From Streptomyces sp. NBC_00557 (GTDB lineage Bacteria > Actinomycetota > Actinomycetes > Streptomycetales > Streptomycetaceae): 64,000 nucleotides of DNA. Below are positions 1-64,000 of this stretch, piece after piece. The position numbers were made by a program, and so were the translations under genes. The stretch covers positions 2,604,001 through 2,668,000 of the forward strand of contig NZ_CP107796.1 of assembly GCF_036345995.1 (NCBI RefSeq), written 5' to 3'. The notes under the pieces are model-generated. The model made no database searches. It was not told where the DNA came from and saw only the letters and a list, made by a program, of their open reading frames with translations. The first letter of the stretch is position 1; each line of letters begins with the position of its first letter.

Positions 1-297
1 TCCGCCGTCCTGCTGGCCGCACGCCTGGCCTGGGCCTCCGACACGTTCCAGAACTGCCGGTACCTGGGCCCCTCCGCCCGCATGTACATCACGTCCTGGG
101 CCGGCCTCGCGTGCGCCGTCGCTGCGGTAGTGGCATTCGCCGCCCTCCCCCGCAGCGAACGGCGCGGAATGGCAGCGGTGTCAGCCGTGCTCGGCATGCT
201 GCTGGCTGCCGTCCTGCTCCTGACCGTCTACTGGCTGTACGCCCCGGACCCGTCCGGCGGCGACGACTGCTCGGGCCTGGGCCTCTTCACGCCGTGA
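1..297 (+). CDS. Small membrane protein, 5'-truncated by the window edge
   Basis: The reading frame is open from the first base, so the true start lies upstream; an internal ATG at 82 is unlikely to be the start because coding character continues before it. The visible 98 residues include a hydrophobic stretch around 36-51 (TSWAGLACAVAAVVAF), a short basic loop (PRSERR), a second membrane segment (AAVLLLTVYWLYA) and a short polar tail rich in Gly/Asp. It looks like a two-helix integral membrane protein of unknown function. I do not recognise the family. No partner gene is visible; the next gene starts about 170 bp later. Confidence 0.55.
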   Translation, partial: SAVLLAARLAWASDTFQNCRYLGPSARMYITSWAGLACAVAAVVAFAALPRSERRGMAAVSAVLGMLLAAVLLLTVYWLYAPDPSGGDDCSGLGLFTP

Positions 298-468
298 CCT
301 CAACCATGGACGCACTTCAGCCGGCCAAGTTGCAGATCCACTCGGTGGAAGAACAGCGCGAGGGGGCCGCCGCCCCGCCAGCACCGGCCAGGAGTTCAGC
401 ATGGTCCCAGCGTGCGATCCGCCGCCGAGTGCCATTGCCGAGAGTGCGGCAAGAGGGAGAATGAGGAG

Positions 469-819
469 ATGTATCGGGAATTTGTCGTCCCGGGCGACGA
501 GGAGATCCTGGACGTACTCGGTAAGTTGCCAGAGATAGACGAAAGCGGCTCACGCACACTCACATGGCAAGGAAAGGAAGGCGATTCAGTCACTCTGTCC
601 TACGACATCTTCTGCAGGTCGGTCAGAATACGTTGGACCGACACCAACTGGGATGTTTTGTCTGACGTCCACCGTGAGGGCGCGACTCGATTGACCGTCT
701 CTTCCGTTCCATCCGCAACGCATATCTTGATCGAGTTTCACATGGGCGAATGTACTGGCCGGATGGAAATCCAGGTACTCCCGAAGCTCTGCATTCAGGG
801 CCGACTGCTCTACGTATAG
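469..819 (+). CDS. Orphan hypothetical protein with atypical codon use
   Basis: 116 residues beginning MYREFVVPGDEEILDVL. The ATG at 469 is preferred over an in-frame GTG at 412 because a GAGGGA motif lies about 10 nt upstream and the residues encoded before it (HCRECGKRENEE) look like non-coding translation. The protein is acidic, soluble and predicted alpha/beta with many Trp/Phe/Ile residues. It has no signal peptide and no motif I recognise. Codons such as ATA, AGA, TTG, CAA and TCA are frequent, quite unlike the neighbouring high-GC genes, which suggests recent acquisition. Size and composition resemble immunity proteins of toxin cassettes, but that is only an impression. Confidence 0.5.
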   Translation: MYREFVVPGDEEILDVLGKLPEIDESGSRTLTWQGKEGDSVTLSYDIFCRSVRIRWTDTNWDVLSDVHREGATRLTVSSVPSATHILIEFHMGECTGRMEIQVLPKLCIQGRLLYV

Positions 820-979
820 ACAACGCTTCTCTACATCGACTGACGGGTTGCCGTGATCCGTCCGCCGACTCCCACTCCACGTCAAGAGACGATAGTCCAG
901 CACTAGACAACCCGAGGGGTCCCTGCAGGAAGCGGAACTGAGCACTAGCCTGGCCTCGGCGGGGCTCAAGTATCTGGGC

Positions 980-1117
980 ATGGCGGACCGCTCCGCTCCA
1001 CTCGTTCCACCATGTCTTGCGGCCTTTTCGAACTCGACCGCTGCCGATGGCCAGGAGTGGGCTGCCAGTATCGACAATGAGGTCACAGATTTTCGGGAAC
1101 GAGTGAATCACCAATGA
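980..1117 (+). other. Short open frame, possible gene remnant
   Basis: A 45-codon frame (MADRSAPLVPPCLAAFSN...) ends at TGA 1115-1117. It is in the same frame as the gene that starts at 1121, so it could be the decayed 5' part of that gene or the end of a different broken gene. The frame stays open upstream to a stop at 893-895 without a good start codon. The tail (EWAASIDNEVTDFRERVNHQ) has an amphipathic-helix look. Codon use is AT-richer than the rest of the window. There is no clear ribosome binding site. Confidence 0.25.
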
Positions 1118-1120
1118 TAC

Positions 1121-1507
1121 ATGCTCTGCTCCGATCAAGGCTTCTTCGCGGCCGGAGATCCGCAGTTCCTCATCGCTGTCAGGGACCTGGAAGCCAGGCA
1201 TTCCAACACCTCGTGGTGGGCGCACGTAGCATTGCAGACCGAGTGGGACCTCGCAGGAACCGGCGCCCAACTCGGCGTTACGGGGTACGGCTGGGGGCAT
1301 CCAGAATTTGTGATGCTGTCTACCGACGGGAATACCATCATTCAAGGCTCACAAGGTCAGGTCTGGACGGATATTGTCTGCCTGCGTGAGGCGCACAGAA
1401 TCCAGTCCTTCAGAGAAACGGGAGTCAAACTCGCCAAGGACAAGTCAATCCCCGAGGAGACACGCGACGCCGTGGACCGCTGGCTGAACGCCACATCACC
1501 GGAGTAG
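1121..1507 (+). CDS. Orphan hypothetical protein, possibly 5'-truncated
   Basis: 128 residues starting MLCSDQGFFAAGDPQ. The in-frame stop at 1115-1117 fixes the earliest possible start, yet no ribosome binding site precedes ATG 1121, and the product begins abruptly as if an N-terminal part were lost. The sequence is soluble, Trp-rich and without recognisable motif; the C-terminal third is a charged helix ending in EETRDAVDRWLNATSPE. Codon use (CAA, TCA, ATT, AGA) is AT-richer than in the flanking Streptomyces genes, like the gene at 469-819. Together they mark an accessory patch. Function unknown. Confidence 0.4.
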   Translation: MLCSDQGFFAAGDPQFLIAVRDLEARHSNTSWWAHVALQTEWDLAGTGAQLGVTGYGWGHPEFVMLSTDGNTIIQGSQGQVWTDIVCLREAHRIQSFRETGVKLAKDKSIPEETRDAVDRWLNATSPE

Positions 1508-1538
1508 CCCGTGGTAGAGCCACCGCTTTCCGGCCCGC

Positions 1539-1665
1539 CCGCTCGCTTCTCCCCCGTGCTGCAGCGAGGTGGGTCAAGGGTGGCCCCGAGAGCCATCGCC
1601 GGAGGCGACGCGGAGCGCCCTTGACGCACCTCGCGGAGGCACGATGCTCACGGGGAAGCGAGCGG
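1539..1665. repeat. Nested 127-nt inverted repeat / bidirectional terminator
   Basis: Outer arms CCGCTCGCTT (1539-1548) and CCCCGTG (1552-1558) pair with CACGGGG-AAGCGAGCGG (1649-1665), leaving a 3-nt bulge. Inner arms 1564-1580 and 1618-1634 pair over 16 of 17 positions (GCGAGGTG / CACCTCGC and GTCAAGGG / CCCTTGAC). A small hairpin TCGCC-GGA-GGCGA sits at the centre (1596-1608). It lies between two convergent genes, so termination is the simplest role, but it is much longer than the other terminators here and could be a mobile or extragenic palindromic element. Confidence 0.6.
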
Positions 1666-1681
1666 CCCAAGGGTCACTTGC

Positions 1682-2554
1682 TCACTCGTCGGCGAACAGC
1701 TCCGTCGCCTGCGAGGCGTGGACCGCCCGCTGAGCCCAGACCTCCAGTTGGTCCAGATCCGAGCAGTGCATGACTCGCTCACGGACGGAGTCGGGCACGG
1801 GGATGCCCCGCCATTCCAGGATGCGCAGGGTCATCTCCTGGCGGTCCTGGATCCGGCCCTCCTCTCGCACCTGCTCCGCCAGCGGGTGTCGCCAGAAGTA
1901 CTGGATCGCCGTCATCAGGTCCCTCCACATCTGCTTCGCCTGGGGGTCAACCAGGCAGGAGTCGACGAACTGCACGAAGACTGCGGCACTGTCGGGGTCG
2001 ATGGTCCGCAGGGCGGCGGCCAGGGATTCCAGTATGGCCGCAGCCCGCGGCCCCCGCCCGTGCGTCATGGCCGACAGCACCGCAAGGGGGACGTCCTTCT
2101 CCGCCTGCCGCTCGTCCGCGATCACCGGCACGTTGTCCGGCCCCAGCACCAGCGGCCGTACCGTCAGCGACTCCCAGCCCGGGAAACCGAGCCGGATCGG
2201 GCGCGAGGCCCACCGCTCCGTAGCACTGCTCTGAGTGATCACGATGAGCACCGGCTCACAGCGGTACTTCTCATACAGGTACGACAGGTAGTACGGCCAG
2301 CTCCCCCGCTTGCGCTCGTCCACCTTCCCCTGCGACTCCACCACCAGCAGATACGTGCCCTCGTCCGTCTCCGCCCGCAGCAGGGTGTCCACCCGGCGCT
2401 CGACCGGCTCGATCTCGGTCAGATCGATGTTCAGCGCCGCGATCTCCCTCGGTTCGGGAAAGGGCACGTGCAGCACCCGCTGTAACGCCCGCGTCAGCAA
2501 CGCCGGATCCTTCTGGAAGATCCGGTGCAGCGCCTCATGCGACGAGCCGACCAT
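1682..2554 (-). CDS. Rpn/PD-(D/E)XK nuclease-family protein
   Basis: 290 residues of the Rpn (recombination-promoting nuclease / putative transposase, PD-(D/E)XK) type that is abundant in Streptomyces. The N-terminal third carries the nuclease-like core: Asp56 in VERRVDTLL, then VVESQ (Glu73-x-Gln75), the E-x-Q variant seen in Rpn proteins, followed by a conserved YYLSYLYEKY segment. The middle contains LLVITQS-like strand and an IRLGFPGWESL stretch. The C-terminal 110 residues are helical and charged. ATG 2554 follows a GAGGAG motif 6 nt upstream. Catalytic competence is inferred from motif retention only. It converges with the orphan gene at 1121 across a long palindrome. Confidence 0.75.
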   Translation of the reverse strand: MVGSSHEALHRIFQKDPALLTRALQRVLHVPFPEPREIAALNIDLTEIEPVERRVDTLLRAETDEGTYLLVVESQGKVDERKRGSWPYYLSYLYEKYRCEPVLIVITQSSATERWASRPIRLGFPGWESLTVRPLVLGPDNVPVIADERQAEKDVPLAVLSAMTHGRGPRAAAILESLAAALRTIDPDSAAVFVQFVDSCLVDPQAKQMWRDLMTAIQYFWRHPLAEQVREEGRIQDRQEMTLRILEWRGIPVPDSVRERVMHCSDLDQLEVWAQRAVHASQATELFADE

Positions 2555-2587
2555 CAGCTCTCCTCTCTGTACGACGTGATCAACGAG

Positions 2588-3019
2588 CTAGGCCGCCGCA
2601 AGTTCGCACCACACGTACTTGCCCCGGTCCCCGAACCGCGCCGCCGGCCGCCACCCCCAGTACTGCGCGCACGCCCGCACCAGCCCCAGCCCCCGACCGT
2701 CTTCCAGCTCCAGCCCGGCCACCTGCTCCAGCGGACGCGGCGGGTCCGGCGGCGCCGGGTCGGTGTCCCACGCCCCGATCCACACCATCCCCTCCGCCGT
2801 ACGGCGCACCCTCAACGCGGCCGGCCCCTTCGTGTGCCGTACGGCGTTCGAGACCAGCTCCGCCGCCAGCAGCTCCGCGGTGTCCACCAGGCCGATCAGA
2901 CCGTGCACCGTCAGGATCAGCCGCAGCGTGCGGCGGCACACCGTCACGGCTCTGAGGTCGTTGGGGATGCAGAGGGTGTAGTCCCAGGACTCGACGGGTT
3001 CGATTTCGGGCATGGGCAT
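2588..3019 (-). CDS. ATP-binding anti-sigma-factor-like protein (HATPase_c_2)
   Basis: 143 residues of the RsbW/SpoIIAB-like histidine-kinase-type ATPase family. The N box is seen as ELVSNAVRHTKGP (about 55-67) and the G box as DGRGLGLVRACAQ (about 107-119); there is no DHp domain, so it is not a sensor kinase. Cys residues near both ends are typical of the Streptomyces versions. Such proteins are usually encoded beside a whiJ-type XRE regulator and a DUF397 protein, as here: the XRE gene diverges from it across a 200-bp promoter region. Start ATG 3019 has a weak TGGAG upstream; an ATG at 3013 is an alternative. Confidence 0.85.
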   Translation of the reverse strand: MPMPEIEPVESWDYTLCIPNDLRAVTVCRRTLRLILTVHGLIGLVDTAELLAAELVSNAVRHTKGPAALRVRRTAEGMVWIGAWDTDPAPPDPPRPLEQVAGLELEDGRGLGLVRACAQYWGWRPAARFGDRGKYVWCELAAA

Positions 3020-3132
3020 GCGTCATCAACTCCAGTGAGTGAATAAGGATTTCGGGGGCGGTGGCCTGCCGCAGCCGTCATGGCAGGACGAAGCGGTGCG
3101 CTTCCGCAGCGTGTGCGATGCGTCACCGACGG

Positions 3133-3146
3133 TAGATCTAAATCTA
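3133..3146. promoter_or_regulatory. Inverted repeat in the divergent whiJ-like promoter region
   Basis: TAGAT-CTAA-ATCTA, five-base perfect arms, in an otherwise GC-rich stretch between the ATPase gene (left) and the XRE gene (right). Position and AT content fit an operator for the XRE regulator or overlapping -10 elements. Not verified. Confidence 0.35.
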
Positions 3147-3220
3147 GGGACGCGGCAAGTCGACCGCGTAACCTGACGCCGAACGAGTTGCGCCAACAGC
3201 CCTGTGAGGAGAGCCAGTCG

Positions 3221-4057
3221 ATGGTGAAGAGGCGCGAGCCAACGGCACGCCAGCTGCGCCTGGCGACTGAGCTGCGCAGACTCCGCGAGGCGGCGGGCCT
3301 CAACTCCCGCCAGGCGGCCGCATTGCTCGGCGTCGCCCCAGCCCAGATCACCCATATCGAGTCGGCGCTCGCGGGCGTCAGCGAGCAGCGACTACGTCGT
3401 CTCGCCTCGCACTACGCCTGCACCGACGACGAGTTCGTCGATGCCCTGGCGGCACTGGCCACCGACCGGACGCACGGCTGGTGGGAGGAGTTCCGGGGTT
3501 CGCTGCCCAACTCGTTCCTGGACCTGGCCGAACTGGAACACCACGCCACGTTCCTCCGTGAGGTGGCCATCCTGTACGTGCCGGGCTTGCTGCAGACAGA
3601 GGACTACGCTCGCGCGGTGTTCTCCGCTCGAGTTCCCGAACTGACTCGCGATGAGCTCGAGTTGCGCGTCCGGCACCGCATGAGGCGTCAGCAGCTCACC
3701 GTTCCGTACGAGCTGGTCATCCATGAGGCCGCCCTACGCATCAGAGTCAGCGACCGTGCCACCTCCCGGGCCCAGCTGAGCAAGCTGCTGGAACGCTCCG
3801 CGGCGGACGGCGTCACCCTACGCGTCATCCCCTTCGACCTGGACGGCTTCGCCAGGGCCGCCAGCTCCATGACGTACGTCGGCGGCTCTGTTCCCAAGCT
3901 GGACACGGTCGTGCGTGACGTACCCCACGGCTCGGCCTTCATCGACTCCGAAGCCCAGCTCAGCGCCTTTCGAACGCGTTTCCGTAAGGTGGAGGCCGTC
4001 GCGCTCGATCCCGACCGGTCGCGCGACTTCATCCACAAGCTGGCGCAAGAGCTGTGA
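3221..4057 (+). CDS. WhiJ-like XRE regulator with DUF5753 domain
   Basis: 278 residues. An N-terminal Cro/CI helix-turn-helix (ELRRLREAAGLNSRQAAALLGV...QITHIESA, about 13-48) is followed by the DUF5753 domain (WWEEFRGSLPNSFLDLAELE... to the end), the architecture of WhiJ and its many paralogues, which act in development and antibiotic control. The ATG at 3221 is chosen over an upstream in-frame start because GAGGAG lies about 10 nt before it and the HTH then begins at the usual distance. The downstream DUF397 gene overlaps or abuts, and an anti-sigma-like ATPase gene is divergent, completing the usual trio. Target genes are unknown. Confidence 0.9.
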   Translation: MVKRREPTARQLRLATELRRLREAAGLNSRQAAALLGVAPAQITHIESALAGVSEQRLRRLASHYACTDDEFVDALAALATDRTHGWWEEFRGSLPNSFLDLAELEHHATFLREVAILYVPGLLQTEDYARAVFSARVPELTRDELELRVRHRMRRQQLTVPYELVIHEAALRIRVSDRATSRAQLSKLLERSAADGVTLRVIPFDLDGFARAASSMTYVGGSVPKLDTVVRDVPHGSAFIDSEAQLSAFRTRFRKVEAVALDPDRSRDFIHKLAQEL

Positions 4058-4065
4058 GGCATCCC

Positions 4066-4254
4066 ATGGACATCCCCGGCGACTGGCGGAAGTCGTCCTA
4101 CTCGGGCCCCGACGACGGCAACAACTGCGTGGAAATAGCCCCCACCCCCACCCACATATCCATCCGCGACTCCAAGAACCCGGCCGCCGGCCCCCTCACC
4201 GTCCCGGCCGGATCCTTCACCCTCTTCATCGAGGCACTGAAGAAGACGCCGTAG
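4066..4254 (+). CDS. DUF397 small protein
   Basis: 62 residues starting MDIPGDWRKSSYSGPDDGNNCVE, the hallmark DUF397 motif (W-R-K-SSYS ... NCVE), followed by IRDSKNP and a strand-rich tail. DUF397 proteins are encoded next to whiJ-type XRE regulators and probably modulate them. ATG 4066 is preferred: GTGAGG (4054-4059) sits 6 nt before it, in the overlap with the end of the XRE gene; GTG 4054 is an alternative giving a 4-base GTGA overlap. Either way translation is coupled to the regulator. Confidence 0.88.
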   Translation: MDIPGDWRKSSYSGPDDGNNCVEIAPTPTHISIRDSKNPAAGPLTVPAGSFTLFIEALKKTP

Positions 4255-4316
4255 CGGGGACGGGGAACCCTCGTCTCGCCAGGACGGCGCCGCAGCAGTG
4301 AATGCCTGGAAAGACG

Positions 4317-4631
4317 TCACCGCTGCCGATCCTGGAGCTGCCGGCGGGCCGTCGACCAAACGATGTCGAACTCGTCGGCCGACAGCCACTGCGGGTCGTG
4401 CCCCTCCCACTCGGAGATGGGCAGCTCCGCGGTCAGGCCGTAGACGCCCTCGTATTCAGCCAGCCGTCCGGCCCGCTGGGCTTCTTGCCACTCGGCCAGC
4501 GATGCGGCGGCCAAAGCCTTGCCCCCGGGCTCCTGCAACTCGACCTGCCGGATCACGTGCCCGTCGGTGTCCAGCTCGAAGTAGAACCAGACGGCTTCCT
4601 CGTCCCAGAAGCAGCGAGCCCAGCGTGTCAC
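4317..4631 (-). CDS. Hypothetical protein, second of a coupled pair
   Basis: 104 residues (VTRWARCFWDEEAVWFYFELDTDG...). GTG 4631 overlaps the TGA of the preceding gene (GTGA, 4 bases), which decides the start; the frame upstream of it is non-coding. The protein is acidic and Trp/Glu-rich with a central helix (AAASLAEWQEAQRAGRLAEYE), soluble and without recognised motif. Pairing by stop-start overlap implies the two products are made in fixed ratio and may interact. I do not know the family. Confidence 0.6.
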   Translation of the reverse strand: MTRWARCFWDEEAVWFYFELDTDGHVIRQVELQEPGGKALAAASLAEWQEAQRAGRLAEYEGVYGLTAELPISEWEGHDPQWLSADEFDIVWSTARRQLQDRQR

Positions 4632-4855
4632 TGGTTCACCGTGTCGAAGGGCTCGTCGTGCCGGCGCCAGCCGGCGGTGCCGTCGTCGTGGATGTGCAGC
4701 ATGAACTCGGCGACCTGGCTGCCGTCGGGAAACGTCATGGGGAGCGCACTGCGGATCTGGGCGCAGCGGGTGTGTGCCTGTTCCCACTCCTGGTCGCCGT
4801 GGTGGAGCCGCCAGATACTGCCGGTGGTCAGGTTCGGGTGGGCCATGTCCCCCAT
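4628..4855 (-). CDS. Hypothetical protein, first of a coupled pair
   Basis: About 75 residues, (MGD)MAHPNLTTGSIWRLHHGDQEW..., ending FDTVNQ. The start is uncertain: ATG 4855 or ATG 4846; neither has a clean ribosome binding site. It contains HIHDDGTAGWRRH, a beta-hairpin-like piece, and no membrane or export signal. It overlaps the downstream gene by 4 bases and follows the reductase gene at 4915-5478 after about 60 bp on the same strand, so the three could be one transcript. Function unknown. Confidence 0.5.
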   Translation of the reverse strand: MGDMAHPNLTTGSIWRLHHGDQEWEQAHTRCAQIRSALPMTFPDGSQVAEFMLHIHDDGTAGWRRHDEPFDTVNQ

Positions 4856-4914
4856 GATGGCGATCACCACTGACAAGCGGGCGCTTCGCCGACCACATCG
4901 CAGTTCAGAGCGCA

Positions 4915-5478
4915 CTAACGCACCACCCGATACCGCAGATACACCACTCTCGAGTCGAAGGTGCGGCTCTCCGCGAGTTCGAGATCCACCCGGCGCTCCC
5001 GCCGGGGAAAGAACGGAATGCCGCCGCCGACCAGTACCGGGTAGACCCTCGGCCGGTACTCGTCGATCAGATCCAGCGCGGCCGCCTCGGCGGCGAGCGT
5101 CGCGCCGCCGATCGCGATGGGGCCCTCCCCCGGCTCCGCTCGCAGGCGCTCGATCTCCTCCGCCAGGCCGCCGGCGGCCAGGCGGGCGTTGCCCTGGACC
5201 GCCGGCAGCGTGGTGGAGAACACCACCTTGGGGAGCCGCTTCCAGATCGCGGCGAACTCGCGCATCGGGTCGTCGAGCGATGGGTCCTGGTCGGCGGTCT
5301 CCCAGTACAGCATCGTCTCGTACAGCCGTCGCCCCATCAGGTGGACGCCGAGCGCCCGCACCTCGCCGGTGGCGAAGCGGAAGACCTCCTCGTCGGGCGC
5401 CGTCCAGCGAAAGTCGCCGTCCGGCCCCGCGATGTAGCCGTCGAGCGAGACGCCCATCGAATAGGTCACGCTGCGCAT
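4915..5478 (-). CDS. Dihydrofolate reductase family / RibD C-terminal-like reductase
   Basis: 187 residues matching the RibD-C/DHFR-like family of NADPH-dependent reductases widespread in actinomycetes. Features: N-terminal strand and loop MRSVTYSMGVSLDGYIAGPDG, nucleotide-binding HLMGRRLYETM, central PKVVFSTTL, IAIGGATLAAEA and the C-terminal VYPVLVGGGIPFFP. ATG 5478 is set by GGAGGA about 6 nt upstream; an ATG at 5535 lacks one. Family members are rarely true DHFR or riboflavin enzymes, and the substrate cannot be told from sequence. Confidence 0.85.
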   Translation of the reverse strand: MRSVTYSMGVSLDGYIAGPDGDFRWTAPDEEVFRFATGEVRALGVHLMGRRLYETMLYWETADQDPSLDDPMREFAAIWKRLPKVVFSTTLPAVQGNARLAAGGLAEEIERLRAEPGEGPIAIGGATLAAEAAALDLIDEYRPRVYPVLVGGGIPFFPRRERRVDLELAESRTFDSRVVYLRYRVVR

Positions 5479-5588
5479 CAGCAGTCCTCCGCGGGAGCGG
5501 GTACGGAGCGGGTTCGGCTCCGGTGCCTTCGGCACGGCGACTTACGGTCGCGGGTGCGCGGCGGATCCGAGGACCCGCCGCGCCCGGC

Positions 5589-8207
5589 CTACCGCAACAA
5601 CACCCCCGCCCCCTCCACCCCGTCCTCCGACGGCACCGCCACCAGCCCCATCTCCGCGCTCGACGCCAGCAGGCGGTGGGCCGGGAGGATGCGGACCGTG
5701 TAGCCGTAGGGGCCGGTGCGGTCCAGGGACAGGGGGCCCTCGTACAGCAGGCGGCCCTCCAGGTCGGGGGCTGCCGTCGGCTTCAGGGGGACCACCGTCG
5801 CGTCCGTGATGCGGTCCTCCGCGTCCACCCTGCCCGACACCGCCTGGACCTCGACGTCGTCGGGGGACAACGAGCCGAGGGCCACCCGCACCCGCAGGCC
5901 CACCGTCGACCCCAGTTCCGCCGTGGCCGTCGGCGCCGTCGTCTCCACGTGGTCGACGCTCACCGCGGACCAGGCCGCACGCACCCGCGCCTTCCAGGCG
6001 GCCAGGTCGCTCGCGGTGTCGGGGGTCAGCGCGCGGTGGGCCTGGGCGGCGGGGACGTAGAGGCGGTCGACGTACTCGCGGACCATGCGGCCGGCCAGCA
6101 CCTTGGGGCCGAGCAGGGTGAGGGTCTGGCGCACCATCTGGATCCAGCGGTCGGGGAGGCCGGCGCGGCCCTGCTCGTAGAAGCGCGGGGTGACCCGTTG
6201 CTCCAGCAGGTCGTACAGGGCCGCCGCCTCGATGTCGTCACGGCGGTCCTGGTCGGTGCCCGCGCCGTCCGCCGTCGGGATGGCCCAGCCGAAGTCCGGC
6301 TGGAACCACTCGTCCCACCAGCCGTCGAGGACGGACAGGTTCAGGCAGCCGTTCAGGGCCGCCTTCATGCCGCTCGTGCCGCAGGCCTCCAGCGGGCGCA
6401 GGGGGTTGTTCAGCCAGACGTCGCAGCCGGGGTAGAGCTTCTGCGCCATCGCCATGCCGTAGTCGGGGAGGAAGACGATGCGGTGGCGCACCCGGGGGTC
6501 GTCGGCGAAGCGGACCAGTTCCTGGACCAGGCGCTTGCCGCTGTCGTCCGCGGGGTGGGCCTTGCCCGCGACCACGATCTGGATCGGGCGGTCCGGGTGC
6601 AGCAGCAGCTCCATCAGGCGGTCGCGGTCGCGGAGCATCAGCGTCAGGCGCTTGTACGACGGGACCCTGCGGGCGAAGCCGATCGTCAGGACGTCCGGGT
6701 CCAGCACTCCGTCGATCCAGCCCAACTCGGCGTCTCCGGCGCCGCGTTGCCGCCAGGACGCCCGCAGCCGCTCCCGTACCTCCTGCACCAGTTGTTCGCG
6801 CAGGGTGCGGCGCAGTTCCCAGATCTCCTGGTCGTCGATGTCCGCGACCGAGTCCCAGCGGTCGGTGCCGCCGACGGTCAGCGCGTCCTCGGCCCGCTCG
6901 GAACCGACCTGGCGGGCGCCGAGGCCCAGCACCTCGGGGGCCACCCAGGTCGGGGCGTGCACCCCGTTGGTCACGGAGGTGATCGGCACCTCCTCGGGGT
7001 CGAATCCCGGCCACAGGCCCGCGAACATCTCCCGGCTGACCTGGCCGTGCAGCAGGGAGACCCCGTTCGCCCGCTGGGCCAGCCGGAGTCCCATGACGGC
7101 CATGTTGAACAGGTTGGGCTCGCCGCCCGGGTACGTCTCCATGCCGAGGGTCAGGATCCGCTGCACGTCGATGCCGGGGAGTTCGGCGTCCGGGCCGAAG
7201 TGCCTGGCGACCAGTTCCCGGTCGAAGCGGTCGATGCCGGCCGGGACGGGGGTGTGGGTGGTGAAGACGGTGCCGCCGCGCACCGCCTCCAGGGCCGAGT
7301 CGAAGTCCAGGCCCTGCGCGCACAGTTCGGCGATGCGTTCCAGGCCGAGGAAACCCGCGTGTCCCTCGTTGGTGTGGAACACCTCCGGCTCGGGGTGCCC
7401 GGTCAGCCTGCAGTACGTCCGTACCGCCCGGACTCCTCCTATGCCCAGCAGCATCTCCTGCAGCAGCCGGTGCTCGCTGCCGCCGCCGTAGAGCCGGTCG
7501 GTGACGCCGCGTTCGCCTAGGTCGTTCTCCTCCACGTCCGAGTCGAGCAGCAGCAGCGGCACCCGGCCGACCTGGGCCAGCCAGATCCGGGCGCGCAGCG
7601 CCTTGCCGCCGGGCAGCACGAGCGAGACCTGTGCGAGGGTGCCGTCGGGCTCCTTCAGCTGGGTGAGAGGCAGCTCGTTGGGGTCGAGCACCGGGTAGTG
7701 CTCCTGCTGCCAGCCGTCGCGGGACAGGGTCTGCCGGAAGTACCCGTGCCGGTAGAGGAGGCCTACGCCGATCAGGGGTACGCCGAGGTCGCTGGCGGCC
7801 TTGAGGTGGTCGCCCGCGAGGATGCCGAGGCCGCCGGAGTACTGGGGCAGGGCGGCCGTGATGCCGAACTCCGGGGAGAAGTAGGCGATGGCGGCGGGCA
7901 TCCCGGCCGCCTGGGTCTGGTACCAGCGGTCGCCGGTCAGATAGTCGTCGAGGTCGTCGGCGACCGCGCCGAGGCGGCGCAGGAAGCGCCGGTCCCCGGC
8001 CAGCTCGGCCAGCCGGGCCGGGCGCACCCGGCCCAGGGTCCGCACCGGGTCACCCCCGGCCGCGGCCCAGGCCTCGGGATCGACGGACTGGAACAGGTCG
8101 CGCGTTTCCGCATGCCAGGACCAGCGCAGATTGCGCGCCAGGTCGCTCAGCGGCCGGAGAGGTTCGGGGAGAACGGGACGGACGGTGAACCGACGGATCG
8201 CCTTCAC
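5589..8207 (-). CDS. glgP: Alpha-glucan (glycogen) phosphorylase GlgP
   Basis: 872 residues, GT35 phosphorylase of the actinobacterial type: N-terminal domain (VRPVLPEPLRPLSDLARNLRWSW), catalytic body with YFSPEFG and YSGGLGILAGDHLKAASDLG, and the pyridoxal-phosphate site ACGTSGMKAALNG whose Lys forms the Schiff base. It phosphorolyses alpha-1,4-glucan to glucose 1-phosphate. GTG 8207 is preferred (GAGGTGG just upstream) over a GTG at 8309 whose extra 34 residues look non-coding. It diverges from glgE-treS-pep2-glgB, so breakdown and the maltose-1-phosphate synthesis route share a control region. Length matches the family. Confidence 0.95.
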   Translation of the reverse strand: MKAIRRFTVRPVLPEPLRPLSDLARNLRWSWHAETRDLFQSVDPEAWAAAGGDPVRTLGRVRPARLAELAGDRRFLRRLGAVADDLDDYLTGDRWYQTQAAGMPAAIAYFSPEFGITAALPQYSGGLGILAGDHLKAASDLGVPLIGVGLLYRHGYFRQTLSRDGWQQEHYPVLDPNELPLTQLKEPDGTLAQVSLVLPGGKALRARIWLAQVGRVPLLLLDSDVEENDLGERGVTDRLYGGGSEHRLLQEMLLGIGGVRAVRTYCRLTGHPEPEVFHTNEGHAGFLGLERIAELCAQGLDFDSALEAVRGGTVFTTHTPVPAGIDRFDRELVARHFGPDAELPGIDVQRILTLGMETYPGGEPNLFNMAVMGLRLAQRANGVSLLHGQVSREMFAGLWPGFDPEEVPITSVTNGVHAPTWVAPEVLGLGARQVGSERAEDALTVGGTDRWDSVADIDDQEIWELRRTLREQLVQEVRERLRASWRQRGAGDAELGWIDGVLDPDVLTIGFARRVPSYKRLTLMLRDRDRLMELLLHPDRPIQIVVAGKAHPADDSGKRLVQELVRFADDPRVRHRIVFLPDYGMAMAQKLYPGCDVWLNNPLRPLEACGTSGMKAALNGCLNLSVLDGWWDEWFQPDFGWAIPTADGAGTDQDRRDDIEAAALYDLLEQRVTPRFYEQGRAGLPDRWIQMVRQTLTLLGPKVLAGRMVREYVDRLYVPAAQAHRALTPDTASDLAAWKARVRAAWSAVSVDHVETTAPTATAELGSTVGLRVRVALGSLSPDDVEVQAVSGRVDAEDRITDATVVPLKPTAAPDLEGRLLYEGPLSLDRTGPYGYTVRILPAHRLLASSAEMGLVAVPSEDGVEGAGVLLR

Positions 8208-8368
8208 ACTTCCACCTCGGACGCGTCGCGGAGTGAGACGCACGGCGCTGTACGTCTCGTCGTCACCTTCGACGGTAGTTGTTACCCGGGGGTCGGTGGG
8301 GACGCGCACGGCGGGGGTGTCGGGGCGTTAAGGGGCGGTCGGCGGGCACCCGGTGAAAGGGACCGGTC

Positions 8369-8397
8369 TTGCGGGTGGACATACGCGTGAGTAGTTA
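8369..8397 (+). promoter_or_regulatory. Candidate promoter of the glgE operon
   Basis: TTGCGG (8369-8374), 17-nt spacer, TAGTTA (8392-8397), followed by the locally AT-rich ACAAAGTATCC. A start near 8404 gives a leader of about 135 nt before ATG 8540. Spacing and hexamers fit the vegetative HrdB type. Confidence 0.5.
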
Positions 8398-8539
8398 ACA
8401 AAGTATCCGGATTGCCCACCCGAACAGGGTGGGAAGGCTCCTCCGGTACACACCCCACAGCCGTCCCACAGCACCACCGCAGGACCCACCTCCCCATATC
8501 CATCCGCCCACACCCTCGTTGACGCGGACAGGAGCGGTC

Positions 8540-10959
8540 ATGCCCGCCACGCACGACTCGTCATCACCCCCGACAAGCAGCAAGGACACGGCAGCGGCAG
8601 AGCCGGCAGCCCCGTCGGCGGCGAAGAAACCGGCCGGCGAACCGGCCGGCAGCCCGGCCAGGAAGGCGGCCAAGAAGGCGGCCAAGAAGGCAGTCACCAG
8701 GGCAGTCACGAAGACGGCCACGAAGGCGGCCACCAGGACGGCCTCGAAGACGCCCGGGAACACGGCCGGGAAGACGGCTGCGAAACCGGCCAGGAAGACG
8801 GCCCAGAAGACGGCCAAGAAGGCAGTACCGGCCAAGAAGGCGGCCACGAAGCCTGCTCAGAAGGCGGTCGGGAAAACGGCCGGGAAAACTCTCGGCAAGA
8901 AGTCCGTAAAGGCCGCCGCCGGCGTCACCGGCTCCCCCGGGACCTCGCCGGGTCCGGGCGGCGCCGTACCCCGGCACCGGGGCACCACCCTCGGCCGCAT
9001 CCCGATCCTCGACGTACGGCCCGTGGTCCAGCACGGGCGCAGGCCGGCCAAGGCGGTCACCGGCGAGTCGTTCGAGGTGTCCGCCACCGTCTTCCGGGAG
9101 GGGCACGACGCCGTCGCGGCGAACGTGGTGCTGCGCGACCCGGCCGGCCGGCCCGGGCCGTGGACGCCGATGCGCGAACTGGCCCCGGGCACCGACCGCT
9201 GGGGCGCCACCGTCACCGCAGGTGAACCGGGCCGCTGGACCTACACGGTGGAGGCCTGGTCCGACCCGGTCACCACCTGGCGGCACCACGCCGGCATCAA
9301 GATCCCCGCGGGCATCGACACGGGGCTGGTCCTGGAGGAGGGCGCCCGGCTGTACGAGCGGGCGGCGGCCGGGGTGCCGGAGGCCGAGCGGCAGGTCGTC
9401 CTGGACGTCGTGCGCGCCCTGCGGGACGAGGAACGCCCGGCCGCCTGGCGGCTCGCGGCGGCGCTGGCGCCGGAGGTGACGGACGTGCTGGCCCGTCATC
9501 CGCTGCGGGAGCTGGTGACCGCCTCCGACCCGATGCCGCTGCTGGTGGAGCGGGAGCGGGCCCTGTACGGCTCCTGGTACGAGTTCTTCCCCCGCTCCGA
9601 GGGCACCGCCGAACGCCCCCACGGCACCTTCCGCACCGCCGCGCGCCGGCTGAAGCCGATCGCCGACATGGGCTTCGACGTCGTCTACCTGCCGCCCGTC
9701 CACCCCATCGGCACGACCTTCCGCAAGGGCCCCAACAACACCCTCACCGCCGGCCCCGACGACGTCGGCGTGCCCTGGGCCATCGGCTCCCCCGAGGGCG
9801 GCCACGACGCCGTCCACCCCGCTCTGGGCACCCTGGAGGACTTCGACTTCTTCGTCGCCCAGGCACGCTCCCACGGCCTGGAAGTCGCGCTGGACTTCGC
9901 GCTGCAGTGCTCGCCGGACCATCCCTGGGTGGAAAAGCACCCGGAGTGGTTCCACCACCGGCCCGACGGCACGATCGCCTACGCCGAGAACCCGCCGAAG
10001 AAGTACCAGGACATCTACCCCATCGCCTTCGACGCGGACATGGACGGCCTGGTCGCCGAGACCGTGCGGATCCTGCGGCACTGGATGGACCACGGGGTGC
10101 GGATCTTCCGCGTGGACAACCCGCACACCAAACCGGTCGTCTTCTGGGAACGCGTCATCGCCGAGGTCAACGACCGCGACCCCGACGTGATCTTCCTGGC
10201 GGAGGCGTTCACCCGCCCGGCGATGATGCACACCCTCGCCCAGATCGGCTTCCAGCAGTCCTACACCTACTTCACCTGGCGCAACAGCAAGCAGGAACTG
10301 ACCGAGTACCTCACCGAGCTGTCGGGGCAGGCGGCGGCCTACATGCGGCCGAACTTCTTCGCCAACACCCCCGACATCCTGCACGCCTACCTCCAGCACG
10401 GCGGCCGGCCCGCCTTCGAGGTCCGGGCCGTGCTCGCCGCCACCCTCTCCCCCTCCTGGGGCATCTACAGCGGCTACGAACTGTGCGAGAACACCCCGCT
10501 CAGGGAGGGCAGCGAGGAGTACCTCGACTCGGAGAAGTACCAGCTCAGGCCCCGCGACTGGGAGGCGGCGGCGCGCGAGGGCCGTACCATCGCACCGCTC
10601 ATCACCCGGCTCAACGACATCAGGCGCCGCAGCCCGGCCCTGCGCCAACTGCGCGATCTGCACTTCCACCACGCCGACAAGGACGCGGTGATCGCCTACT
10701 CGAAGCGGAGCGGGTCGAACACGGTTCTGGTGGTGGCCAACCTCGACCCGCACAACACCCAGGAGGCCACGGTCTCGTTGGACATGCCGCAACTCGGCCT
10801 GGACTGGCACGAGTCGGTGCCGGTGCGCGACGAGCTCACCGGCGAGACCTACTACTGGGGCAGGGCCAACTATGTGCGCCTCGAACCGGGCCATAGGCCC
10901 GCGCATGTCTTCACCGTCCTGCGACCGTCCAACCCGCAGATCGGAGGGTCACCCACAAT

Positions 10960-10963
<4 letters not shown>
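8540..10963 (+). CDS. glgE: Maltosyltransferase GlgE with an H1-like N-terminal tail
   Basis: 807 residues, GH13_3 alpha-1,4-glucan:maltose-1-phosphate maltosyltransferase. It extends alpha-glucan using alpha-maltose 1-phosphate made by TreS and Pep2. The core starts at about residue 149 ([15 protein letters not shown]). Asp526 in [11 protein letters not shown] (nucleophile) and Glu555 in FLAEAFTRP (acid/base) correspond to Asp394 and Glu423 of the characterised 675-residue S. coelicolor enzyme, an offset of exactly 132. Those extra residues form a Lys/Ala/Thr-rich tail at about 29-125 (repeats like KKAAKKA, KTAGKT, PAKKA) resembling histone H1 or the HupS tail. AGGAG lies 5 nt before ATG 8540. 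treS overlaps by 4 bases (ATGA). Confidence 0.97.
8620..8915 (+). repeat. Imperfect short tandem repeats encoding the GlgE tail
   Basis: Repeated variants of AAGGCGGCCAAGAAGG and ACGGCCGGGAAGACGG, period mostly 12-15 nt, encode K-x-A-x-K units. Repeat expansion or contraction could change tail length between strains. Confidence 0.7.
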
Positions 10964-12660
<1,697 letters not shown>

Positions 12661-12749
12661 AACCCCCTGTGGTGGGGCGGTTTCCCCCGCCCCACCCGGG
12701 GCACGCAACAGTGATACCCCTCGCGCTTCCGGAAAAGGACGTGACGCCC

Positions 12750-14123
12750 ATGGCGGAAACGGTCACCTCGTCCGGCACCACCACCCCGCTCCTGGCCTCC
12801 CTGGACCCCCTGCTGCGCGAGTGGCTGCCGCGGCAGCGCTGGTTCGCCGGCAAGGGCCGCCCGGTCACCGGGTTCACCCCCGTCGCCGTCACCGAACTGC
12901 TGCCGCCCGACGGCCGGCTCGGCCTGTACCACCTGCTGCTGCGCGTCCACCAGCCGTCCGTGCTGGGCGCCGCGCCGCACCCGGGCGACTGCTACCAGCT
13001 GCTCATAGGCGTGCGCGAGGCGCTGCCGCCCCGGCTGGCGCCCGCGCTGATCGGACACGTCGAGGACGGCCCGCTCGCCGGACGCACGGTGTACGAGGCC
13101 CTGTACGATCCCCGGCCCGCCGAAGTGCTCCTGGAGGCCCTGCGCACCCGGGCCCGCGTCGGCGGGCTGTGTTTCGAGCGGGATCCGCGCCAGGAGATAC
13201 GCGAGGGGCTGGTGGCGCGGCTGATGACCGCCGAGCAGTCCAACTCATCGGTGGTCTACGGCGATACGTTCATCCTGAAGCTGCTGCGCCGGGTGGAGCC
13301 CGGCATCAATCCCGACCTGGAGCTGCCGCTGGCGCTGGCCCGGGAGGGCTGCCCCCGGGTGCCCGCGCCGACGGCCTGGCTGCACGCCGAGATCGACGCC
13401 GAGTCGTATGTGCTGGCGGTGCTCCAGCCCTTCGTCAGCGGGGCGAGCGACGGCTGGGAGCTGGCGCTGCGCGAGCTGGCCAAGGGCGAGGACTTCGCGG
13501 CCGAGGCGCGGGCGCTGGGCCGGGCCACGGCCGAGGTGCACACCGCGCTGGCCCGGGCGCTGCCGACGGTCACCCTCGGCCATGCGCAGATGGAGGCGCT
13601 GGTCGGCGGGATGACCGAGCGGCTTCAGGCGGCCGTGCAGGCGGTGCCGGCGCTGCGGCCGTTCGAGGCCGGGCTGCGCTCCGCCTACCGGGCGCTGGGC
13701 GACCTCGCCGCCGAGGGCCACACCTGGACCGCGCAGCGCATCCACGGCGATCTGCACCTGGGCCAGTGCCTGCGCTCGCCGTCCGGCGAGTGGTCGCTGA
13801 TCGACTTCGAGGGCGAGCCGGCCCGGCCGCCGGCCGAACGGCGGATGCCGCAGCCGCCGGTGCGGGACATCGCGGGGATGCTCCGCTCCTTCGACTACGC
13901 CGCCCACTCCGTGAACCCGCCCGCGCCGGACTGGGCGCACGCGTGCCGGGCCGCCTACTGCTGCGGGTACGCGGAGGTGGCCGGCCGCGATCCGCGTACC
14001 GACGCGGTGCTGCTGCGGGCCTTCGAGACCGACAAGGCGGTCTACGAGGTCGTCTACGAGGCCCGGCACCGGCCCGACTGGCTGCCCGTACCGCTCTCGG
14101 CGATCCGTCGCCTCGCCGCGTGA
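12750..14123 (+). CDS. pep2: Maltokinase Pep2/Mak
   Basis: 457 residues. It phosphorylates maltose with ATP to alpha-maltose 1-phosphate, the GlgE donor. The fold is that of aminoglycoside/choline kinase-like enzymes: cap domain (LREWLPRQRWFAGKGRPVTG), nucleotide lobe with SVVYGDTFILKLLRR, then the catalytic loop RIHGDLHLGQ and metal-binding LIDFEGEPARPPAERR, both characteristic of maltokinases. ATG 12750 has AAGGA 10 nt upstream; an in-frame GTG at 12741 would add three residues. It lies in a run glgE-treS-pep2-glgB. Confidence 0.93.
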   Translation: MAETVTSSGTTTPLLASLDPLLREWLPRQRWFAGKGRPVTGFTPVAVTELLPPDGRLGLYHLLLRVHQPSVLGAAPHPGDCYQLLIGVREALPPRLAPALIGHVEDGPLAGRTVYEALYDPRPAEVLLEALRTRARVGGLCFERDPRQEIREGLVARLMTAEQSNSSVVYGDTFILKLLRRVEPGINPDLELPLALAREGCPRVPAPTAWLHAEIDAESYVLAVLQPFVSGASDGWELALRELAKGEDFAAEARALGRATAEVHTALARALPTVTLGHAQMEALVGGMTERLQAAVQAVPALRPFEAGLRSAYRALGDLAAEGHTWTAQRIHGDLHLGQCLRSPSGEWSLIDFEGEPARPPAERRMPQPPVRDIAGMLRSFDYAAHSVNPPAPDWAHACRAAYCCGYAEVAGRDPRTDAVLLRAFETDKAVYEVVYEARHRPDWLPVPLSAIRRLAA

Positions 14124-14157
14124 CGGCCGGCTCGCCGCGCGAAGACCCCATCGCCGT

Positions 14158-14205
14158 GGGAAGACGGCGTGTGAAGACGCCGTGTGAAGACGCCGTGTGA
14201 AGACC
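14158..14205 (+). repeat. 13-nt tandem repeat upstream of glgB
   Basis: Units of 13 nt: 14158-14170 (degenerate), two identical copies GTGAAGACGCCGT at 14171-14183 and 14184-14196, and a partial fourth (GTGAAGACC) at 14197-14205, running into the AGGAGG of glgB. Slippage here would change pep2-glgB spacing; each unit contains GTG but the frames are not extended. Confidence 0.8.
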
Positions 14206-14218
14206 AGGAGGCTCGTCC

Positions 14219-16543
14219 GTGACACGCAACAAGTCAGCCACGCCGAAGCACACGTCCGGCACGGGCAGGGCCGAGCAGAAGGCCGCTCCCGCGACCGCGC
14301 CCGCGCGGGTCCCCCCGGCGCGCGCACCCGAGCCGGCCCCGGCCGCGCGGGCCGTCGTCCCCGCTCCCGTGGACGCCGCCGACCGCGACCGCCTGCTGCA
14401 CGGCACCCACCACGCTCCGCACGCGGTGCTGGGCGCGCACCCGGTGCCGGGCGGGGTCGCCTTCCGCGCCTTCCGCCCGTTCGCCCGGGCCGTCACCGTG
14501 GTCGCCGACGGGCTGCGGGCCGAGCTGCACGACGACGGCGACGGCTTCTTCTCCGGGCTGGCGCCGCTCACCGAGGTGCCCGGGTACCGGCTGCTCGTCG
14601 CGTACGACGGCACGGTCCACGAGACGGAGGACCCCTACCGGTTCCTGCCCACCCTCGGCGAGCTGGACCTGCACCTGATCGGCGAGGGCCGGCACGAGCA
14701 GCTGTGGCAGGCGCTCGGCGCGCATGTCACCACCCATCAGGGCGTGCCCGGCACCCGGTTCGCGGTGTGGGCGCCAAACGCGCGGGGCGTGCGGATCGCG
14801 GGGACCTTCAACTTCTGGGACGGGACCGGCTTCCCGATGCGCTCGCTGGGCTCCACCGGGGTGTGGGAGCTGTTCGTGCCGGGGATCGGCGCGGGCGAGG
14901 CGTACAAGTTCGAGATCACCCGCCCGGACGGCTCGCGCACCCTGCGCGCCGATCCGCTGGCCCGCCGTACCGAGGTGCCGCCCGCGACCGCGTCGATCGT
15001 GGACGTCTCGGAGCACGAGTGGGCGGACGCGGAGTGGATGGCGCACCGCGCGGACACCCCGGTGCACGAGGCGCCCTTCTCCGTGTACGAGGTGCACCTG
15101 CCCTCCTGGCGGCCCGGCCTGACCTACCGCGAGCTGGCCGAGCAGCTCCCGCAGTACGTCGGCGACCTGGGCTTCACGCACGTGGAGCTGATGCCGGTCG
15201 CCGAGCACCCCTTCGGCGGCTCCTGGGGCTACCAGGTCACCGGCTTCTACGCGCCGACGGCCCGGCTCGGCACCCCGGACGACTTCAAGTACCTGGTGGA
15301 CCGGCTGCACCAGGCCGGCATCGGGGTGCTGATGGACTGGGTGCCGGCGCACTTCCCGCGCGACGACTGGGCGCTGGCCGAGTTCGACGGGCGTCCGCTG
15401 TACGAGCACCACGATCCGCTGCGGGCCGCGCATCCGGACTGGGGCACCCTGGAGTTCGACTTCGGGCGCCGGGAGGTGCGCAACTTCCTGGTGGCGAACG
15501 CCGTGTACTGGTGCGAGGAGTTCCACATCGACGGGCTGCGCGTGGACGCGGTGGCCTCCATGCTGTACCTGGACTACTCGCGCGAGCCGGGCCAGTGGAC
15601 GCCGAACGAGCACGGCGGCCGGGAGAACCTGGACGCGGTGGCGTTCCTGCAGGAGATGAACGCCACCGTCTACCGGCGCTGCCCGGGGGTGGTGACCATC
15701 GCCGAGGAGTCCACCGCCTGGGACGGCGTCACCCGCCCCACGCACCACAAGGGGCCCAGCGGCTTCGGCGGGCTCGGTTTCGGGCTGAAGTGGAACATGG
15801 GGTGGATGCACGACTCGCTGCAGTACATGAGCCACGAGCCGATCCACCGCAAGTACCACCACCACGAGATGACGTTCTCGATGGTGTACGCCTACAGCGA
15901 GAACTACGTCCTGCCGATCTCCCACGACGAGGTCGTGCACGGCAAGCGGTCCCTGGTCTCGAAGATGCCGGGCGACTGGTGGCAGCAGCGCGCCAACCAC
16001 CGCGCCTATCTGGGCTTCATGTGGGCCCACCCGGGCAAGCAGCTCCTCTTCATGGGGCAGGAGTTCGCGCAGGGCTCGGAGTGGTCGGAGGCGTACGGGC
16101 CCGACTGGTGGCTGCTCGACCCGTCCTACGGCGCCGAGGCCGATCACCGGGGCGTGCTGAACCTCGTACGGGACCTGAACGGGCGGTACCGGGCGACGCC
16201 GGCGCTGTGGCAGCGGGACACCGACCCGGCGGGCTTCCAGTGGATCACCGGGGACGCGGCGGACGACAACGTCTTCGCCTTCCTGCGGCTGGACGCCGCC
16301 GGCTCCCCGCTGCTCGCGGTGTCGCACTTCTCGCCGGTGGTCCGGCACGACTACCGGCTCGGTGTCCCCGACGACGTCCCGGCCTGGCACGAGTGCCTGA
16401 ACACGGACGCCGGGCGGTACGGCGGCAGCGATGTCACCACCCCCGACATCATCAAGCCGGAACCCCAGGGATGGCACGGCCGCCCGGCGAGCATCCGGCT
16501 GACCCTGCCCCCGCTCGCCACGGTGTGGCTGCGGCCGGCGTAG
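14219..16543 (+). CDS. glgB: 1,4-alpha-glucan branching enzyme GlgB
   Basis: 774 residues, GH13_9. It introduces alpha-1,6 branches into the glucan made by GlgE. Layout: Ala/Pro/Lys-rich N-terminus (1-55), N1 carbohydrate module (about 60-165), CBM48 ([22 protein letters not shown], about 180-201), then the (beta/alpha)8 domain with nucleophile Asp443 in [16 protein letters not shown], acid Glu496 in [10 protein letters not shown] and [13 protein letters not shown] 14219 follows AGGAGG with 7-nt spacing. It is last of the glgE-treS-pep2-glgB run; the next gene begins about 50 bp later but looks unrelated. Confidence 0.96.
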
Positions 16544-16591
16544 GTAGAGTGTCCGGGTCAACCTGCGTGCAACACGGGGGGATTGAGGCAC

Positions 16592-17455
16592 GTGCGACCC
16601 TGGAGACCAGTGACCGTCCTGCTGTGTGCCGCCGCCGTCCTGCTGCTGGGCGGCTGCGGCACACGCGTGGCAGGCGGAGCCGGCGGAGTGTCCGCCACGG
16701 AGACCGGGCCGATCCCGTGGACCCTCGCCGAGCCGTCCGGGGTCACCGCGGCCCGGCTCGCCGCCGACCGGCGCACGGTGAGCCTGGACGCCGACCTGCC
16801 CAGCGGCGAGCGCCCCTGCGTGCGGAACCTGAAGGCGGAGGACACCGACGCCAGGTACGGCTCCGTGCCGGGCGCCGTCCATGTGCAGATCACCTTCACC
16901 TCCCCGTCCGGCGACCGGCGTTCCGGATGCGTCAGGGAGCGCACGGGCACGGTCCGGGTGCGGCTGCCCGAGCCGCTGGGCAAGCGGAAGCTGGTGGTCG
17001 ACAACTCCACGGTCTTCACCGCCGACGGCGCCAGGCCGCCCGCGCTGCGCCTGTGCGGCGAGCTGGGCTGCACCCCGCCGCGCACCGGCTGCAGCCCCGC
17101 CTCCTACGACCAGGCCCTGAAGGCGGCCGGCGCGCCCGCGCACACCTACCGCGACGCCGAGCACTGCGACGGCACGTGGCTGGTGCTGGACTTCTCCTGG
17201 CGCACGGGACCGGCGTGCGGCGACGACACCAAGGACCCCGCCTGCACCGCCGCCCTCGGCGACCGTGTCTTCTTCCGGGCGGAGCGCTCCGGCTGGAAGC
17301 CGTTCTTCGAGAGCGCGGCCGGCGGATGCGCGGCGGTGCGGCGCAGGGAGCCCGCCTTCCCGGCCGAGCTGTGCGAGGAACTGGCCCCGCTGCCCTCCTC
17401 GCTGCACCCGAGCTACCCGCCGCCGTCCGCCTCGCCCACCGCTACGCCCCGGTGA
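16592..17455 (+). CDS. Secreted lipoprotein of unknown function
   Basis: About 287 residues. A lipoprotein signal peptide ends in the lipobox LLGGC (VTVLLCAAAVLLLGGCGT), so the mature protein is anchored outside the membrane. The mature part is rich in paired cysteines (about ten, as in RPCVRNLK, RLCGELGC, RTGCSP, CAAVRR), suggesting disulfides, and ends in a short Pro/Ser/Thr tail. GTG 16592 is chosen for a GAGG about 5 nt upstream; TTG 16583 is possible. The last bases overlap the convergent helD gene by 14 bp. I do not recognise the domain. Confidence 0.75.
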   Translation: MRPWRPVTVLLCAAAVLLLGGCGTRVAGGAGGVSATETGPIPWTLAEPSGVTAARLAADRRTVSLDADLPSGERPCVRNLKAEDTDARYGSVPGAVHVQITFTSPSGDRRSGCVRERTGTVRVRLPEPLGKRKLVVDNSTVFTADGARPPALRLCGELGCTPPRTGCSPASYDQALKAAGAPAHTYRDAEHCDGTWLVLDFSWRTGPACGDDTKDPACTAALGDRVFFRAERSGWKPFFESAAGGCAAVRRREPAFPAELCEELAPLPSSLHPSYPPPSASPTATPR

Positions 17456-19718
17456 CCGCCCCGGCCAGCGCCTCGGGCAGCCGCCGCGTGTACAGCACCC
17501 CGAGCCGCTGGGTGGCCCGTGTCAGGGCGACGTACAGGTCGCTCGTGCCGTAGTCGCCGGGCTCCACCACCAGCACGGAGTCGAATTCGAGGCCCTTGGC
17601 CTGGCGGGGGTCGAGCAGGACGACCGTGCGGGTCAGGTCGGGCTCGGCGCCGGCCGTGACGCCGTCCAGCCGGGCCGCCAGCGAGCGGTGCAGCCCGCGC
17701 GGGGCGATGACCGCGAGTCGGCCCTCGGCCGGGGTGAGTTCGGCGACCGCCTTGGCGACGGCCTCGGGCAGGCCGCCGTCCGCCCGCCGCACCCAGGGCC
17801 GCACCCCCGTGGAGCGGACCGAGCTGGGCGGCTCGAAGTCCGGGTGCTCGGCGCGGACCACGGCGGCGGCCAGCTCCATGATCTCGGCCGGGGTGCGGTA
17901 GTTCACGCCGAGCCGGGTGTGCTCCCAGCGGTCCTCGACAAAGGGGGCGAGGATGTCCGCCCAGGAACCGGCACCCGCGGCCTCGGCGGTCTGCGCGGGG
18001 TCGCCGACGAGGGTCATCGAGCGGGTCGGGCAGCGCCGCATCAGCAGCCGCCAGGCCATCGGCGACAGCTCCTGCGCCTCGTCCACGATGATGTGCCCGA
18101 ACGCCCAGGTGCGGTCGGCGGCGGCCCGCTCGGCGGCGCTGCGGTGGTCGGCCTCCTCGTGCCGTTCGGCGAACCGTTCGGCGTCGATGATGTCGTGCGC
18201 CGACAGCACCTCCGACTCCTCGTCGTCCTTGTCCTCGAACTCATAGGTCCGGGAGGCGTACGACACGTCCAGCACGCCCTGCGCGTAGGCGATCTGGGTC
18301 TCGCGCTCGCGTTCCGCGCGGGCCCGCGTCATCCGGTCGTCCTCGCCGAGGAGTTCGGCGGCCTCGTCCAGCAGCGGCACGTCGGCGACGGTCCAGGCGC
18401 GGGTCACCGGGCGCCGGATCGCGTCGGCGTCCTCCGCGGGGAGGTAGCCGTCGGGCTCCGCGAGGAAGTCGGCGACCAGGCGCTGCGGGGTGATCCGGGG
18501 CCACAGCCGGTCGATGGCGGACCAGACCTCGGGGTTCTCGGCGAGTTCGTCGCGGATCTGGGTGATGTCGGCGGCGTCGAGCAGGCTGGAGCCGTCGTAC
18601 GGGTCGGTGCCCACGCGCTCGGCGTACAGCTCGGTGAGGGTGTTGAGGATGTGGCCCTCGAAGTGCTCGCGGGCCGCGTTGTGCGGCAGCTTGGCGGCGC
18701 GGGTGCGCTCGCGGGCGACGCTCACCAGGCCGTCGTCCAGCATCAGCACCTCGCGGTCGTGCTCGATCGCGATCACCGGGTCGGGCAGGGCCTGCCGGTC
18801 GCGTACGACGGCGGCGAGCACGTCGGCCATGCCGGCGCGGCCCTTGACCGCCGCGGCCTCGGGGGTGTCGGCGGCCGTCGCCCTGACGCCGGGGAACAGC
18901 TCGCCGACCGTGGCCAGCAGCACGCCGGTCTCGCCGAGCGAGGGCAGCACCTCGCCGATGTAGCCGAGGAACGCCGGGTTGGGGCCGACGATCAGCACGG
19001 CCCGGCGGGCCAGCAGCTCCCGGTGCTCGTACAGCAGGTAGGCGGCCCGGTGCAGGGCGACCGCCGTCTTGCCGGTGCCGGGGCCGCCCTCGACCACCAG
19101 CACCCCGCGGTGCGGCGCCCGGATGATCTCGTCCTGCTCGGCCTGGATGGTCTGCACGATGTCGCTCATGCGGCCGGTGCGCGCCGAGTTCAGCGCGGCC
19201 AGCAGCACGGCGTCGCCGCTCGGGTCCTCGTACCCGGTGCGGGTGGTGTCGCCGAGGTCGAGGATCTCGTCGTGCAGCGAGGTCACGGTCCGGCCCTCGG
19301 TGCTGATGTGCCGGCGGCGGCGCAGGCCCATCGGGGTGTGGCCGGTGGCCAGGTAGAAGGGGCGGGCGACGTCGGCCCGCCAGTCGATCAGGATGGGGGT
19401 GCGCTCGGCGTCGTCCTCGCGCAGCCCGATCCGGCCGATGTGGTGGCCGGTGCCGTCGGCGAGGTCGATCCGGCCGAAGCACAGCGAGCCGTCGACGGCG
19501 TTCAGCGCGGCCAGCAGCCCCGAGCGCTCGGCGACCAGGATGTCCCGCTCGAGCCGGGCCTGCATGGGCTTGTCGCCCTGGGCGAGCGCGTCGGCGACCG
19601 AGGACTCGGCCTCGCCGCGCAGCACGTCCACGCGCGCGTACAGTCCGTCGATGAATTCCTGCTCGCGACGCAATTCATCGTCTGGAAATTCGCTGTTCGA
19701 CCACTCCGCGTTTGACAA
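17442..19718 (-). CDS. helD: HelD/HelR-type RNA polymerase-associated ATPase
   Basis: 758 residues, UvrD/SF1-helicase-like but of the HelD type, which binds RNA polymerase, removes stalled or rifampicin-bound enzyme and recycles it. The N-terminal 60-70 residues form a charged coiled coil (the arm entering the secondary channel). Walker A is GGPGTGKT (211-218), motif II is HIIVDEAQELS, then motif III LVGDPAQT, NYRTPAEI and C-terminal VALTRATQRLGVLYTRR. The start is TTG 19718 with GGGAG upstream; no better ATG/GTG exists. It may contribute to rifamycin tolerance, but no clear rifamycin-associated element was seen upstream. It converges with the lipoprotein gene. Confidence 0.9.
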   Translation of the reverse strand: MSNAEWSNSEFPDDELRREQEFIDGLYARVDVLRGEAESSVADALAQGDKPMQARLERDILVAERSGLLAALNAVDGSLCFGRIDLADGTGHHIGRIGLREDDAERTPILIDWRADVARPFYLATGHTPMGLRRRRHISTEGRTVTSLHDEILDLGDTTRTGYEDPSGDAVLLAALNSARTGRMSDIVQTIQAEQDEIIRAPHRGVLVVEGGPGTGKTAVALHRAAYLLYEHRELLARRAVLIVGPNPAFLGYIGEVLPSLGETGVLLATVGELFPGVRATAADTPEAAAVKGRAGMADVLAAVVRDRQALPDPVIAIEHDREVLMLDDGLVSVARERTRAAKLPHNAAREHFEGHILNTLTELYAERVGTDPYDGSSLLDAADITQIRDELAENPEVWSAIDRLWPRITPQRLVADFLAEPDGYLPAEDADAIRRPVTRAWTVADVPLLDEAAELLGEDDRMTRARAERERETQIAYAQGVLDVSYASRTYEFEDKDDEESEVLSAHDIIDAERFAERHEEADHRSAAERAAADRTWAFGHIIVDEAQELSPMAWRLLMRRCPTRSMTLVGDPAQTAEAAGAGSWADILAPFVEDRWEHTRLGVNYRTPAEIMELAAAVVRAEHPDFEPPSSVRSTGVRPWVRRADGGLPEAVAKAVAELTPAEGRLAVIAPRGLHRSLAARLDGVTAGAEPDLTRTVVLLDPRQAKGLEFDSVLVVEPGDYGTSDLYVALTRATQRLGVLYTRRLPEALAGAVTGA

Positions 19719-19741
19719 TTCCGCTCCCGCCCGGATATAGT
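19712..19741 (+). promoter_or_regulatory. Strong consensus promoter pointing away from helD
   Basis: TTGACA (19712-19717), 18-nt spacer, TATAGT (19736-19741): the best vegetative promoter match in the window. It overlaps the helD start codon but faces the opposite direction, predicting transcription from about 19748. No protein gene follows on this strand. Confidence 0.65.
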
Positions 19742-19792
19742 GTGCTCAGTGGAGTTCTCCGCGACCATCCAAATAGAAGTCGCGAACCACTG

Positions 19793-19822
19793 AATATACG
19801 CACAGAAATCCCCCGAGCGCAA
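19793..19822 (-). promoter_or_regulatory. Candidate helD promoter
   Basis: On the minus strand TTGCGC (19822-19817), 18-nt spacer, TATATT (19798-19793). A start near 19786 gives a leader of about 68 nt that is complementary to the 5' half of the opposite-strand RNA candidate. The -35 lies inside the trxA terminator hairpin. Confidence 0.4.
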
Positions 19823-19841
19823 TTGCTCAGGGGATTTTTTT
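19806..19841 (+). terminator. Rho-independent terminator with T7 tract
   Basis: AAATCCCC (19806-19813) pairs with GGGGATTT (19830-19837) and GAGC (19815-19818) with GCTC (19825-19828), loop GCAATT, then seven T (19835-19841) on the plus strand. On the minus strand only TTTCTG follows, so it serves trxA weakly but suits a plus-strand transcript best. Confidence 0.75.
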
Positions 19842-19857
19842 CGTGCGCGGACGCGCT

Positions 19858-20190
19858 TTACAGCACGTCGGCCAGCTCCTGAAGCAGCCGCCGCTTGGGC
19901 CGTGCGCCCACCATCGACCGCACGGGCTCGCCGCCGCGGAAGACCATCAGCGTCGGCGTCGACAGCACGCCGTAGGCGACGGTCGTCTCCGGATTGCGGT
20001 CCACGTCGATCTGCACGACCTTCAGCCGGTCACCCTCCTCGAAGGCGATGTCCTTCAGCACCGGCGCCAGCTGCCGGCACGGCCCGCACCAGTCGGCTGT
20101 GAACTGCACCAGCACCGGCAGGTCCGAGTCCTTCACCTCCGTGCCGAAATCCGCGTCCGTCACCTCGGTCAGTCCGCTCACCAGACTCAT
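19858..20190 (-). CDS. trxA: Thioredoxin
   Basis: 110 residues with the canonical active site FTADWCGPCRQLAPVLKDIA, cis-Pro in STPTLMVF and the usual TrxA length. It is a cytoplasmic disulfide reductant working with thioredoxin reductase. ATG 20190 overlaps the merR stop by 4 bases (ATGA), so it is co-translated with, and probably controlled by, that regulator. A terminator hairpin begins 16 bp after the stop. Streptomyces carry several thioredoxins; this is the merR-linked one. Confidence 0.93.
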   Translation of the reverse strand: MSLVSGLTEVTDADFGTEVKDSDLPVLVQFTADWCGPCRQLAPVLKDIAFEEGDRLKVVQIDVDRNPETTVAYGVLSTPTLMVFRGGEPVRSMVGARPKRRLLQELADVL

Positions 20191-20615
20191 CGTGCAGGCC
20201 CTCCCAGCTCGCACACGGGCTCCGGACCCCCCGGAACCAGCGCCTCGGCGGCCAGTGCGTCCCGGGCCAGCTCGGCCCGCCGCAACTGCCCGGCGACCGT
20301 CTCCCGCACCGCCGACAGCTGCCCGATGAGCGCGTCCAGCTCCGCCAGCTTGCGCCGGTAGACCTGGAGCGAGGCCGGGCAGGAGTCGCCCTCGGGATGC
20401 CCGGCGCGCAGGCACTCCACGAAGGGCCGGGTCTCCTCGAGCTCGAACCCGAAGTCCTGCAGCGTCCGGATCTGCTCCAGCAGCCTGAGGTCGCCCTCGT
20501 CGTACGTGCGGTGACCCTTGTCGTCCCGCCGGGCCGGCAGCAGCCCGCGCGCCTCGTAGTACCGCAGGGTGCGGGTCGTGGTCCCGGCCCGCGCGGCCAG
20601 CTCGCCGATTCGCAT
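20187..20615 (-). CDS. MerR-family regulator coupled to thioredoxin
   Basis: 142 residues: winged HTH at the N-terminus (MRIGELAARAGTTTRTLRYYEARGLLPARR) and a long dimerisation helix (LQVYRRKLAELDALIGQLSAVRETV). Two cysteines beyond the HTH (VECLRAGHPEGDSCPA) and one near the C-terminus (PVCELGG) could sense thiol oxidation or metals; their spacing does not match SoxR. ATG 20615 gives the usual MerR N-terminus. Two palindromes directly upstream are probable operators, so autoregulation with trxA is likely. The effector is unknown. Confidence 0.88.
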   Translation of the reverse strand: MRIGELAARAGTTTRTLRYYEARGLLPARRDDKGHRTYDEGDLRLLEQIRTLQDFGFELEETRPFVECLRAGHPEGDSCPASLQVYRRKLAELDALIGQLSAVRETVAGQLRRAELARDALAAEALVPGGPEPVCELGGPAR

Positions 20616-20648
20616 GCCTACGACCGTAGGCGTTGACGTCGGCGTCAA
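20616..20648 (-). promoter_or_regulatory. Two adjacent palindromes at the merR-trxA promoter
   Basis: GCCTACG-AC-CGTAGGC (20616-20631) abuts the merR ATG and TTGACG-TCGG-CGTCAA (20633-20648) lies one base further up. Both are perfect in their arms. On the minus strand TTGACG resembles a -35 and TACGGT a leaderless -10, so the regulator probably sits on the promoter. Confidence 0.55.
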
Positions 20649-20685
20649 GGCAAGCGCGCCGGACCGGCGGCCGGGGCGGGCGGCC

Positions 20686-21453
20686 CTACGCGTGCACCAC
20701 CCCGGCCGACTCCTCCACCTCCAGCAGGGAGGCGCTGTGCCGCTCCTCCTCGAACCTGCGACGGCCGCCGCGCAGCCCGAAGAGGCGCTTGGCCAGGGCG
20801 ATGTAGAGCACGGCGAGGATGTTGAGGACGAGCGTGGCGATCTTCAGGTAGCTGATCTTCTCGGTGAGTTCGTAGATCTCCAGCGGGAGGAAGGCGGCGG
20901 TCGCCACGACCGTCAGGTACTCGGCCCAGCGCTTGGCGTACCACAGGCCGACCGCCTCCACCAGCTCGATCAGCGCGTAGGCGAGGAGCAGGGCGGCGAC
21001 CAGCAGCAGCGTGGAGTGCTTGTAGCCGAACGCCTTCTGGAGGGAGCCGACGACCGGCGAGTGGTCGAGGTCGTAGTGGAAGTGCCGGAAGACCGGGCGG
21101 AAGACGTCCAGGTTCTCGTTGAACAGCCGCCGCACCGCGTCCTGGCTGTTGCTGAACTTCCACACCGCCACCGCGACCAGCACGATGAACACGCCCCGCA
21201 CGGCCCGCTCGACCGCCAGGAAGCGGAGGATGAACAGGTCGCGGAGGACCTTGCCGCGCGGCACGAGCGGCGCGTCCGCGGCCGGGCCCGAGCCGTGCGG
21301 CTCGCCGAGCACGAAGTCACCGCAGCGCAGACAGCGCCAGACGTCCCCGAGCGCGGTCTCGGCGTGCAGCCGGATCCGCAGCCGGGGGTCGTCGGGCGCG
21401 TAGGTCACATGCCCCTTGCGCGCGCAGGTCCGCCGGTCCCAGTCGATGCTCAT
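20686..21453 (-). CDS. DUF2127 family membrane protein
   Basis: 255 residues. The N-terminus (WDRRTCARKGHVTYAPDD ... WRCLRCGDFVLG) holds Cys pairs that could bind zinc; it is followed by membrane segments FIVLVAVAVWKFS, LLLVAALLLAYALIELVEAVGLWYAKRWAEYL (the DUF2127 signature) and TLVLNILAVLYIALAKRLFG, with a charged cytoplasmic tail. ATG 21453 has GGGAGG about 7 nt upstream. Function is unknown. It stands alone between merR-trxA and dctA. Confidence 0.8.
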   Translation of the reverse strand: MSIDWDRRTCARKGHVTYAPDDPRLRIRLHAETALGDVWRCLRCGDFVLGEPHGSGPAADAPLVPRGKVLRDLFILRFLAVERAVRGVFIVLVAVAVWKFSNSQDAVRRLFNENLDVFRPVFRHFHYDLDHSPVVGSLQKAFGYKHSTLLLVAALLLAYALIELVEAVGLWYAKRWAEYLTVVATAAFLPLEIYELTEKISYLKIATLVLNILAVLYIALAKRLFGLRGGRRRFEEERHSASLLEVEESAGVVHA

Positions 21454-21592
21454 CCCCCGTGCCTCCCAACAGATGCCGACTCGTTCGTACGGACATACGG
21501 ACGCCACGCGCGAACGTGCCGTTCCGTATCGATCCGGAGCGGCACGTTAGTGCATGGCGGCGCGGGGCGGTCAGCGCGCCGGGCCGGGCTGC

Positions 21593-21633
21593 CCGGAGGC
21601 CCGGCCCGGGTTCAGGCGGGGCCGGGCCTCCGG
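21593..21633. terminator. Hairpin terminator downstream of dctA
   Basis: CCGGAGGCCCGGCCC (21593-21607) and GGGCCGGGCCTCCGG (21619-21633) form a 15-bp perfect stem with an 11-nt loop, 18 bp past the dctA stop. No T tract, typical of Streptomyces. Confidence 0.7.
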
Positions 21634-21650
21634 AGTTTCTGGGGGCGGGA

Positions 21651-23030
21651 TCAGGCCTTGGCCAGTTCCCCGTCCCTCGGTCCGGGCATCCCGGGGACCG
21701 GGGCCTGGTGGTCGTCCACCAGCGTCGTCTCGTCGAACGGCAGCTCGCCGGCCAGGACGCGCTCCACGCGGGCCCTGTCGATCTCCTTGGTCCAGGAGCC
21801 GATCAGCACCGTGGCCACCGCGTTGCCCGCGAAGTTCGTCAGGGCGCGCGCCTCGCTCATGAAGCGGTCGATGCCGACGATCAGGCCGACGCCGTCGACC
21901 AGGGCGGGCCGGTGCGACTGGAGCGCGCCGGCGAGGGTGGCGAGCCCGGCGCCGGAGACGCCCGCGGCGCCCTTGGAGGCGACCATCATGAACAGCAGCA
22001 GGGTGACCTGCTCGCCCAGGTGCAGCGGCTGCCCCAGGGCCTCGGCGATGAACAGGGACGCCATGGTCAGGTAGATCATGGTGCCGTCGAGGTTGAAGGA
22101 GTAGCCGGTCGGCACGGTGATGCCGACGACCGGGCGGCTCACGCCCAGATGCTCCATCTTGGCGATCAGGCGCGGCAGGGCGGTGTCCGAGGACGAGGTC
22201 GACAGGATCAGCAGGAACTCGCGACCCAGGTACCTCAGCAGCTTCAGGATGTTGACCTTGGCGACGAACCAGAGCACCGGGCCGAGCACCAGGCCGACGA
22301 AGAGCACACAGGTGATGTAGAAGGCCAGCATGATCGTGCCGAGGGCCTTCAGTGCCTCGACGCCGGTCTCGCCGACGACCGCCGCGATCGCGCCGAACGC
22401 GCCGACCGGCGCCGCCCACATGATCATCGACAGGACCCGGAAGACCAGCTTCTGGATGTGCCCGATACCGCGCAGGACCGGCTCGCCCGACGTGCCCATC
22501 GCCTGCACGGCGAAGCCGACCAGCAGTGCGACGAGGAGCGTCTGCAGCACCACACCGCCGGTGAAGGCGGAGACGAAGGTCGTCGGAATGATGCCCATCA
22601 GGAAGTCGACGAGCCCCTCGCTGCCGCTCGCGGCCTGGGTGTGGCCCGCCTGCTTCGCCGCCTCGGTGAGGTGCATGCCCGCACCGGGGTGCAGGACGTT
22701 GCCCACCACCAGGCCGATGGCCAGGGCCACGAACGACATGGCGATGAAGTAGGTCAGCGCGAGACCGCCCAGCTTGCCGACCTTCGCGGCGCTGCGGATG
22801 GAACCGACGCCGGTGACGATCGTGCAGAAGATGACCGGCGTGATCATCATCTTGATCAGGTTCACGAAGCCCGTGCCGAGCGGCTTGAGCTCCTTGGCGA
22901 AGTCCGGCGCGGCGAATCCCACCGCGATGCCGAGCGCGACGGCCACGATCACGGCGATGTACAGGTAGTGGGTGCGGTCCCGCTTCACGCGGGGTGCGGC
23001 AGGTGCCGTGTCGGGGGTGCTGGCGGCCAC
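21651..23030 (-). CDS. dctA: C4-dicarboxylate:cation symporter DctA
   Basis: 459 residues of the DAACS (GltP/DctA) family importing succinate, fumarate and malate with protons or sodium. Seen: N-terminal TM (YLYIAVIVAVALGIAVGFAA), KMMITPVIFCTIVTGVGS, the serine-rich re-entrant loop LILSTSSSDTALPRL, VPTGYSFNLDGTMIY and VGIDRFMSEARALTNFAGNAVA, all diagnostic. GTG 23030 follows AAGGAGGG at 5 nt. The divergent CitA/CitB-like two-component system (23186-25503) is almost certainly its regulator, as with DcuSR/DctBD-type arrangements. Confidence 0.94.
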   Translation of the reverse strand: MAASTPDTAPAAPRVKRDRTHYLYIAVIVAVALGIAVGFAAPDFAKELKPLGTGFVNLIKMMITPVIFCTIVTGVGSIRSAAKVGKLGGLALTYFIAMSFVALAIGLVVGNVLHPGAGMHLTEAAKQAGHTQAASGSEGLVDFLMGIIPTTFVSAFTGGVVLQTLLVALLVGFAVQAMGTSGEPVLRGIGHIQKLVFRVLSMIMWAAPVGAFGAIAAVVGETGVEALKALGTIMLAFYITCVLFVGLVLGPVLWFVAKVNILKLLRYLGREFLLILSTSSSDTALPRLIAKMEHLGVSRPVVGITVPTGYSFNLDGTMIYLTMASLFIAEALGQPLHLGEQVTLLLFMMVASKGAAGVSGAGLATLAGALQSHRPALVDGVGLIVGIDRFMSEARALTNFAGNAVATVLIGSWTKEIDRARVERVLAGELPFDETTLVDDHQAPVPGMPGPRDGELAKA

Positions 23031-23116
23031 GACTGCCCTCCTTGACGTCTTCGTCGGTGAACAACCGGCGTGCGGCTCACGTCCGGGCTCTGTTCGGGGA
23101 ATGCCGTGACTATCTC

Positions 23117-23133
23117 CCGCCCTGTGAGGGCGG
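23117..23133. terminator. Small hairpin between dctA and the sensor kinase
   Basis: CCGCCCT-GTG-AGGGCGG, 7-bp stem. It lies inside a divergent promoter region, so it may be an operator or a transcript-leader hairpin rather than a terminator. Confidence 0.3.
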
Positions 23134-23143
23134 TCACCCTTCC

Positions 23144-23162
23144 GTTCATTTAGTTCACACTT
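23144..23162. promoter_or_regulatory. AT-rich direct repeat, candidate response-regulator site
   Basis: GTTCA at 23144-23148 and again at 23153-23157 (9 bp apart), followed by CACTTAA, in the only AT-rich stretch of the dctA/kinase intergenic region. CitB/DcuR regulators bind AT-rich sites of this kind. Confidence 0.4.
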
Positions 23163-23185
23163 AACCGGAGAGGCACACTGCTGAC

Positions 23186-24814
23186 ATGCGCTTCCCGTCC
23201 CTCCCCCGGCCCCGCAGCCTCGCCGGCCAGCTGTTCGCCATGCAGGCCGTGCTGATAGCGGTGGTCGTCGCCGGGTACGCGCTGTTCACCTACGTCAGCG
23301 ACCAGCGGCAGGCCCAGGACGCGGCGGTCCGGCAGGTCACCGCGGTGGCCCGGTCGATCGCGGACGCCCCCTCGGTCCGCTCCGCGATCCACACCCCCCA
23401 TCCCACGGCCGCCCTGGAGCCGTACGCGCTCACGGTCATGCGGGACGCGGACGTCGACTTCGTCACGATCATGAACCCGGCGGGCATCCGCTGGACCCAC
23501 CCCGTCCGGAAGGAGATCGGCAAACGCTTCCTCGGCCGCATCGGCCCGGCGCTGCACGGTCGCACCTTCACCGAGACCTACACCGGCACCCTCGGCCCCT
23601 CCGTCCGCGCGGTGACCCCGATCGAGGAGAACGGCCGCGTCATCGGCCTGGTCAGCGCCGGCATCAAGGTGGAGGAGATCAGCGCCCGGGTCCAGGACCA
23701 GGTCACCGCGCTGCTCGGGGTGGCCGGCGCCACCCTGCTGCTGGGCGCGGTGGGCACGTATGTGATCAACGCGCGGCTGCGCCGCCACACCCACGGCATG
23801 AACGCCGCCGAGCTGAGCCGGATGCACGACTACCACCAGGCGGCGCTGCACGCGGTCCGCGAGGGCCTGCTGATGCTGGACGGGCAGTTCAGGGTGGCCC
23901 TCATCAACGACGGCGGCCGGGAGCTGCTGGGCGTCGGCGGCGAGGAGGACGTGGTCGGCCGCTCGGTCGCCGGCCTGGGCCTGCCCGCCCCGCTGACCGG
24001 CGCGCTGCTGTCCTCCGAACCCCGGGTGGACGAGGTGCACCTCACGGAGTCCCGGGTGCTGGTGGTGAACACCTCGCCGGTGTCGGGCGGAGAGCGCCGC
24101 GGCACGGTGGTCACCCTCCGCGATGTGACCGAACTGCAGTCCCTGATGGGCGAGTTGGACTCGGAGCGGGGCTTCACCCAGGCGCTGCGCTCCCAGGCGC
24201 ACGAGGCCGCGAACCGGCTGCACACGGTGGTGTCGCTGATCGAGCTGGGCCGGGCCGAGGAGGCGGTGGAGTTCGCCACGGCGGAACTGGAGCTGGCCCA
24301 GGCCCTCACCGACCAGGTGGTCGCGGCGGTGAGCGAACCGGTGCTGGCGGCCCTGCTGCTGGGCAAGACCGCCCAGGCCAACGAGCGGGGCGTGGAGCTG
24401 GTGGTGTCCCCGGACAGCCGCCTCGACGACGGCCTGCTCCCGGACGACCTGTCCGCGCGGGACCTCGTCACCATCCTCGGCAACCTGATCGACAACGCGG
24501 TGGACGCGGCGCAGGGCAGCGTCCGGGCACGGGTGACGGTGACGGCGTACGCCGCGGACGGCGAGGTGGTGCTGCGGGTGTCCGACACGGGCCCCGGCCT
24601 CGACCCGGCCCATGCCGGCCTGGTATTCCAGCGGGGGTTCTCCACGAAGCCGGCCGGGCCCGGCGGACGGGGGCTCGGGCTGGCCCTGGTCCGGCAGGCG
24701 GTGACCCGCCACGAGGGTGTGCTGACGGTGGCGGAGTCGGACGAGGACGGCGAGTGCGGAGCGGTGTTCGAGGTGCGGTTGCCGCTGCGCACGGCCGCGG
24801 GCGGGCGCAGATGA
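23186..24814 (+). CDS. CitA/DcuS-type sensor histidine kinase
   Basis: 542 residues. TM1 (LAGQLFAMQAVLIAVVVAGYALF), an extracytoplasmic single-Cache domain (about 40-175; VDFVTIMNPAGIRWTHP and RAVTPIEENGRVIGLVSAGI are typical), TM2 (LLGVAGATLLLGAVGTYVI), a PAS domain (HAVREGLLMLDGQFRVALIND), a DHp helix of the SpoOB type with the likely phospho-His in RSQAHEAANRLH, and an HATPase with N box NLIDNAVDAA and G boxes DTGPGLD and GRGLGLALV. The family senses di- or tricarboxylates. It overlaps the response-regulator gene by 4 bases and diverges from dctA. Confidence 0.93.
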   Translation: MRFPSLPRPRSLAGQLFAMQAVLIAVVVAGYALFTYVSDQRQAQDAAVRQVTAVARSIADAPSVRSAIHTPHPTAALEPYALTVMRDADVDFVTIMNPAGIRWTHPVRKEIGKRFLGRIGPALHGRTFTETYTGTLGPSVRAVTPIEENGRVIGLVSAGIKVEEISARVQDQVTALLGVAGATLLLGAVGTYVINARLRRHTHGMNAAELSRMHDYHQAALHAVREGLLMLDGQFRVALINDGGRELLGVGGEEDVVGRSVAGLGLPAPLTGALLSSEPRVDEVHLTESRVLVVNTSPVSGGERRGTVVTLRDVTELQSLMGELDSERGFTQALRSQAHEAANRLHTVVSLIELGRAEEAVEFATAELELAQALTDQVVAAVSEPVLAALLLGKTAQANERGVELVVSPDSRLDDGLLPDDLSARDLVTILGNLIDNAVDAAQGSVRARVTVTAYAADGEVVLRVSDTGPGLDPAHAGLVFQRGFSTKPAGPGGRGLGLALVRQAVTRHEGVLTVAESDEDGECGAVFEVRLPLRTAAGGRR

Positions 24815-25503
24815 CGGACGAACGGCAGCCCATTCGCGTCCTGGTGGTCGAGGACGACCCGGTGGCCGCCGACGCGCATGTGATGTACGTCGGCCGGGTG
24901 CCGGGATTCGTCGCGGTCGGCAAGGCGCACTCGGGCGCTCAGGCGCGCCGGGTCCTGGACCGCACGGCCGTGGACCTGCTCCTGCTGGACCTGAACCTGC
25001 CGGACGTGCACGGCCTGCAGTTCGCGCGCTCGCTGCGCGCGGCCGGCCATCACGCGGACGTGATAGCGGTGACGTCGGCGCGGGACCTGGCGGTGGTCCG
25101 CGAGGGCGTGTCCCTGGGCGTCGTCCAGTACGTGCTGAAGCCGTTCACCTTCGCCACGCTGCGGGACCGGCTCGTGCGCTACGCGGAGTTCCACGCGGCG
25201 GCGGGCGAGGCGAGCGGCCAGGACGAGGTGGACCGGGCGCTGGCCACCCTGCGCGCCCCCTCGCCCGCGGCCCTCCCCAAGGGCCTGAGCGCACCCACGA
25301 TGGAGCGGGTGACGACCGCGCTGCGGGACGCCGGCGACGGACTGACGGCGGCCGCCCTCGCCGAGGCCGTGGGCATCTCGCGGATCACCGCCCGCCGCTA
25401 TCTGGAGCACCTGGTCGACACGTCCCGCGCCGCCCGGAGCCCGCTGTACGGCCAGGTGGGCCGGCCGGAGCTGGTGTACCGGTGGGTGTCACAGGGGCGC
25501 TGA
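24811..25503 (+). CDS. CitB/DcuR-type response regulator
   Basis: 230 residues. The receiver domain has acidic pocket VVEDDP, phospho-acceptor Asp in LLLLDLNLPDVHG, Thr in AVTSARD and Lys in VLKPFTF. The C-terminus carries the HTH of CitB-like regulators (GLTAAALAEAVGISRITARRYLEHLVD). ATG 24811 overlaps the kinase stop (ATGA). Expected to activate dctA when dicarboxylate is present, probably through the AT-rich repeat near 23150. Confidence 0.92.
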   Translation: MTDERQPIRVLVVEDDPVAADAHVMYVGRVPGFVAVGKAHSGAQARRVLDRTAVDLLLLDLNLPDVHGLQFARSLRAAGHHADVIAVTSARDLAVVREGVSLGVVQYVLKPFTFATLRDRLVRYAEFHAAAGEASGQDEVDRALATLRAPSPAALPKGLSAPTMERVTTALRDAGDGLTAAALAEAVGISRITARRYLEHLVDTSRAARSPLYGQVGRPELVYRWVSQGR

Positions 25504-25913
25504 GGTCTGCGGAGTCCGGGCCCCGTGACGGCACACCGGCGGGGATACGGGCCGTGCGGCGGACATGCGCCGCGTCCCGGGCGGCGCGCGCACGGTCCTA
25601 GGCCCCGGCGGCGCGCGGCCAGTGCGACCACGCCCGCTCGGGTTCGCCTGCGCCGTGATGACTCGGGCCGAGTGCGGCGGGCGTCCTGCCGCGGCCAGGG
25701 CGTCCAGGCAGGCGGCGACCGCTTCCCGCACGCGTCGAGCGAGGCCGCCACGGAGTCGCACGGCCTCGGTCTCGCCCTCACCCGCGCCAACGCCCCGCGG
25801 AAGCCGCCGGGCCAAGCCGGCCTCGGCGGCGCCCGCCGAACTGCCCGGCCCGCGGGCTGACTTCAGGACCCGCCGACCCGCCAACCCGCATCGACCAATC
25901 CCGCGCACACGCA
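25504..25913. other. 410-bp stretch with no convincing gene
   Basis: Frames on both strands stay open because of high GC but give Arg/Pro/Ala-rich, low-quality translations. A minus-strand segment around 25670-25790 (ARRVREAVAACLDALAAAGRP) has a faintly protein-like pattern and may be a decayed gene. I see no RNA gene here. Confidence 0.3.
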
Positions 25914-25943
25914 TTGACCTGACTAGACCACTCCTCTTACCTT
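25914..25943 (+). promoter_or_regulatory. Sugar-importer promoter with DasR-like operator
   Basis: TTGACC (25914-25919), 18-nt spacer, TACCTT (25938-25943). Overlapping the spacer, ACCTGACTAGACCACT (25917-25932) matches the dasR-responsive element ACTGGTCTAGACCACT at 13 of 16 positions, including the whole right half. This suggests GntR/DasR-type control by amino-sugar availability; not verified. Confidence 0.4.
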
Positions 25944-25997
25944 CGCACGGCAACCACCCAAGGCCACCCCCACGTGCGCCCGCAGGAGGTCATGCCC

Positions 25998-27365
25998 GTG
26001 CGCCCCACCGCCGCTCTCTCCGCCCTCCTGACCGCCGCTCTCGCCGCAAGCGCGCTCACCGCGTGCGGCTCGGGCTCCGGCAGCGACCCGAACACCGTGA
26101 AGGTCTCCTACAAGCAGTCGACCGACAACTCGGTCAAGGTGATGGACACCTACCTCGCCGGGATCAAGAAGGACTTCGAGAAGAAGCACCCGGGGAAGAA
26201 GGTCCAGTTCGTGCCCATCAAGGCCCCGGACTCCGAGTACTACACCAAGCTCCAGCAGATGCTGCGCTCCCCGAGGACCGCGCCGGACCTGGTCTACGAG
26301 GACACCTTCCTCATCAACTCCGACATCACCAGCGGCTACCTGAAACCGCTCGACCCGTATCTGGCCAAGTGGCCGGACTGGAGCCGGTTCATCGGCACCG
26401 CGAAGGCCGCCGCCCAGGGCCAGGACGGGAAGACGTACGGCGTGCCGGACGGGACCGACACCCGCGGGCTGTGGTTCGACAAGCGGGTGTTCAAGAAGGC
26501 CGGGCTGCCGCTGAACTGGCAGCCGCGGAACTGGAACGACATCCTCGCCGCCGCCCGGACCATCAAGCGGAAGGTCCCCGGCGTCACCCCGCTCAACGTC
26601 TACACCGGCAAGCCGGCGGGCGAGCGGGCCACCATGCAGGGCATGGAGATGCTGCTGTACGGCACCGGCGACGGCAGGAGCGATCCCCTGTACGACAGCG
26701 GCAGCAAGAAGTGGATCGCGGGGAGCCGGGGTTTCACCGACTCGCTGAAGTTCGTCGAGACCGTCTACAAGGAGAAGCTGGGCCCGGACGTCTCCGACGC
26801 CCTCGACCCCAACTTCGCCACGGCCGTCAACGGCGAGCTGCTCCCCCAGGGCAAGCTCGGCATCGACCTCGACGGCTCGTGGCTGCCGCAGGCCTGGCTG
26901 CCGGGCAGCGGACACGAGTGGCCCGACTGGTCCAAGCAGCTGGGGCTGGCGTACATGCCCACCCAGAACGGGCAGGCGCCCGGCAAGGTGAGCATGTCCG
27001 GCGGCTGGACCTGGGCCGTCCCGGCCAAGGCCGCCCATCCCGATCTCGCCTTCGACTTCATCAGGACCCTGCAGACCGAGGCGAACGCCAAGAAGTGGTA
27101 CATCGCCAACTCCGGCATCTCGGTCCGCAAGGACGTCGCCGCCGACCCGTCGTACGCCACCGCCCAGCCCGGCATCAAGTTCTTCACCGACCTGGTCTCC
27201 AGCACCCACTACCGGCCCGCGTACCCGGCGTACCCGAAGGTGTCGACGGCCATCCAGGAGGCCATGGAGAGCGTCACCACGGGCGACGCGTCCGCGCAGC
27301 AGGCGGCGCGCACCTACGACTCGACGCTCAAGGACGTCACCGGCGGCCAAGTGGTCCGCAAGTGA
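25998..27365 (+). CDS. Sugar ABC transporter substrate-binding lipoprotein
   Basis: 455 residues, family 1 extracellular solute-binding protein. Signal peptide with lipobox SALTAC (RPTAALSALLTAALAASALTACGSG), then the binding-protein fold (VKVSYKQSTDNSVKVMDTYLAGIKKDFEKK ... VYEDTFLINSDITSGYLKPLDPYL ... DGTDTRGLWFDKRVFKKAGLP). GTG 25998 is chosen because AGGAGG ends 8 nt before it; ATG 25992 is only 2 nt from that motif. Two permease genes follow with overlapping ends. The sugar is unknown; the DasR-like site hints at an amino-sugar oligomer. Confidence 0.92.
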   Translation: MRPTAALSALLTAALAASALTACGSGSGSDPNTVKVSYKQSTDNSVKVMDTYLAGIKKDFEKKHPGKKVQFVPIKAPDSEYYTKLQQMLRSPRTAPDLVYEDTFLINSDITSGYLKPLDPYLAKWPDWSRFIGTAKAAAQGQDGKTYGVPDGTDTRGLWFDKRVFKKAGLPLNWQPRNWNDILAAARTIKRKVPGVTPLNVYTGKPAGERATMQGMEMLLYGTGDGRSDPLYDSGSKKWIAGSRGFTDSLKFVETVYKEKLGPDVSDALDPNFATAVNGELLPQGKLGIDLDGSWLPQAWLPGSGHEWPDWSKQLGLAYMPTQNGQAPGKVSMSGGWTWAVPAKAAHPDLAFDFIRTLQTEANAKKWYIANSGISVRKDVAADPSYATAQPGIKFFTDLVSSTHYRPAYPAYPKVSTAIQEAMESVTTGDASAQQAARTYDSTLKDVTGGQVVRK

Positions 27366-28225
27366 ACGCCCGGCGCGGGATCACCCGGGCGCTGCCCCTC
27401 ACCCCGGCCGTGGTGCTGATCCTGCTCTTCCTGGCCGGCCCGATCGCCTACTGCGCCTATATCGCCTTCACCGACCTGCAGCTGACCGGTCAGGCGCACG
27501 CGTCGTTCGTGGGGTTCGCCAACTTCCGGCGGGCCTTCCGCGACGACGCGTTCCTGAACGCCGTATGGCTGACCCTGGTGTTCACCGTGCTGTCCTCGCT
27601 CGTCGGGCAGAACACCCTGGGGCTCGCGCTGGCCGCGCTGATGAAACGGGCATCGAAACCCGTGCGCACGCTCACCGGCGGGATCGTCGTCACCGCCTGG
27701 GTGCTGCCGGAAGTGGTCGCCGGGTTCCTGCTGTACGCGTTCTTCCGGCGCGAGGGCACGCTGAACGCGATCCTGGACTGGCTCCATCTGCCGCGCCAGA
27801 ACTGGCTGTTCACGCTGCCCATCCTGGCGGTGTCCTTCGCCAACGTCTGGCGCGGCACGGCGTTCTCGATGCTCGTCTACTCCGCCGCGCTGGACGAGAT
27901 ACCGGCGGAGATCACGGAGGCCGCCGAGGTGGACGGGGCCGGCGGCTGGCGGCGGATGTGGCACATCACCCTGCCGATGATCCGGCGCTCCATCGGCACC
28001 AACCTCATGCTCAACACCCTGCAGACGCTGTCCGTCTTCGGGCTGATCTGGGTGATGACCCGGGGCGGCCCCGGGAACAGGAGCCAGACCCTGCCGCTGT
28101 TCATGTACGAACAGGCCTTCCAGAACAGCATGATCGGGTACGGCACCGCGGTCGCCCTGCTCCTGCTGATCGTCGGGGCCCTGTTCTCCGTGGTGTATCT
28201 CCGGCTGCTGCGGACGGAGGTCTGA
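27362..28225 (+). CDS. Sugar ABC transporter permease 1 (MalF-like)
   Basis: 287 residues with six predicted membrane segments, starting LPLTPAVVLILLFLAGPIAYCAYIAF, and the EAA loop EITEAAEVDGAGGWRRMWHITLP that contacts the ATPase. GTG 27362 overlaps the binding-protein stop (GTGA). No ATPase gene lies in the cluster, so a shared ATPase of the MsiK type, encoded elsewhere, presumably energises it, as usual for Streptomyces sugar importers. Confidence 0.92.
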   Translation: MNARRGITRALPLTPAVVLILLFLAGPIAYCAYIAFTDLQLTGQAHASFVGFANFRRAFRDDAFLNAVWLTLVFTVLSSLVGQNTLGLALAALMKRASKPVRTLTGGIVVTAWVLPEVVAGFLLYAFFRREGTLNAILDWLHLPRQNWLFTLPILAVSFANVWRGTAFSMLVYSAALDEIPAEITEAAEVDGAGGWRRMWHITLPMIRRSIGTNLMLNTLQTLSVFGLIWVMTRGGPGNRSQTLPLFMYEQAFQNSMIGYGTAVALLLLIVGALFSVVYLRLLRTEV

Positions 28226-29052
28226 TGGCCCGTGCACGCACCTCGCGGCGGCTCGCCGCCGACGCGGCACTGCTGCTGGTGGCCGCCGCCTTCGCGCTGC
28301 CCCTCGCCTGGGTGGTGCTGTCCTCCGTGGATCCGCACGCGGACCTGCGGGTGAGGATCCCGGACGGGGTCACCCTGGGCAACTTCGACGCGATCCTCAC
28401 CCCGGACATCACCTACACCCCGCTGCTCAACAGCCTGATCCTGTGCGGCGGCGCCACCGCGCTGACCGTCGCCTGCGCGGCTCTCGCCGCCTATCCGCTC
28501 TCCCGGTTCCGGTCCCGGCTCAACCGGCCGTTCCTGCTGACGATCCTGTTCGCGACGAGCCTGCCGATCACCGCGATCATGGTGCCGGTGTACGCGCTGT
28601 TCGTGCGGGTGAACCTGATCGACACCGTCCAGGGCACCATCCTGTTCTTCGCGGCCTCCCAGCTTCCCTTCGCCATCTGGCTGATGAAGAACTTCATGGA
28701 CGGGGTGCCGAAGGAGCTGGAGGAGGCGGCCTGGACGGACGGGGCGTCCTCGGCGCAGTCCCTGGTGCGGATCGTGCTGCCGCTGATGGGCCCGGGGCTC
28801 GCGGTCGTCACGGTCTTCTCGTTCGTGATGATGTGGGGGAACTTCTTCGTCCCGTTCATGCTGCTGCTCACCCCGGACCAGATGCCGGCCTCGGTCAGCA
28901 TCAACGACTTCTTCGGCAACCGGGGCATGGTGGCGTACGGCCAGCTCGCCGCGTTCTCCGTCATCTACTCGACTCCGGTGATCCTGCTGTACGTGCTGGT
29001 GGCGCGGCGGCTGGGCGGCGGCTTCGCCCTCGGCGGGGCGGTCAAGGGGTGA
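28225..29052 (+). CDS. Sugar ABC transporter permease 2 (MalG-like)
   Basis: 275 residues, six membrane segments, with EAA loop ELEEAAWTDGASSAQSLVRIVLPLMGPG and NLIDTVQGTILFFAASQLPFAIWLMKNF characteristic of MalG-type permeases. ATG 28225 shares a base with the stop of the first permease (TGATG) and has GGAGG 4 nt upstream. It completes a three-gene importer. No sugar-cleaving enzyme gene is adjacent, so the substrate cannot be read from context. Confidence 0.92.
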   Translation: MARARTSRRLAADAALLLVAAAFALPLAWVVLSSVDPHADLRVRIPDGVTLGNFDAILTPDITYTPLLNSLILCGGATALTVACAALAAYPLSRFRSRLNRPFLLTILFATSLPITAIMVPVYALFVRVNLIDTVQGTILFFAASQLPFAIWLMKNFMDGVPKELEEAAWTDGASSAQSLVRIVLPLMGPGLAVVTVFSFVMMWGNFFVPFMLLLTPDQMPASVSINDFFGNRGMVAYGQLAAFSVIYSTPVILLYVLVARRLGGGFALGGAVKG

Positions 29053-29217
29053 GCGGGAGGCGATCGAGGGACGCGCGGGAGAGGCGGTCACGGGGGGTGC
29101 CGCAAGGGTGATGCGTCCGTTGCATACCGAACGGCCGGACCTGTGCGTTCCGACAATCCGTGATCCTGTCCGAACCGACCGTAGCCATCCCGTCACGGCG
29201 CGCCTAGCTTGTGCGGG

Positions 29218-29916
29218 GTGCGCCAACCCTCAGCTCCCCCCTTCAACGCCCCGGCGGCCCGCAGGCTGCGCGCCGCGCTCGGCATGGGACCCGAGCACGT
29301 CGCCTACGGTCTGCGGGCCTCGTACGGGCTGCCCTACGCGACCCCGGATCTGGTGATCGCCTGGGAACGCGGCACCGACACCCCCAGCCACCCGGAACTG
29401 ACCGCGCTGGCCGGGGTGTTGTGGTGTTCCCCGGGCGAACTCCTCGGCCGGCCGCAGACCCTGCGCGAGCACCGCGTCGCCCGGGCCGTCGCGGCGGAGG
29501 ACGTCGCCCGCGCCGTCGGCATGGATCCGCGCGGCTACCTGCGCATGGAGGAGAGCGGGCAGTGGCGGGGCGACGAGCGCCAGTCGGCCGCGCTCGCCCG
29601 GGTGCTGGACCTGGCGCTGCCCGGCCTCGTCGCCGTCACCGGACGCGAGGCGAAGCTCGCCGACCTGCTGCGCAGCGCGGTGACCACCCGCTGGCAGGCG
29701 TATGTGCGGCCGGTGCGCAGGCTGGTGCCCCTGGACGCGGCCGTCCTTCAGGGAGTCCTGCAGCAGCTCTACGACGACTACCAGGGGCACATGGCCGCCA
29801 CCCTCAGCTGGGGCGGCGGCAGCACGAGCGCGAGCGAGTCCGGCAAGGAGTTCCTCGACCGGATCGTGGAGAACTTCTGGACGGCGGTGGAGGGCCGGAC
29901 GGACCGGCCGGCCTAG
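29218..29916 (+). CDS. XRE-like regulator upstream of phosphofructokinase
   Basis: 232 residues. Two helix-turn-helix-like segments can be read: RLRAALGMGPEHVAYGLRASYGLPYATPDLVIAWERG (about 14-50) and RVARAVAAEDVARAVGMDPRGYLRMEES (about 85-112); the C-terminal half is helical without known domain. A TAGCTT box (29205-29210) lies 7 nt before GTG 29218 and there is no ribosome binding site, so a leaderless transcript is probable. Its stop overlaps that of the convergent pfkA by 3 bases. Targets unknown. Confidence 0.8.
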   Translation: MRQPSAPPFNAPAARRLRAALGMGPEHVAYGLRASYGLPYATPDLVIAWERGTDTPSHPELTALAGVLWCSPGELLGRPQTLREHRVARAVAAEDVARAVGMDPRGYLRMEESGQWRGDERQSAALARVLDLALPGLVAVTGREAKLADLLRSAVTTRWQAYVRPVRRLVPLDAAVLQGVLQQLYDDYQGHMAATLSWGGGSTSASESGKEFLDRIVENFWTAVEGRTDRPA

Positions 29917-30938
29917 AAGACCGACTCGGCCTCGTCCATGCGGTCCTTCGGGACCGTCTTCAGCTCGGTGACCGCCTCCGCGAGCGGCACCATCACGATG
30001 TCGGTGCCGCGCAGCGCGGTCATCTTCCCGAACTCGCCGCGGTGCGCGGCCTCGACGGCGTGCCAGCCGAAGCGGGTGGCGAGGACGCGGTCGTAGGCGG
30101 TGGGGACGCCGCCGCGCTGGACGTGGCCGAGGATGACCGGCTTGGCCTCCTTGCCCAGGCGCCGCTCCAGCTCGTACGCGAGGGCGGTGCCGATGCCCTG
30201 GAAGCGCTCGTGGCCGTACTGGTCGATCTCGCCCTTGCCGTAGTCCATGGTGCCCTCGGCGGGGTGGGCGCCCTCGGCGACGCAGATGACGGCGAACTTC
30301 TTGCCGCGGGCGAACCGCTCCTCGACCATCTTGACCAGGTCGGCGGGGTCGAAGGGGCGCTCGGGCAGGCAGATGCCGTGGGCGCCGGCGGCCATGCCGG
30401 ACTCCAGGGCGATCCAGCCGGCGTGCCGGCCCATGACCTCGACGACCATCACGCGCTGGTGCGACTCGGCCGTGGTCTTCAGGCGGTCCATCGCCTCGGT
30501 CGCCACGCCCACGGCGGTGTCGAAGCCGAAGGTGCGGTCGGTGGAGGAGATGTCGTTGTCGATGGTCTTGGGCACGCCGACGACCGGCAGGCCCGCGTCG
30601 GACAGCATGCGGGCCGCGGTCAGCGTGCCCTCGCCGCCGATCGGGATCAGCGCGTCGATGCCGAACTCCTCGACCATGTCGGCGGCGCCCTCGCAGGCCT
30701 CGCGCAGCCGGTCGCGCTGGAGCCGGGAGGAGCCCAGGATGGTGCCGCCGCGGGCCAGGATGCCGCTGACCGCGTCCAGGTCGAGGGTGCGGTAGTGACG
30801 GTCGAGCAGACCCCGGTAGCCGTCCTCGAAGCCGATGACCTCGTCGCCGTACTGCGCGACCGCCCGGTGCACGACCGACCGGATCACGGCGTTCAGGCCG
30901 GGGCAGTCGCCGCCTGCGGTGAGAACTCCGATGCGCAT
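29913..30938 (-). CDS. pfkA: 6-Phosphofructokinase PfkA
   Basis: 341 residues, group III actinobacterial phosphofructokinase: fructose 6-phosphate to fructose 1,6-bisphosphate in glycolysis. Motifs: MRIGVLTAGGDCPGLNAVIR, IPIGGEGTL (nucleotide-binding GGEGT in place of the E. coli GGDGS), the catalytic PKTIDNDI segment and VVEVMGRHAGWIA. The ATG at 30938 gives the conserved N-terminus. It is divergent from pta-ackA, with pyk next, a glycolysis/acetate cluster. ATP rather than pyrophosphate use is inferred from homologues. Confidence 0.94.
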   Translation of the reverse strand: MRIGVLTAGGDCPGLNAVIRSVVHRAVAQYGDEVIGFEDGYRGLLDRHYRTLDLDAVSGILARGGTILGSSRLQRDRLREACEGAADMVEEFGIDALIPIGGEGTLTAARMLSDAGLPVVGVPKTIDNDISSTDRTFGFDTAVGVATEAMDRLKTTAESHQRVMVVEVMGRHAGWIALESGMAAGAHGICLPERPFDPADLVKMVEERFARGKKFAVICVAEGAHPAEGTMDYGKGEIDQYGHERFQGIGTALAYELERRLGKEAKPVILGHVQRGGVPTAYDRVLATRFGWHAVEAAHRGEFGKMTALRGTDIVMVPLAEAVTELKTVPKDRMDEAESVF

Positions 30939-31086
30939 CGTGCTGTGTCTCCTGCTCGCTGTGGGTACCGGTGAGCCGGTGTCGATTCTTTCACGTCCAC
31001 CGGGGCAGTGAGTGACTTGACGGGCGCCTTATCCGGCGGCGGAGGTATTGTCAAGAGGGTTCTGCTCACCTTGGTGGGCGATTTTT

Positions 31087-31152
31087 ATGCCGAAGAACGG
31101 GACCTTCGGGACAGACCAGGCCGATGACATGAGGAACGGAGTGGACGCGTGA
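31087..31152 (+). CDS. Possible 21-codon leader ORF overlapping pta
   Basis: ATG 31087 opens a 21-codon frame (MPKNGTFGTDQADDMRNGVDA) whose TGA (31150-31152) overlaps the GTG start of pta in a GTGA junction. GGTGGG lies about 8 nt upstream. The first codons contain the hairpin CCGAAG...CTTCGG. It could couple translation to pta or be fortuitous. Confidence 0.35.
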   Translation: MPKNGTFGTDQADDMRNGVDA

Positions 31153-33224
31153 CGCGCAGCGTGTACGTGACCGGGATCGACCGCGGTGACGGCCGCCAGG
31201 TCGTGGAGCTGGGGGTCATGGAGCTCCTGACCCGGCAGGTCGACCGGGTGGGCGTGTTCCGCCCGCTCGTGCACGACGGCCCCGACCGGCTGTTCGAGCT
31301 GCTGCGGGCCCGGTACCGCCTGTCGCAGGACCCGGCCACCGTGTACGGCATGGACTACCGGGAGGCGTCCGCGCTCCAGGCCGAGCAGGGCACCGACGAG
31401 CTGGTGTCCGCGCTGGTCGACCGCTTCCACCTGGTGGCGCGCGACTACGACGTGGTCCTCGTCCTCGGCACCGACTTCGCCGACACCCAGCTGCCGGACG
31501 AGCTGTCCCTGAACGCCCGCCTCGCCAACGAGTTCGCCGCCTCGGTGATCCCGGTGGTCGGCGGCCGCGGGCAGAGCACCGAGGCGGTGCTCGCCGAGAC
31601 CCGCAACGCCTACCGGGCGTACGACGGCCTGGGCTGCGACGTGCTGGCGATGGTCGCCAACCGGGTGGCCCGCGAGGACCGCGACGAGATCGCCGGGCGG
31701 CTCGCGGACCGGCTGCCGGTGCCCTGCTACGTCGTCCCCGACGAGCCCGCGCTGTCCGCGCCGACCGTCTCCCAGATCGCCCAGGCCCTGGACGCCAAGG
31801 TGCTGCTCGGCGACGACTCCGGGCTCGCCCGCGACGCCCTCGGCTTCGTCTTCGGCGGCGCGATGCTGCCCAACCTGCTCACCGCCCTGACCCCCGGCTG
31901 CCTGGTGGTCACCCCGGGCGACCGCGCCGACCTGGTCGTCGGCTCGCTGGCCGCGCACAGCGCCGGCACCCCGCCGATCGCCGGCGTGCTGCTGACCCTG
32001 AACGAGGTGCCGAGCGAGGAGATCCTCACCCTGGCCGCCCGGCTCGCCCCGGGCACCCCGGTCCTCTCGGTGACCGGCAACTCCTTCCCCACCGCCGAGC
32101 AGCTGTTCTCGCTGGAGGGCAAGCTGAACGCGGCCACCCCGCGCAAGGCGGAGACCGCGCTCGGCCTGTTCGAGCGGTACGCCGACACCGCCGAGCTGGC
32201 CGCGCGGGTGAGCGCCCCCAGCACCGACCGGGTCACCCCGATGATGTTCGAGCACAAGCTGCTGGAGCAGGCCCGCGCCGACAAGCGCCGGGTCGTCCTG
32301 CCGGAGGGCACCGAGGAGCGGGTGCTGCACGCGGCCGAGGTGCTGCTGCGCCGGGGCGTGTGCGACCTGACCCTGCTGGGCCCCGAGGACCAGATCCGCA
32401 AGAAGGCCGCCGACCTCGGCATCGACCTGGGCGACACCCGGCTGATCGACCCCTCCACCAGCGAGCTGCGCGACTCCTTCGCCGAGAAGTACGCGGCCCT
32501 GCGCGCCCACAAGGGCGTCACGGTGGAGCTGGCCTACGACGTGGTCTCGGACGTCAACTACTTCGGCACCCTGATGGTCCAGGAGGGCCTGGCCGACGGC
32601 ATGGTGTCCGGGTCGGTGCACTCCACGGCCGCGACCATCCGGCCCGCCTTCGAGATCATCAAGACCAGGCCCGAGTCGTCGATCGTCTCGTCCGTCTTCT
32701 TCATGTGCCTGGCCGACAAGGTGCTGGTCTACGGCGACTGCGCGGTCAACCCCGACCCGGACGCGCAGGCGCTCGCGGACATCGCCATCCAGTCGGCGAG
32801 CACGGCCGCGCAGTTCGGCGTGGAGCCGAGGATCGCGATGCTGTCGTACTCCACGGGCACCTCCGGTTCGGGCGCCGACGTCGAGAAGGTGCGCGAGGCC
32901 ACCGAGCTGGCCCGCGCGCGCCGCCCGGACCTGAAGATCGAGGGGCCGATCCAGTACGACGCGGCCGTGGAGCCGTCCGTGGCCGCCACCAAGCTGCCCG
33001 GCTCCCAGGTCGCCGGGCAGGCCAGCGTGCTGATCTTCCCCGACCTGAACACCGGCAACAACACCTACAAGGCCGTGCAGCGCTCGGCCGGCGCGATCGC
33101 CGTCGGACCGGTCCTGCAGGGTCTGCGCAAGCCGGTCAACGACCTGTCCCGGGGCGCGCTCGTCCAGGACATCGTGAACACCGTCGCCATCACGGCGATC
33201 CAGGCCCAGACGCCCGCCCACTGA
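31149..33224 (+). CDS. pta: Phosphate acetyltransferase Pta (long form)
   Basis: 691 residues, converting acetyl-CoA and phosphate to acetyl phosphate. The N-terminal 220 residues form a BioD-like P-loop-fold domain that has lost the P-loop (MTRSVYVTGIDRGDGRQVVELG), then a DRTGG-type domain (about 220-340), then the catalytic domain from about 360 (FEHKLLEQARADKRRVVLPEG ... GSVHSTAATIRPAF ... PIQYDAAVEP ... LIFPDLNTGNNTYKAVQRSA). GTG 31149 has GGAGTGG upstream and overlaps a short leader ORF. ackA follows after 23 bp. Confidence 0.95.
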   Translation: MTRSVYVTGIDRGDGRQVVELGVMELLTRQVDRVGVFRPLVHDGPDRLFELLRARYRLSQDPATVYGMDYREASALQAEQGTDELVSALVDRFHLVARDYDVVLVLGTDFADTQLPDELSLNARLANEFAASVIPVVGGRGQSTEAVLAETRNAYRAYDGLGCDVLAMVANRVAREDRDEIAGRLADRLPVPCYVVPDEPALSAPTVSQIAQALDAKVLLGDDSGLARDALGFVFGGAMLPNLLTALTPGCLVVTPGDRADLVVGSLAAHSAGTPPIAGVLLTLNEVPSEEILTLAARLAPGTPVLSVTGNSFPTAEQLFSLEGKLNAATPRKAETALGLFERYADTAELAARVSAPSTDRVTPMMFEHKLLEQARADKRRVVLPEGTEERVLHAAEVLLRRGVCDLTLLGPEDQIRKKAADLGIDLGDTRLIDPSTSELRDSFAEKYAALRAHKGVTVELAYDVVSDVNYFGTLMVQEGLADGMVSGSVHSTAATIRPAFEIIKTRPESSIVSSVFFMCLADKVLVYGDCAVNPDPDAQALADIAIQSASTAAQFGVEPRIAMLSYSTGTSGSGADVEKVREATELARARRPDLKIEGPIQYDAAVEPSVAATKLPGSQVAGQASVLIFPDLNTGNNTYKAVQRSAGAIAVGPVLQGLRKPVNDLSRGALVQDIVNTVAITAIQAQTPAH

Positions 33225-33247
33225 GTACAGAGAGCTTCCCCATCACC

Positions 33248-34456
33248 GTGACCGCGACCCGTGTCCTCGTCCTCAACTCCGGCTCCTCGTCGGTGAAGTA
33301 CCAGCTGCTCGACATGCGCGACGAAAGCCGGCTCGCCGTCGGCCTGGTCGAGCGCATCGGCGAGCAGACCTCCCGGCTCAAGCACACCTGCCTCGCCACC
33401 GGCGACACCCGCGAGCACACCGGGCCGATCGCCGACCACGACGCCGCGCTGAAGGCCGTCGCCGAGGAACTGAGCCGGGACGGCCTCGGCCTCGACTCGC
33501 CGGAACTGGCCGCGATCGGGCACCGGGTGGTGCACGGCGGCATGTTCTTCACCGAGCCGACCGTCATCGACGACGCGGTGCTCACCGAGATCGAGCGGCT
33601 GATCCCGGTGGCCCCGCTGCACAACCCGGCCAACCTGACCGGCATCCGCACCGCCCAGGGGCTGCGCCCCGACCTGCCCCAGGTCGCCGTGTTCGACACC
33701 GCGTTCCACACGACGATGCCGGAGCCGGCGGCGCGCTACGCGATCGACCCGAAGATCGCCGACCGGTACCGCATCCGCCGCTACGGCTTCCACGGCACCT
33801 CGCACGCCTATGTCTCGCGTCGCACCGCGCGGCTGCTGGGCAAGGACCCGTCCGAGGTCAACGTGATCGTGCTGCACCTGGGCAACGGCGCCTCGGCGTC
33901 GGCGGTGGAGCGCGGCCGGTGCGTGGACACCTCCATGGGACTGACGCCTTTGGAGGGACTGGTGATGGGTACGCGCTCCGGTGATGTGGATCCGGCCGTC
34001 ATCTTCCATTTGGCCCGGGTTGGGGATATGTCCATGGACGAGATCGACACTCTTCTCAACAAGAGGAGCGGTCTGTTCGGTCTGTGCGGGGACAACGACA
34101 TGCGGGAGATCCGCCGCCGGATCGACGAAGGCGACGCGGAGGCCGCTCTCGCGTTCGACATTTACATTCACCGGATCAAGAAGTACATCGGCGCCTATTA
34201 CGCCGTACTCGGGACGGTGGACGCGGTCGCGTTCACGGCCGGCGTCGGCGAGAACGCGGCGCCCGTGCGGGAGGCGGCGATCGCGGGCCTTGCGGGACTT
34301 GGGCTGGCGGTCGACCCGGACCGGAACGCGCTGCGAGCGGACGAGGCCAGGCTGATCTCTCCCGACGATGCGCGTGTCGCGGTCGCTGTGGTGCCGACGG
34401 ATGAAGAACTGGAGATCGCGACGCAGACCTACGCACTGGTCGGAAAGAACAACTGA
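33248..34456 (+). CDS. ackA: Acetate kinase AckA
   Basis: 402 residues, ASKHA-fold kinase forming acetate and ATP from acetyl phosphate (or the reverse for acetate uptake). Motifs: RVLVLNSGSSSVKYQLLD, IGHRVVHGG, VFDTAFHTTMP, RYGFHGTSHAYVS, VLHLGNGASASAVERG and FTAGVGENA. GTG 33248 starts the conserved N-terminal strand; there is only a weak AGAGAG upstream, consistent with translation coupled to pta. From about 33945 codon use becomes noticeably less GC-biased (TTG, GGA, GGT), a local oddity within an otherwise normal gene. Confidence 0.95.
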   Translation: MTATRVLVLNSGSSSVKYQLLDMRDESRLAVGLVERIGEQTSRLKHTCLATGDTREHTGPIADHDAALKAVAEELSRDGLGLDSPELAAIGHRVVHGGMFFTEPTVIDDAVLTEIERLIPVAPLHNPANLTGIRTAQGLRPDLPQVAVFDTAFHTTMPEPAARYAIDPKIADRYRIRRYGFHGTSHAYVSRRTARLLGKDPSEVNVIVLHLGNGASASAVERGRCVDTSMGLTPLEGLVMGTRSGDVDPAVIFHLARVGDMSMDEIDTLLNKRSGLFGLCGDNDMREIRRRIDEGDAEAALAFDIYIHRIKKYIGAYYAVLGTVDAVAFTAGVGENAAPVREAAIAGLAGLGLAVDPDRNALRADEARLISPDDARVAVAVVPTDEELEIATQTYALVGKNN

Positions 34457-34502
34457 ATAGCAGCACCTGAGCGGTGCGCCACTCATTTGTATCTTCCGCC
34501 AG

Positions 34503-34516
34503 ACGGAATATTCCGT
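34503..34516. promoter_or_regulatory. Perfect 14-bp palindrome upstream of pyk
   Basis: ACGGAATATTCCGT, centred about 34 bp before the pyk ATG and 22 bp before a TAGGAT box (34532-34537). An AT-rich perfect palindrome at this spot is a good operator candidate for control of pyruvate kinase. Confidence 0.5.
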
Positions 34517-34543
34517 TGCGAAACAAACCGATAGGATCGCCCC

Positions 34544-35971
34544 ATGCGCCGTTCGAAAATCGTCTGTACTCTCGGCCCCGCGGTCGACTCCCACGAGATG
34601 CTCGTCGCCATGATCGAGGCGGGCATGAATGTGGCCCGGTTCAACTTCAGCCACGGCTCCCACGCCGAGCACCAGGCGCGGTACGACCGCGTCCGGGCCG
34701 CCTCCAAGGAGACCGGCCGGCCCATCGGCGTCCTCGCCGACCTGCAGGGCCCGAAGATCCGCCTGGAGACCTTCGCCGAGGGTCCGGTCGAACTCGAGCG
34801 CGGTGACGAGTTCGTCATCACCACCGAGGACGTCCCGGGCGACAAGCACATCTGCGGCACGACGTACAAGGGCCTGCCGGGCGACGTCGACAAGGGCGAC
34901 CAGGTCCTGATCAACGACGGCAACGTCGAGCTGAAGGTGCTGGACGTCGAGGGCCCCCGGGTGAAGACGATCGTCATCGAGGGCGGTGTCGTCTCCGACC
35001 ACAAGGGCATCAACCTGCCCGGCGCGGCCGTCAACGTGCCGGCGCTGAGCGAGAAGGACGTCGAGGACCTGCGCTTCGCCCTCCGTATGGGCTGCGACCT
35101 GGTCGCGCTGTCCTTCGTCCGGGACGCCAAGGACATCCAGGACGTGCACCGCGTCATGGACGAGGAGGGCCGCCGGGTCCCGGTCATCGCCAAGGTGGAG
35201 AAGCCGCAGGCGGTGGAGAACATGGAGGACGTCGTGATGGCGTTCGACGGTGTGATGGTCGCCCGTGGCGACCTCGCCGTCGAGTACCCGCTCGAGAAGG
35301 TCCCCATGGTGCAGAAGCGCCTGATCGAGCTGTGCCGGCGCAACGCCAAGCCGGTGATCGTGGCGACCCAGATGATGGAGTCGATGATCACCAACTCCCG
35401 CCCGACCCGCGCCGAGGCCTCCGACGTGGCCAACGCGATCCTGGACGGCGCCGACGCGGTCATGCTGAGCGCCGAGTCGTCGGTGGGCGCCTACCCGGTC
35501 GAGACGGTCAAGACCATGTCGAAGATCGTCGCCGCCGCCGAGCAGGAGCTGCTCTCCAAGGGCCTGCAGCCGCTGGTGCCGGGCAAGAAGCCGCGCACGC
35601 AGGGCGGTTCGGTGGCCCGCGCGGCCTGCGAGATCGCCGACTTCCTCGGCGGCCGGGGCCTGATCGCGTTCACCCAGTCCGGTGACACCGCGCGCCGCCT
35701 CTCCCGCTACCGCGCGGTCCAGCCGATCATCGCGTTCACCACCGACGAGGGCACCCGCAACCAGCTCACCCTGAGCTGGGGCGTGGAGCCGCACGTCGTG
35801 CCGTTCGTGAACACCACGGACGAGATGGTCGACCTCGTCGACCAGGAGATCGCCAAGCTGCACCGCTTCGACGCGGGCGACACGGTCATCATCACCGCCG
35901 GCTCGCCTCCCGGCGTCCCCGGTACCACCAACATGCTGCGCGTCCACCACCTGGGCACGCAGGCCGGCTGA
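34544..35971 (+). CDS. pyk: Pyruvate kinase
   Basis: 475 residues: phosphoenolpyruvate plus ADP to pyruvate plus ATP. Signature: SKIVCTLGPAVDS, GMNVARFNFSHG, ADLQGPKIR, the B-domain lid (about 70-165), active-site VIAKVEKPQAVENM, VMVARGDLAVEYP, ATQMMESM, RAEASDVANAILDGADAVMLS. The C-terminal allosteric domain is complete. TAGGAT sits 6 nt before the ATG and no Shine-Dalgarno is present, so a leaderless mRNA is likely. A strong hairpin follows. It lies just after pta-ackA, linking pyruvate supply to acetate metabolism. Confidence 0.96.
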   Translation: MRRSKIVCTLGPAVDSHEMLVAMIEAGMNVARFNFSHGSHAEHQARYDRVRAASKETGRPIGVLADLQGPKIRLETFAEGPVELERGDEFVITTEDVPGDKHICGTTYKGLPGDVDKGDQVLINDGNVELKVLDVEGPRVKTIVIEGGVVSDHKGINLPGAAVNVPALSEKDVEDLRFALRMGCDLVALSFVRDAKDIQDVHRVMDEEGRRVPVIAKVEKPQAVENMEDVVMAFDGVMVARGDLAVEYPLEKVPMVQKRLIELCRRNAKPVIVATQMMESMITNSRPTRAEASDVANAILDGADAVMLSAESSVGAYPVETVKTMSKIVAAAEQELLSKGLQPLVPGKKPRTQGGSVARAACEIADFLGGRGLIAFTQSGDTARRLSRYRAVQPIIAFTTDEGTRNQLTLSWGVEPHVVPFVNTTDEMVDLVDQEIAKLHRFDAGDTVIITAGSPPGVPGTTNMLRVHHLGTQAG

Positions 35972-35996
35972 CGGCCCCGCAAGGTCTCGTACGGCG

Positions 35997-36031
35997 CTGA
36001 GGGCGCCCCCTGGAGCAGGGGGCGCCCTCAG
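35997..36031. terminator. Bidirectional hairpin terminator after pyk
   Basis: CTGAGGGCGCCCCCT (35997-36011), loop GGAGC, AGGGGGCGCCCTCAG (36017-36031): 15-bp perfect stem between convergent genes. No T tract. Confidence 0.85.
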
Positions 36032-36067
36032 CTGTGTGCGGCTCCCGAACGGGCTTTGCGGGACCGG

Positions 36068-37462
36068 TCAGTCGGTCGTGTACACATGCATGCCGGGCAC
36101 GTGCAGGTTGCCGCCGAACTGTGCCGCCTGCACCACGTGGACGTTGGTGAAGTAGATCAGCGGGAGGTTCAGCGGGGGCGGGCTGTCGGGGCTGAAGGTC
36201 ATCGGGATCAGACCGAACAGGTTGCCCGAGATCTTCTCGGTGTACATCACCGTGGAGCCGCCCCGGATGGTGGACGTCGAGCCCTTGGCCGCCTGCACGT
36301 GGTAGGTCTTGCCGGAGAGCTTGTCGTTCACCGTCTGGTGCAGGTCGCCGATGTCCGTGCCGTCGGAGATGACGTACTTCAGCACCTTCTTGGTGGTGCC
36401 GGAGGCCGTCTTCACCTCCACGATGCCCTGGTAGTCGGCGCCCTTGAGCAGCAGCGAGCTGGCGCTCAGGTACCACGGGTCGTCCGCCACCGGCACCTTG
36501 TTGTCGACGCCGCCCTCGTCGGTGGTGGCCGCCGGGCAGTCGTCCGCCGAGGCGCTGGAGCTCGCCGACGGGCTCGGCGTGGCCGACGCGGCGGTGTCCT
36601 TGACGGCCTTGGTGGCGTCCGAGGCCGTCTTGGAGACCGTGTCGGTGGTCTTCTTCACCGTGTCGCCGACCGTCTTGGTGGTCTTGGAGACGGTGTCGTT
36701 CACCGTGTCGGTGAGCCTGGAGCCGGAGGACGACGAGTCCGACGCGGACGAGGAGCCGGACGAGGAGTCCGACGACGCGGTCGCCGAGGGGGTGGCGGAC
36801 GGCGACGGGCTCGTGGAGGAGCCGCCGGAGTCCTTGCCGCCGTCCAGGATGCCGCCGAGCGTGTCGCCGAGGGTGCCCAGCAGACCGCCGCTGCTCTTGG
36901 ACGCGGACGGCGTGGGCGTGGCCGAGCCGTCGCCGGAACCCGACGACGAGCCCGTGCCGGAGGAGCCGGAGGTCGCGGTCGGCGTGGGCGTGGCCTTGCC
37001 GCCGGAACCTGAATCCGGCGAAGAGGCCGTGCCCGTGCCACCGGACTTCGTGTCCTTGGCGTCCTTGGAGTCCGTGGAGTCCTTGGCGTCGGCGCTCGCC
37101 GAGGGCGACGGCGTGGCCGTGTCACTGCTCTTCGAGGCGGACGGCGAGGGCGAGGCGGAGGCGTCCTTGGCGTCCTTGGAGCCGTCCAGCGCCTTGACGC
37201 AGTCCTTGTACTCGTCCGCCGTCAGGCTCTTGGCCGTGGTCGACGGGGACGGGCTGCTGCCGCCGCCGGCCGCGAGGGCCAGGGAGGACGTGAAGCCCAT
37301 GCCCATGAGCACCGCCGTCGGCATCGCCACGGAGGCGATCGCCTTGCCGGCCGGCATGTGGAACCTGGTGAACAGCGGCTTTCTGGGCGCCGCGTGGCGG
37401 GGACCGGATCTCGCACGGGACCCGTCCACATCGGTCCCGCGGGTCACCTCGTCAGCCGGCAC
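36068..37462 (-). CDS. Membrane/secreted protein with a long Ser/Thr/Asp-rich linker
   Basis: 464 residues. A short basic N-terminus, then a membrane or signal segment (AIASVAMPTAVLMGMGFTSSLALAAGGG, about 41-68), a roughly 240-residue low-complexity linker of Ser, Thr, Pro, Asp and Lys (about 68-306), including repeats such as TVSKT/TVGDTVKKTTDTV, and a conserved C-terminal domain (about 307-464; WYLSASSLLLKGADYQGIVEV ... LHVPGMHVYTTD). GTG 37462 follows GGGAGG and overlaps the DUF6114 gene by 11 bp. It is probably exposed on the cell surface. It forms a conserved trio with DUF6114 and DUF6230 genes; function unknown. Confidence 0.8.
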   Translation of the reverse strand: MPADEVTRGTDVDGSRARSGPRHAAPRKPLFTRFHMPAGKAIASVAMPTAVLMGMGFTSSLALAAGGGSSPSPSTTAKSLTADEYKDCVKALDGSKDAKDASASPSPSASKSSDTATPSPSASADAKDSTDSKDAKDTKSGGTGTASSPDSGSGGKATPTPTATSGSSGTGSSSGSGDGSATPTPSASKSSGGLLGTLGDTLGGILDGGKDSGGSSTSPSPSATPSATASSDSSSGSSSASDSSSSGSRLTDTVNDTVSKTTKTVGDTVKKTTDTVSKTASDATKAVKDTAASATPSPSASSSASADDCPAATTDEGGVDNKVPVADDPWYLSASSLLLKGADYQGIVEVKTASGTTKKVLKYVISDGTDIGDLHQTVNDKLSGKTYHVQAAKGSTSTIRGGSTVMYTEKISGNLFGLIPMTFSPDSPPPLNLPLIYFTNVHVVQAAQFGGNLHVPGMHVYTTD

Positions 37463-38006
37463 TGTGCCTCCCGTTCGCCCCGTTGGCCGGGCTCGTTCCT
37501 GACAGGTCGTTCGCCTCGTGCCCGCCGTCCGCGCGCTTGTCGAGCAGCGGAGCGGTCTGCGGGGCACCGGCCTCGCCCGGCGCCGCCTCGGCCGGCGGCT
37601 GCTCCGCCGGTGCGCCGGGGGCCCACGCCACGGCCATCGCCCCACCGATGAGGGCGAAGAGGAAGCCCAGGACGAAGCCACCGAAGTTGGACACGGGGAT
37701 GGACACCAGCGCGAGCAGGATCGCGGCCACTCCGGCGAAGACCCGTACGTGCTTCTGGAACCAGAGGCTGATGCCCAGGACGATCAGCAGCACGCCGATG
37801 ATCAGGGACCCGGCTCCCGCGGTGGTCGCCATCGCCAGCGTGAGATGGCCGAGCTGGAGATGGGCGTACGGGAAGTACATGATCGGAAAGCCGCCGAGGA
37901 TGACGAACAGTCCGGCCCAGAACGGACGCGTGCCCCGCCAGGCGCGGAACTGCAGCCTCCGGCGGGTGAACTGGCCGGGTGCGGCGGCAGAGGTCTCGGC
38001 GCTCAT
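37452..38006 (-). CDS. DUF6114 membrane protein
   Basis: 184 residues. After a short basic N-terminus it has four predicted membrane helices: FWAGLFVILGGFPIMYFPY, ATTAGAGSLIIGVLLIVLGISLWF, VFAGVAAILLALVSIPVSNF and GGFVLGFLFALIGGAMAVAW; the tail is cytoplasmic-like and rich in Ala/Pro/Glu. ATG 38006 has GGGAG 8-9 nt upstream. It sits between the DUF6230 gene and the Ser/Thr-rich protein and overlaps the latter, so the three are probably one transcript and the products one envelope complex. Confidence 0.85.
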   Translation of the reverse strand: MSAETSAAAPGQFTRRRLQFRAWRGTRPFWAGLFVILGGFPIMYFPYAHLQLGHLTLAMATTAGAGSLIIGVLLIVLGISLWFQKHVRVFAGVAAILLALVSIPVSNFGGFVLGFLFALIGGAMAVAWAPGAPAEQPPAEAAPGEAGAPQTAPLLDKRADGGHEANDLSGTSPANGANGRHSAG

Positions 38007-38122
38007 GGAAAACAGCTCCCTGGTGCGGCGTTGCTGTGGTGGTGATGTGTGGCGCGTGTGAAACACGGCCGGAGAGTGGACGGGCGGGGGCGCCACCGGC
38101 TCCCCCGCCCATCACCTGGTGC

Positions 38123-38761
38123 TCAGTAGCACTCGTGGGTGCCCGTCGCCAGCGACATGTGCAGACCGCTGAGCTTGAAGGTACCCGCAGTGGTCGCCCA
38201 GGCCGTCTGCTTGACGTCGCTCAGCGTGGCCGAATCGGCCTGCTGGGCGAAGCCGTACGGGTTGGCCTGCTCGCCGCCGCCCTTCATGCCCGGACCCTTG
38301 CCGGCGTCCTTGGCGGCAACACCGATGTCGATGTTGTTGAAGGTCGCGTCGGCGTTCAGGTCGGCGACATCGATGTAGATGTTGTCGGCCTGGACCTTGT
38401 CGTGACCCGCACCGCCGGCCCGCAGGATCAGGCTGACGCTGCCGAAGATCGGCACGTCAGGGGTGACCACGGACTGGCACAGGTTGGTGATCTCGGCGTG
38501 CTTGAACGCCGAGACGGCCACCGGGTGAGCCGTCTTGTGACCGTCCAGCGTGTAGCCGCTGTCGATGGCGCCGTACTGCTCGAAGCCGGTGCCCACGAGC
38601 TGGTCGGCGGACACCTTGAACGACTGACCGGAGACGCTGAACGAAGCGGCCAGAGCGCCCTGCGCGAGGGCGACACCTATCGCGGCCGTCGCGGCGACGC
38701 TGGGCACCATGACCACAGCGAACCGCTTCCATCTGGTCCCGCCACGCACCTGGGACTCCAT
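38123..38761 (-). CDS. DUF6230 secreted protein
   Basis: 212 residues. N-terminal MESQVRGGTRWKRFAVVMVPSVAATAAIGVALAQGALA is a twin-charge signal peptide or anchor; the exported part is beta-rich (SFSVSGQSFKVSADQLVGTGFEQYG ... LILRAGGAG ... TAGTFKLSGLHMSLATGTHECY) with two cysteines. ATG 38761 has AAGGAGG at 5 nt. First gene of the DUF6230-DUF6114-surface protein run. The repeated amphipathic strands would suit a hydrophobic-ligand barrel, which is only a guess. Confidence 0.85.
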   Translation of the reverse strand: MESQVRGGTRWKRFAVVMVPSVAATAAIGVALAQGALAASFSVSGQSFKVSADQLVGTGFEQYGAIDSGYTLDGHKTAHPVAVSAFKHAEITNLCQSVVTPDVPIFGSVSLILRAGGAGHDKVQADNIYIDVADLNADATFNNIDIGVAAKDAGKGPGMKGGGEQANPYGFAQQADSATLSDVKQTAWATTAGTFKLSGLHMSLATGTHECY

Positions 38762-39139
38762 ATTTCCTCCTTCTCGGACGTACATCTCCTGGCCCGGGCC
38801 GGCCGCCGGCCGGCGGCTCAACCAGGCAGGGATGGGAGAAGTGCTACGTCCTCGGGAAGGAGAGCGCCCGCGCTCGGTGGCGCGAACCGCGCCCGAATCA
38901 CCGGCGATCACCCCCGAGCGACAACCACTGGTCGCGCCTGACACGCATCACGCACAACCTTGCTTGGACAGGCTTCGCCGGACGGGCGAAGACCCCCCTG
39001 CCCTAGACCCGGCGCCACTGCCGCCGGCTCTGCTCGGTGGGGACCCAGAGTCTCCCGTGACCCGACCGGCTGCCGGGGTGCGGGAATGGACCGAGCGTCG
39101 CCGATCGTGGTGCATTCTCGCGCCAGGCACAAGGGGGTT

Positions 39140-39157
39140 CGTTACTGGCTAGTAACG
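39140..39157. promoter_or_regulatory. Operator-like palindrome 1 upstream of DUF6230
   Basis: CGTTACT-GGCT-AGTAACG, 7-bp perfect arms, about 380 bp upstream of the DUF6230 start. Typical of TetR-family operators. Confidence 0.5.
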
Positions 39158-39271
39158 GCCGGATAACCGCAGGACGACCGAGCGGTCTCGGAGCGCCACG
39201 CTCGGTGGCAATCAGGGGCAGAGCAAAGCCGTTGATCCCTGGACGAATCCAGACAGACCAACGGCCTCGAC

Positions 39272-39284
39272 TTACTCGCAGTAA
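39272..39284. promoter_or_regulatory. Operator-like palindrome 2 upstream of DUF6230
   Basis: TTACT-CGC-AGTAA, the same arms as palindrome 1 with one base less in the centre, 115 bp further upstream. The pair suggests one regulator binding twice. Confidence 0.45.
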
Positions 39285-39386
39285 CAGTTTGCCCGATTAC
39301 CAAGATTTGGCAAAGAGCCGTCCCCGTGACGACTCGTCGGCAAACCTTTCACCTCGGCATCACAAGCCGTGGCGTTTAGCGACTGG

Positions 39387-40355
39387 TCAGAACAGGGCGC
39401 GCGCGAGCGCCCTTCGCGCGCCCACCACACGCGGGTCCTCGGGCCCCACGACCTCGAACAGCTCCAGCAGCCGGCGCCGCACGGCGTCCCGGTCGTCACC
39501 CGCCGTACGCTGCACGGTCTCGATCAGCCGGCCGAAGGCGTCCTCGACATGACCACCCACCAGGTCCAGGTCGGCGGCGGCGATCTGCGCGTCGACGTCC
39601 CTGGGCTTCTCGGCCGCCTCCTGACGGACCCTCTGGGGGTCGAAGCCCTGTACCCGCTGGAGCAACTCCGCCTGCGCGAGGCCGAGTTTCGCCTCGGGGT
39701 GGCCCGGGTCGTCGGCCAGCACGTTCTTGTACGCCTGGATGGCGCCGCCCAGGTCGCCGGCGTCCAGGGCCTGGGCGGCGGCGTTCAGCGCCGCGTCGTA
39801 CGGCCCCGCCTGATCGACCGCCGCGCCGCCGCCCGGCTGCGCGTCCGGGTCGACGGTCAGGCCCGTGATGCCGAACCGCTGCTCGGCCACCTGCACCAGC
39901 TGGTCCAGGGTCTGCCGGATCTGCGGCTCGGCGGCCGCGCCCTGGAACAGCGGCAGCGCCTGTCCGGCCACGACGGCGAACACGGCCGGGATGCCCTGGA
40001 TCCCGAACTGCTGCATCAGCATCTGGTTGGCGTCGACGTCGATCTTGGCGAGGAGGAAGCGTCCGGCGTACTCGACGGCCAGCCGCTCCAGAACCGGGCT
40101 CAGCTGCTTGCAGGGCTGACACCACTCGGCCCAGAAGTCGATGACGACCGGGACTTCGGCGGACCGCTGGAGGACGTCGCGCTCGAAGCCCGCCTCATCG
40201 ACGTCGATGACGAGATCGGCCGGGGCGACGGCACCCGTGCCGCCCTGCCGGGCGGCCTCCGCGCGCGCCTGCTCGGCCTTGGCCTTGGCCTCCTGGGCCG
40301 CCTTCACCGCGGCGAGGTCGACGACGCCGCTCATGGACATGTTCCGTGGCTGCAT
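39387..40355 (-). CDS. CnoX-like thioredoxin-TPR protein
   Basis: 322 residues. After a charged Ala/Glu-rich N-terminus (about 1-45) comes a thioredoxin domain with active site WAEWCQPCKQLSPVL, in which the intervening dipeptide is Gln-Pro instead of Gly-Pro, and GIQGIPAVFAVV (cis-Pro). Tetratricopeptide-like repeats follow (about 190-322; AQALDAGDLGGAIQAYKNVLADDPGHPEAKLGLAQAELL). This is the architecture of CnoX/YbbN chaperedoxins that protect proteins from oxidation and hand them to chaperones. ATG 40355 has GGGGAGGA 7-8 nt upstream. Confidence 0.9.
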   Translation of the reverse strand: MQPRNMSMSGVVDLAAVKAAQEAKAKAEQARAEAARQGGTGAVAPADLVIDVDEAGFERDVLQRSAEVPVVIDFWAEWCQPCKQLSPVLERLAVEYAGRFLLAKIDVDANQMLMQQFGIQGIPAVFAVVAGQALPLFQGAAAEPQIRQTLDQLVQVAEQRFGITGLTVDPDAQPGGGAAVDQAGPYDAALNAAAQALDAGDLGGAIQAYKNVLADDPGHPEAKLGLAQAELLQRVQGFDPQRVRQEAAEKPRDVDAQIAAADLDLVGGHVEDAFGRLIETVQRTAGDDRDAVRRRLLELFEVVGPEDPRVVGARRALARALF

Positions 40356-40486
40356 GCGTCTATCCTCCCCCGTTACCGCGTCGAAATGAAAAACACCGTG
40401 CACGGGCGCCCGGGTCCCCACCCGCGCCCCCATGTCATCGCGTGCGCACACCTCGTGTACGTCCGTCACGAGCCGCCCCACGCTTT

Positions 40487-40503
40487 CGCTACGAGTCGTA
40501 GCG
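40487..40503. promoter_or_regulatory. 17-bp palindrome, probable TetR operator
   Basis: CGCTACGA-G-TCGTAGCG, perfect 8-bp arms, 84 bp before the TetR start and 132 bp before the divergent thioredoxin-TPR start. Likely autoregulatory site; could also control the thioredoxin-TPR gene. Confidence 0.6.
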
Positions 40504-40586
40504 TAATGCCATCGGGGTCCCGCACGACACCAGTACCCGGTGATCTCCCTCACGACCGCACAGATCCCGCCGGTTATGGTCGAGGG

Positions 40587-41204
40587 ATGCAGAGCCGCAC
40601 TCCCGCCAGCCGTACCGGGCGCCCGCGCAGCGCCGCCGCGGACGCCGCGATCCTGGCCGCGACCAGGCAGGCTCTGGTGGAACTCGGCTGGTCCAAGCTC
40701 ACCCTGGGAGACGTGGCGACCCGCGCCGGGGTCGCGAAGACGACGCTGTACCGCCGCTGGGCCGGCAAGCACGAGCTGGTGTGCGACGCGGTGGCGGAGC
40801 TCTTCGACGAGCTGGAGCTTCCGGACCGGGGCAGCCTGGCCGCGGACATCGAGGGCGTGGTGCTGCAGTTCGCGGCGATCCTGGCGCGCCCTGAGGCGAA
40901 GAGTGGCCTGATGGCGGTGGTCGCCGAGTCCACCCGCGACGACGCGCTGCGCGAGCGCATCCGCTCCTCCATCGTGGAACGCCAGATGCGCCTGGTCCTG
41001 CAGGGCCGCGCCCGCGCCGAGAGCCGCGGCGAACTCCCCCCGGTGCCCGAGCCGGAGGAGGCCGCCCGCACGGTGGAGCTGATCTTCGACGTGGTGGCGG
41101 GCGCGGTGGTGCACCGCACCCTGGTGAGCGGCAAACCGGCGGACGAGGAGTGGGTACGCGACTTCACCCGGGTCCTGCTGCAGGGACTGACCTCGTCCGC
41201 CTGA
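40587..41204 (+). CDS. TetR-family transcriptional regulator
   Basis: 205 residues. N-terminal HTH: ILAATRQALVELGWSKLTLGDVATRAGVAKTTLYRRWAGKHELVCDAV (about 21-68), followed by a helical ligand domain with the TetR_C pattern ELIFDVVAGAVVHRTLVSGKP. ATG 40587 has TATGGT 6 nt before it, so a leaderless start is likely. It converges with the acyl-CoA mutase gene and diverges from the thioredoxin-TPR gene. Ligand unknown; the mutase neighbour makes an acyl-CoA possible. Confidence 0.9.
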   Translation: MQSRTPASRTGRPRSAAADAAILAATRQALVELGWSKLTLGDVATRAGVAKTTLYRRWAGKHELVCDAVAELFDELELPDRGSLAADIEGVVLQFAAILARPEAKSGLMAVVAESTRDDALRERIRSSIVERQMRLVLQGRARAESRGELPPVPEPEEAARTVELIFDVVAGAVVHRTLVSGKPADEEWVRDFTRVLLQGLTSSA

Positions 41205-41221
41205 GCCGGCTGGGGCGGGCG

Positions 41222-42922
41222 CTAGAAGCCCGCGGGCTCCGTGTAGACGCCCCACTCGTCGCGCAGCGCCCCGCAGATCTCGCCCAGCGTCGCCTCGGCC
41301 CGTACGGCCTGGAGCATCGGCTCGATCATGTTGGAGCCGTCGCGGGCGGCGGCCAGCATGCCGTCGAGGGCGGCGCGCACGGCCGCGTCGTCCCGGGCGG
41401 CCTTCCGCTCGGCCAGCACCCGCACCTGCTCGCGCTCCACCTCGTGGCTGACCCGAAGGATCTCCAGGTCCCCGGTGACCGAACCGGTGTGGACGTTGAC
41501 GCCGACGACCTTCTTGTCGCCCTTCTCCAGCGCCTGCTGGTAGCGGAAGGCGGACTCGGCGATCTCGCCGGTGAACCAGCCGTCCTCGATCCCGCGCAGG
41601 ATCCCGGAGGTCATCGGCCCGATGGGGTGCTGCCCGTCCGGGTGGGCCCGCAGACCCCGCTCCTTGATCTGGTCGAAGATCTTCTCCGCGTCGGCCTCGA
41701 TCCGGTCCGTCAGCTGCTCGACGTACCACGAACCGCCCAGCGGGTCCGCCACGTTGGCGACGCCGGTCTCCTCCATCAGCACCTGCTGGGTGCGCAGCGC
41801 GATCTCCGCGGCCTGCTCGCTGGGCAGCGCGAGCGTCTCGTCGAGGGCGTTGGTGTGCAGCGAGTTGGTCCCGCCGAGCACGGCCGCCAGCGCCTCCACC
41901 GCCGTACGGACGACGTTGTTGTACGGCTGCTGGGCCGTCAGCGACACACCGGCCGTCTGCGTGTGGAACCGCAGCCACTGCGCCTTGTCGCTCTTCGCGC
42001 CGTACACGTCGCGCATCCAGCGCGCCCAGATGCGGCGCGCGGCACGGAACTTGGCGATCTCCTCGAAGAAGTCGACGTGCGCGTCGAAGAAGAAGGACAG
42101 GCCCGGAGCGAAGACGTCCACGTCCAGGCCGCGGCTGAGCCCCAGTTCGACGTACCCGAAACCGTCCGCCAGCGTGTACGCCAGCTCCTGCGCGGCCGTC
42201 GCACCCGCCTCGCGGATATGGTAGCCGGACACGGACAGCGGCTTGTAGGCGGGGATGCCGGCGGCGCAGTACTCCATGAGGTCGCCGATCAGGCGCAGAT
42301 GGGGCTCGGGCTGGAACAGCCACTCCTTCTGCGCGATGTACTCCTTGAAGATGTCGGTCTGGAGCGTGCCGTTGAGCACCGACGGGTCCACGCCCTGCCG
42401 CTCGGCGGCGACCAGGTACATGCAGAAGACGGGGACGGCCGGACCGCTGATGGTCATGGACGTCGTCACGTCGCCCAGCGGGATGTCCTTGAACAGGACC
42501 TCCATGTCGGCGGCGGAGTCGATGGCGACGCCGCAGTGGCCGACCTCGCCGAGCGAGCGCGGGTCGTCGGAGTCGCGCCCCATGAGCGTCGGCATGTCGA
42601 AGGCGACGGACAGGCCCCCGCCGCCGGCGGCGAGGATCATCTTGTACCGCTCGTTGGTCTGCTCGGCGTTGCCGAACCCGGCGAACTGCCGGATCGTCCA
42701 CGTGCGCCCGCGGTAGCCGGTCGGATGGAGCCCGCGCGTGAAGGGGTACTCCCCCGGCCAGCCGATCCGCTCGAATCCCTGGTACGTGTCGCCCGGTCGG
42801 GGCCCGTACACCGGCTCCACGGGATCACCGGAGAGCGTGGTGAAGTCTGCGTCGCGCTTGCGTGCGGCGTCGTAGCGGGCCTGCCAGCGGCGGCGGCCCT
42901 CCTCGATGGCGTGAGCGTCCAT
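41222..42922 (-). CDS. icmA: Acyl-CoA mutase large subunit (IcmA/MutB family)
   Basis: 566 residues, the length of isobutyryl-CoA mutase large subunit IcmA. It contains the TIM-barrel substrate domain ([91 protein letters not shown]) but no C-terminal cobalamin-binding domain, so a separate small subunit must be encoded elsewhere. It interconverts branched and linear acyl-CoAs such as isobutyryl/n-butyryl-CoA; methylmalonyl-CoA activity cannot be excluded. The ATG at 42922 is probably leaderless. A MeaB chaperone gene lies 7 kb away. Confidence 0.9.
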
Positions 42923-42929
42923 ACCATCG

Positions 42930-42959
42930 AATTTACTTGGACGTCCTAGTAAATGTCGA
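42930..42959 (-). promoter_or_regulatory. icmA promoter with operator filling the spacer
   Basis: Minus strand: -35 TCGACA (42959-42954), 18-nt spacer, -10 TAAATT (42935-42930), start predicted at or next to ATG 42922. The 22 bp from 42932 to 42953 are a near-perfect palindrome (TTTACT arms around GGACGTCC, one mismatched pair), exactly covering spacer and part of the -10: a repressor site. Confidence 0.6.
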
Positions 42960-43039
42960 TGGCAGACCGCCGTCCGGTGGGGTGGGCCGGGCCACACGGC
43001 GGGCACGGAGCCCGCCGCACGGCGTCCGTACGGCGGGGG

Positions 43040-43378
43040 CTATGCCTTCGCGACGGCCGGGGCCTGGTCGGCGACCCTGGCCTCCAGCTCGCGGCTGATC
43101 CTGCGCTCCACGAAGAAGGCGGCGGTGGGAATCGTCCCCGCCAGCAGCACCCACAGCTGCTTGCCGATCGGCATCTTCGTCTTCGAGCCCAGGTCGAAGG
43201 CGACGACGAGGTAGACGACGTACAGCCAGCCGTGGGCGATGGCGACGACCCGGGTCACGTCGGCCGCGCCGCTGATGTCCAGCCCGTACTTCGCGATCAT
43301 GCTCAGGCACAGCAGCACCAGCAGGACACCCGTGGTGTAGGCCATGACGCGGTAGCGGGTCAGCACGCTCTTCTTCAT
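43040..43378 (-). CDS. DUF3817 membrane protein
   Basis: 112 residues with three hydrophobic segments (YRVMAYTTGVLLVLLCLSMIAKYG, VVAIAHGWLYVVYLVVAFDLG, WVLLAGTIPTAAFFVERRI), the DUF3817 (YdzA-like) pattern GxxxxVVxxAHGWLY...PTxxFFxER. ATG 43378 is preferred over GTG 43396 by the family N-terminus. A second DUF3817 gene lies at 45265-45609. Small integral membrane protein of unknown function, next to a MarR gene. Confidence 0.85.
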   Translation of the reverse strand: MKKSVLTRYRVMAYTTGVLLVLLCLSMIAKYGLDISGAADVTRVVAIAHGWLYVVYLVVAFDLGSKTKMPIGKQLWVLLAGTIPTAAFFVERRISRELEARVADQAPAVAKA

Positions 43379-43433
43379 GCAGTCGAGCGTAACCACCCGT
43401 TCCGGGAGATCTTGCCCGGGGTGGCCGCTGGGC

Positions 43434-43943
43434 TCAGTCCTCCTCGAAGTCGCCCGCCGCGACCCGCAGCGGGCGGAGCATCGCGAAGATCTCCGCGCAC
43501 TCCTCGGCGTCGTACACCCCGAGCCCGAAGTCCATCGCCATCAGGTCCCGGGTGGCCGCGTCGACCACCTCGCGGCCCTTGTCGGTGATGACGGCGAGGG
43601 TGCCGCGGCCGTCGTTGGGGTTGGGCCGCTTGGCGACCAGCCCGGACCTGACCAGCCGGTCCACGGTGTTCGTCACGGACGTGGGATGCACCATCAGCCG
43701 CTCCCCGATCTTGGACATGGGCAGCTCGCCGGCCTTGGAGAAGGTCAGCAGCACCAGCGCCTCGTACCGCGCGAACGTCAGTCCGTACGGCTTGACCACC
43801 GCGTCCACCTCGGCGAGCAGGATCTGCTGGGCCCGCATGATCGAGGTGATCGCGGCCATGGACGGCACGTTTCCCCAGCGCTGCTTCCAGAGCTCGTCGG
43901 CGCGGGCGATGGGGTCGAAGGGAAGGCTGAGTGGCTTCGGCAC
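43434..43943 (-). CDS. MarR-family regulator
   Basis: 169 residues. Winged HTH LTFARYEALVLLTFSKAGELPMSKIGERLMVHPTSVTNTVDRLVRSGLVAKRPNPNDGRGTLAVITDKG, the full MarR pattern including the D-x-R wing. N-terminal helices (ADELWKQRWGNVPSMAAITSIMRAQQILL) form the dimer interface. The start is GTG 43943 with a TAGGGT box 8 nt upstream, suggesting a leaderless mRNA. Probably co-transcribed with the DUF3817 gene 55 bp downstream. Confidence 0.9.
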   Translation of the reverse strand: MPKPLSLPFDPIARADELWKQRWGNVPSMAAITSIMRAQQILLAEVDAVVKPYGLTFARYEALVLLTFSKAGELPMSKIGERLMVHPTSVTNTVDRLVRSGLVAKRPNPNDGRGTLAVITDKGREVVDAATRDLMAMDFGLGVYDAEECAEIFAMLRPLRVAAGDFEED

Positions 43944-44018
43944 GTCATCAGACCCTACCGGCCGGTCATATGCCGGTCAGCCCTGTCTCGTCTGTCGGTC
44001 GCCCAGAAGCCGCCGGGC

Positions 44019-44073
44019 GGCCCGAGCCGCCCGGATGGCCCGGGCCGCTCGGATCGCCTGGGCGGCTCGGGCC
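44019..44073. terminator. Large hairpin after the SRPBCC gene
   Basis: GGCCCGAGCCGCCC (44019-44032) pairs perfectly with GGGCGGCTCGGGCC (44060-44073); the 27-nt loop holds a second palindrome GGCCCGGGCC. Confidence 0.6.
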
Positions 44074-44124
44074 CGAAGCCGTACGGCGGCCCGTGCGCGG
44101 AAGCGCGCCGGACCGCCGCTCCTC

Positions 44125-44877
44125 TCATCCGTACGCCTCCAGGCGGCGCAGCACGCGCGGGGTCCGGGTCCGGGTGGCCGGTGAGCGCAGGCAGCGGCGG
44201 GCGGCGGGGGTCGCGGGCAGGGGGGTGGTGAAGAGGGCGAGCGAGCCGGCGGTCACCAGCGCCAGGGGGCACAGGAAGGCCAGGGTGTCCGCGAAGGGGC
44301 CGGAGAGGCTGAGCAGGGGGCGCAGGGCCAGGCCGGTCAGGCAGGCGGTGAGGACGAGCGCGCGGACAGTCAGTTCGAGGATCCAGTTGAGCAGGGAGCG
44401 CTCGGGCGTGATGCCGCGCTCCAGCCACAGCCGGAGCCGGTCGAAGGACCACGCCGTGGCCCAGCCCGTCAGCGGCCGCAGCAGCACCCGGTCGGCGACC
44501 GCGCCGAAGGCGCCCCCGCGGGGGCGGTACTCGTACCCGGTGAGCAGCCGCACGCCCTGCGCCTCGGGCACGTAGCGCCAGTAGGCGCTCGCCTCGGCGA
44601 CCGGGGAGAGCGGGTGGCGGGAGGAGAAGCGCAGGGCGCACACGCGCGTGCCGTCCGGCCGGTCGCGCTCGCCGGCCGCGACGCCGGTGGCGGGCACGGT
44701 GAGCAGCGGCAGCACGCGCCAGGCGCACGTGAAGCGGCGCGGCCCGCCCGAAGTGCCGGGAAGGGGCTCGATCGACCGGAAGCGGAGGTCCCAGCGCAGG
44801 CGTGTCACGGGGTCCTGGGTGTGTGCCCACAGTTCGTCGAGGCCGGCGCGTATGTGTGTCTCTCGGTAGAGACGCAT
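44125..44877 (-). CDS. SRPBCC-like protein with C-terminal membrane helices
   Basis: 250 residues. The N-terminal about 150 residues have an SRPBCC/polyketide-cyclase look (MRLYRETHIRAGLDELWAHTQDPVTRLRWDLRFRSIE ... YWRYVPEAQGVRLLTGYEYRPRGG). The C-terminal part has two or three hydrophobic helices (ALVLTACLTGLALRPLL, AFLCPLALVTAGSLALFTT). ATG 44877 has GGGGGAA 5 nt upstream. Presumably a membrane-attached lipid- or ligand-binding protein; function unknown. Confidence 0.7.
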   Translation of the reverse strand: MRLYRETHIRAGLDELWAHTQDPVTRLRWDLRFRSIEPLPGTSGGPRRFTCAWRVLPLLTVPATGVAAGERDRPDGTRVCALRFSSRHPLSPVAEASAYWRYVPEAQGVRLLTGYEYRPRGGAFGAVADRVLLRPLTGWATAWSFDRLRLWLERGITPERSLLNWILELTVRALVLTACLTGLALRPLLSLSGPFADTLAFLCPLALVTAGSLALFTTPLPATPAARRCLRSPATRTRTPRVLRRLEAYG

Positions 44878-44974
44878 GGTGTTCCCCCAGGTCAGCACGT
44901 CAAGCCGGGCGATCGCCCGGATGATCAGGAGGGGAAGGTACACCTGCCCCGGCGACCGCTCAAAAGGGGTCCCG

Positions 44975-45268
44975 TCACCCTGCCAGGTGCCGTTCGACGG
45001 TCTCGACCTTGGAGGTGAGTCCGTCGGTCACGCCGGGCCGGATGTCGGCCTTGAGGACGAGCGAGACGCGCGGGGCGCGGGCCTCCACGGCGGCGACGGC
45101 TCGCTTGACGACGTCCATGACCTCGTCCCACTCGCCCTCGAGGGAGGTGAACATGGCGTCGGTGCGGTTGGGCAGCCCGGACTCGCGGACCACGCGGACG
45201 GCGTCGGCGACGTACTCCCCCACGTCCTCGCCGACGCCGAGGGGTGTCACGGAGAAGGCGACGATCAT
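44975..45268 (-). CDS. MTH1187/YkoF-like thiamine-binding family protein
   Basis: 97 residues: [32 protein letters not shown] ... [22 protein letters not shown], ferredoxin-like fold of the MTH1187 (DUF77) family, whose characterised relatives bind thiamine or its precursors. ATG 45268 overlaps the upstream DUF3817 stop (ATGA), so the two are co-translated. No thiamine biosynthesis gene or TPP riboswitch is adjacent. Confidence 0.85.
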
Positions 45269-45609
45269 GCGTTGACGATCCCTTCCTTGCGGGCGCGGGC
45301 GGCGATGACCTCGTCCTCGGCGGCGCGCTTGAGCTTGCGCTCGGCGAAGAAGCCGCCGGTGGGCAGCACGGAGAGGACGAAATAGAGGGCGGCGGTCCCG
45401 AGGGGCCACTTGGTGCGGCTCCAGGCGTCGATCCAGAAGACCACGTAGAGGATGAACAGGACGCCGTGGACCGCGCCCATGACGGGGACCGCGTTGAAGT
45501 CGGTGGTCCGCTTGAGCACCGAGCAGACGAGGAGGATCAGGAAGGACACGGCCTCCGGGGCCGAGACCAGGCGGAGGCGGCGGAGGGCGGTGGCGGTCTT
45601 GATGTCCAC
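45265..45609 (-). CDS. DUF3817 membrane protein (second copy)
   Basis: 114 residues with the same three-helix pattern as the gene at 43040 ([40 protein letters not shown] ... [20 protein letters not shown]). GTG 45609 follows AAGGTGA. It overlaps the MTH1187 gene by 4 bases. Two DUF3817 paralogues within 2.5 kb, each paired with a different small gene, suggest an old duplication. Confidence 0.85.
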
Positions 45610-45675
45610 GGATCACCTTCGGTGGGAGTTCTCGCGACGGCCTGCGGTTACGGTCCGTCGGCGGCGGGCTGCAAT

Positions 45676-45693
45676 TTGTGAACGCACCCACAA
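45676..45693. promoter_or_regulatory. Rex-like 18-bp inverted repeat
   Basis: TTGTGAA-CGCA-CCCACAA. The redox regulator Rex recognises TTGTGAA-N4-TTCACAA; 12 of 14 arm positions agree. A further TTGTGGCAAAC lies 20 bp downstream. Between the DUF3817-MTH1187 operon and the AIM24 genes. Confidence 0.35.
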
Positions 45694-45795
45694 GCGTCCC
45701 CATTGTGGCAAACGGCGGCCCTAGGGGTCCGCTCAGGGTCCGTGTCCACCCGGAGGCCCTGTTCCGTCCACCCGTCGCGCCGCTACTTTCACTGC

Positions 45796-46434
45796 GTGGC
45801 GATGTTCCGACTACAGGGCAGCAAGGTGCTCGCCGTCGACATGACCGGGGACGCCGTGAAGGCGAAGAACGGCTCGATGGTCGCGTACGACGGGCAGATG
45901 AGCTTCAAGAAGCTGAGCGGCGGCGGGGAGGGGCTGCGCGGGATGGTGACCCGCCGGCTCACCGGCGAGCAGATGACGGTGATGGAGGTGAAGGGGCACG
46001 GCACCTGCTGGTTCGCGGACCGGGCGACCGAGATCAATCTCGTGAGTCTCCAGGGCGACAAGCTGTACGTGGAGTCGAGCAACCTGCTCGTGACGGACGC
46101 GGGGCTGCGCACGGGCACGACGTTCACGGGGCTGCGCGGCGCCTCGCAGGGCAACGGCCTGTTCACGACGACCGTCGAGGGGCACGGGCAGGCGGCGATC
46201 CTGTCCGACGGGCCGGCGGTGGTGCTCCGGGTCAGCCCGCAGTACCCGCTGATCGTCGACCCGGGCGCCTATGTCGCGCACCAGGGCGACGTCCGGCAGT
46301 CCTTCCAGTCAGGCGTGACGTTCCGCACGTTCTTCGGGGAGGGCGGCGGCGAGGCCTTCCAGATCCGCTTCGAGGGGGACGGTCTGGTGTACGTGCAGCC
46401 GAGCGAGCGGAACACGATCGCGGGGGATCTGTAG
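45796..46434 (+). CDS. AIM24 family protein 1
   Basis: 212 residues of the AIM24 (TRAP-like/biogenesis of mitochondria AIM24) beta-sandwich family: [27 protein letters not shown] ... [19 protein letters not shown] ... [13 protein letters not shown] ... [23 protein letters not shown] 45796 is taken as start because TACTTT (45784-45789) lies 6 nt before it, fitting a leaderless transcript; ATG 45802 is an alternative. First of three tandem paralogues. Biochemical role unknown. Confidence 0.88.
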
Positions 46435-46436
46435 CC

Positions 46437-47087
46437 ATGGCGTTCCGCGAGATCAATTCCAAGATGGTCGAGGCGACCGTGCTGCCCGGGCAGCGGCTGT
46501 TCAGCCAGCGCGGGGCGATGCTCGCCTACAAGGGGGACGTGTCCTTCACGCCGAACGTCCAGGGCGGCCAGGGCGGCCTGATGTCCATGATCGGACGCCG
46601 GGTGGCGGGCGAGGCGACCCCGCTGATGACCGTGGAGGGCAGCGGCACGGTCTTCTTCGGGCACGGCGGCCACCACGTCCACGTGATCCACCTCACCGGC
46701 GACACCCTCTACGTGGAGGCCGACCGCCTGCTCGCCTTCGAGGGCACACTGCGGCAGGGCACGATGTTCATGGGCTCCCAGGGCGGGGTGATGGGTCTGG
46801 TCCGGGGCCAGGTCACCGGGCAGGGCCTGTTCACGACCACCCTCCAGGGCCAGGGCTCGGTGGCCGTGATGGCGCACGGCGGCGTCTTCGAGATCCCGGT
46901 CACCCCCCAGCGCCCCGTCCACGTCGACCCCCAGGCCTACGTCGCCCACCACGGCGACGTGCGCAACAGGCTGTCCGCCGCGCTCGGCTGGCGCGAGATG
47001 GTGGGGCGCGGCTCCGGCGAGGCCTTCCAGCTGGAGCTGAGCGGCAACGGCACGGTGTTCGTCCAGGCCTCGGAGGAGAAGCTGTGA
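46437..47087 (+). CDS. AIM24 family protein 2
   Basis: 216 residues, clearly paralogous to its neighbour: SQRGAMLAYKGDVSFTPNVQGGQGGLMSMIGRRVAGEATPLMTVEGSG ... GLFTTTLQGQGSVAVMAHGG ... VDPQAYVAHHGDVRNRL ... GSGEAFQLELSGNGTVFVQASEE. ATG 46437 is 2 bp after the first gene's stop, with GGGGGA upstream in that gene; the third gene overlaps its end. All three are thus translated from one mRNA in series and probably form a hetero-oligomer. Confidence 0.88.
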   Translation: MAFREINSKMVEATVLPGQRLFSQRGAMLAYKGDVSFTPNVQGGQGGLMSMIGRRVAGEATPLMTVEGSGTVFFGHGGHHVHVIHLTGDTLYVEADRLLAFEGTLRQGTMFMGSQGGVMGLVRGQVTGQGLFTTTLQGQGSVAVMAHGGVFEIPVTPQRPVHVDPQAYVAHHGDVRNRLSAALGWREMVGRGSGEAFQLELSGNGTVFVQASEEKL

Positions 47088-47902
47088 GCGCGCACGCAGG
47101 CATGTACGGCGCCCCGGGCGGCCCGGTGGTGTACGACCCGATGACCCTGCCCGCCGACGACAACGTGAACAAGTACACGTTCTGTGTCGAGCTGAAGGGT
47201 GCGGAGTGGTTCCTGCAGAAGGGGAAGATGATCGCCTACTACGGGGCGATCGAGTTCAACGGCATCGGACACGGCCGATTGGACCGACTTGTCCGCACGT
47301 CGTTCCATTCGCCACTGCACGCGAGCGACTGGGTCGTGGCGTCGGGCTCGGGCAGGATGCTGCTCGCCGACCGGGCCTTCGACGTCAATTCGTACGACCT
47401 CGACGACGGGAACTTGACCATTCGCGCGGGCAACCTGCTCGCTTTTCAGCCAAGTCTGTCGCTGAAGCAGTCGATCGTGCCGGGTTTTCTGACCCTTATC
47501 GGAACCGGAAAGTTTGTGGCGGCATCTAACGGACCGGTGGTGTTCATGGAACCTCCGATCCGGGTCGACCCTCAGGCGCTCGTCGGGTGGGCCGACTGCC
47601 CGTCACCGTGCCATCACTACGACCACGGGTATCTGACGGGTGTACTGGGCGGTCTACGTGCGATGACGGGCCTGGGCGGGGTATCCGGGGAGGAGCACCA
47701 GTTCGAGTTCGTGGGCGCCGGGACGGTCCTGCTGCAGTCCTCGGAGACCCTCATGGAGGAGACGGCGACGGGGGTCGTCCCGTCCGAGCCGGGGGTGCCG
47801 GGGGGTGGCGCTGCGGGGCCGGGCGGACACGGTCCGCAACCGCCAGGCGCACCGCGCCTTCCCGGACAGCTGGGGGACCTCCAGCGTCGCTTCGGGCTGT
47901 GA
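47084..47902 (+). CDS. AIM24 family protein 3 with Gly/Pro tail
   Basis: 272 residues, third AIM24 paralogue, more divergent: KYTFCVELKGAEWFLQKGKMIAYYGAIEFNGIGHG ... GFLTLIGTGKFVAASNGP ... VDPQALVGWADCPSPCHHYDHGYLTGVLG ... EEHQFEFVGAGTVLLQSSE. It gains a Cys/His cluster (CPSPCHHYDH) that could bind metal and a C-terminal Gly/Pro-rich tail of about 45 residues. GTG 47084 overlaps the preceding stop (GTGA). Codon use in the middle (about 47270-47560) is less GC-biased than in the two neighbours. Confidence 0.85.
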   Translation: MSAHAGMYGAPGGPVVYDPMTLPADDNVNKYTFCVELKGAEWFLQKGKMIAYYGAIEFNGIGHGRLDRLVRTSFHSPLHASDWVVASGSGRMLLADRAFDVNSYDLDDGNLTIRAGNLLAFQPSLSLKQSIVPGFLTLIGTGKFVAASNGPVVFMEPPIRVDPQALVGWADCPSPCHHYDHGYLTGVLGGLRAMTGLGGVSGEEHQFEFVGAGTVLLQSSETLMEETATGVVPSEPGVPGGGAAGPGGHGPQPPGAPRLPGQLGDLQRRFGL

Positions 47903-47982
47903 GCGGTAGTCTGCGGAGTGTGACGTCGAACGCGTGCGCACAGTCACACCGTCCAAGGTAGTTCGTCATTCAACTTCTTAGG

Positions 47983-47988
47983 TAGACT
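47983..47988 (+). promoter_or_regulatory. -10 box of absC, leaderless
   Basis: TAGACT, 6 nt before the absC ATG; no Shine-Dalgarno. The preceding 30 bp are unusually AT-rich for the window (GTTCGTCATTCAACTTCTTA), a plausible autoregulatory target for a MarR protein. Confidence 0.45.
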
Positions 47989-47994
47989 TCATTC

Positions 47995-48471
47995 ATGGAG
48001 ACCGAGACGGCCACGCGCTGGCTGACCGATGCGGAGCAGTGCGCCTGGCGCACCCACCTGGAGGTCAACAGGCTGTTGATGTACCAGCTGGAGAAGGATC
48101 TGCAGCCGTTCGGCCTGACGATGAACGACTACGAGATCCTCGTGAACCTGTCCGAGTCGGACGACGTACGCATGCGGATGAGCGACCTCGCCTCGGCGAC
48201 GCTGCAGTCCAAGAGCCGGCTCTCGCACCAGATCACGCGGATGGAGAACGCGAACCTGGTACGCCGCGAGAACTGCGAGTCGGACCGGCGGGGGCTGTAC
48301 GCCGTGCTGACCGAGCACGGCCTGGAGACGATGAAGAAGGTGGCACCCCACCACGTCGCCTCCGTACGGCGGCACTTCATCGATCTGCTGTCACCGGAGG
48401 CGCTGCACGAACTGGACAAGGCGCTGAAGCCGATCGCGGAGCATCTGCGGGGGCAACGCGGGCGTCCCTGA
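47995..48471 (+). CDS. absC: MarR-family regulator AbsC
   Basis: 158 residues, the same length as S. coelicolor AbsC (SCO5405), a pleiotropic MarR-type regulator linked to zinc homeostasis and antibiotic production. N-terminal dimer helices (AEQCAWRTHLEVNRLLMYQLEKDLQPFGLTMNDYEILVNLSES), winged HTH (MRMSDLASATLQSKSRLSHQITRMENANLVRRENCESDRRGLYAVLTEHG). Paired His (APHHVASVRRHF), Glu and Cys residues could supply metal ligands. A leaderless start at ATG 47995 is supported by TAGACT upstream. Assignment rests on length, motif and synteny recalled from memory. Confidence 0.85.
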   Translation: METETATRWLTDAEQCAWRTHLEVNRLLMYQLEKDLQPFGLTMNDYEILVNLSESDDVRMRMSDLASATLQSKSRLSHQITRMENANLVRRENCESDRRGLYAVLTEHGLETMKKVAPHHVASVRRHFIDLLSPEALHELDKALKPIAEHLRGQRGRP

Positions 48472-48579
48472 GCCGTGCGGGGTGGTGCGGCCGGGCGAGG
48501 GGCGGGTGCCGACCGGCTCCGGCGAGGAGCCTCGCCGCAGGGGGTGCTCCCGGTGCCCACCCGTGCCGCCCGGGGCGCT

Positions 48580-49785
48580 TCAGGCCCGGCCCACCACGGC
48601 CCGCTCCCTGCGACGGCGACACCCCGCAGCGGCAGGCAGCACGGCCGCCCCGCCCGCCAGCAGGAAGCACACCGCGAGGGGCATCCGGCCGATCAGCAGT
48701 CCCGCCGCCATCGCACCCGCCGAGCTCCCGGCGTTCACCCCCGTGTTGACCCAGGCGCCGGCCCGCGTCCGGGCTCCCTCGGGCGCGGTCTCCTCGGCCA
48801 CGAGGTACGCCGTCGTGAGGACGGGGGCGACGAACATCCCGGCGAGGGCCATGCCCCCGGCCAGGGTCCACAGACCCGGCGCCAGGCCCGCCGCCGCGAT
48901 CACCAGGCCGAGCCCGGCGGCGAACCCGCACAGCCGCGCCCGGGCCGGCGCCCGCCACCTCACCGCCCCGTTGAGCAGACCGCCGACCGCGCTCCCCGCG
49001 GACAGCGCGCCCAGAACCCAGGGCACCAGCCCGGCGTCGTACGACCGCGCCGTGACGAACGCCGTCACCAGCAGTTCCACCCCGCTCAGCGCGAGGCCCG
49101 CCCCGGTCACCACGGCGACCGGCGCCAGCAGCCCCGCCAAGGTGCCGCGCCGCTTTCCCGGGGCTCTCCGGCAGGGGCCCGGGACCGCCGGGCAGGTGGC
49201 GAAGGCACAGGTGCCGCCCACGATCAGGACCGCGCTGAGCAGGATCCCGGACGCGGGCGGGGCGAAAACCGTCAGGGCGCCGACCAGGGCCGGGCCGGAG
49301 ACGTACAGCAGTTCCTCGGCGACGCCGTCCAGGGCGTAGGCGCGGGCCAGCATCGCCGGTTCCGGGGCCAGTCCGGCCCAGACGGCACGCATGGCCGGCC
49401 CCAGCGGCGGCGCGCACCCGCCCGCGAGGGCCGCCGTGACGGCGAGGGCCCACGGCGGCGCCCCGGGGCGCCAGGTCAGCGCGGCCAGGACGCCCAGCAG
49501 GGCGCCGTACAGCGCGGCCATGGGCGGCAGGGCGCGGCGGGGGCCCCAGTGATCCGTCAGCCGGGCGCGCAGCGGCATCAGGAAGACCGTCGTGGCGCCG
49601 AACAGGGACAGCACGGCGCCGGAGACGGCGTAGGAGCCGGTGGACCGGGTGACGGACAGCAGCATCGCCAGGGAGACCGTGCCGTACGCCAGCCGGGCGG
49701 TGAGGGCGGAGGCGAAGGTGCGGCGGGCGTGCGGCAGGCGCAGTACGGCGGCGTACGAGGGCCGCGCGGGGGCATGCGTCGACAT
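48580..49785 (-). CDS. MFS transporter
   Basis: 401 residues with about 12 hydrophobic segments; motif-A-like loop LRARLTDHWGPRRALPP between TM2 and TM3, and VAEETAPEGARTRAGAWVNTG near TM10-11. Resembles sugar-efflux/arabinose-permease-type drug exporters of unknown substrate. ATG 49785 has AGAGGAA 7-8 nt upstream. It converges with absC, so a functional link with that regulator is possible but not shown. Confidence 0.88.
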   Translation of the reverse strand: MSTHAPARPSYAAVLRLPHARRTFASALTARLAYGTVSLAMLLSVTRSTGSYAVSGAVLSLFGATTVFLMPLRARLTDHWGPRRALPPMAALYGALLGVLAALTWRPGAPPWALAVTAALAGGCAPPLGPAMRAVWAGLAPEPAMLARAYALDGVAEELLYVSGPALVGALTVFAPPASGILLSAVLIVGGTCAFATCPAVPGPCRRAPGKRRGTLAGLLAPVAVVTGAGLALSGVELLVTAFVTARSYDAGLVPWVLGALSAGSAVGGLLNGAVRWRAPARARLCGFAAGLGLVIAAAGLAPGLWTLAGGMALAGMFVAPVLTTAYLVAEETAPEGARTRAGAWVNTGVNAGSSAGAMAAGLLIGRMPLAVCFLLAGGAAVLPAAAGCRRRRERAVVGRA

Positions 49786-49936
49786 GCGGATGTTCCTCTG
49801 CGGGAGGCGGGAGAGGGGCACCGAGGGACGCGAGAGCCGGTCGTACGTCACGGCCTCGCGGTCCGGGGTGCGCTCTACGCCAAGGAGAGGAGCATGGCCG
49901 TCAAGGTAGCAGCAGGGCAGGCGGGCCGGCGATCGG

Positions 49937-50893
49937 TTATCCCTGCGTCAGGCCCGCCACCAGTTCGTCGGCCGCGCGGTACGGGTCCAGTTCGCCGGCG
50001 ACGATGCGCTCCGCGAGCGCGCTGAGGCGGCGGTCGCCGTGCAGGTCGCCGATGCGTTCGCGCAGGGCCGTCACCGCGATGGTCTCCACCTCGCGGGCCG
50101 CGCGCGCCCTGCGGCGTTCGGCCAGCACCCCGCGCTCCTCCATCCACGCGCGGTGCTTCTCCAGGGCCTCGACGACCTCGTCGACGCCCTCGGCGCGGGC
50201 GGCGACCGTCTTCACGATCGGCGGGCGCCAGTCGCCGGGGCCGCGGGCCTCGCCGAGGCCCAGCATGTGGTTCAGTTCGCGGGCGGTGGCGTCCGCGCCG
50301 TCCCGGTCCGCCTTGTTGACGACGTACACGTCGCCGATCTCCAGGATGCCCGCCTTGGCCGCCTGGATGCCGTCGCCCATGCCCGGGGCCAGCAGGACCA
50401 CGCTGGTGTCGGCCTGGGAGGCGATCTCGACCTCCGACTGGCCCACGCCCACCGTCTCGACCAGGATCACGTCGCAGCCCGCCGCGTCCAGGACCCGGAT
50501 CGCCTGGGGCGCCGCCCAGGCGAGGCCGCCCAGGTGGCCCCTGGTGGCCATCGAGCGGATGTAGACGCCGGGGTCGGAGGCGTGCTCCGACATGCGGACG
50601 CGGTCGCCGAGCAGGGCGCCGCCGGAGAAGGGCGAGGACGGGTCGACGGCCAGGACGCCGACCCGCTTGCCCTGCTTGCGGTACGCGGTGACGAGCGCGG
50701 AGGTCGAGGTCGACTTGCCGACTCCCGGGGAGCCGGTCAGGCCCACCACGTAGGCGTTGCCGGTCAGCGGGGCCAGCGCCGCCATGACCTCCCTGAGCTG
50801 CGGGGACGCCCCCTCCACCAGGGAAATGAGCCGGGCCACGGCCCGCGGCCGGCCTTCCCTGGCCTGGGCCACCAGAGAGGAGACGTCCTGCAT
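49937..50893 (-). CDS. meaB: MeaB/ArgK-type G3E GTPase, B12-mutase chaperone
   Basis: 318 residues. P-loop GLTGSPGVGKST (about 51-62), switch regions LAVDPSSPFSGGALLGDR and VETVGVGQSEVEIA, base recognition VVNKAD and a C-terminal dimerisation arm. MeaB proteins load and protect adenosylcobalamin in methylmalonyl-CoA-type mutases using GTP. ATG 50893 is chosen over TTG 50896. It is followed upstream by thiolase and epimerase genes, and the mutase large subunit at 41222-42922 is a likely client. Older annotations call the family LAO/AO transport ATPase. Confidence 0.93.
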   Translation of the reverse strand: MQDVSSLVAQAREGRPRAVARLISLVEGASPQLREVMAALAPLTGNAYVVGLTGSPGVGKSTSTSALVTAYRKQGKRVGVLAVDPSSPFSGGALLGDRVRMSEHASDPGVYIRSMATRGHLGGLAWAAPQAIRVLDAAGCDVILVETVGVGQSEVEIASQADTSVVLLAPGMGDGIQAAKAGILEIGDVYVVNKADRDGADATARELNHMLGLGEARGPGDWRPPIVKTVAARAEGVDEVVEALEKHRAWMEERGVLAERRRARAAREVETIAVTALRERIGDLHGDRRLSALAERIVAGELDPYRAADELVAGLTQG

Positions 50894-50944
50894 CAAACAG
50901 CTCCGTTCAGTTCACAGACGTACAGACGCGCACGACGAGCGTGC

Positions 50945-52144
50945 TCACGCCTTCGGTACCCGCACGATCAGCGCGTCACCCTGGCCGCCGCCGCCGCACA
51001 GCGCGGCCGCGCCGACCCCGCCGCCGCGCCGCTTGAGCTCGAGCGCCAGGTGCAGCACCAGACGCGCGCCGGACATGCCGATCGGGTGGCCGAGGGCGAT
51101 CGCGCCGCCGTTCACGTTCACCTTTTCGGTGGACACGCCGAGGTCCTTCATGGACTGCACGGCGACCGCGGCGAAGGCCTCGTTGATCTCGATCAGGTCG
51201 AGGTCGGAGACCTCCAGGCCCTCCTTCTTCAGGGCGTGCCGGATGGCGTTGGACGGCTGGGACTGCAGGCTGTTGTCCGGACCCGCCACATTGCCGTGCG
51301 CGCCGATCTCGGCGAGCCAGGTCAGGCCCAGCTCCTCGGCCTTGGCCTTGCTCATCACCACCACGGCGGCCGCGCCGTCGGAGATCTGGGACGACGAGCC
51401 GGCGGTGATCGTGCCGTCCTTGCTGAAGGCCGGGCGCAGCTTGGCCAGGGACTCGACGGTGGTGTCGCCGCGGATGCCCTCGTCCTTGCTGAACAGGACC
51501 GGGTCGCCCTTGCGCTGCGGGATCTCCACGGGGGTGATCTCCGCCTCGAACAGGCCGTTCTTCTGCGCGGCGGCGGCCCGCTGGTGGGACAGGGCGGCGA
51601 TCTCGTCCTGCTCGGCGCGGCCGATGCCGAGGCGGGTGTTGTGCTTCTCCGTGGACTGGCCCATGGGGATGTTCTCCCACGGGTCGGTCAGGCCGTCGTA
51701 GGCCATCGCGTCGAGCATCTCGACCGCGCCGTACTTGAAGCCCTCGCGGGACTTCGGCAGCAGGTGCGGGGCGTTGGTCATGGACTCCTGGCCGCCGGCC
51801 ACGACGATGTCGAACTCGCCGGCGCGGATCAGCTGGTCCGCCAGCGCGATGGCGTCGAGCCCGGAGAGGCACACCTTGTTGATGGTGAGCGCCGGGACGT
51901 TCATGGGGATGCCGGCCTTCACGGCGGCCTGACGCGCCGGGATCTGCCCGGCACCCGCCTGGAGCACCTGGCCCATGATCACGTACTGCACCTGGTCGCC
52001 GCCGATCCCCGCACGGTCGAGGGCGGCCTTGATCGCGAAACCGCCGAGGTCGGCTCCGGAGAAGGACTTGAGGGAGCCGAGGAGTCGTCCCATGGGCGTT
52101 CGCGCGCCCGCGACGATCACCGAGCTGTTCGTTCCAGAAGGCAT
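50945..52144 (-). CDS. Acetyl-CoA acetyltransferase (thiolase)
   Basis: 399 residues, thiolase II type: active-site Cys in [12 protein letters not shown], then [27 protein letters not shown] (catalytic His) and the second Cys in [15 protein letters not shown]. It condenses two acetyl-CoA or cleaves acetoacetyl-CoA. ATG 52144 is preceded by AAGGGGA about 10 nt upstream. It lies 50 bp before meaB on the same strand and diverges from the methylmalonyl-CoA epimerase gene, a short-chain acyl-CoA cluster. Confidence 0.94.
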
Positions 52145-52268
52145 GAGCTGCGATCCCCTTACCGGCCTTGCCCAGGCCGAGGAGTGAACGAGGGTTTACT
52201 TCGAATGTACTGAGTGGCACTCCGTGCCGTCATCGGGCTGTCAGTGTGATCGCTCGCACGTTGCGTAA

Positions 52269-52280
52269 CCACCGCGGTGG
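52269..52280. promoter_or_regulatory. 12-bp palindrome between thiolase and epimerase genes
   Basis: CCACCGCGGTGG, perfect, 16 bp before the mce ATG and 125 bp before the divergent thiolase start. Candidate operator of the divergent pair; palindromes of this GC content also occur by chance. Confidence 0.35.
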
Positions 52281-52295
52281 CGCTGCACTGAATTC

Positions 52296-52736
52296 ATGCT
52301 GACGCGAATCGACCACATCGGGATCGCCTGCCACGACCTCGACGCCACCGTCGAGTTCTACCGGGCCACGTACGGATTCGAGGTGTTCCACACCGAGGTC
52401 AACGAGGAGCAGGGCGTGCGCGAGGCCATGCTCAAGATCAACGAGACCTCGGACGGCGGCGCCTCCTACCTCCAGCTGCTGGAACCGACCCGCGAGGACT
52501 CCGCGGTCGGCAAGTGGCTGGCGAAGAACGGGGAGGGCGTCCACCACATCGCCTTCGGCACGGCGGACGTGGACGGGGACGCCGCCGCCATCCGCGACAA
52601 GGGCGTACGCGTGCTGTACGACGAGCCGCGACGGGGCTCGATGGGCTCGCGGATCACCTTCCTGCACCCCAAGGACTGCCACGGCGTCCTGACAGAACTG
52701 GTCACTTCGGCCCCGGTTGAGTCCCCTGAGCACTGA
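52296..52736 (+). CDS. mce: Methylmalonyl-CoA epimerase
   Basis: 146 residues, glyoxalase/VOC fold of two beta-alpha-beta-beta-beta modules. Metal ligands are visible: His7 (IDHIGIAC), the Gln/Glu region YLQLLEP, His in GVHHIAFG and Glu in the C-terminal strand TFLHPKDCHGVLTELV. It interconverts (2R)- and (2S)-methylmalonyl-CoA between propionyl-CoA carboxylase and the mutase. ATG 52296 has no ribosome binding site. Its neighbours meaB and thiolase fit the same pathway. Confidence 0.93.
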   Translation: MLTRIDHIGIACHDLDATVEFYRATYGFEVFHTEVNEEQGVREAMLKINETSDGGASYLQLLEPTREDSAVGKWLAKNGEGVHHIAFGTADVDGDAAAIRDKGVRVLYDEPRRGSMGSRITFLHPKDCHGVLTELVTSAPVESPEH

Positions 52737-52762
52737 CCGCCGTACATAAGGGCCGGTAGGGT
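52733..52762 (+). promoter_or_regulatory. Candidate scy promoter
   Basis: CTGACC (52733-52738), 18-nt spacer, TAGGGT (52757-52762). It starts within the last codon of mce and predicts a transcript from about 52769 with a leader of about 175 nt. Confidence 0.4.
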
Positions 52763-52768
52763 TGGGGG

Positions 52769-52797
52769 CGGTCGTCCCCGAAAGCGGGGGACGGCCG
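52769..52797. terminator. Hairpin between mce and scy
   Basis: CGGTCGTCCCC (52769-52779) pairs with GGGGACGGCCG (52787-52797), 11 bp with one G-T pair, loop GAAAGCG, followed by TTT. It can end mce transcripts; if the promoter above is used it would sit at the very 5' end of the scy mRNA. Confidence 0.6.
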
Positions 52798-52942
52798 TTT
52801 CCGGGGTCCGGGTTTCGGGGGACGAGCGTCGGGGCAGCAGCCCGTGCTCCGCCGTTGATCTGACACCATTCCCCGGGGGCCCCGTTCGGCGGAGGACGAG
52901 GCTCGTTGGAGAAGCTGACCAGGGGACGGATGGGACCGCGCA

Positions 52943-55900
52943 GTGCGGGGCTACGAGAGCCAGGAGCGAGAGCCGGCGGCTGACGTCGACCACCTCTCTC
53001 GGTTCGAGGCCGAGATGAAGCGGCTGAAGACCGAGCGGGAAAAGGCGATCCAGCACGCCGAGGACCTCGGCTACCAGGTCGAGGTGCTGCGCGCCAAGCT
53101 GCACGAGGCGCGCCGCACCCTGATGACCCGGCCCGCCTTCGACGGCGGTGACGTCGGCTATCAGGCCGAGCAGTTGCTCCGCAATGCCCAGATGCAGGCC
53201 GACCAGCTGCGGCAGGAAGCCGAGCGGATGGCCGCCGAGGCCCGCGCGCAGACCCAGCGGATCCTGCAGGAGCACGCCGAGCAGGCCGCCCGGCTCCAGG
53301 CGGAGCTGCACCAGGAGGCCGTCACCCGGCGCCAGCAGCTCGACCAGGAGCTGGCCGAGCGCCGCGCCACCGTCGAGTCGCACGTCAACGAGAACGTGGC
53401 CTGGGCGGAGCAGCTGCGCGCCCGCACCGAGGAGCAGGCCCGCCGGCTGCTGGCGGAGTCCCGCGCCGAGGCGGAGCAGGCGATGGCCGCCGCCCGCGCC
53501 GAGGCCGAGCGGCTGACCCGCGAGGCCCGGGAGCGGCTGCAGAGCGAGGCGGAGTCGGCCCGCGCGGAGGCCGAGCAGATCCTGCGCCGCGCCCGCACGG
53601 ACGCCGAGCGCCTGCTGAACGCCGCCTCCACCCAGGCCCAGGAGGCCACCGACCACGCCGAGCGGCTGCGCACCGACGCGGCCGGCGAGTCCGACACCGC
53701 GCGCCGGCAGGCCGCCGAGCTGACCCGGGCCGCCGAGGAGCGGATGGCCGCGGCCGAGGAGGCGCTGCGCAAGGCCCAGGCGGAGGCCGAGAAGGTCGTC
53801 ACGGAGGCCAAGGAGGCCGCCGCCAAGGCCCTGGCGAGCGCCGAGGCCGCCAACGAGACGCGGACCCGCACGGCCAAGGAGCAGGTCGCCCGGCTGGTCG
53901 AGGAGGCCACCAAGGAGGCCGAGCAGACCAGGTCGGAGGCCGAGCAGCTGGTCGCGGACGCCCGCGCCGAGGCCGAGAAGATCCTCGCGGAGGCGTCCGA
54001 GAAGGCCCGCGCGATCACGGCCGAGGAGAGCGCCACCCAGCTGTCCAAGGCGGCCAGGACCGCCGAGGACGTGCTCACCAAGGCTTCCGAGGAGGCCAAG
54101 CGGACCACCAGGGCCGCCGCCGAGGAGGCCGAGCGGATCCGCACCGAGGCCGAGGCCGAGGCGGACCGGCTGCGCGCCGAGGCGCACGACATCGCCGAGC
54201 AGCTCAAGGGCGCGGCGAAGGACGACACCAAGGAGTACCGCGCCAAGACGGTCGAGCTGCAGGAGGAGGCCCGCCGGCTGCGCGGCGAGGCCGAGCAGCT
54301 GCGTGCCGACGCGGTCGCCGAGGGCGAGTCGATCCGCGCGGAGGCCCGCCGGGAGGCGGTCGCGCAGATCGAGGAGGCGGCCAGGACCGCCGAGGAGCTG
54401 CTGGCCAAGGCCAAGGCGGACGCCGACGAGCTGCGGCAGACCGCGACGACCGACAGCGAGAAGGTCCGCACCGAGGCCATCGAGCGGGCCACCGCGCTGC
54501 GCCGGCAGGCCGAGGAGACCGTGGGCCGGGCCCGCAAGGAGGCCGAGCGGCTGCGTGCCGAGGCCGGCGAGCAGGCCGAGAAGATCACGGCGGACGCCGA
54601 GACCGCCGCGCGCGAACTGCGCGAGGAGACCGAGCGCGCCGTCGAGGCCCGCCGCACCGAGGCCGCGGCGGAGCTGACCCGGCTCCAGACGGAGGCGCAG
54701 GAGCGGCTGGAGGCGGCCGAGCAGGCGCTCGCGGACGCCCGCGAGGAGGCCGCCCGGATCCGCCGCGAGGCCGCCGAGGAGAGCGAGCGGCTGCGCACCG
54801 AGTCCGCCGAACGGATCCGTACGCTCCAGCAGCAGGCCGAGGCCGAGGCCGAGCGGCTGCGCACCGAGGCCGCCTCCGACGCGTCCGCGTTCCGCGCCGA
54901 GGGCGAGGCCGTCGCCGTACGGCTGCGCAGTGAGGCCGCCGCCGAGGCCGAGCGGCTCAAGGCCGAGGCCCAGGACACCGCCGACCGGGTGCGTGCGGAG
55001 GCGCAGGCCGCCGCCGAGCGGCTCGGCACCGAGGCGTCCGAGACGCTGGCCGCCGCCCAGGAGGAGGCCGCCCGGCGCCGCCGCGAGGCGGAGGAGCTGC
55101 TCGGCGCGGCCCGCGAGGAGGCCGAGGAGGAGCGCCGGCGGGCCCGCGAGCAGAGCGAGGAGCTGCTGGCCTCCGCACGCAAGCGGGTGGAGGAGGCGCA
55201 GGCCGAGGCCACCCGGCTGGTGGAGGAGGCCGACCGGCGGGCCACCGAGATGGTCTCCGCGGCCGAGCAGCACGCCCAGCAGGTGCGCGACTCGGTCGCC
55301 GGGCTGCACGAGCAGGCGCAGGAGGAGATCGCCGGGCTGCGCTCGGCCGCCGAGCACGCGGCGGACCGCACCCGGCGGGAGGCCGAGGAGGAGGCCGACC
55401 GGGTCCGCGCCGACGCCTACGCCGAGCGGGAGCGGGCCGGCGAGGACGCCTCGCGGATGCGGCGCGAGGCGAACGAGGAGTCGGAGGCCGCCAAGGCGCT
55501 GGCCGAGCGTACGGTCGCGGAGGCGATGGCGGAGGCCGAGCGGCTGCGCACGGACGCCGGCGAGTACGCCCAGCGGGTGCGCACCGAGGCCTCGGACGTG
55601 CTCGCCGAGGCCGACCAGGCGGCGGCCCGTACCCGGGCGGACGCCCGCGAGGACGCCAACCGGATCCGCTCGGACGCGGCGACCCAGGCGGACACCCTCA
55701 TCACCGAGGCGCGCAGCGAGGCGGAGCGGCTGCAGACGGAGACCGCCGCCGAGGCCGAGCGGGTGCGCGGCGAGGCGGTGGCCGAGGCGGACCGGGTGCG
55801 TGCGGAGGCCCTGGCGGCCGCCGAGCAGCTCGTCGGGGAGGCCACCGGCGAGGCCGAGCGGCTGCGCGCGGAGGCCGCCGAGACGGTCGGCTCGGCGCAG

Positions 55901-56824
55901 GCGCACGCCGAGCGGGTGCGGGCGGACGCCGAGCGGCTCAAGGCGGACGCGGAGGCGGAGGCCGAACGGCTCGTCAACTCCGCCCGCGAGGAGGCCGAGC
56001 GGACCCTGGACGAGGCCCGCAAGGAGGCCAACAAGCGGCGTTCGGAGGCGGCCGAGCAGGTCGACACGCTCATCACCGAGACCACGGCCGAGGTGGACAA
56101 GCTGCTCGCGGAGGCGCAGGAGCAGGCGCTGAAGACCACCGCGGACGCCGAGTCCCAGGCCGACACGATGGTCGGCGCCGCCCGCGCCGAGGCCGAGCGG
56201 ATCGTCGCCGAGGCGACCGTCGAGGGCAACGCCCGGGTGGAGAAGGCCCGTACGGACGCCGACGAGCTGCTGGTCGGCGCCCGCCGGGACGCGACCGCGA
56301 TCAGGGAGCGCGCGGAGGAGCTGCGCGACCGCATCACCGCCGAGATCGAGGAGCTGCACGAGCGGGCCCGGCGCGAGGCCGCCGAGACGATGAAGTCCAC
56401 CGGCGACCGCTGCGACGCGCTCATCAAGGCGGCCGAGGAGCAGCTGGCGAAGGCCGAGGCGAAGGCCAAGGAGCTGGTGTCGGAGGCCAACTCCGAGGCG
56501 GGCAAGGTGCGTATCGCCGCCGTGAAGAAGGCCGAGGGGCTGCTCAAGGAGGCCGAGCTGAAGAAGGCCAGCCTGATCAAGGAGGCCGAGGAGCTCAAGG
56601 CCGAGGCGATCCGCGAGGCCCGGCGCACGGTCGAGGAGGGCAAGCGCGAGCTGGAGATCCTGGTGCGCAGGCGCGAGGACATCAACGCCGAGATCTCCCG
56701 GGTCCAGGACGTCCTGGAGGCGCTGGAGTCCTTCGAGACGCCGGCGTCCGGGAAGGACGGCGGGGTCAAGGCCGGCGCGACGGTGGGCGCCCCCCGATCG
56801 GGTGGCAAGTCGTCAGACGGCTAA
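52943..56824 (+). CDS. scy: Scy, polarisome coiled-coil scaffold
   Basis: 1293 residues, almost entirely coiled coil of the Scy type (S. coelicolor Scy is about 1326). The N-terminal 60 residues (YESQEREPAADVDHLSRFEAEMKRLKTEREKAIQHAEDLGYQVEVL) are a heptad coil; the rest is built of the unusual 51-residue-type repeat with units like EAERLRAEA, in which Ala, Glu and Arg alternate. The C-terminus (about 1260-1293) is Gly/Ser/Lys-rich. Scy assembles with DivIVA and FilP at hyphal tips and sets growth polarity and branching. GTG 52943 matches the known N-terminus. filP follows 183 bp later. Confidence 0.95.
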   Translation: MRGYESQEREPAADVDHLSRFEAEMKRLKTEREKAIQHAEDLGYQVEVLRAKLHEARRTLMTRPAFDGGDVGYQAEQLLRNAQMQADQLRQEAERMAAEARAQTQRILQEHAEQAARLQAELHQEAVTRRQQLDQELAERRATVESHVNENVAWAEQLRARTEEQARRLLAESRAEAEQAMAAARAEAERLTREARERLQSEAESARAEAEQILRRARTDAERLLNAASTQAQEATDHAERLRTDAAGESDTARRQAAELTRAAEERMAAAEEALRKAQAEAEKVVTEAKEAAAKALASAEAANETRTRTAKEQVARLVEEATKEAEQTRSEAEQLVADARAEAEKILAEASEKARAITAEESATQLSKAARTAEDVLTKASEEAKRTTRAAAEEAERIRTEAEAEADRLRAEAHDIAEQLKGAAKDDTKEYRAKTVELQEEARRLRGEAEQLRADAVAEGESIRAEARREAVAQIEEAARTAEELLAKAKADADELRQTATTDSEKVRTEAIERATALRRQAEETVGRARKEAERLRAEAGEQAEKITADAETAARELREETERAVEARRTEAAAELTRLQTEAQERLEAAEQALADAREEAARIRREAAEESERLRTESAERIRTLQQQAEAEAERLRTEAASDASAFRAEGEAVAVRLRSEAAAEAERLKAEAQDTADRVRAEAQAAAERLGTEASETLAAAQEEAARRRREAEELLGAAREEAEEERRRAREQSEELLASARKRVEEAQAEATRLVEEADRRATEMVSAAEQHAQQVRDSVAGLHEQAQEEIAGLRSAAEHAADRTRREAEEEADRVRADAYAERERAGEDASRMRREANEESEAAKALAERTVAEAMAEAERLRTDAGEYAQRVRTEASDVLAEADQAAARTRADAREDANRIRSDAATQADTLITEARSEAERLQTETAAEAERVRGEAVAEADRVRAEALAAAEQLVGEATGEAERLRAEAAETVGSAQAHAERVRADAERLKADAEAEAERLVNSAREEAERTLDEARKEANKRRSEAAEQVDTLITETTAEVDKLLAEAQEQALKTTADAESQADTMVGAARAEAERIVAEATVEGNARVEKARTDADELLVGARRDATAIRERAEELRDRITAEIEELHERARREAAETMKSTGDRCDALIKAAEEQLAKAEAKAKELVSEANSEAGKVRIAAVKKAEGLLKEAELKKASLIKEAEELKAEAIREARRTVEEGKRELEILVRRREDINAEISRVQDVLEALESFETPASGKDGGVKAGATVGAPRSGGKSSDG
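53160..56500 (+). repeat. Degenerate repeats inside scy
   Basis: Hundreds of variants of GCCGAGGCCGAGCGGCTGCGC and GAGGAGGCC recur through the gene, encoding the coiled-coil units. They keep long frames open on all strands and are prone to recombination, which can explain length differences between Scy orthologues. Confidence 0.75.
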
Positions 56825-57007
56825 CCTGAGCGATGTGTTCCGGTAACGTCTGGGGGCTTTGCCCGACTCGTTGGCAAGCCATCCGGCCGTCAGCCACTCA
56901 AAAGGGGTCTCATTCTCCAGATCAAACACGTATCCGCTCGATGACACACCGCTTCGGCCCCTAGGATTCCCCCTATCACCTCACCGGTCTCATTCGACAG
57001 GAACCCC

Positions 57008-57943
57008 ATGAGCGACACTTCCCCCTACGGCTTCGAGCTTGTGCGGCGTGGGTACGACCGCGCTCAGGTGGACGAACGTATCTCCAAGCTCGTCTCCGAC
57101 CGTGACAGCGCTCTCGCCCGCATCACCGCCCTGGAGAAGCGCATCGAGGAGCTCCACCTCGAGACGCAGAACGCCCAGGCCCAGGTCACCGACGCCGAGC
57201 CGTCGTACGCGGGTCTCGGTGCCCGGGTCGAGAAGATCCTGCGCCTGGCCGAGGAAGAGGCCAAGGAACTGCGTGAGGAGGCCCGACGGGCGGCCGAGCA
57301 GCACCGCGACCTCGCCGAGTCCGCGGCCCAGCAGGTCCGCAACGACGCCGAGGCCTACGCCGCCGAGCGCAAGGCCAAGGCCGAGGACGAGGGCGTCCGG
57401 ATCGTCGAGAAGGCCAAGGGCGAGGCCGCCCAGCTGCGCGCCGAGGCGCAGAAGGACGCGCAGTCCAAGCGCGAGGAGGCGGACGCCCTCTTCGAGGAGA
57501 CCCGCGCCAAGGCCGCGCAGGCCGCCGCCGACTTCGAGACGAACCTCGCCAAGCGCCGCGAGCAGTCCGAGCGCGACCTGGCCTCCCGCCAGGCCAAGGC
57601 CGAGAAGCGCCTCGCGGAGATCGAGCACCGCGCCGAGCAGCTGCGCCTGGAGGCGGAGAAGCTGCGCACCGACGCCGAGCGCCGTGCCCGCCAGACGGTG
57701 GAGACGGCCCAGCGCCAGGCCGAGGACATCGTGGCCGACGCCAACGCCAAGGCCGACCGCATCCGCTCGGAATCCGAGCGCGAGCTCGCCGCGCTGACCA
57801 ACCGCCGCGACTCGATCAACGCCCAGCTGACGAACGTGCGCGAGATGCTGGCGACGCTCACCGGCGCGGCGGTGGCTGCCGCGGGCTCGCCGACCGAGGA
57901 CGAGCCGATCTCGCGTGGGGTGCCGGCGCAGCAGTCGCGGTAA
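57008..57943 (+). CDS. filP: FilP, intermediate-filament-like cytoskeletal protein
   Basis: 311 residues: a DivIVA-like N-terminal segment (SPYGFELVRRGYDRAQVDERISKLVSDRD), a heptad coil up to about 75, a hinge (DAEPSYAGLGARVEKILRLAEEEA) and a long rod of the same repeat type as Scy, ending in LTNVREMLATLTGAAVAAAG and a flexible tail. FilP forms filaments, interacts with Scy and DivIVA and stiffens hyphae near the tip. The ATG at 57008 begins the conserved sequence. A TAGGAT box at 56962-56967 may be its own -10; a strong terminator follows. Confidence 0.95.
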   Translation: MSDTSPYGFELVRRGYDRAQVDERISKLVSDRDSALARITALEKRIEELHLETQNAQAQVTDAEPSYAGLGARVEKILRLAEEEAKELREEARRAAEQHRDLAESAAQQVRNDAEAYAAERKAKAEDEGVRIVEKAKGEAAQLRAEAQKDAQSKREEADALFEETRAKAAQAAADFETNLAKRREQSERDLASRQAKAEKRLAEIEHRAEQLRLEAEKLRTDAERRARQTVETAQRQAEDIVADANAKADRIRSESERELAALTNRRDSINAQLTNVREMLATLTGAAVAAAGSPTEDEPISRGVPAQQSR

Positions 57944-57971
57944 GCGGGAGCCGCAGCCGTACGAGCGCCTT

Positions 57972-58006
57972 CGAAGCCCCCTGCCGTCCCACGGCAGGGG
58001 GCTTCG
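57972..58006. terminator. Terminator after filP
   Basis: CGAAGCCCCCTGCCGT (57972-57987), loop CCC, ACGGCAGGGGGCTTCG (57991-58006): 16-bp perfect stem 29 bp after the filP stop. Confidence 0.88.
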
Positions 58007-58151
58007 TCGCGTTCGGCAGAGCAGGCTGTCACGCTCAGCGATTCCCTGGCTTTGCGTTCTCTTGGGTGGAACCGTCAGCGCCCCGATATCCTCCTAACCC
58101 TTACGGGGGCGTCTGCCCCGGCTGTCCTGAACCTTTCGATGGGTGCGGAGC

Positions 58152-59516
58152 ATGATCGAGGCTGTCGGCCTGACCAAGCGCTACGGCGACAAAACCGCCG
58201 TGTACAACCTTTCCTTCCACGTGCGGCCAGGAGCCGTCACCGGCTTCCTCGGGCCCAACGGCTCGGGCAAGTCGACGACGATGCGGATGATCCTCGGGCT
58301 CGACAACCCGACGTCCGGTTCGGTGACCATCGGCGGCTACCCCTACCGCAAGCTGCCCAACGCCCCCCGCCAGGTCGGCGCCCTGCTCGACGCCAAGGCG
58401 GTGCACGGCGGCCGCAGCGCCCGCAACCACCTGCTGAGCCTCGCCCAGCTGTCCGGCATCCCGGCCCGGCGGGTGGACGAGGTGCTCGGGGTCGTGGGCC
58501 TGCAGGACGTGGCGAAGAAGCGCTCCAAGGGTTTCTCGCTCGGCATGGGCCAGCGCCTCGGCATCGCCGCCGCGCTGCTCGGCGACCCGCAGGTGCTGCT
58601 GTTCGACGAGCCGGTCAACGGCCTCGACCCCGAGGGCATCCTCTGGGTCCGCAACCTGATGAAGGCCCTCGCCGCGGAGGGCCGCACGGTCTTCGTCTCC
58701 TCGCACCTGATGAGCGAGATGGCGCTGACCGCCGACCACCTCATCGTCATCGGACGCGGCCAGCTGCTCGCCGACATGAGCGTGAAGGACTTCATCTCGG
58801 CCAACTCCGCGGACTTCGCCCGGGTGCGCACCCCGGACACCGAGCCGCAGCAGCGCGAGAAGCTCACCGCCGCGCTCGCCGAGGCGGGCGGCCATGTGCT
58901 GCCGGAGCAGGACGGCGCCCTGCGGGTGACCGGACTGCCGCTGCCCCGGATCAGCGACCTCGCGCACGAGGCGGGCGTACGGCTGTGGGAGCTGTCGCCG
59001 CACCAGGCCTCGCTGGAGGAGGCGTACATGCGGATGACGCAGGGCGCCGTGGACTACCGCTCGACCGTCGACCAGAAGGCGGGCCTGCAGCAGCCGCTGC
59101 CGCCGGGCGCCGAGCCCCCGATGCCGGTGCCCGGCCAGGGCCAGCCCGGCTGGTACGCCCCGCCGCCGCCCCAGCAGGGCGGGCAGCCCTTCGCCATGCC
59201 GCAGCCGCCCGCCGGGCCGTACGGCGGCCCGCAGACGCCCGGTTACGGCGCTCCCGCCGCCCCGGGCGCCCCCAACCCGTACGCGCAGCAGGCCCCGCAG
59301 CCCGCCGCCCCCGTGCCGGCCCGGACGCCCGGCAGCGCCGCTCCGCAGGCGCAGGCGCAGGCGTACGCGCCGGGCGGGTCGGCGGGCAGCCCGCCGGCTC
59401 CCGCCGCGCCGCAGGCGCCCTCGGCGCCGCCCGCGCCGCCGCAGACGCCCGCCGCCGCTCCCCCGGCCCCGGCCGCCGCCCCCGCCGACCTGACCAAGCC
59501 CGAGGACGCCCGATGA
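58152..59516 (+). CDS. ABC transporter ATP-binding protein with Pro/Gln/Ala tail
   Basis: 454 residues. The first 310 form an ABC exporter ATPase (DrrA/CcmA-like): Walker A GFLGPNGSGKST, signature SLGMGQRLGIAAALL (LGMGQ in place of LSGGQ), Walker B VLLFDEPVNGLDPEG, switch His in VSSHLMSEM. The remaining about 145 residues are a Pro/Gln/Gly/Ala-rich, probably disordered tail, unusual for the family. ATG 58152 gives MIEAVGLTKRYGDK; GTG 58143 would add three residues. The membrane partner overlaps by 4 bases. Cargo unknown. Confidence 0.92.
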   Translation: MIEAVGLTKRYGDKTAVYNLSFHVRPGAVTGFLGPNGSGKSTTMRMILGLDNPTSGSVTIGGYPYRKLPNAPRQVGALLDAKAVHGGRSARNHLLSLAQLSGIPARRVDEVLGVVGLQDVAKKRSKGFSLGMGQRLGIAAALLGDPQVLLFDEPVNGLDPEGILWVRNLMKALAAEGRTVFVSSHLMSEMALTADHLIVIGRGQLLADMSVKDFISANSADFARVRTPDTEPQQREKLTAALAEAGGHVLPEQDGALRVTGLPLPRISDLAHEAGVRLWELSPHQASLEEAYMRMTQGAVDYRSTVDQKAGLQQPLPPGAEPPMPVPGQGQPGWYAPPPPQQGGQPFAMPQPPAGPYGGPQTPGYGAPAAPGAPNPYAQQAPQPAAPVPARTPGSAAPQAQAQAYAPGGSAGSPPAPAAPQAPSAPPAPPQTPAAAPPAPAAAPADLTKPEDAR

Positions 59517-60403
59517 GCACCCACCAGCCTCCGATGCCGCAGGCCCCCGCCTCCGCCGCTCCCGACTGGCAGGCGGCGTCCGGCGGCTCGTACCCCGGTT
59601 ACAGCTCGCCGATCCCGGTGCGGCCCGCCCACCTCGGGCACGCGCTGGCCTCCGAGTGGACGAAGATCAAGTCGGTACGGTCGACGATGTGGACGCTCGG
59701 CGTGTTCATCGTGCTCGTCCTCGGCATCGGCCTGATGGCCGGCTCGCTGGTCAGCTCCAACTCCGGGCCGGACAGCATGGCGGACCAGAACCCGCTGCAG
59801 TTCGGCTTCTTCGGCCTGCTCATCGGCAGCATGTGCATCATCACGCTCGGCGTGCTGACCACGGCCTCCGAGTACGGCACCGGCATGATCCGCACGACGA
59901 TGACCGCGTGCCCGAGCCGCATCCGGGTGCTCGCCGCCAAGGCGATCGTGTTCTTCGCGGTCGCCTTCGTCGTCACGCTGGTCACGTCCGGCTTCGTCGC
60001 CATGGTCCACGTGTCCATGCTCAAGGGGGTGGGCGGCGCCCGTACCCCCTCCACCGACGACTGGCTCAAGGCGACCGTCGGCATCAGCCTCTACCTCGCG
60101 CTGCTCGGACTGTTCTCGCTGCTCGTCGGCTCGGTCGTGAGGCACTCCGCGGGCGGCATCACCATCATGATCGGCGCGGTGCTGGCCCCGCTGGTGATCG
60201 CGCTGTTCATGGCCGCGCAGTCCCTGGAGAAGGTGCGCCAGTGGCTGCTGGAGTACTCGATCCCGAGCCAGATGAGCTGCTTCTACGACAACTCCCTGAG
60301 CAGCTCCGGCCCCTCGGGCTGGGACCCGCTGTGGATCATGCTGGGCCTGACGGCGGCCGCGTTCGCCGGCGCCTGCCTGCTGCTGCAGCAGCGGGACGTC
60401 TGA
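59513..60403 (+). CDS. ABC transporter permease (ABC-2 type)
   Basis: 296 residues: a Pro/Ala-rich N-terminus (MSTHQPPMPQAPASAAPDWQ) resembling the ATPase tail, then HALASEWTKIKSVRSTMWTL and six membrane segments (VFIVLVLGIGLMAG, FGLLIGSMCIITLGVLTT, AIVFFAVAFVVTLVTSGFVAM, ISLYLALLGLFSLLVGS, GGITIMIGAVLAPLVIALF, WIMLGLTAAAFAGACLLL). ATG 59513 overlaps the ATPase stop (ATGA). Matching low-complexity extensions on both subunits suggest they interact. Located directly after the filament genes. Confidence 0.9.
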   Translation: MSTHQPPMPQAPASAAPDWQAASGGSYPGYSSPIPVRPAHLGHALASEWTKIKSVRSTMWTLGVFIVLVLGIGLMAGSLVSSNSGPDSMADQNPLQFGFFGLLIGSMCIITLGVLTTASEYGTGMIRTTMTACPSRIRVLAAKAIVFFAVAFVVTLVTSGFVAMVHVSMLKGVGGARTPSTDDWLKATVGISLYLALLGLFSLLVGSVVRHSAGGITIMIGAVLAPLVIALFMAAQSLEKVRQWLLEYSIPSQMSCFYDNSLSSSGPSGWDPLWIMLGLTAAAFAGACLLLQQRDV

Positions 60404-60411
60404 CCCCGCGC

Positions 60412-60744
60412 TCAGAACCTCGGCGCGTTACGGGACCGCGGCACCCGCGTGGTGCGGCGGTCCTTCGCGTTCCAGCACGCCTTGTGCCAGTGGCGGCGGT
60501 CGTCGACGCCCGCGTACTCGGGCCAGGCCACCACGTGCGGCATGCCGGAGGGGATCAGCTGGTCGCAGCCCGGGCAGCGGTAGGTCTTGCCCTGGGCGCT
60601 CGCCCCGGCGACATGGCGCACGCTCCACTCCTCGCCCTGCCAGTTCTCGGTCGACTGCCAGCCGCCGTACCGGCCGGCCCGGTCGTCCTCGGCGCTCCGG
60701 CCCGACGATCCGGCTGCCTTGGGTCGGTTGCGACGCGGGGACAC
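60412..60744 (-). CDS. Small zinc-ribbon-like protein
   Basis: 110 residues, basic and soluble: MSPRRNRPKAAGSSGRS ... SVRHVAGASAQGKTYRCPGCDQLIPSGMPHVVAWPEYAGVDDRRHWHKACWNAKDRR. CPGC plus His...HxxC form a probable zinc site. Streptomyces homologues are often labelled ATP/GTP-binding protein, but I see no P-loop, so that label is doubtful. GTG 60744 has GAGAGGTG 5 nt upstream. It ends 9 bp from the convergent ABC permease gene. Nucleic-acid binding is plausible from charge and zinc motif. Confidence 0.8.
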   Translation of the reverse strand: MSPRRNRPKAAGSSGRSAEDDRAGRYGGWQSTENWQGEEWSVRHVAGASAQGKTYRCPGCDQLIPSGMPHVVAWPEYAGVDDRRHWHKACWNAKDRRTTRVPRSRNAPRF

Positions 60745-60966
60745 GGGACACCTCTCGGGGCTATACAGGAAGCACGGGCTGCATCCAGCCTACGCGCCGC
60801 CGAGTGGGGTACCCGGCCGGGACCAACCCGTACAAGTCCCCCTCCAGGGCGACCCATTCTGCAGACAATCCGCAAATCCCTCCGCCAGGCCGTGTCCTGG
60901 GCACGTGTCAGGCGGTTATGCGGGGTGGGGGAGCTCCGGGTCGGAGCCAAGGAAGCAGGAAATGCG

Positions 60967-61995
60967 ATGTACGTAGGTAGTTTTGTGCTGGGCGCCCAGT
61001 TCCCGGGCCAGGGTCCGGGGGAGGCCCTGCACCGGGCGGTCCGCTCGGCGGAGGTCGCCGAGGAGGCCGGACTGGACTCGGTATGGCTCGCCGAGCACCA
61101 CTTCGTGCCGTACGGCACATGCCCGTCCGCCGTCACCCTGGCCGCTCTGCTGCTCGGCCGCACCCGCCGCATCCGGGTGGGCACGGCGGTCAGCGTACTG
61201 CCCACCGCCCATCCCGTGGCCCTCGGCGAGCAGGCCGCGCTGCTGCATGTGACGAGCGGCGGCCGGTTCACGCTCGGGGTGGGCCGCGGCGGTCCCTGGG
61301 TGGACCTGGAGGTGTTCGGCGCGGGCCTCGCGGCCTACGAACACGGGTTCCCGGAGTCCCTCGATCTGCTGTTGCGCTGGCTGCGCGAGCCGTCGGTGTC
61401 GGCGTCCGGCGAGCGGTTCAGCTTCCGCGAGGTGCCGGTCGTACCCCGCCCGTCGGAGGCGCTCACGGAATCCCCGGGACCCGAGGTCGTCGTCGCCTGC
61501 ACCTCCCCGGCGAGCGTGCGGCTGGCCGCCGAGCGCGGACTGCCCATGCTGCTCGGCATGCACGTCGGGGACGAGGAGAAGGCCGAGATGGTCGCCCTGT
61601 GGCGGCGCTGCGCCCGGGCCGCGGGCCGGCCGGCCGAGGAGATCGCCGGCGCCCCGCACGTCTCCGCCGGGGTCTGCCAGCTCGCGGACCGGCGCACGGA
61701 CGCGGTCGAGACACTGCTGAAGGCGATGCCGGGATGGCTGAGGCAGGGCCTGGAGGCCCATGTGACGGTCGACGGCCGGGCGCGCGCGATGCGCGACCCG
61801 CACGCCTACACCGAGCTGCTCTGCGGCCTGCACCCGGTCGGCACCCCACGCCTGGCCGCCGACCGGCTCACGGCCACCTCGGAGCGCACCGGCATCTCGC
61901 GTTTCGCCCTGCTCGTGGAGGGCTCGGGCGATCTCGCCGCGACGGAGGAGAACCTGCGGCGGCTCGGCGCCGAGGTGCTGCCCCAGCTGCGCTGA
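60967..61995 (+). CDS. LLM-class flavin-dependent oxidoreductase
   Basis: 342 residues, luciferase-like monooxygenase fold: MYVGSFVLGAQFPGQGPGEALHRAVRSAEVAEEAGLDSVWLAEHHFVPYGTCPSA, TRRIRVGTAVSVLPTAHPVALGEQAALLH, SGGRFTLGVGRGGPWVDLEVFG. Such enzymes use FMNH2 or F420. ATG 60967 follows AAGGAAGCAGGAAA. It stands alone, so the substrate cannot be inferred. Confidence 0.88.
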   Translation: MYVGSFVLGAQFPGQGPGEALHRAVRSAEVAEEAGLDSVWLAEHHFVPYGTCPSAVTLAALLLGRTRRIRVGTAVSVLPTAHPVALGEQAALLHVTSGGRFTLGVGRGGPWVDLEVFGAGLAAYEHGFPESLDLLLRWLREPSVSASGERFSFREVPVVPRPSEALTESPGPEVVVACTSPASVRLAAERGLPMLLGMHVGDEEKAEMVALWRRCARAAGRPAEEIAGAPHVSAGVCQLADRRTDAVETLLKAMPGWLRQGLEAHVTVDGRARAMRDPHAYTELLCGLHPVGTPRLAADRLTATSERTGISRFALLVEGSGDLAATEENLRRLGAEVLPQLR

Positions 61996-62112
61996 GCGGG
62001 ACCGCAACTCCCCTGCCGCCTGGAGGGCTTGCCGCCCCAGTACTGCATGCACCTCCCCCGGGTGGAGCGGCAAGCAAGCGGCTCACGGCATCCGCCGCAG
62101 CGGGGCCGCCCG

Positions 62113-62505
62113 TCAGCAGTCCCGAAGCTCCGGCGACTGGTTGAGCAACTGACTGCGCACCGAGGTGAAGCGGGCCAGCGTCTCGTCCACCGCGGCGTCC
62201 AGCGGGAACACCGCCACCCGGTGGCAGTTCTGGAATGCCAGCCGCACGCCGAAGTGCCGCTGCAGGGCGCCGCGGATGGCGTCACTCGCGAGCGCACGCA
62301 GCAGCTGACCGCGTGCCTGCTCGTCCGGCGGGGGCGTCTGGTTGTCGGCGAACGGTCCGCCGTCGACCTTCAGCTGGGCCACCAGGGAGCTGATCATCTC
62401 CCATGCGTAGGGCAGGGAGGTCCGGACGCAGTCGACGAATGCTGTTTCGTCGACCTCGCCTCGCTCGGCCTGTTCGAGTAGGGCCGGTGAGACGTCGAGC
62501 GACAT
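62113..62505 (-). CDS. SCO5389-family small protein
   Basis: 130 residues: MSLDVSPALLEQAERGEVDETAFVDCVRTSLPYAWEMISSLVAQLK ... GVRLAFQNCHRVAVFPLDAAVDETLARFTSVRSQLLNQSPELRDC. Helical, acidic, three cysteines including one at the C-terminus, no export signal. ATG 62505 has GAGGAG 5 nt upstream. This family is conserved beside nucS in Streptomyces (S. coelicolor SCO5389, from memory). The C-terminal ...SPELRDC is distinctive. Function unknown; conserved neighbourhood with the mismatch nuclease is the only clue. Confidence 0.8.
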   Translation of the reverse strand: MSLDVSPALLEQAERGEVDETAFVDCVRTSLPYAWEMISSLVAQLKVDGGPFADNQTPPPDEQARGQLLRALASDAIRGALQRHFGVRLAFQNCHRVAVFPLDAAVDETLARFTSVRSQLLNQSPELRDC

Positions 62506-62781
62506 GGGTTCTCCTCTCGCACCCCCGAAGAGCAGGGGTTGCCGGACGGGTAAGGGAGTTCGCGATATCGAACACGCTCAGTACCTATGCGGCGACCTCC
62601 CGTTCACTACCGTAGGCAACGGTCGGTGACCACACCAGCAGAATGCGTATATGGAACGATCCCTTTACGGGCACAATCGGCCAGGGATGAACAAGAGTTT
62701 CCAGGGACAATTGGGGCGATCGCTCGGGAGCGGGGCGGGCGGATCGCGCGCACCTCAGGGCGTCGAGTAGCGTTGCCGACC

Positions 62782-63453
62782 ATGCGTCTCGTCATTGCCC
62801 GATGCTCGGTCGACTACGCCGGCCGGCTCACCGCCCACCTGCCCTCGGCGCCCCGCCTGATCCTGGTCAAGGCGGACGGCAGCGTCTCCATCCACGCCGA
62901 CGACCGGGCCTACAAGCCCCTCAACTGGATGTCGCCGCCCTGCACGCTCAAGGAGGGCACCGGCGAGGAAGAGGGCGTGTGGACCGTCGTCAACAAAGCG
63001 GGCGAGAAACTGATCATCACGATGGAGGAGATCCTCCACGACTCCTCGCACGAACTCGGCGTGGACCCGGGTCTGATCAAGGACGGCGTGGAAGCGCACC
63101 TGCAGGAGCTGCTGGCCGACCGCATCGAGACGCTCGGCGAGGGATACACGCTGATCCGGCGCGAGTACATGACGGCCATCGGCCCGGTGGACATCCTGTG
63201 CCGGGACGCGGAGGGGCGGACGGTCGCGGTCGAGATCAAGCGCCGGGGCGAGATCGACGGCGTCGAGCAACTCACGCGCTACCTGGAGCTGTTGAACCGC
63301 GATCCCCATCTCGCCCCGGTCCGCGGCATCTTCGCCGCGCAGGAGATCAAGCCCCAGGCCCGCGTCCTCGCCACCGACCGCGGCATCAACTGCCACATCC
63401 TCGACTACGACGCCCTGCGCGGCATCGAGGACGACAAGCTCCGCCTGTTCTGA
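62782..63453 (+). CDS. nucS: Mismatch-specific endonuclease NucS/EndoMS
   Basis: 223 residues. N-terminal DNA-binding/dimerisation domain ([41 protein letters not shown] ... [10 protein letters not shown]) and C-terminal RecB-like nuclease with the PD-(D/E)XK residues in [23 protein letters not shown] (Asp, Glu, Lys) and [13 protein letters not shown]. Actinobacteria lack MutSL and use NucS for post-replicative mismatch repair together with the beta clamp; the C-terminal DDKLRLF provides a clamp-binding-like tail. ATG 62782 gives the conserved start; an upstream frame to 62587 is non-coding. Confidence 0.95.
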
Positions 63454-63497
63454 CCCGGCCGCTCCGACGAGGGCGTGTCTGCCGGGTCAGGCTCGCG

Positions 63498-64000
63498 TCA
63501 CATCACCGCGCCCGGGCCGGTCGGTGTTTCCGTGCCCGTGCTCTCGGACGCGCTCGCCGGGCTGCTGGACGCCGGGCCGCTCGCCGTGTCCGTCGTGGAC
63601 GGGCTCGACGACTGGCTCGACGTGGGCGTCGGGGTGGGTGACTTGGACGGTGACGGCGAGGTCGGCGTGCCCGAGGGCGTGGACTTCGTCGGCGTCGGCG
63701 AACCCGGCTCGGTCGTACGGGACTTCGACGGCGTCGGAGTCGTGCCCCCGCCGCCCGTGCCCTTGGTGTGGCTCGGGCCGGCCGAGGGGGACGTGGTCGG
63801 CCGGGCCGGGGTCGGGTCGTCCGTCGTGCCGTACGTGCCGTCGGGGCCCGGGTCCGTGGGACGGGTCACCGGGGCGGCCGAGCCGGTGCCGGCCCGCGGG
63901 GTCTGGTTGGGGTCGGCGCCCAGCGAGCCGTCGGCCGGGTCCTGGCTCGCCGAGGGGTTGACGTCGACCTTGCCGGCCGGGTTCTTGCCGGCGTTGTCGT
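63498..64000 (-). CDS. C-terminal part of a Pro/Ser/Thr-rich protein, cut by the window edge
   Basis: The frame is open from the last base of the window to the stop at 63498; about 167 codons are visible. The composition is Pro, Thr, Ser, Gly, Asp and Lys (TPTSSQSSSPSTTDTAS, KSPTPTPTS), typical of an extracellular or cell-wall linker tail, ending SESTGTETPTGPGAVM. The functional domains lie outside the window. An internal ATG at 63869 exists but the same composition continues upstream of it. It converges with nucS. Confidence 0.65.
   Translation of the reverse strand, partial: DNAGKNPAGKVDVNPSASQDPADGSLGADPNQTPRAGTGSAAPVTRPTDPGPDGTYGTTDDPTPARPTTSPSAGPSHTKGTGGGGTTPTPSKSRTTEPGSPTPTKSTPSGTPTSPSPSKSPTPTPTSSQSSSPSTTDTASGPASSSPASASESTGTETPTGPGAVM

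Follow-up and report, generated by a model that had tools for sequence, protein, structure and literature searches.

The glgE gene in the stretch of DNA analysed here (the window; 64,000 nucleotides from Streptomyces sp. NBC_00557) encodes a GlgE protein whose N-terminal tail is real, well delimited and unusual, and this tail represents an extreme case of the hypervariable spacer that stands in front of the enzyme core. As to its origin and role, we lean somewhat towards a reading in which the GlgEI spacer would be disordered, a basic patch within it would have been amplified by slippage, and the resulting tail would bind polyanions non-specifically.

GlgE and its basic N-terminal segment

On the plus strand, glgE (8540..10963; 807 amino acids and a stop by translation) was assigned to the GlgEI-type alpha-1,4-glucan:maltose-1-phosphate maltosyltransferases. 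Pfam, alignment, the structural model and Foldseek delimited an enzyme core at residues 152-807 (8993..10960, plus strand), with the N/S domain (PF11896) at residues 152-338 (214.5 bits, cut-off 25) and the C-terminal domain (PF21702) at residues 709-793 (120.3 bits, cut-off 27). The catalytic residues, Asp526 (10115-10117) and Glu555 (10202-10204) on the same strand, were recognized in the motifs RVDNPH and FLAEAF and were invariant among 41 aligned proteins. An AlphaFold model built from 41 sequences reached a pTM of 0.76, and a Foldseek search against the PDB returned only Streptomyces coelicolor GlgE1 chains at ranks 1-7 (84-86% identity; 5lgw first and 3zss fourth), the alignment with chain 3zss beginning at residue 140 of the window protein. 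Judged by its domains and catalytic residues, the window protein is a GlgEI orthologue and a putative maltosyltransferase. The treS gene (10960..12660, plus strand; NCBIfam TIGR02456, 1011.8 bits, cut-off 678.35) overlaps the glgE stop codon. From a reading of their translations, a diverging ORF 5' of glgE and the ORFs that follow treS resemble glgP, maltokinase and glgB. The first ~50 residues of the GlgB-like ORF (14219-16543) are Ala/Pro/Lys-rich and of low complexity.

In front of the core lies a histone-H1-like segment at residues 29-125 (8624..8914, plus strand), delimited by composition. It contains 27 Ala, 25 Lys and 14 Thr (14% Thr, 7% Pro) and a single acidic residue in 97, with a net charge of +28, which bears out the Lys/Ala/Thr-rich repeat that the first-pass annotation had placed at about residues 29-125. 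The underlying DNA consists of 12-bp direct repeat arrays (8655..8889, plus strand) encoding a four-residue unit with slots [A/V]-x-K-[T/A/P], as found by TRF, a repeat finder and slot analysis. In the TRF output, the main array (8655-8821) has a period of 12 bp, 13.9 copies and 76% matches, and shorter arrays continue to 8889. The copies lie at multiples of 6 bp from one another and leave the reading frame open; the tail has a GC3 of 86% and no stops. Residues 1-150 had pLDDT values below 50 in the AlphaFold model, a result to be expected anyway because few relatives align there, and the N-terminal segment is predicted to be disordered. No match between window GlgE and a histone-H1-like Pfam model was found at E 0.001, and the likeness of the tail to H1/HC2 is one of manner of working only, not homology.

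The start of the gene is well defined. A ribosome-binding-site-like AGGAG (8530..8534, plus strand) stands 5 bases before the ATG, and residues 1-8 (8540..8563, plus strand) form a conserved start peptide, MPATHDSS, with an MPATHHSS-like start in relatives. In a first survey, 80 loci were retained from 101 confirmed and 79 were read, L052 lacking its N-terminal part; 19 of the 79 had the start context (RTGA[VA], then MP), each with the conserved first peptide followed by a spacer of 29-131 residues, not alignable by eye, and then the core. GGACAGGAGC precedes the ATG in 16 of these 19 loci (L022, L025 and L043 differ), and the 22 bases at 8518-8539 (GTTGACGCGGACAGGAGCGGTC) are exact in nine of them, with one change in two more. 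This 22-base block exceeds what a ribosome site needs and might have a regulatory or promoter function. After the ATG at 8540, no ATG, GTG or TTG occurs in frame before residue 162; the next start is the GTG at that residue, which falls within the core domain, the first core strand being residues 156-160 in the model. A late start is thus very unlikely, since the start region is conserved, no in-frame start precedes residue 162 and the strand at 156-160 would be lost. Translation starting only after residue ~145 was rejected on the conserved start DNA and first codons and the absence of a start before residue 162, and the extension is very probably translated from the ATG at 8540, the start context of which is conserved in relatives.

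A broader suspicion is that the tail results from a wrong start and is untranslated, or that the repeat array was mis-assembled. Repeat arrays are error-prone in assembly. However, the relatives keep the start DNA and first codons and no in-frame start is present until residue 162, while the repeat copies are diverged, in frame and without stops at the high GC3 given above, and the genome comprises 2 contigs with a completeness of 100. We regard an artefact of either kind as extremely improbable.

The 132-residue shift of the catalytic residues relative to S. coelicolor, from which the tail had been noticed, was confirmed: Asp526 and Glu555 correspond to Asp394, the catalytic Asp of S. coelicolor GlgE1 (PMC5076824), and Glu423, taken from the PDB title of 4cn4. 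GlgE isoform 1 of S. coelicolor (PDB 3zss, 5lgw) is like the window protein in core fold, catalytic Asp/Glu and type of start peptide; however, its type (L257, whose letters SSATSAERPTVV are identical to the PDB chain of S. coelicolor GlgE1) has 18 residues before the core, as against 151 in the window protein. The offset is 132 because one residue missing from the window core in the alignment is subtracted from this length difference of 133.

Spacer variation in Streptomyces and the origin of the tail

The first-pass annotation had proposed a comparison of the tail across Streptomyces GlgE proteins. The searches drew on overlapping sets of genomes: a protein search of 199 genomes matched in 193, one among 61 relatives matched in 49, and a DNA search of 392 genomes of the genus matched in 382. 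From 203 loci, after 65 without the start motif and 16 duplicates were set aside, 122 unique GlgEI-type extensions were obtained, which come from the stronger matches among the matches listed and do not represent weak ones. Among the matches listed, the extensions are 17-276 residues long (median 45), 104 being shorter than 90 residues and 18 having at least 90. Their net charge has a median of +1.5 and leans towards basic in general (84 positive, 13 zero and 25 negative), and 73 carry a start peptide of the MPA[TKRM]HH-like type. In net charge, 118 of the 122 lie below +10, and three of the remaining four reach +15. An H1-like tail as a general feature of GlgE was rejected on these counts. 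The +28 of the window was the highest among the 122 unique extensions from the matches listed.

Long spacers may also have quite another make-up, such as mixed Lys/Asp (L111, L113, L252) or Ala/Pro/Thr (L276, L277). The longest GlgEI spacer seen, L105 in genome G079, is a Pro/Thr/Ser-rich repeat of 276 residues with a net charge of -14, the opposite of the window. In another GlgEI clade (L099, L111, L113, L252, L253, L011), most of the spacer Lys is offset by Asp/Glu, and L111, L113 and L252 have Lys-Asp-Ala repeats. The nearest relatives of the window protein (L084, 91% core identity; L228, 90% DNA identity) have spacers of 52-53 residues with net charges of +4 and +5, which indicates that the enzyme can do its ordinary work without such a tail. 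GlgEII, the paralogue at the other of the two GlgE loci in the same genome (L219; core 88% identical), starts with MRRTPAI, seven residues before the core, and has almost no N-terminal segment.

The idea that GlgE carries a tail therefore stands as far as the segment itself is concerned. It is not an added tail, however: since the start peptide of the form MPATHxSS precedes the repeat, the segment is an internal expansion of the hypervariable spacer behind that peptide. A ready-made histone-like domain fused to the front of the gene was rejected for the position of the start peptide and the many spacer lengths in relatives.

In a tree of 101 core proteins, the window clade comprised 13 members (SH-aLRT 99). 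A 25-residue stretch with a net charge of at least +5 was present in the extensions of all 13, as against 8 of 55 others, six of these eight from one other clade; at a threshold of +4 the counts were 13 clade members and 17 others, and at +6, 11 and 7. The H1-like form occurs in only one of the 13. A bipartite basic cluster lines up in an alignment of ten short clade members, nine of which have both basic pairs, and its possible counterpart in the window lies at residues 41-50 (8660..8689, plus strand) in the clade alignment. The pattern [KR]2-x(2-4)-[KR]2 was found in 14 of the 122 extensions including the window, five of them outside the clade. A search for additional relatives through another centre genome (294 genomes, 252 with a match) gave no new clade member among the matches listed, all of which fell in genomes already covered. 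Eleven clade members differ by a mean of 31% at fourfold sites; when basic codons were simulated without constraint, retention of the cluster had P values of 0.06-0.47 under the highest divergence simulated and at least 0.67 otherwise. It does not follow from these values that the basic cluster of the clade is under selection, and such selection was set aside as a candidate, the retention being compatible with neutral inheritance.

Two other H1-like spacers were found, L287 in genome G335 (net +20) and L271 in genome G347 (net +19), and the spacing of their lysines differs from that in the window. A second, quickly built tree with full cores kept the three apart. The G347 protein joined M41 and G231 (support 97) among proteins with other spacers, the G335 protein formed a long branch by itself, away from the large GlgE group, which it did not enter, and the window protein was placed in a separate 13-member clade (support 99). 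On the basis of the separate branches and the differing lysine spacing, the H1-like spacer form looks to have been gained three times.

These observations bear on an account by neutral slippage, in which the spacer is a tolerated, functionless stretch of low complexity, its basic version is one random outcome, and no polyanion is bound in a way relevant to the cell. The long spacers of many compositions (L105, L111, L113, L252, L276, L277), the compatibility of cluster retention with neutrality and the single H1-like member in a clade of 13 are all in line with it. Against it stand the three separate branches with H1-like spacers and the pattern within the repeat, where acidic residues are avoided and lysine is retained across copies. 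Twenty repeat units, registered by eye, have slots [A/V]-x-[K/R]-[T/A/P]; the third slot is Lys/Arg in 19 of 20, the second is scrambled and acidic residues are absent. The units diverge from their consensus by 0.175 at third positions and 0.229 overall. In neutral star simulations, joint Lys/Arg retention and acid absence had P values of 0.03-0.04 at a per-site divergence of 0.10, 0.004-0.005 at 0.15 and below 0.001 at 0.20, in a test devised after the data had been seen and on the assumption of a star tree; retention in the third slot is by itself a weak test (P 0.005-0.17, depending on transition bias). We regard neutral slippage as a possible but rather doubtful explanation of the whole.

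Lys/Ala tracts in the genome and proposed roles of the tail

For Lys/Ala tracts in the same genome, two DNA patterns were searched, giving 10 and 27 matches (1 and 3 with the reversed patterns); the window's own matches and seven loci judged not to be tracts (L143, L299, L303, L305, L309, L319, L320) were set aside. By these two patterns, tracts were found in genes for an HrdB-like sigma factor, FtsK, TopA, RNase E/G, an HhH-GPD (endonuclease-III-like) protein, a DksA/TraR-like protein and OpcA, and in three more genes without a family match. Six of the seven named genes, that is all except OpcA, presumably have nucleic-acid or transcription roles, going by family name. This distribution favours polyanion binding, although OpcA runs counter to it. 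OpcA, a glucose-6-phosphate dehydrogenase assembly protein (L301, C1:6348335-6348361), has a C-terminal Lys/Ala tract, AKAPAKKAAAKTAKKAPARKATAK, and is, after GlgE, another metabolic protein of this genome that has an H1-like tail. In the DksA/TraR-type zinc-finger protein (L317, C1 about 6175785-6176219), several hundred Lys/Ala/Thr-rich residues stand in front, and it is these that resemble HC2. HC2 (PF07382) matched two other proteins of the genome, the DksA-like protein over the cut-off of 40 (41.6) and the sigma factor below it (27.4).

The GlgE tail is Lys/Ala-rich and highly positive in charge, as lysine-repeat (LR) tails are; its best 80-residue segment has a net charge of +25, as against +18 to +24 in the HrdB-like, FtsK, TopA, RNase E and HhH-GPD tracts; the OpcA, L302 and DksA-like rows of this comparison lay in open frame upstream of the tracts and carry no weight. 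A five-residue lysine period was not found in it, lysines counting 13 at lag 4 and 3 at lag 5. Lag 5 was highest in the HrdB-like, FtsK, TopA and RNase E tracts and lag 6 in the HhH-GPD protein. This difference in period counts against the reading given next.

According to the reading we favour, the N-terminal spacer of GlgEI would change fast in length and composition through in-frame repeat slippage, and a small Lys/Arg patch common to the clade was probably amplified as a 12-bp (four-residue) unit into about 97 H1-like residues. The tail would then bind DNA, RNA or polyphosphate electrostatically and non-specifically, concentrating dimeric GlgE on these polymers, and catalysis would be independent of it. 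Such binding would be expected of a disordered segment of +28 on each subunit of a dimer. It would also have analogies in TopA, HupB, Ku, AlgP and PhaF, where lysine-rich repeat tails do the same or help to do so, and on this analogy polyanion binding by the GlgE tail is plausible.

The segment might instead serve assembly or regulation, either by binding the acidic core or an enzyme partner from the operon, or as a target of a Ser/Thr kinase or of lysine acetylation that tunes activity. The core (residues 152-807) has a net charge of -17 and the tail offers its 14 Thr. Moreover, PknB inhibits M. tuberculosis GlgE by phosphorylating Thr-10 and further sites (PMC11046441), and acetylation weakens the DNA binding of HupS about 2-fold (PMC11229371). 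On the other hand, no genus-wide partner motif was seen in the spacers read, whose composition is not conserved, and the paralogue GlgEII does nearly without an N-terminal segment. We think a role of this kind quite improbable.

Going beyond non-specific binding, the tail could make GlgE a synthase and tether in one protein, the H1-like form anchoring glycogen particles, as they grow, to nucleoid or polyphosphate and having evolved repeatedly in Streptomyces by expansion of spacer repeats. This idea arises from AlgP, PhaF and TopA taken together with the facts on the GlgE dimer and its sugar binding, while the steps involving DNA and granules in this strain are conjectural. We hold it to be unlikely.

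Comparison with known basic tails

Positioning of granules on the nucleoid by DNA-binding tails has already been described for polyester and polyphosphate granules. A literature search of open-licence papers found none joining glycogen granules with nucleoid tethering in bacteria and none on an N-terminal extension of Streptomyces GlgE, and GlgE was absent among the matches listed for lysine-rich, disordered or DNA-binding proteins; a 2025 review (PMC13052382) has 0 occurrences of 'glycogen'. In the present case, a spacer appears to have given rise to a bacterial H1-like tail by way of a 12-bp repeat. Together with the short spacers of sister species and the paralogue in the same cell, which has almost no tail, the tailed GlgE makes up a natural construct set for asking whether a storage polymer is moved by a basic tail.

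Within Streptomyces, lysine repeats have been reported in HrdB, Ku and HupS besides TopA (PMC7398561), and S. coelicolor TopA without its repeats still bound DNA but left it more readily (PMC7398561). These actinobacterial repeats are Lys/Ala-rich and H1-like, as is the GlgE tail (PMC7398561, PMC11229371), but TopA, HrdB, Ku and HupS are, unlike GlgE, associated with DNA or transcription.

AlgP of Pseudomonas aeruginosa is a histone-H1-like protein of polyphosphate granules whose KPAA peptides bind DNA in vitro and whose tail, when removed, alters the granules (PMC9239181). Its tail is Lys/Ala-rich, of low complexity and built on a four-residue repeat, as in GlgE; however, it is C-terminal, KPAA-rich and 154 residues long, whereas that of GlgE is N-terminal, 97 residues long and carried on an enzyme. 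PhaF of Pseudomonas putida binds DNA and positions polyester granules through a basic part with four- and five-residue repeats (PMC3574117, PMC13052382), so that its storage-polymer-binding part and basic repeat part may be likened to the core and tail of GlgE. Of the features of a PhaF- or AlgP-type tether, the window protein has the four-residue repeat tail, while binding of a polymer has been described for the core of S. coelicolor GlgE, a dimer with malto-oligosaccharide bound at secondary sites (PMC5076824), and would be expected by analogy here. If GlgE were indeed a tether, it would be a glycogen counterpart of PhaF (polyester) and AlgP (polyphosphate granules), a parallel that we consider improbable; PhaF is a phasin on polyester granules, whereas GlgE works in glucan synthesis and any DNA binding by it is putative.
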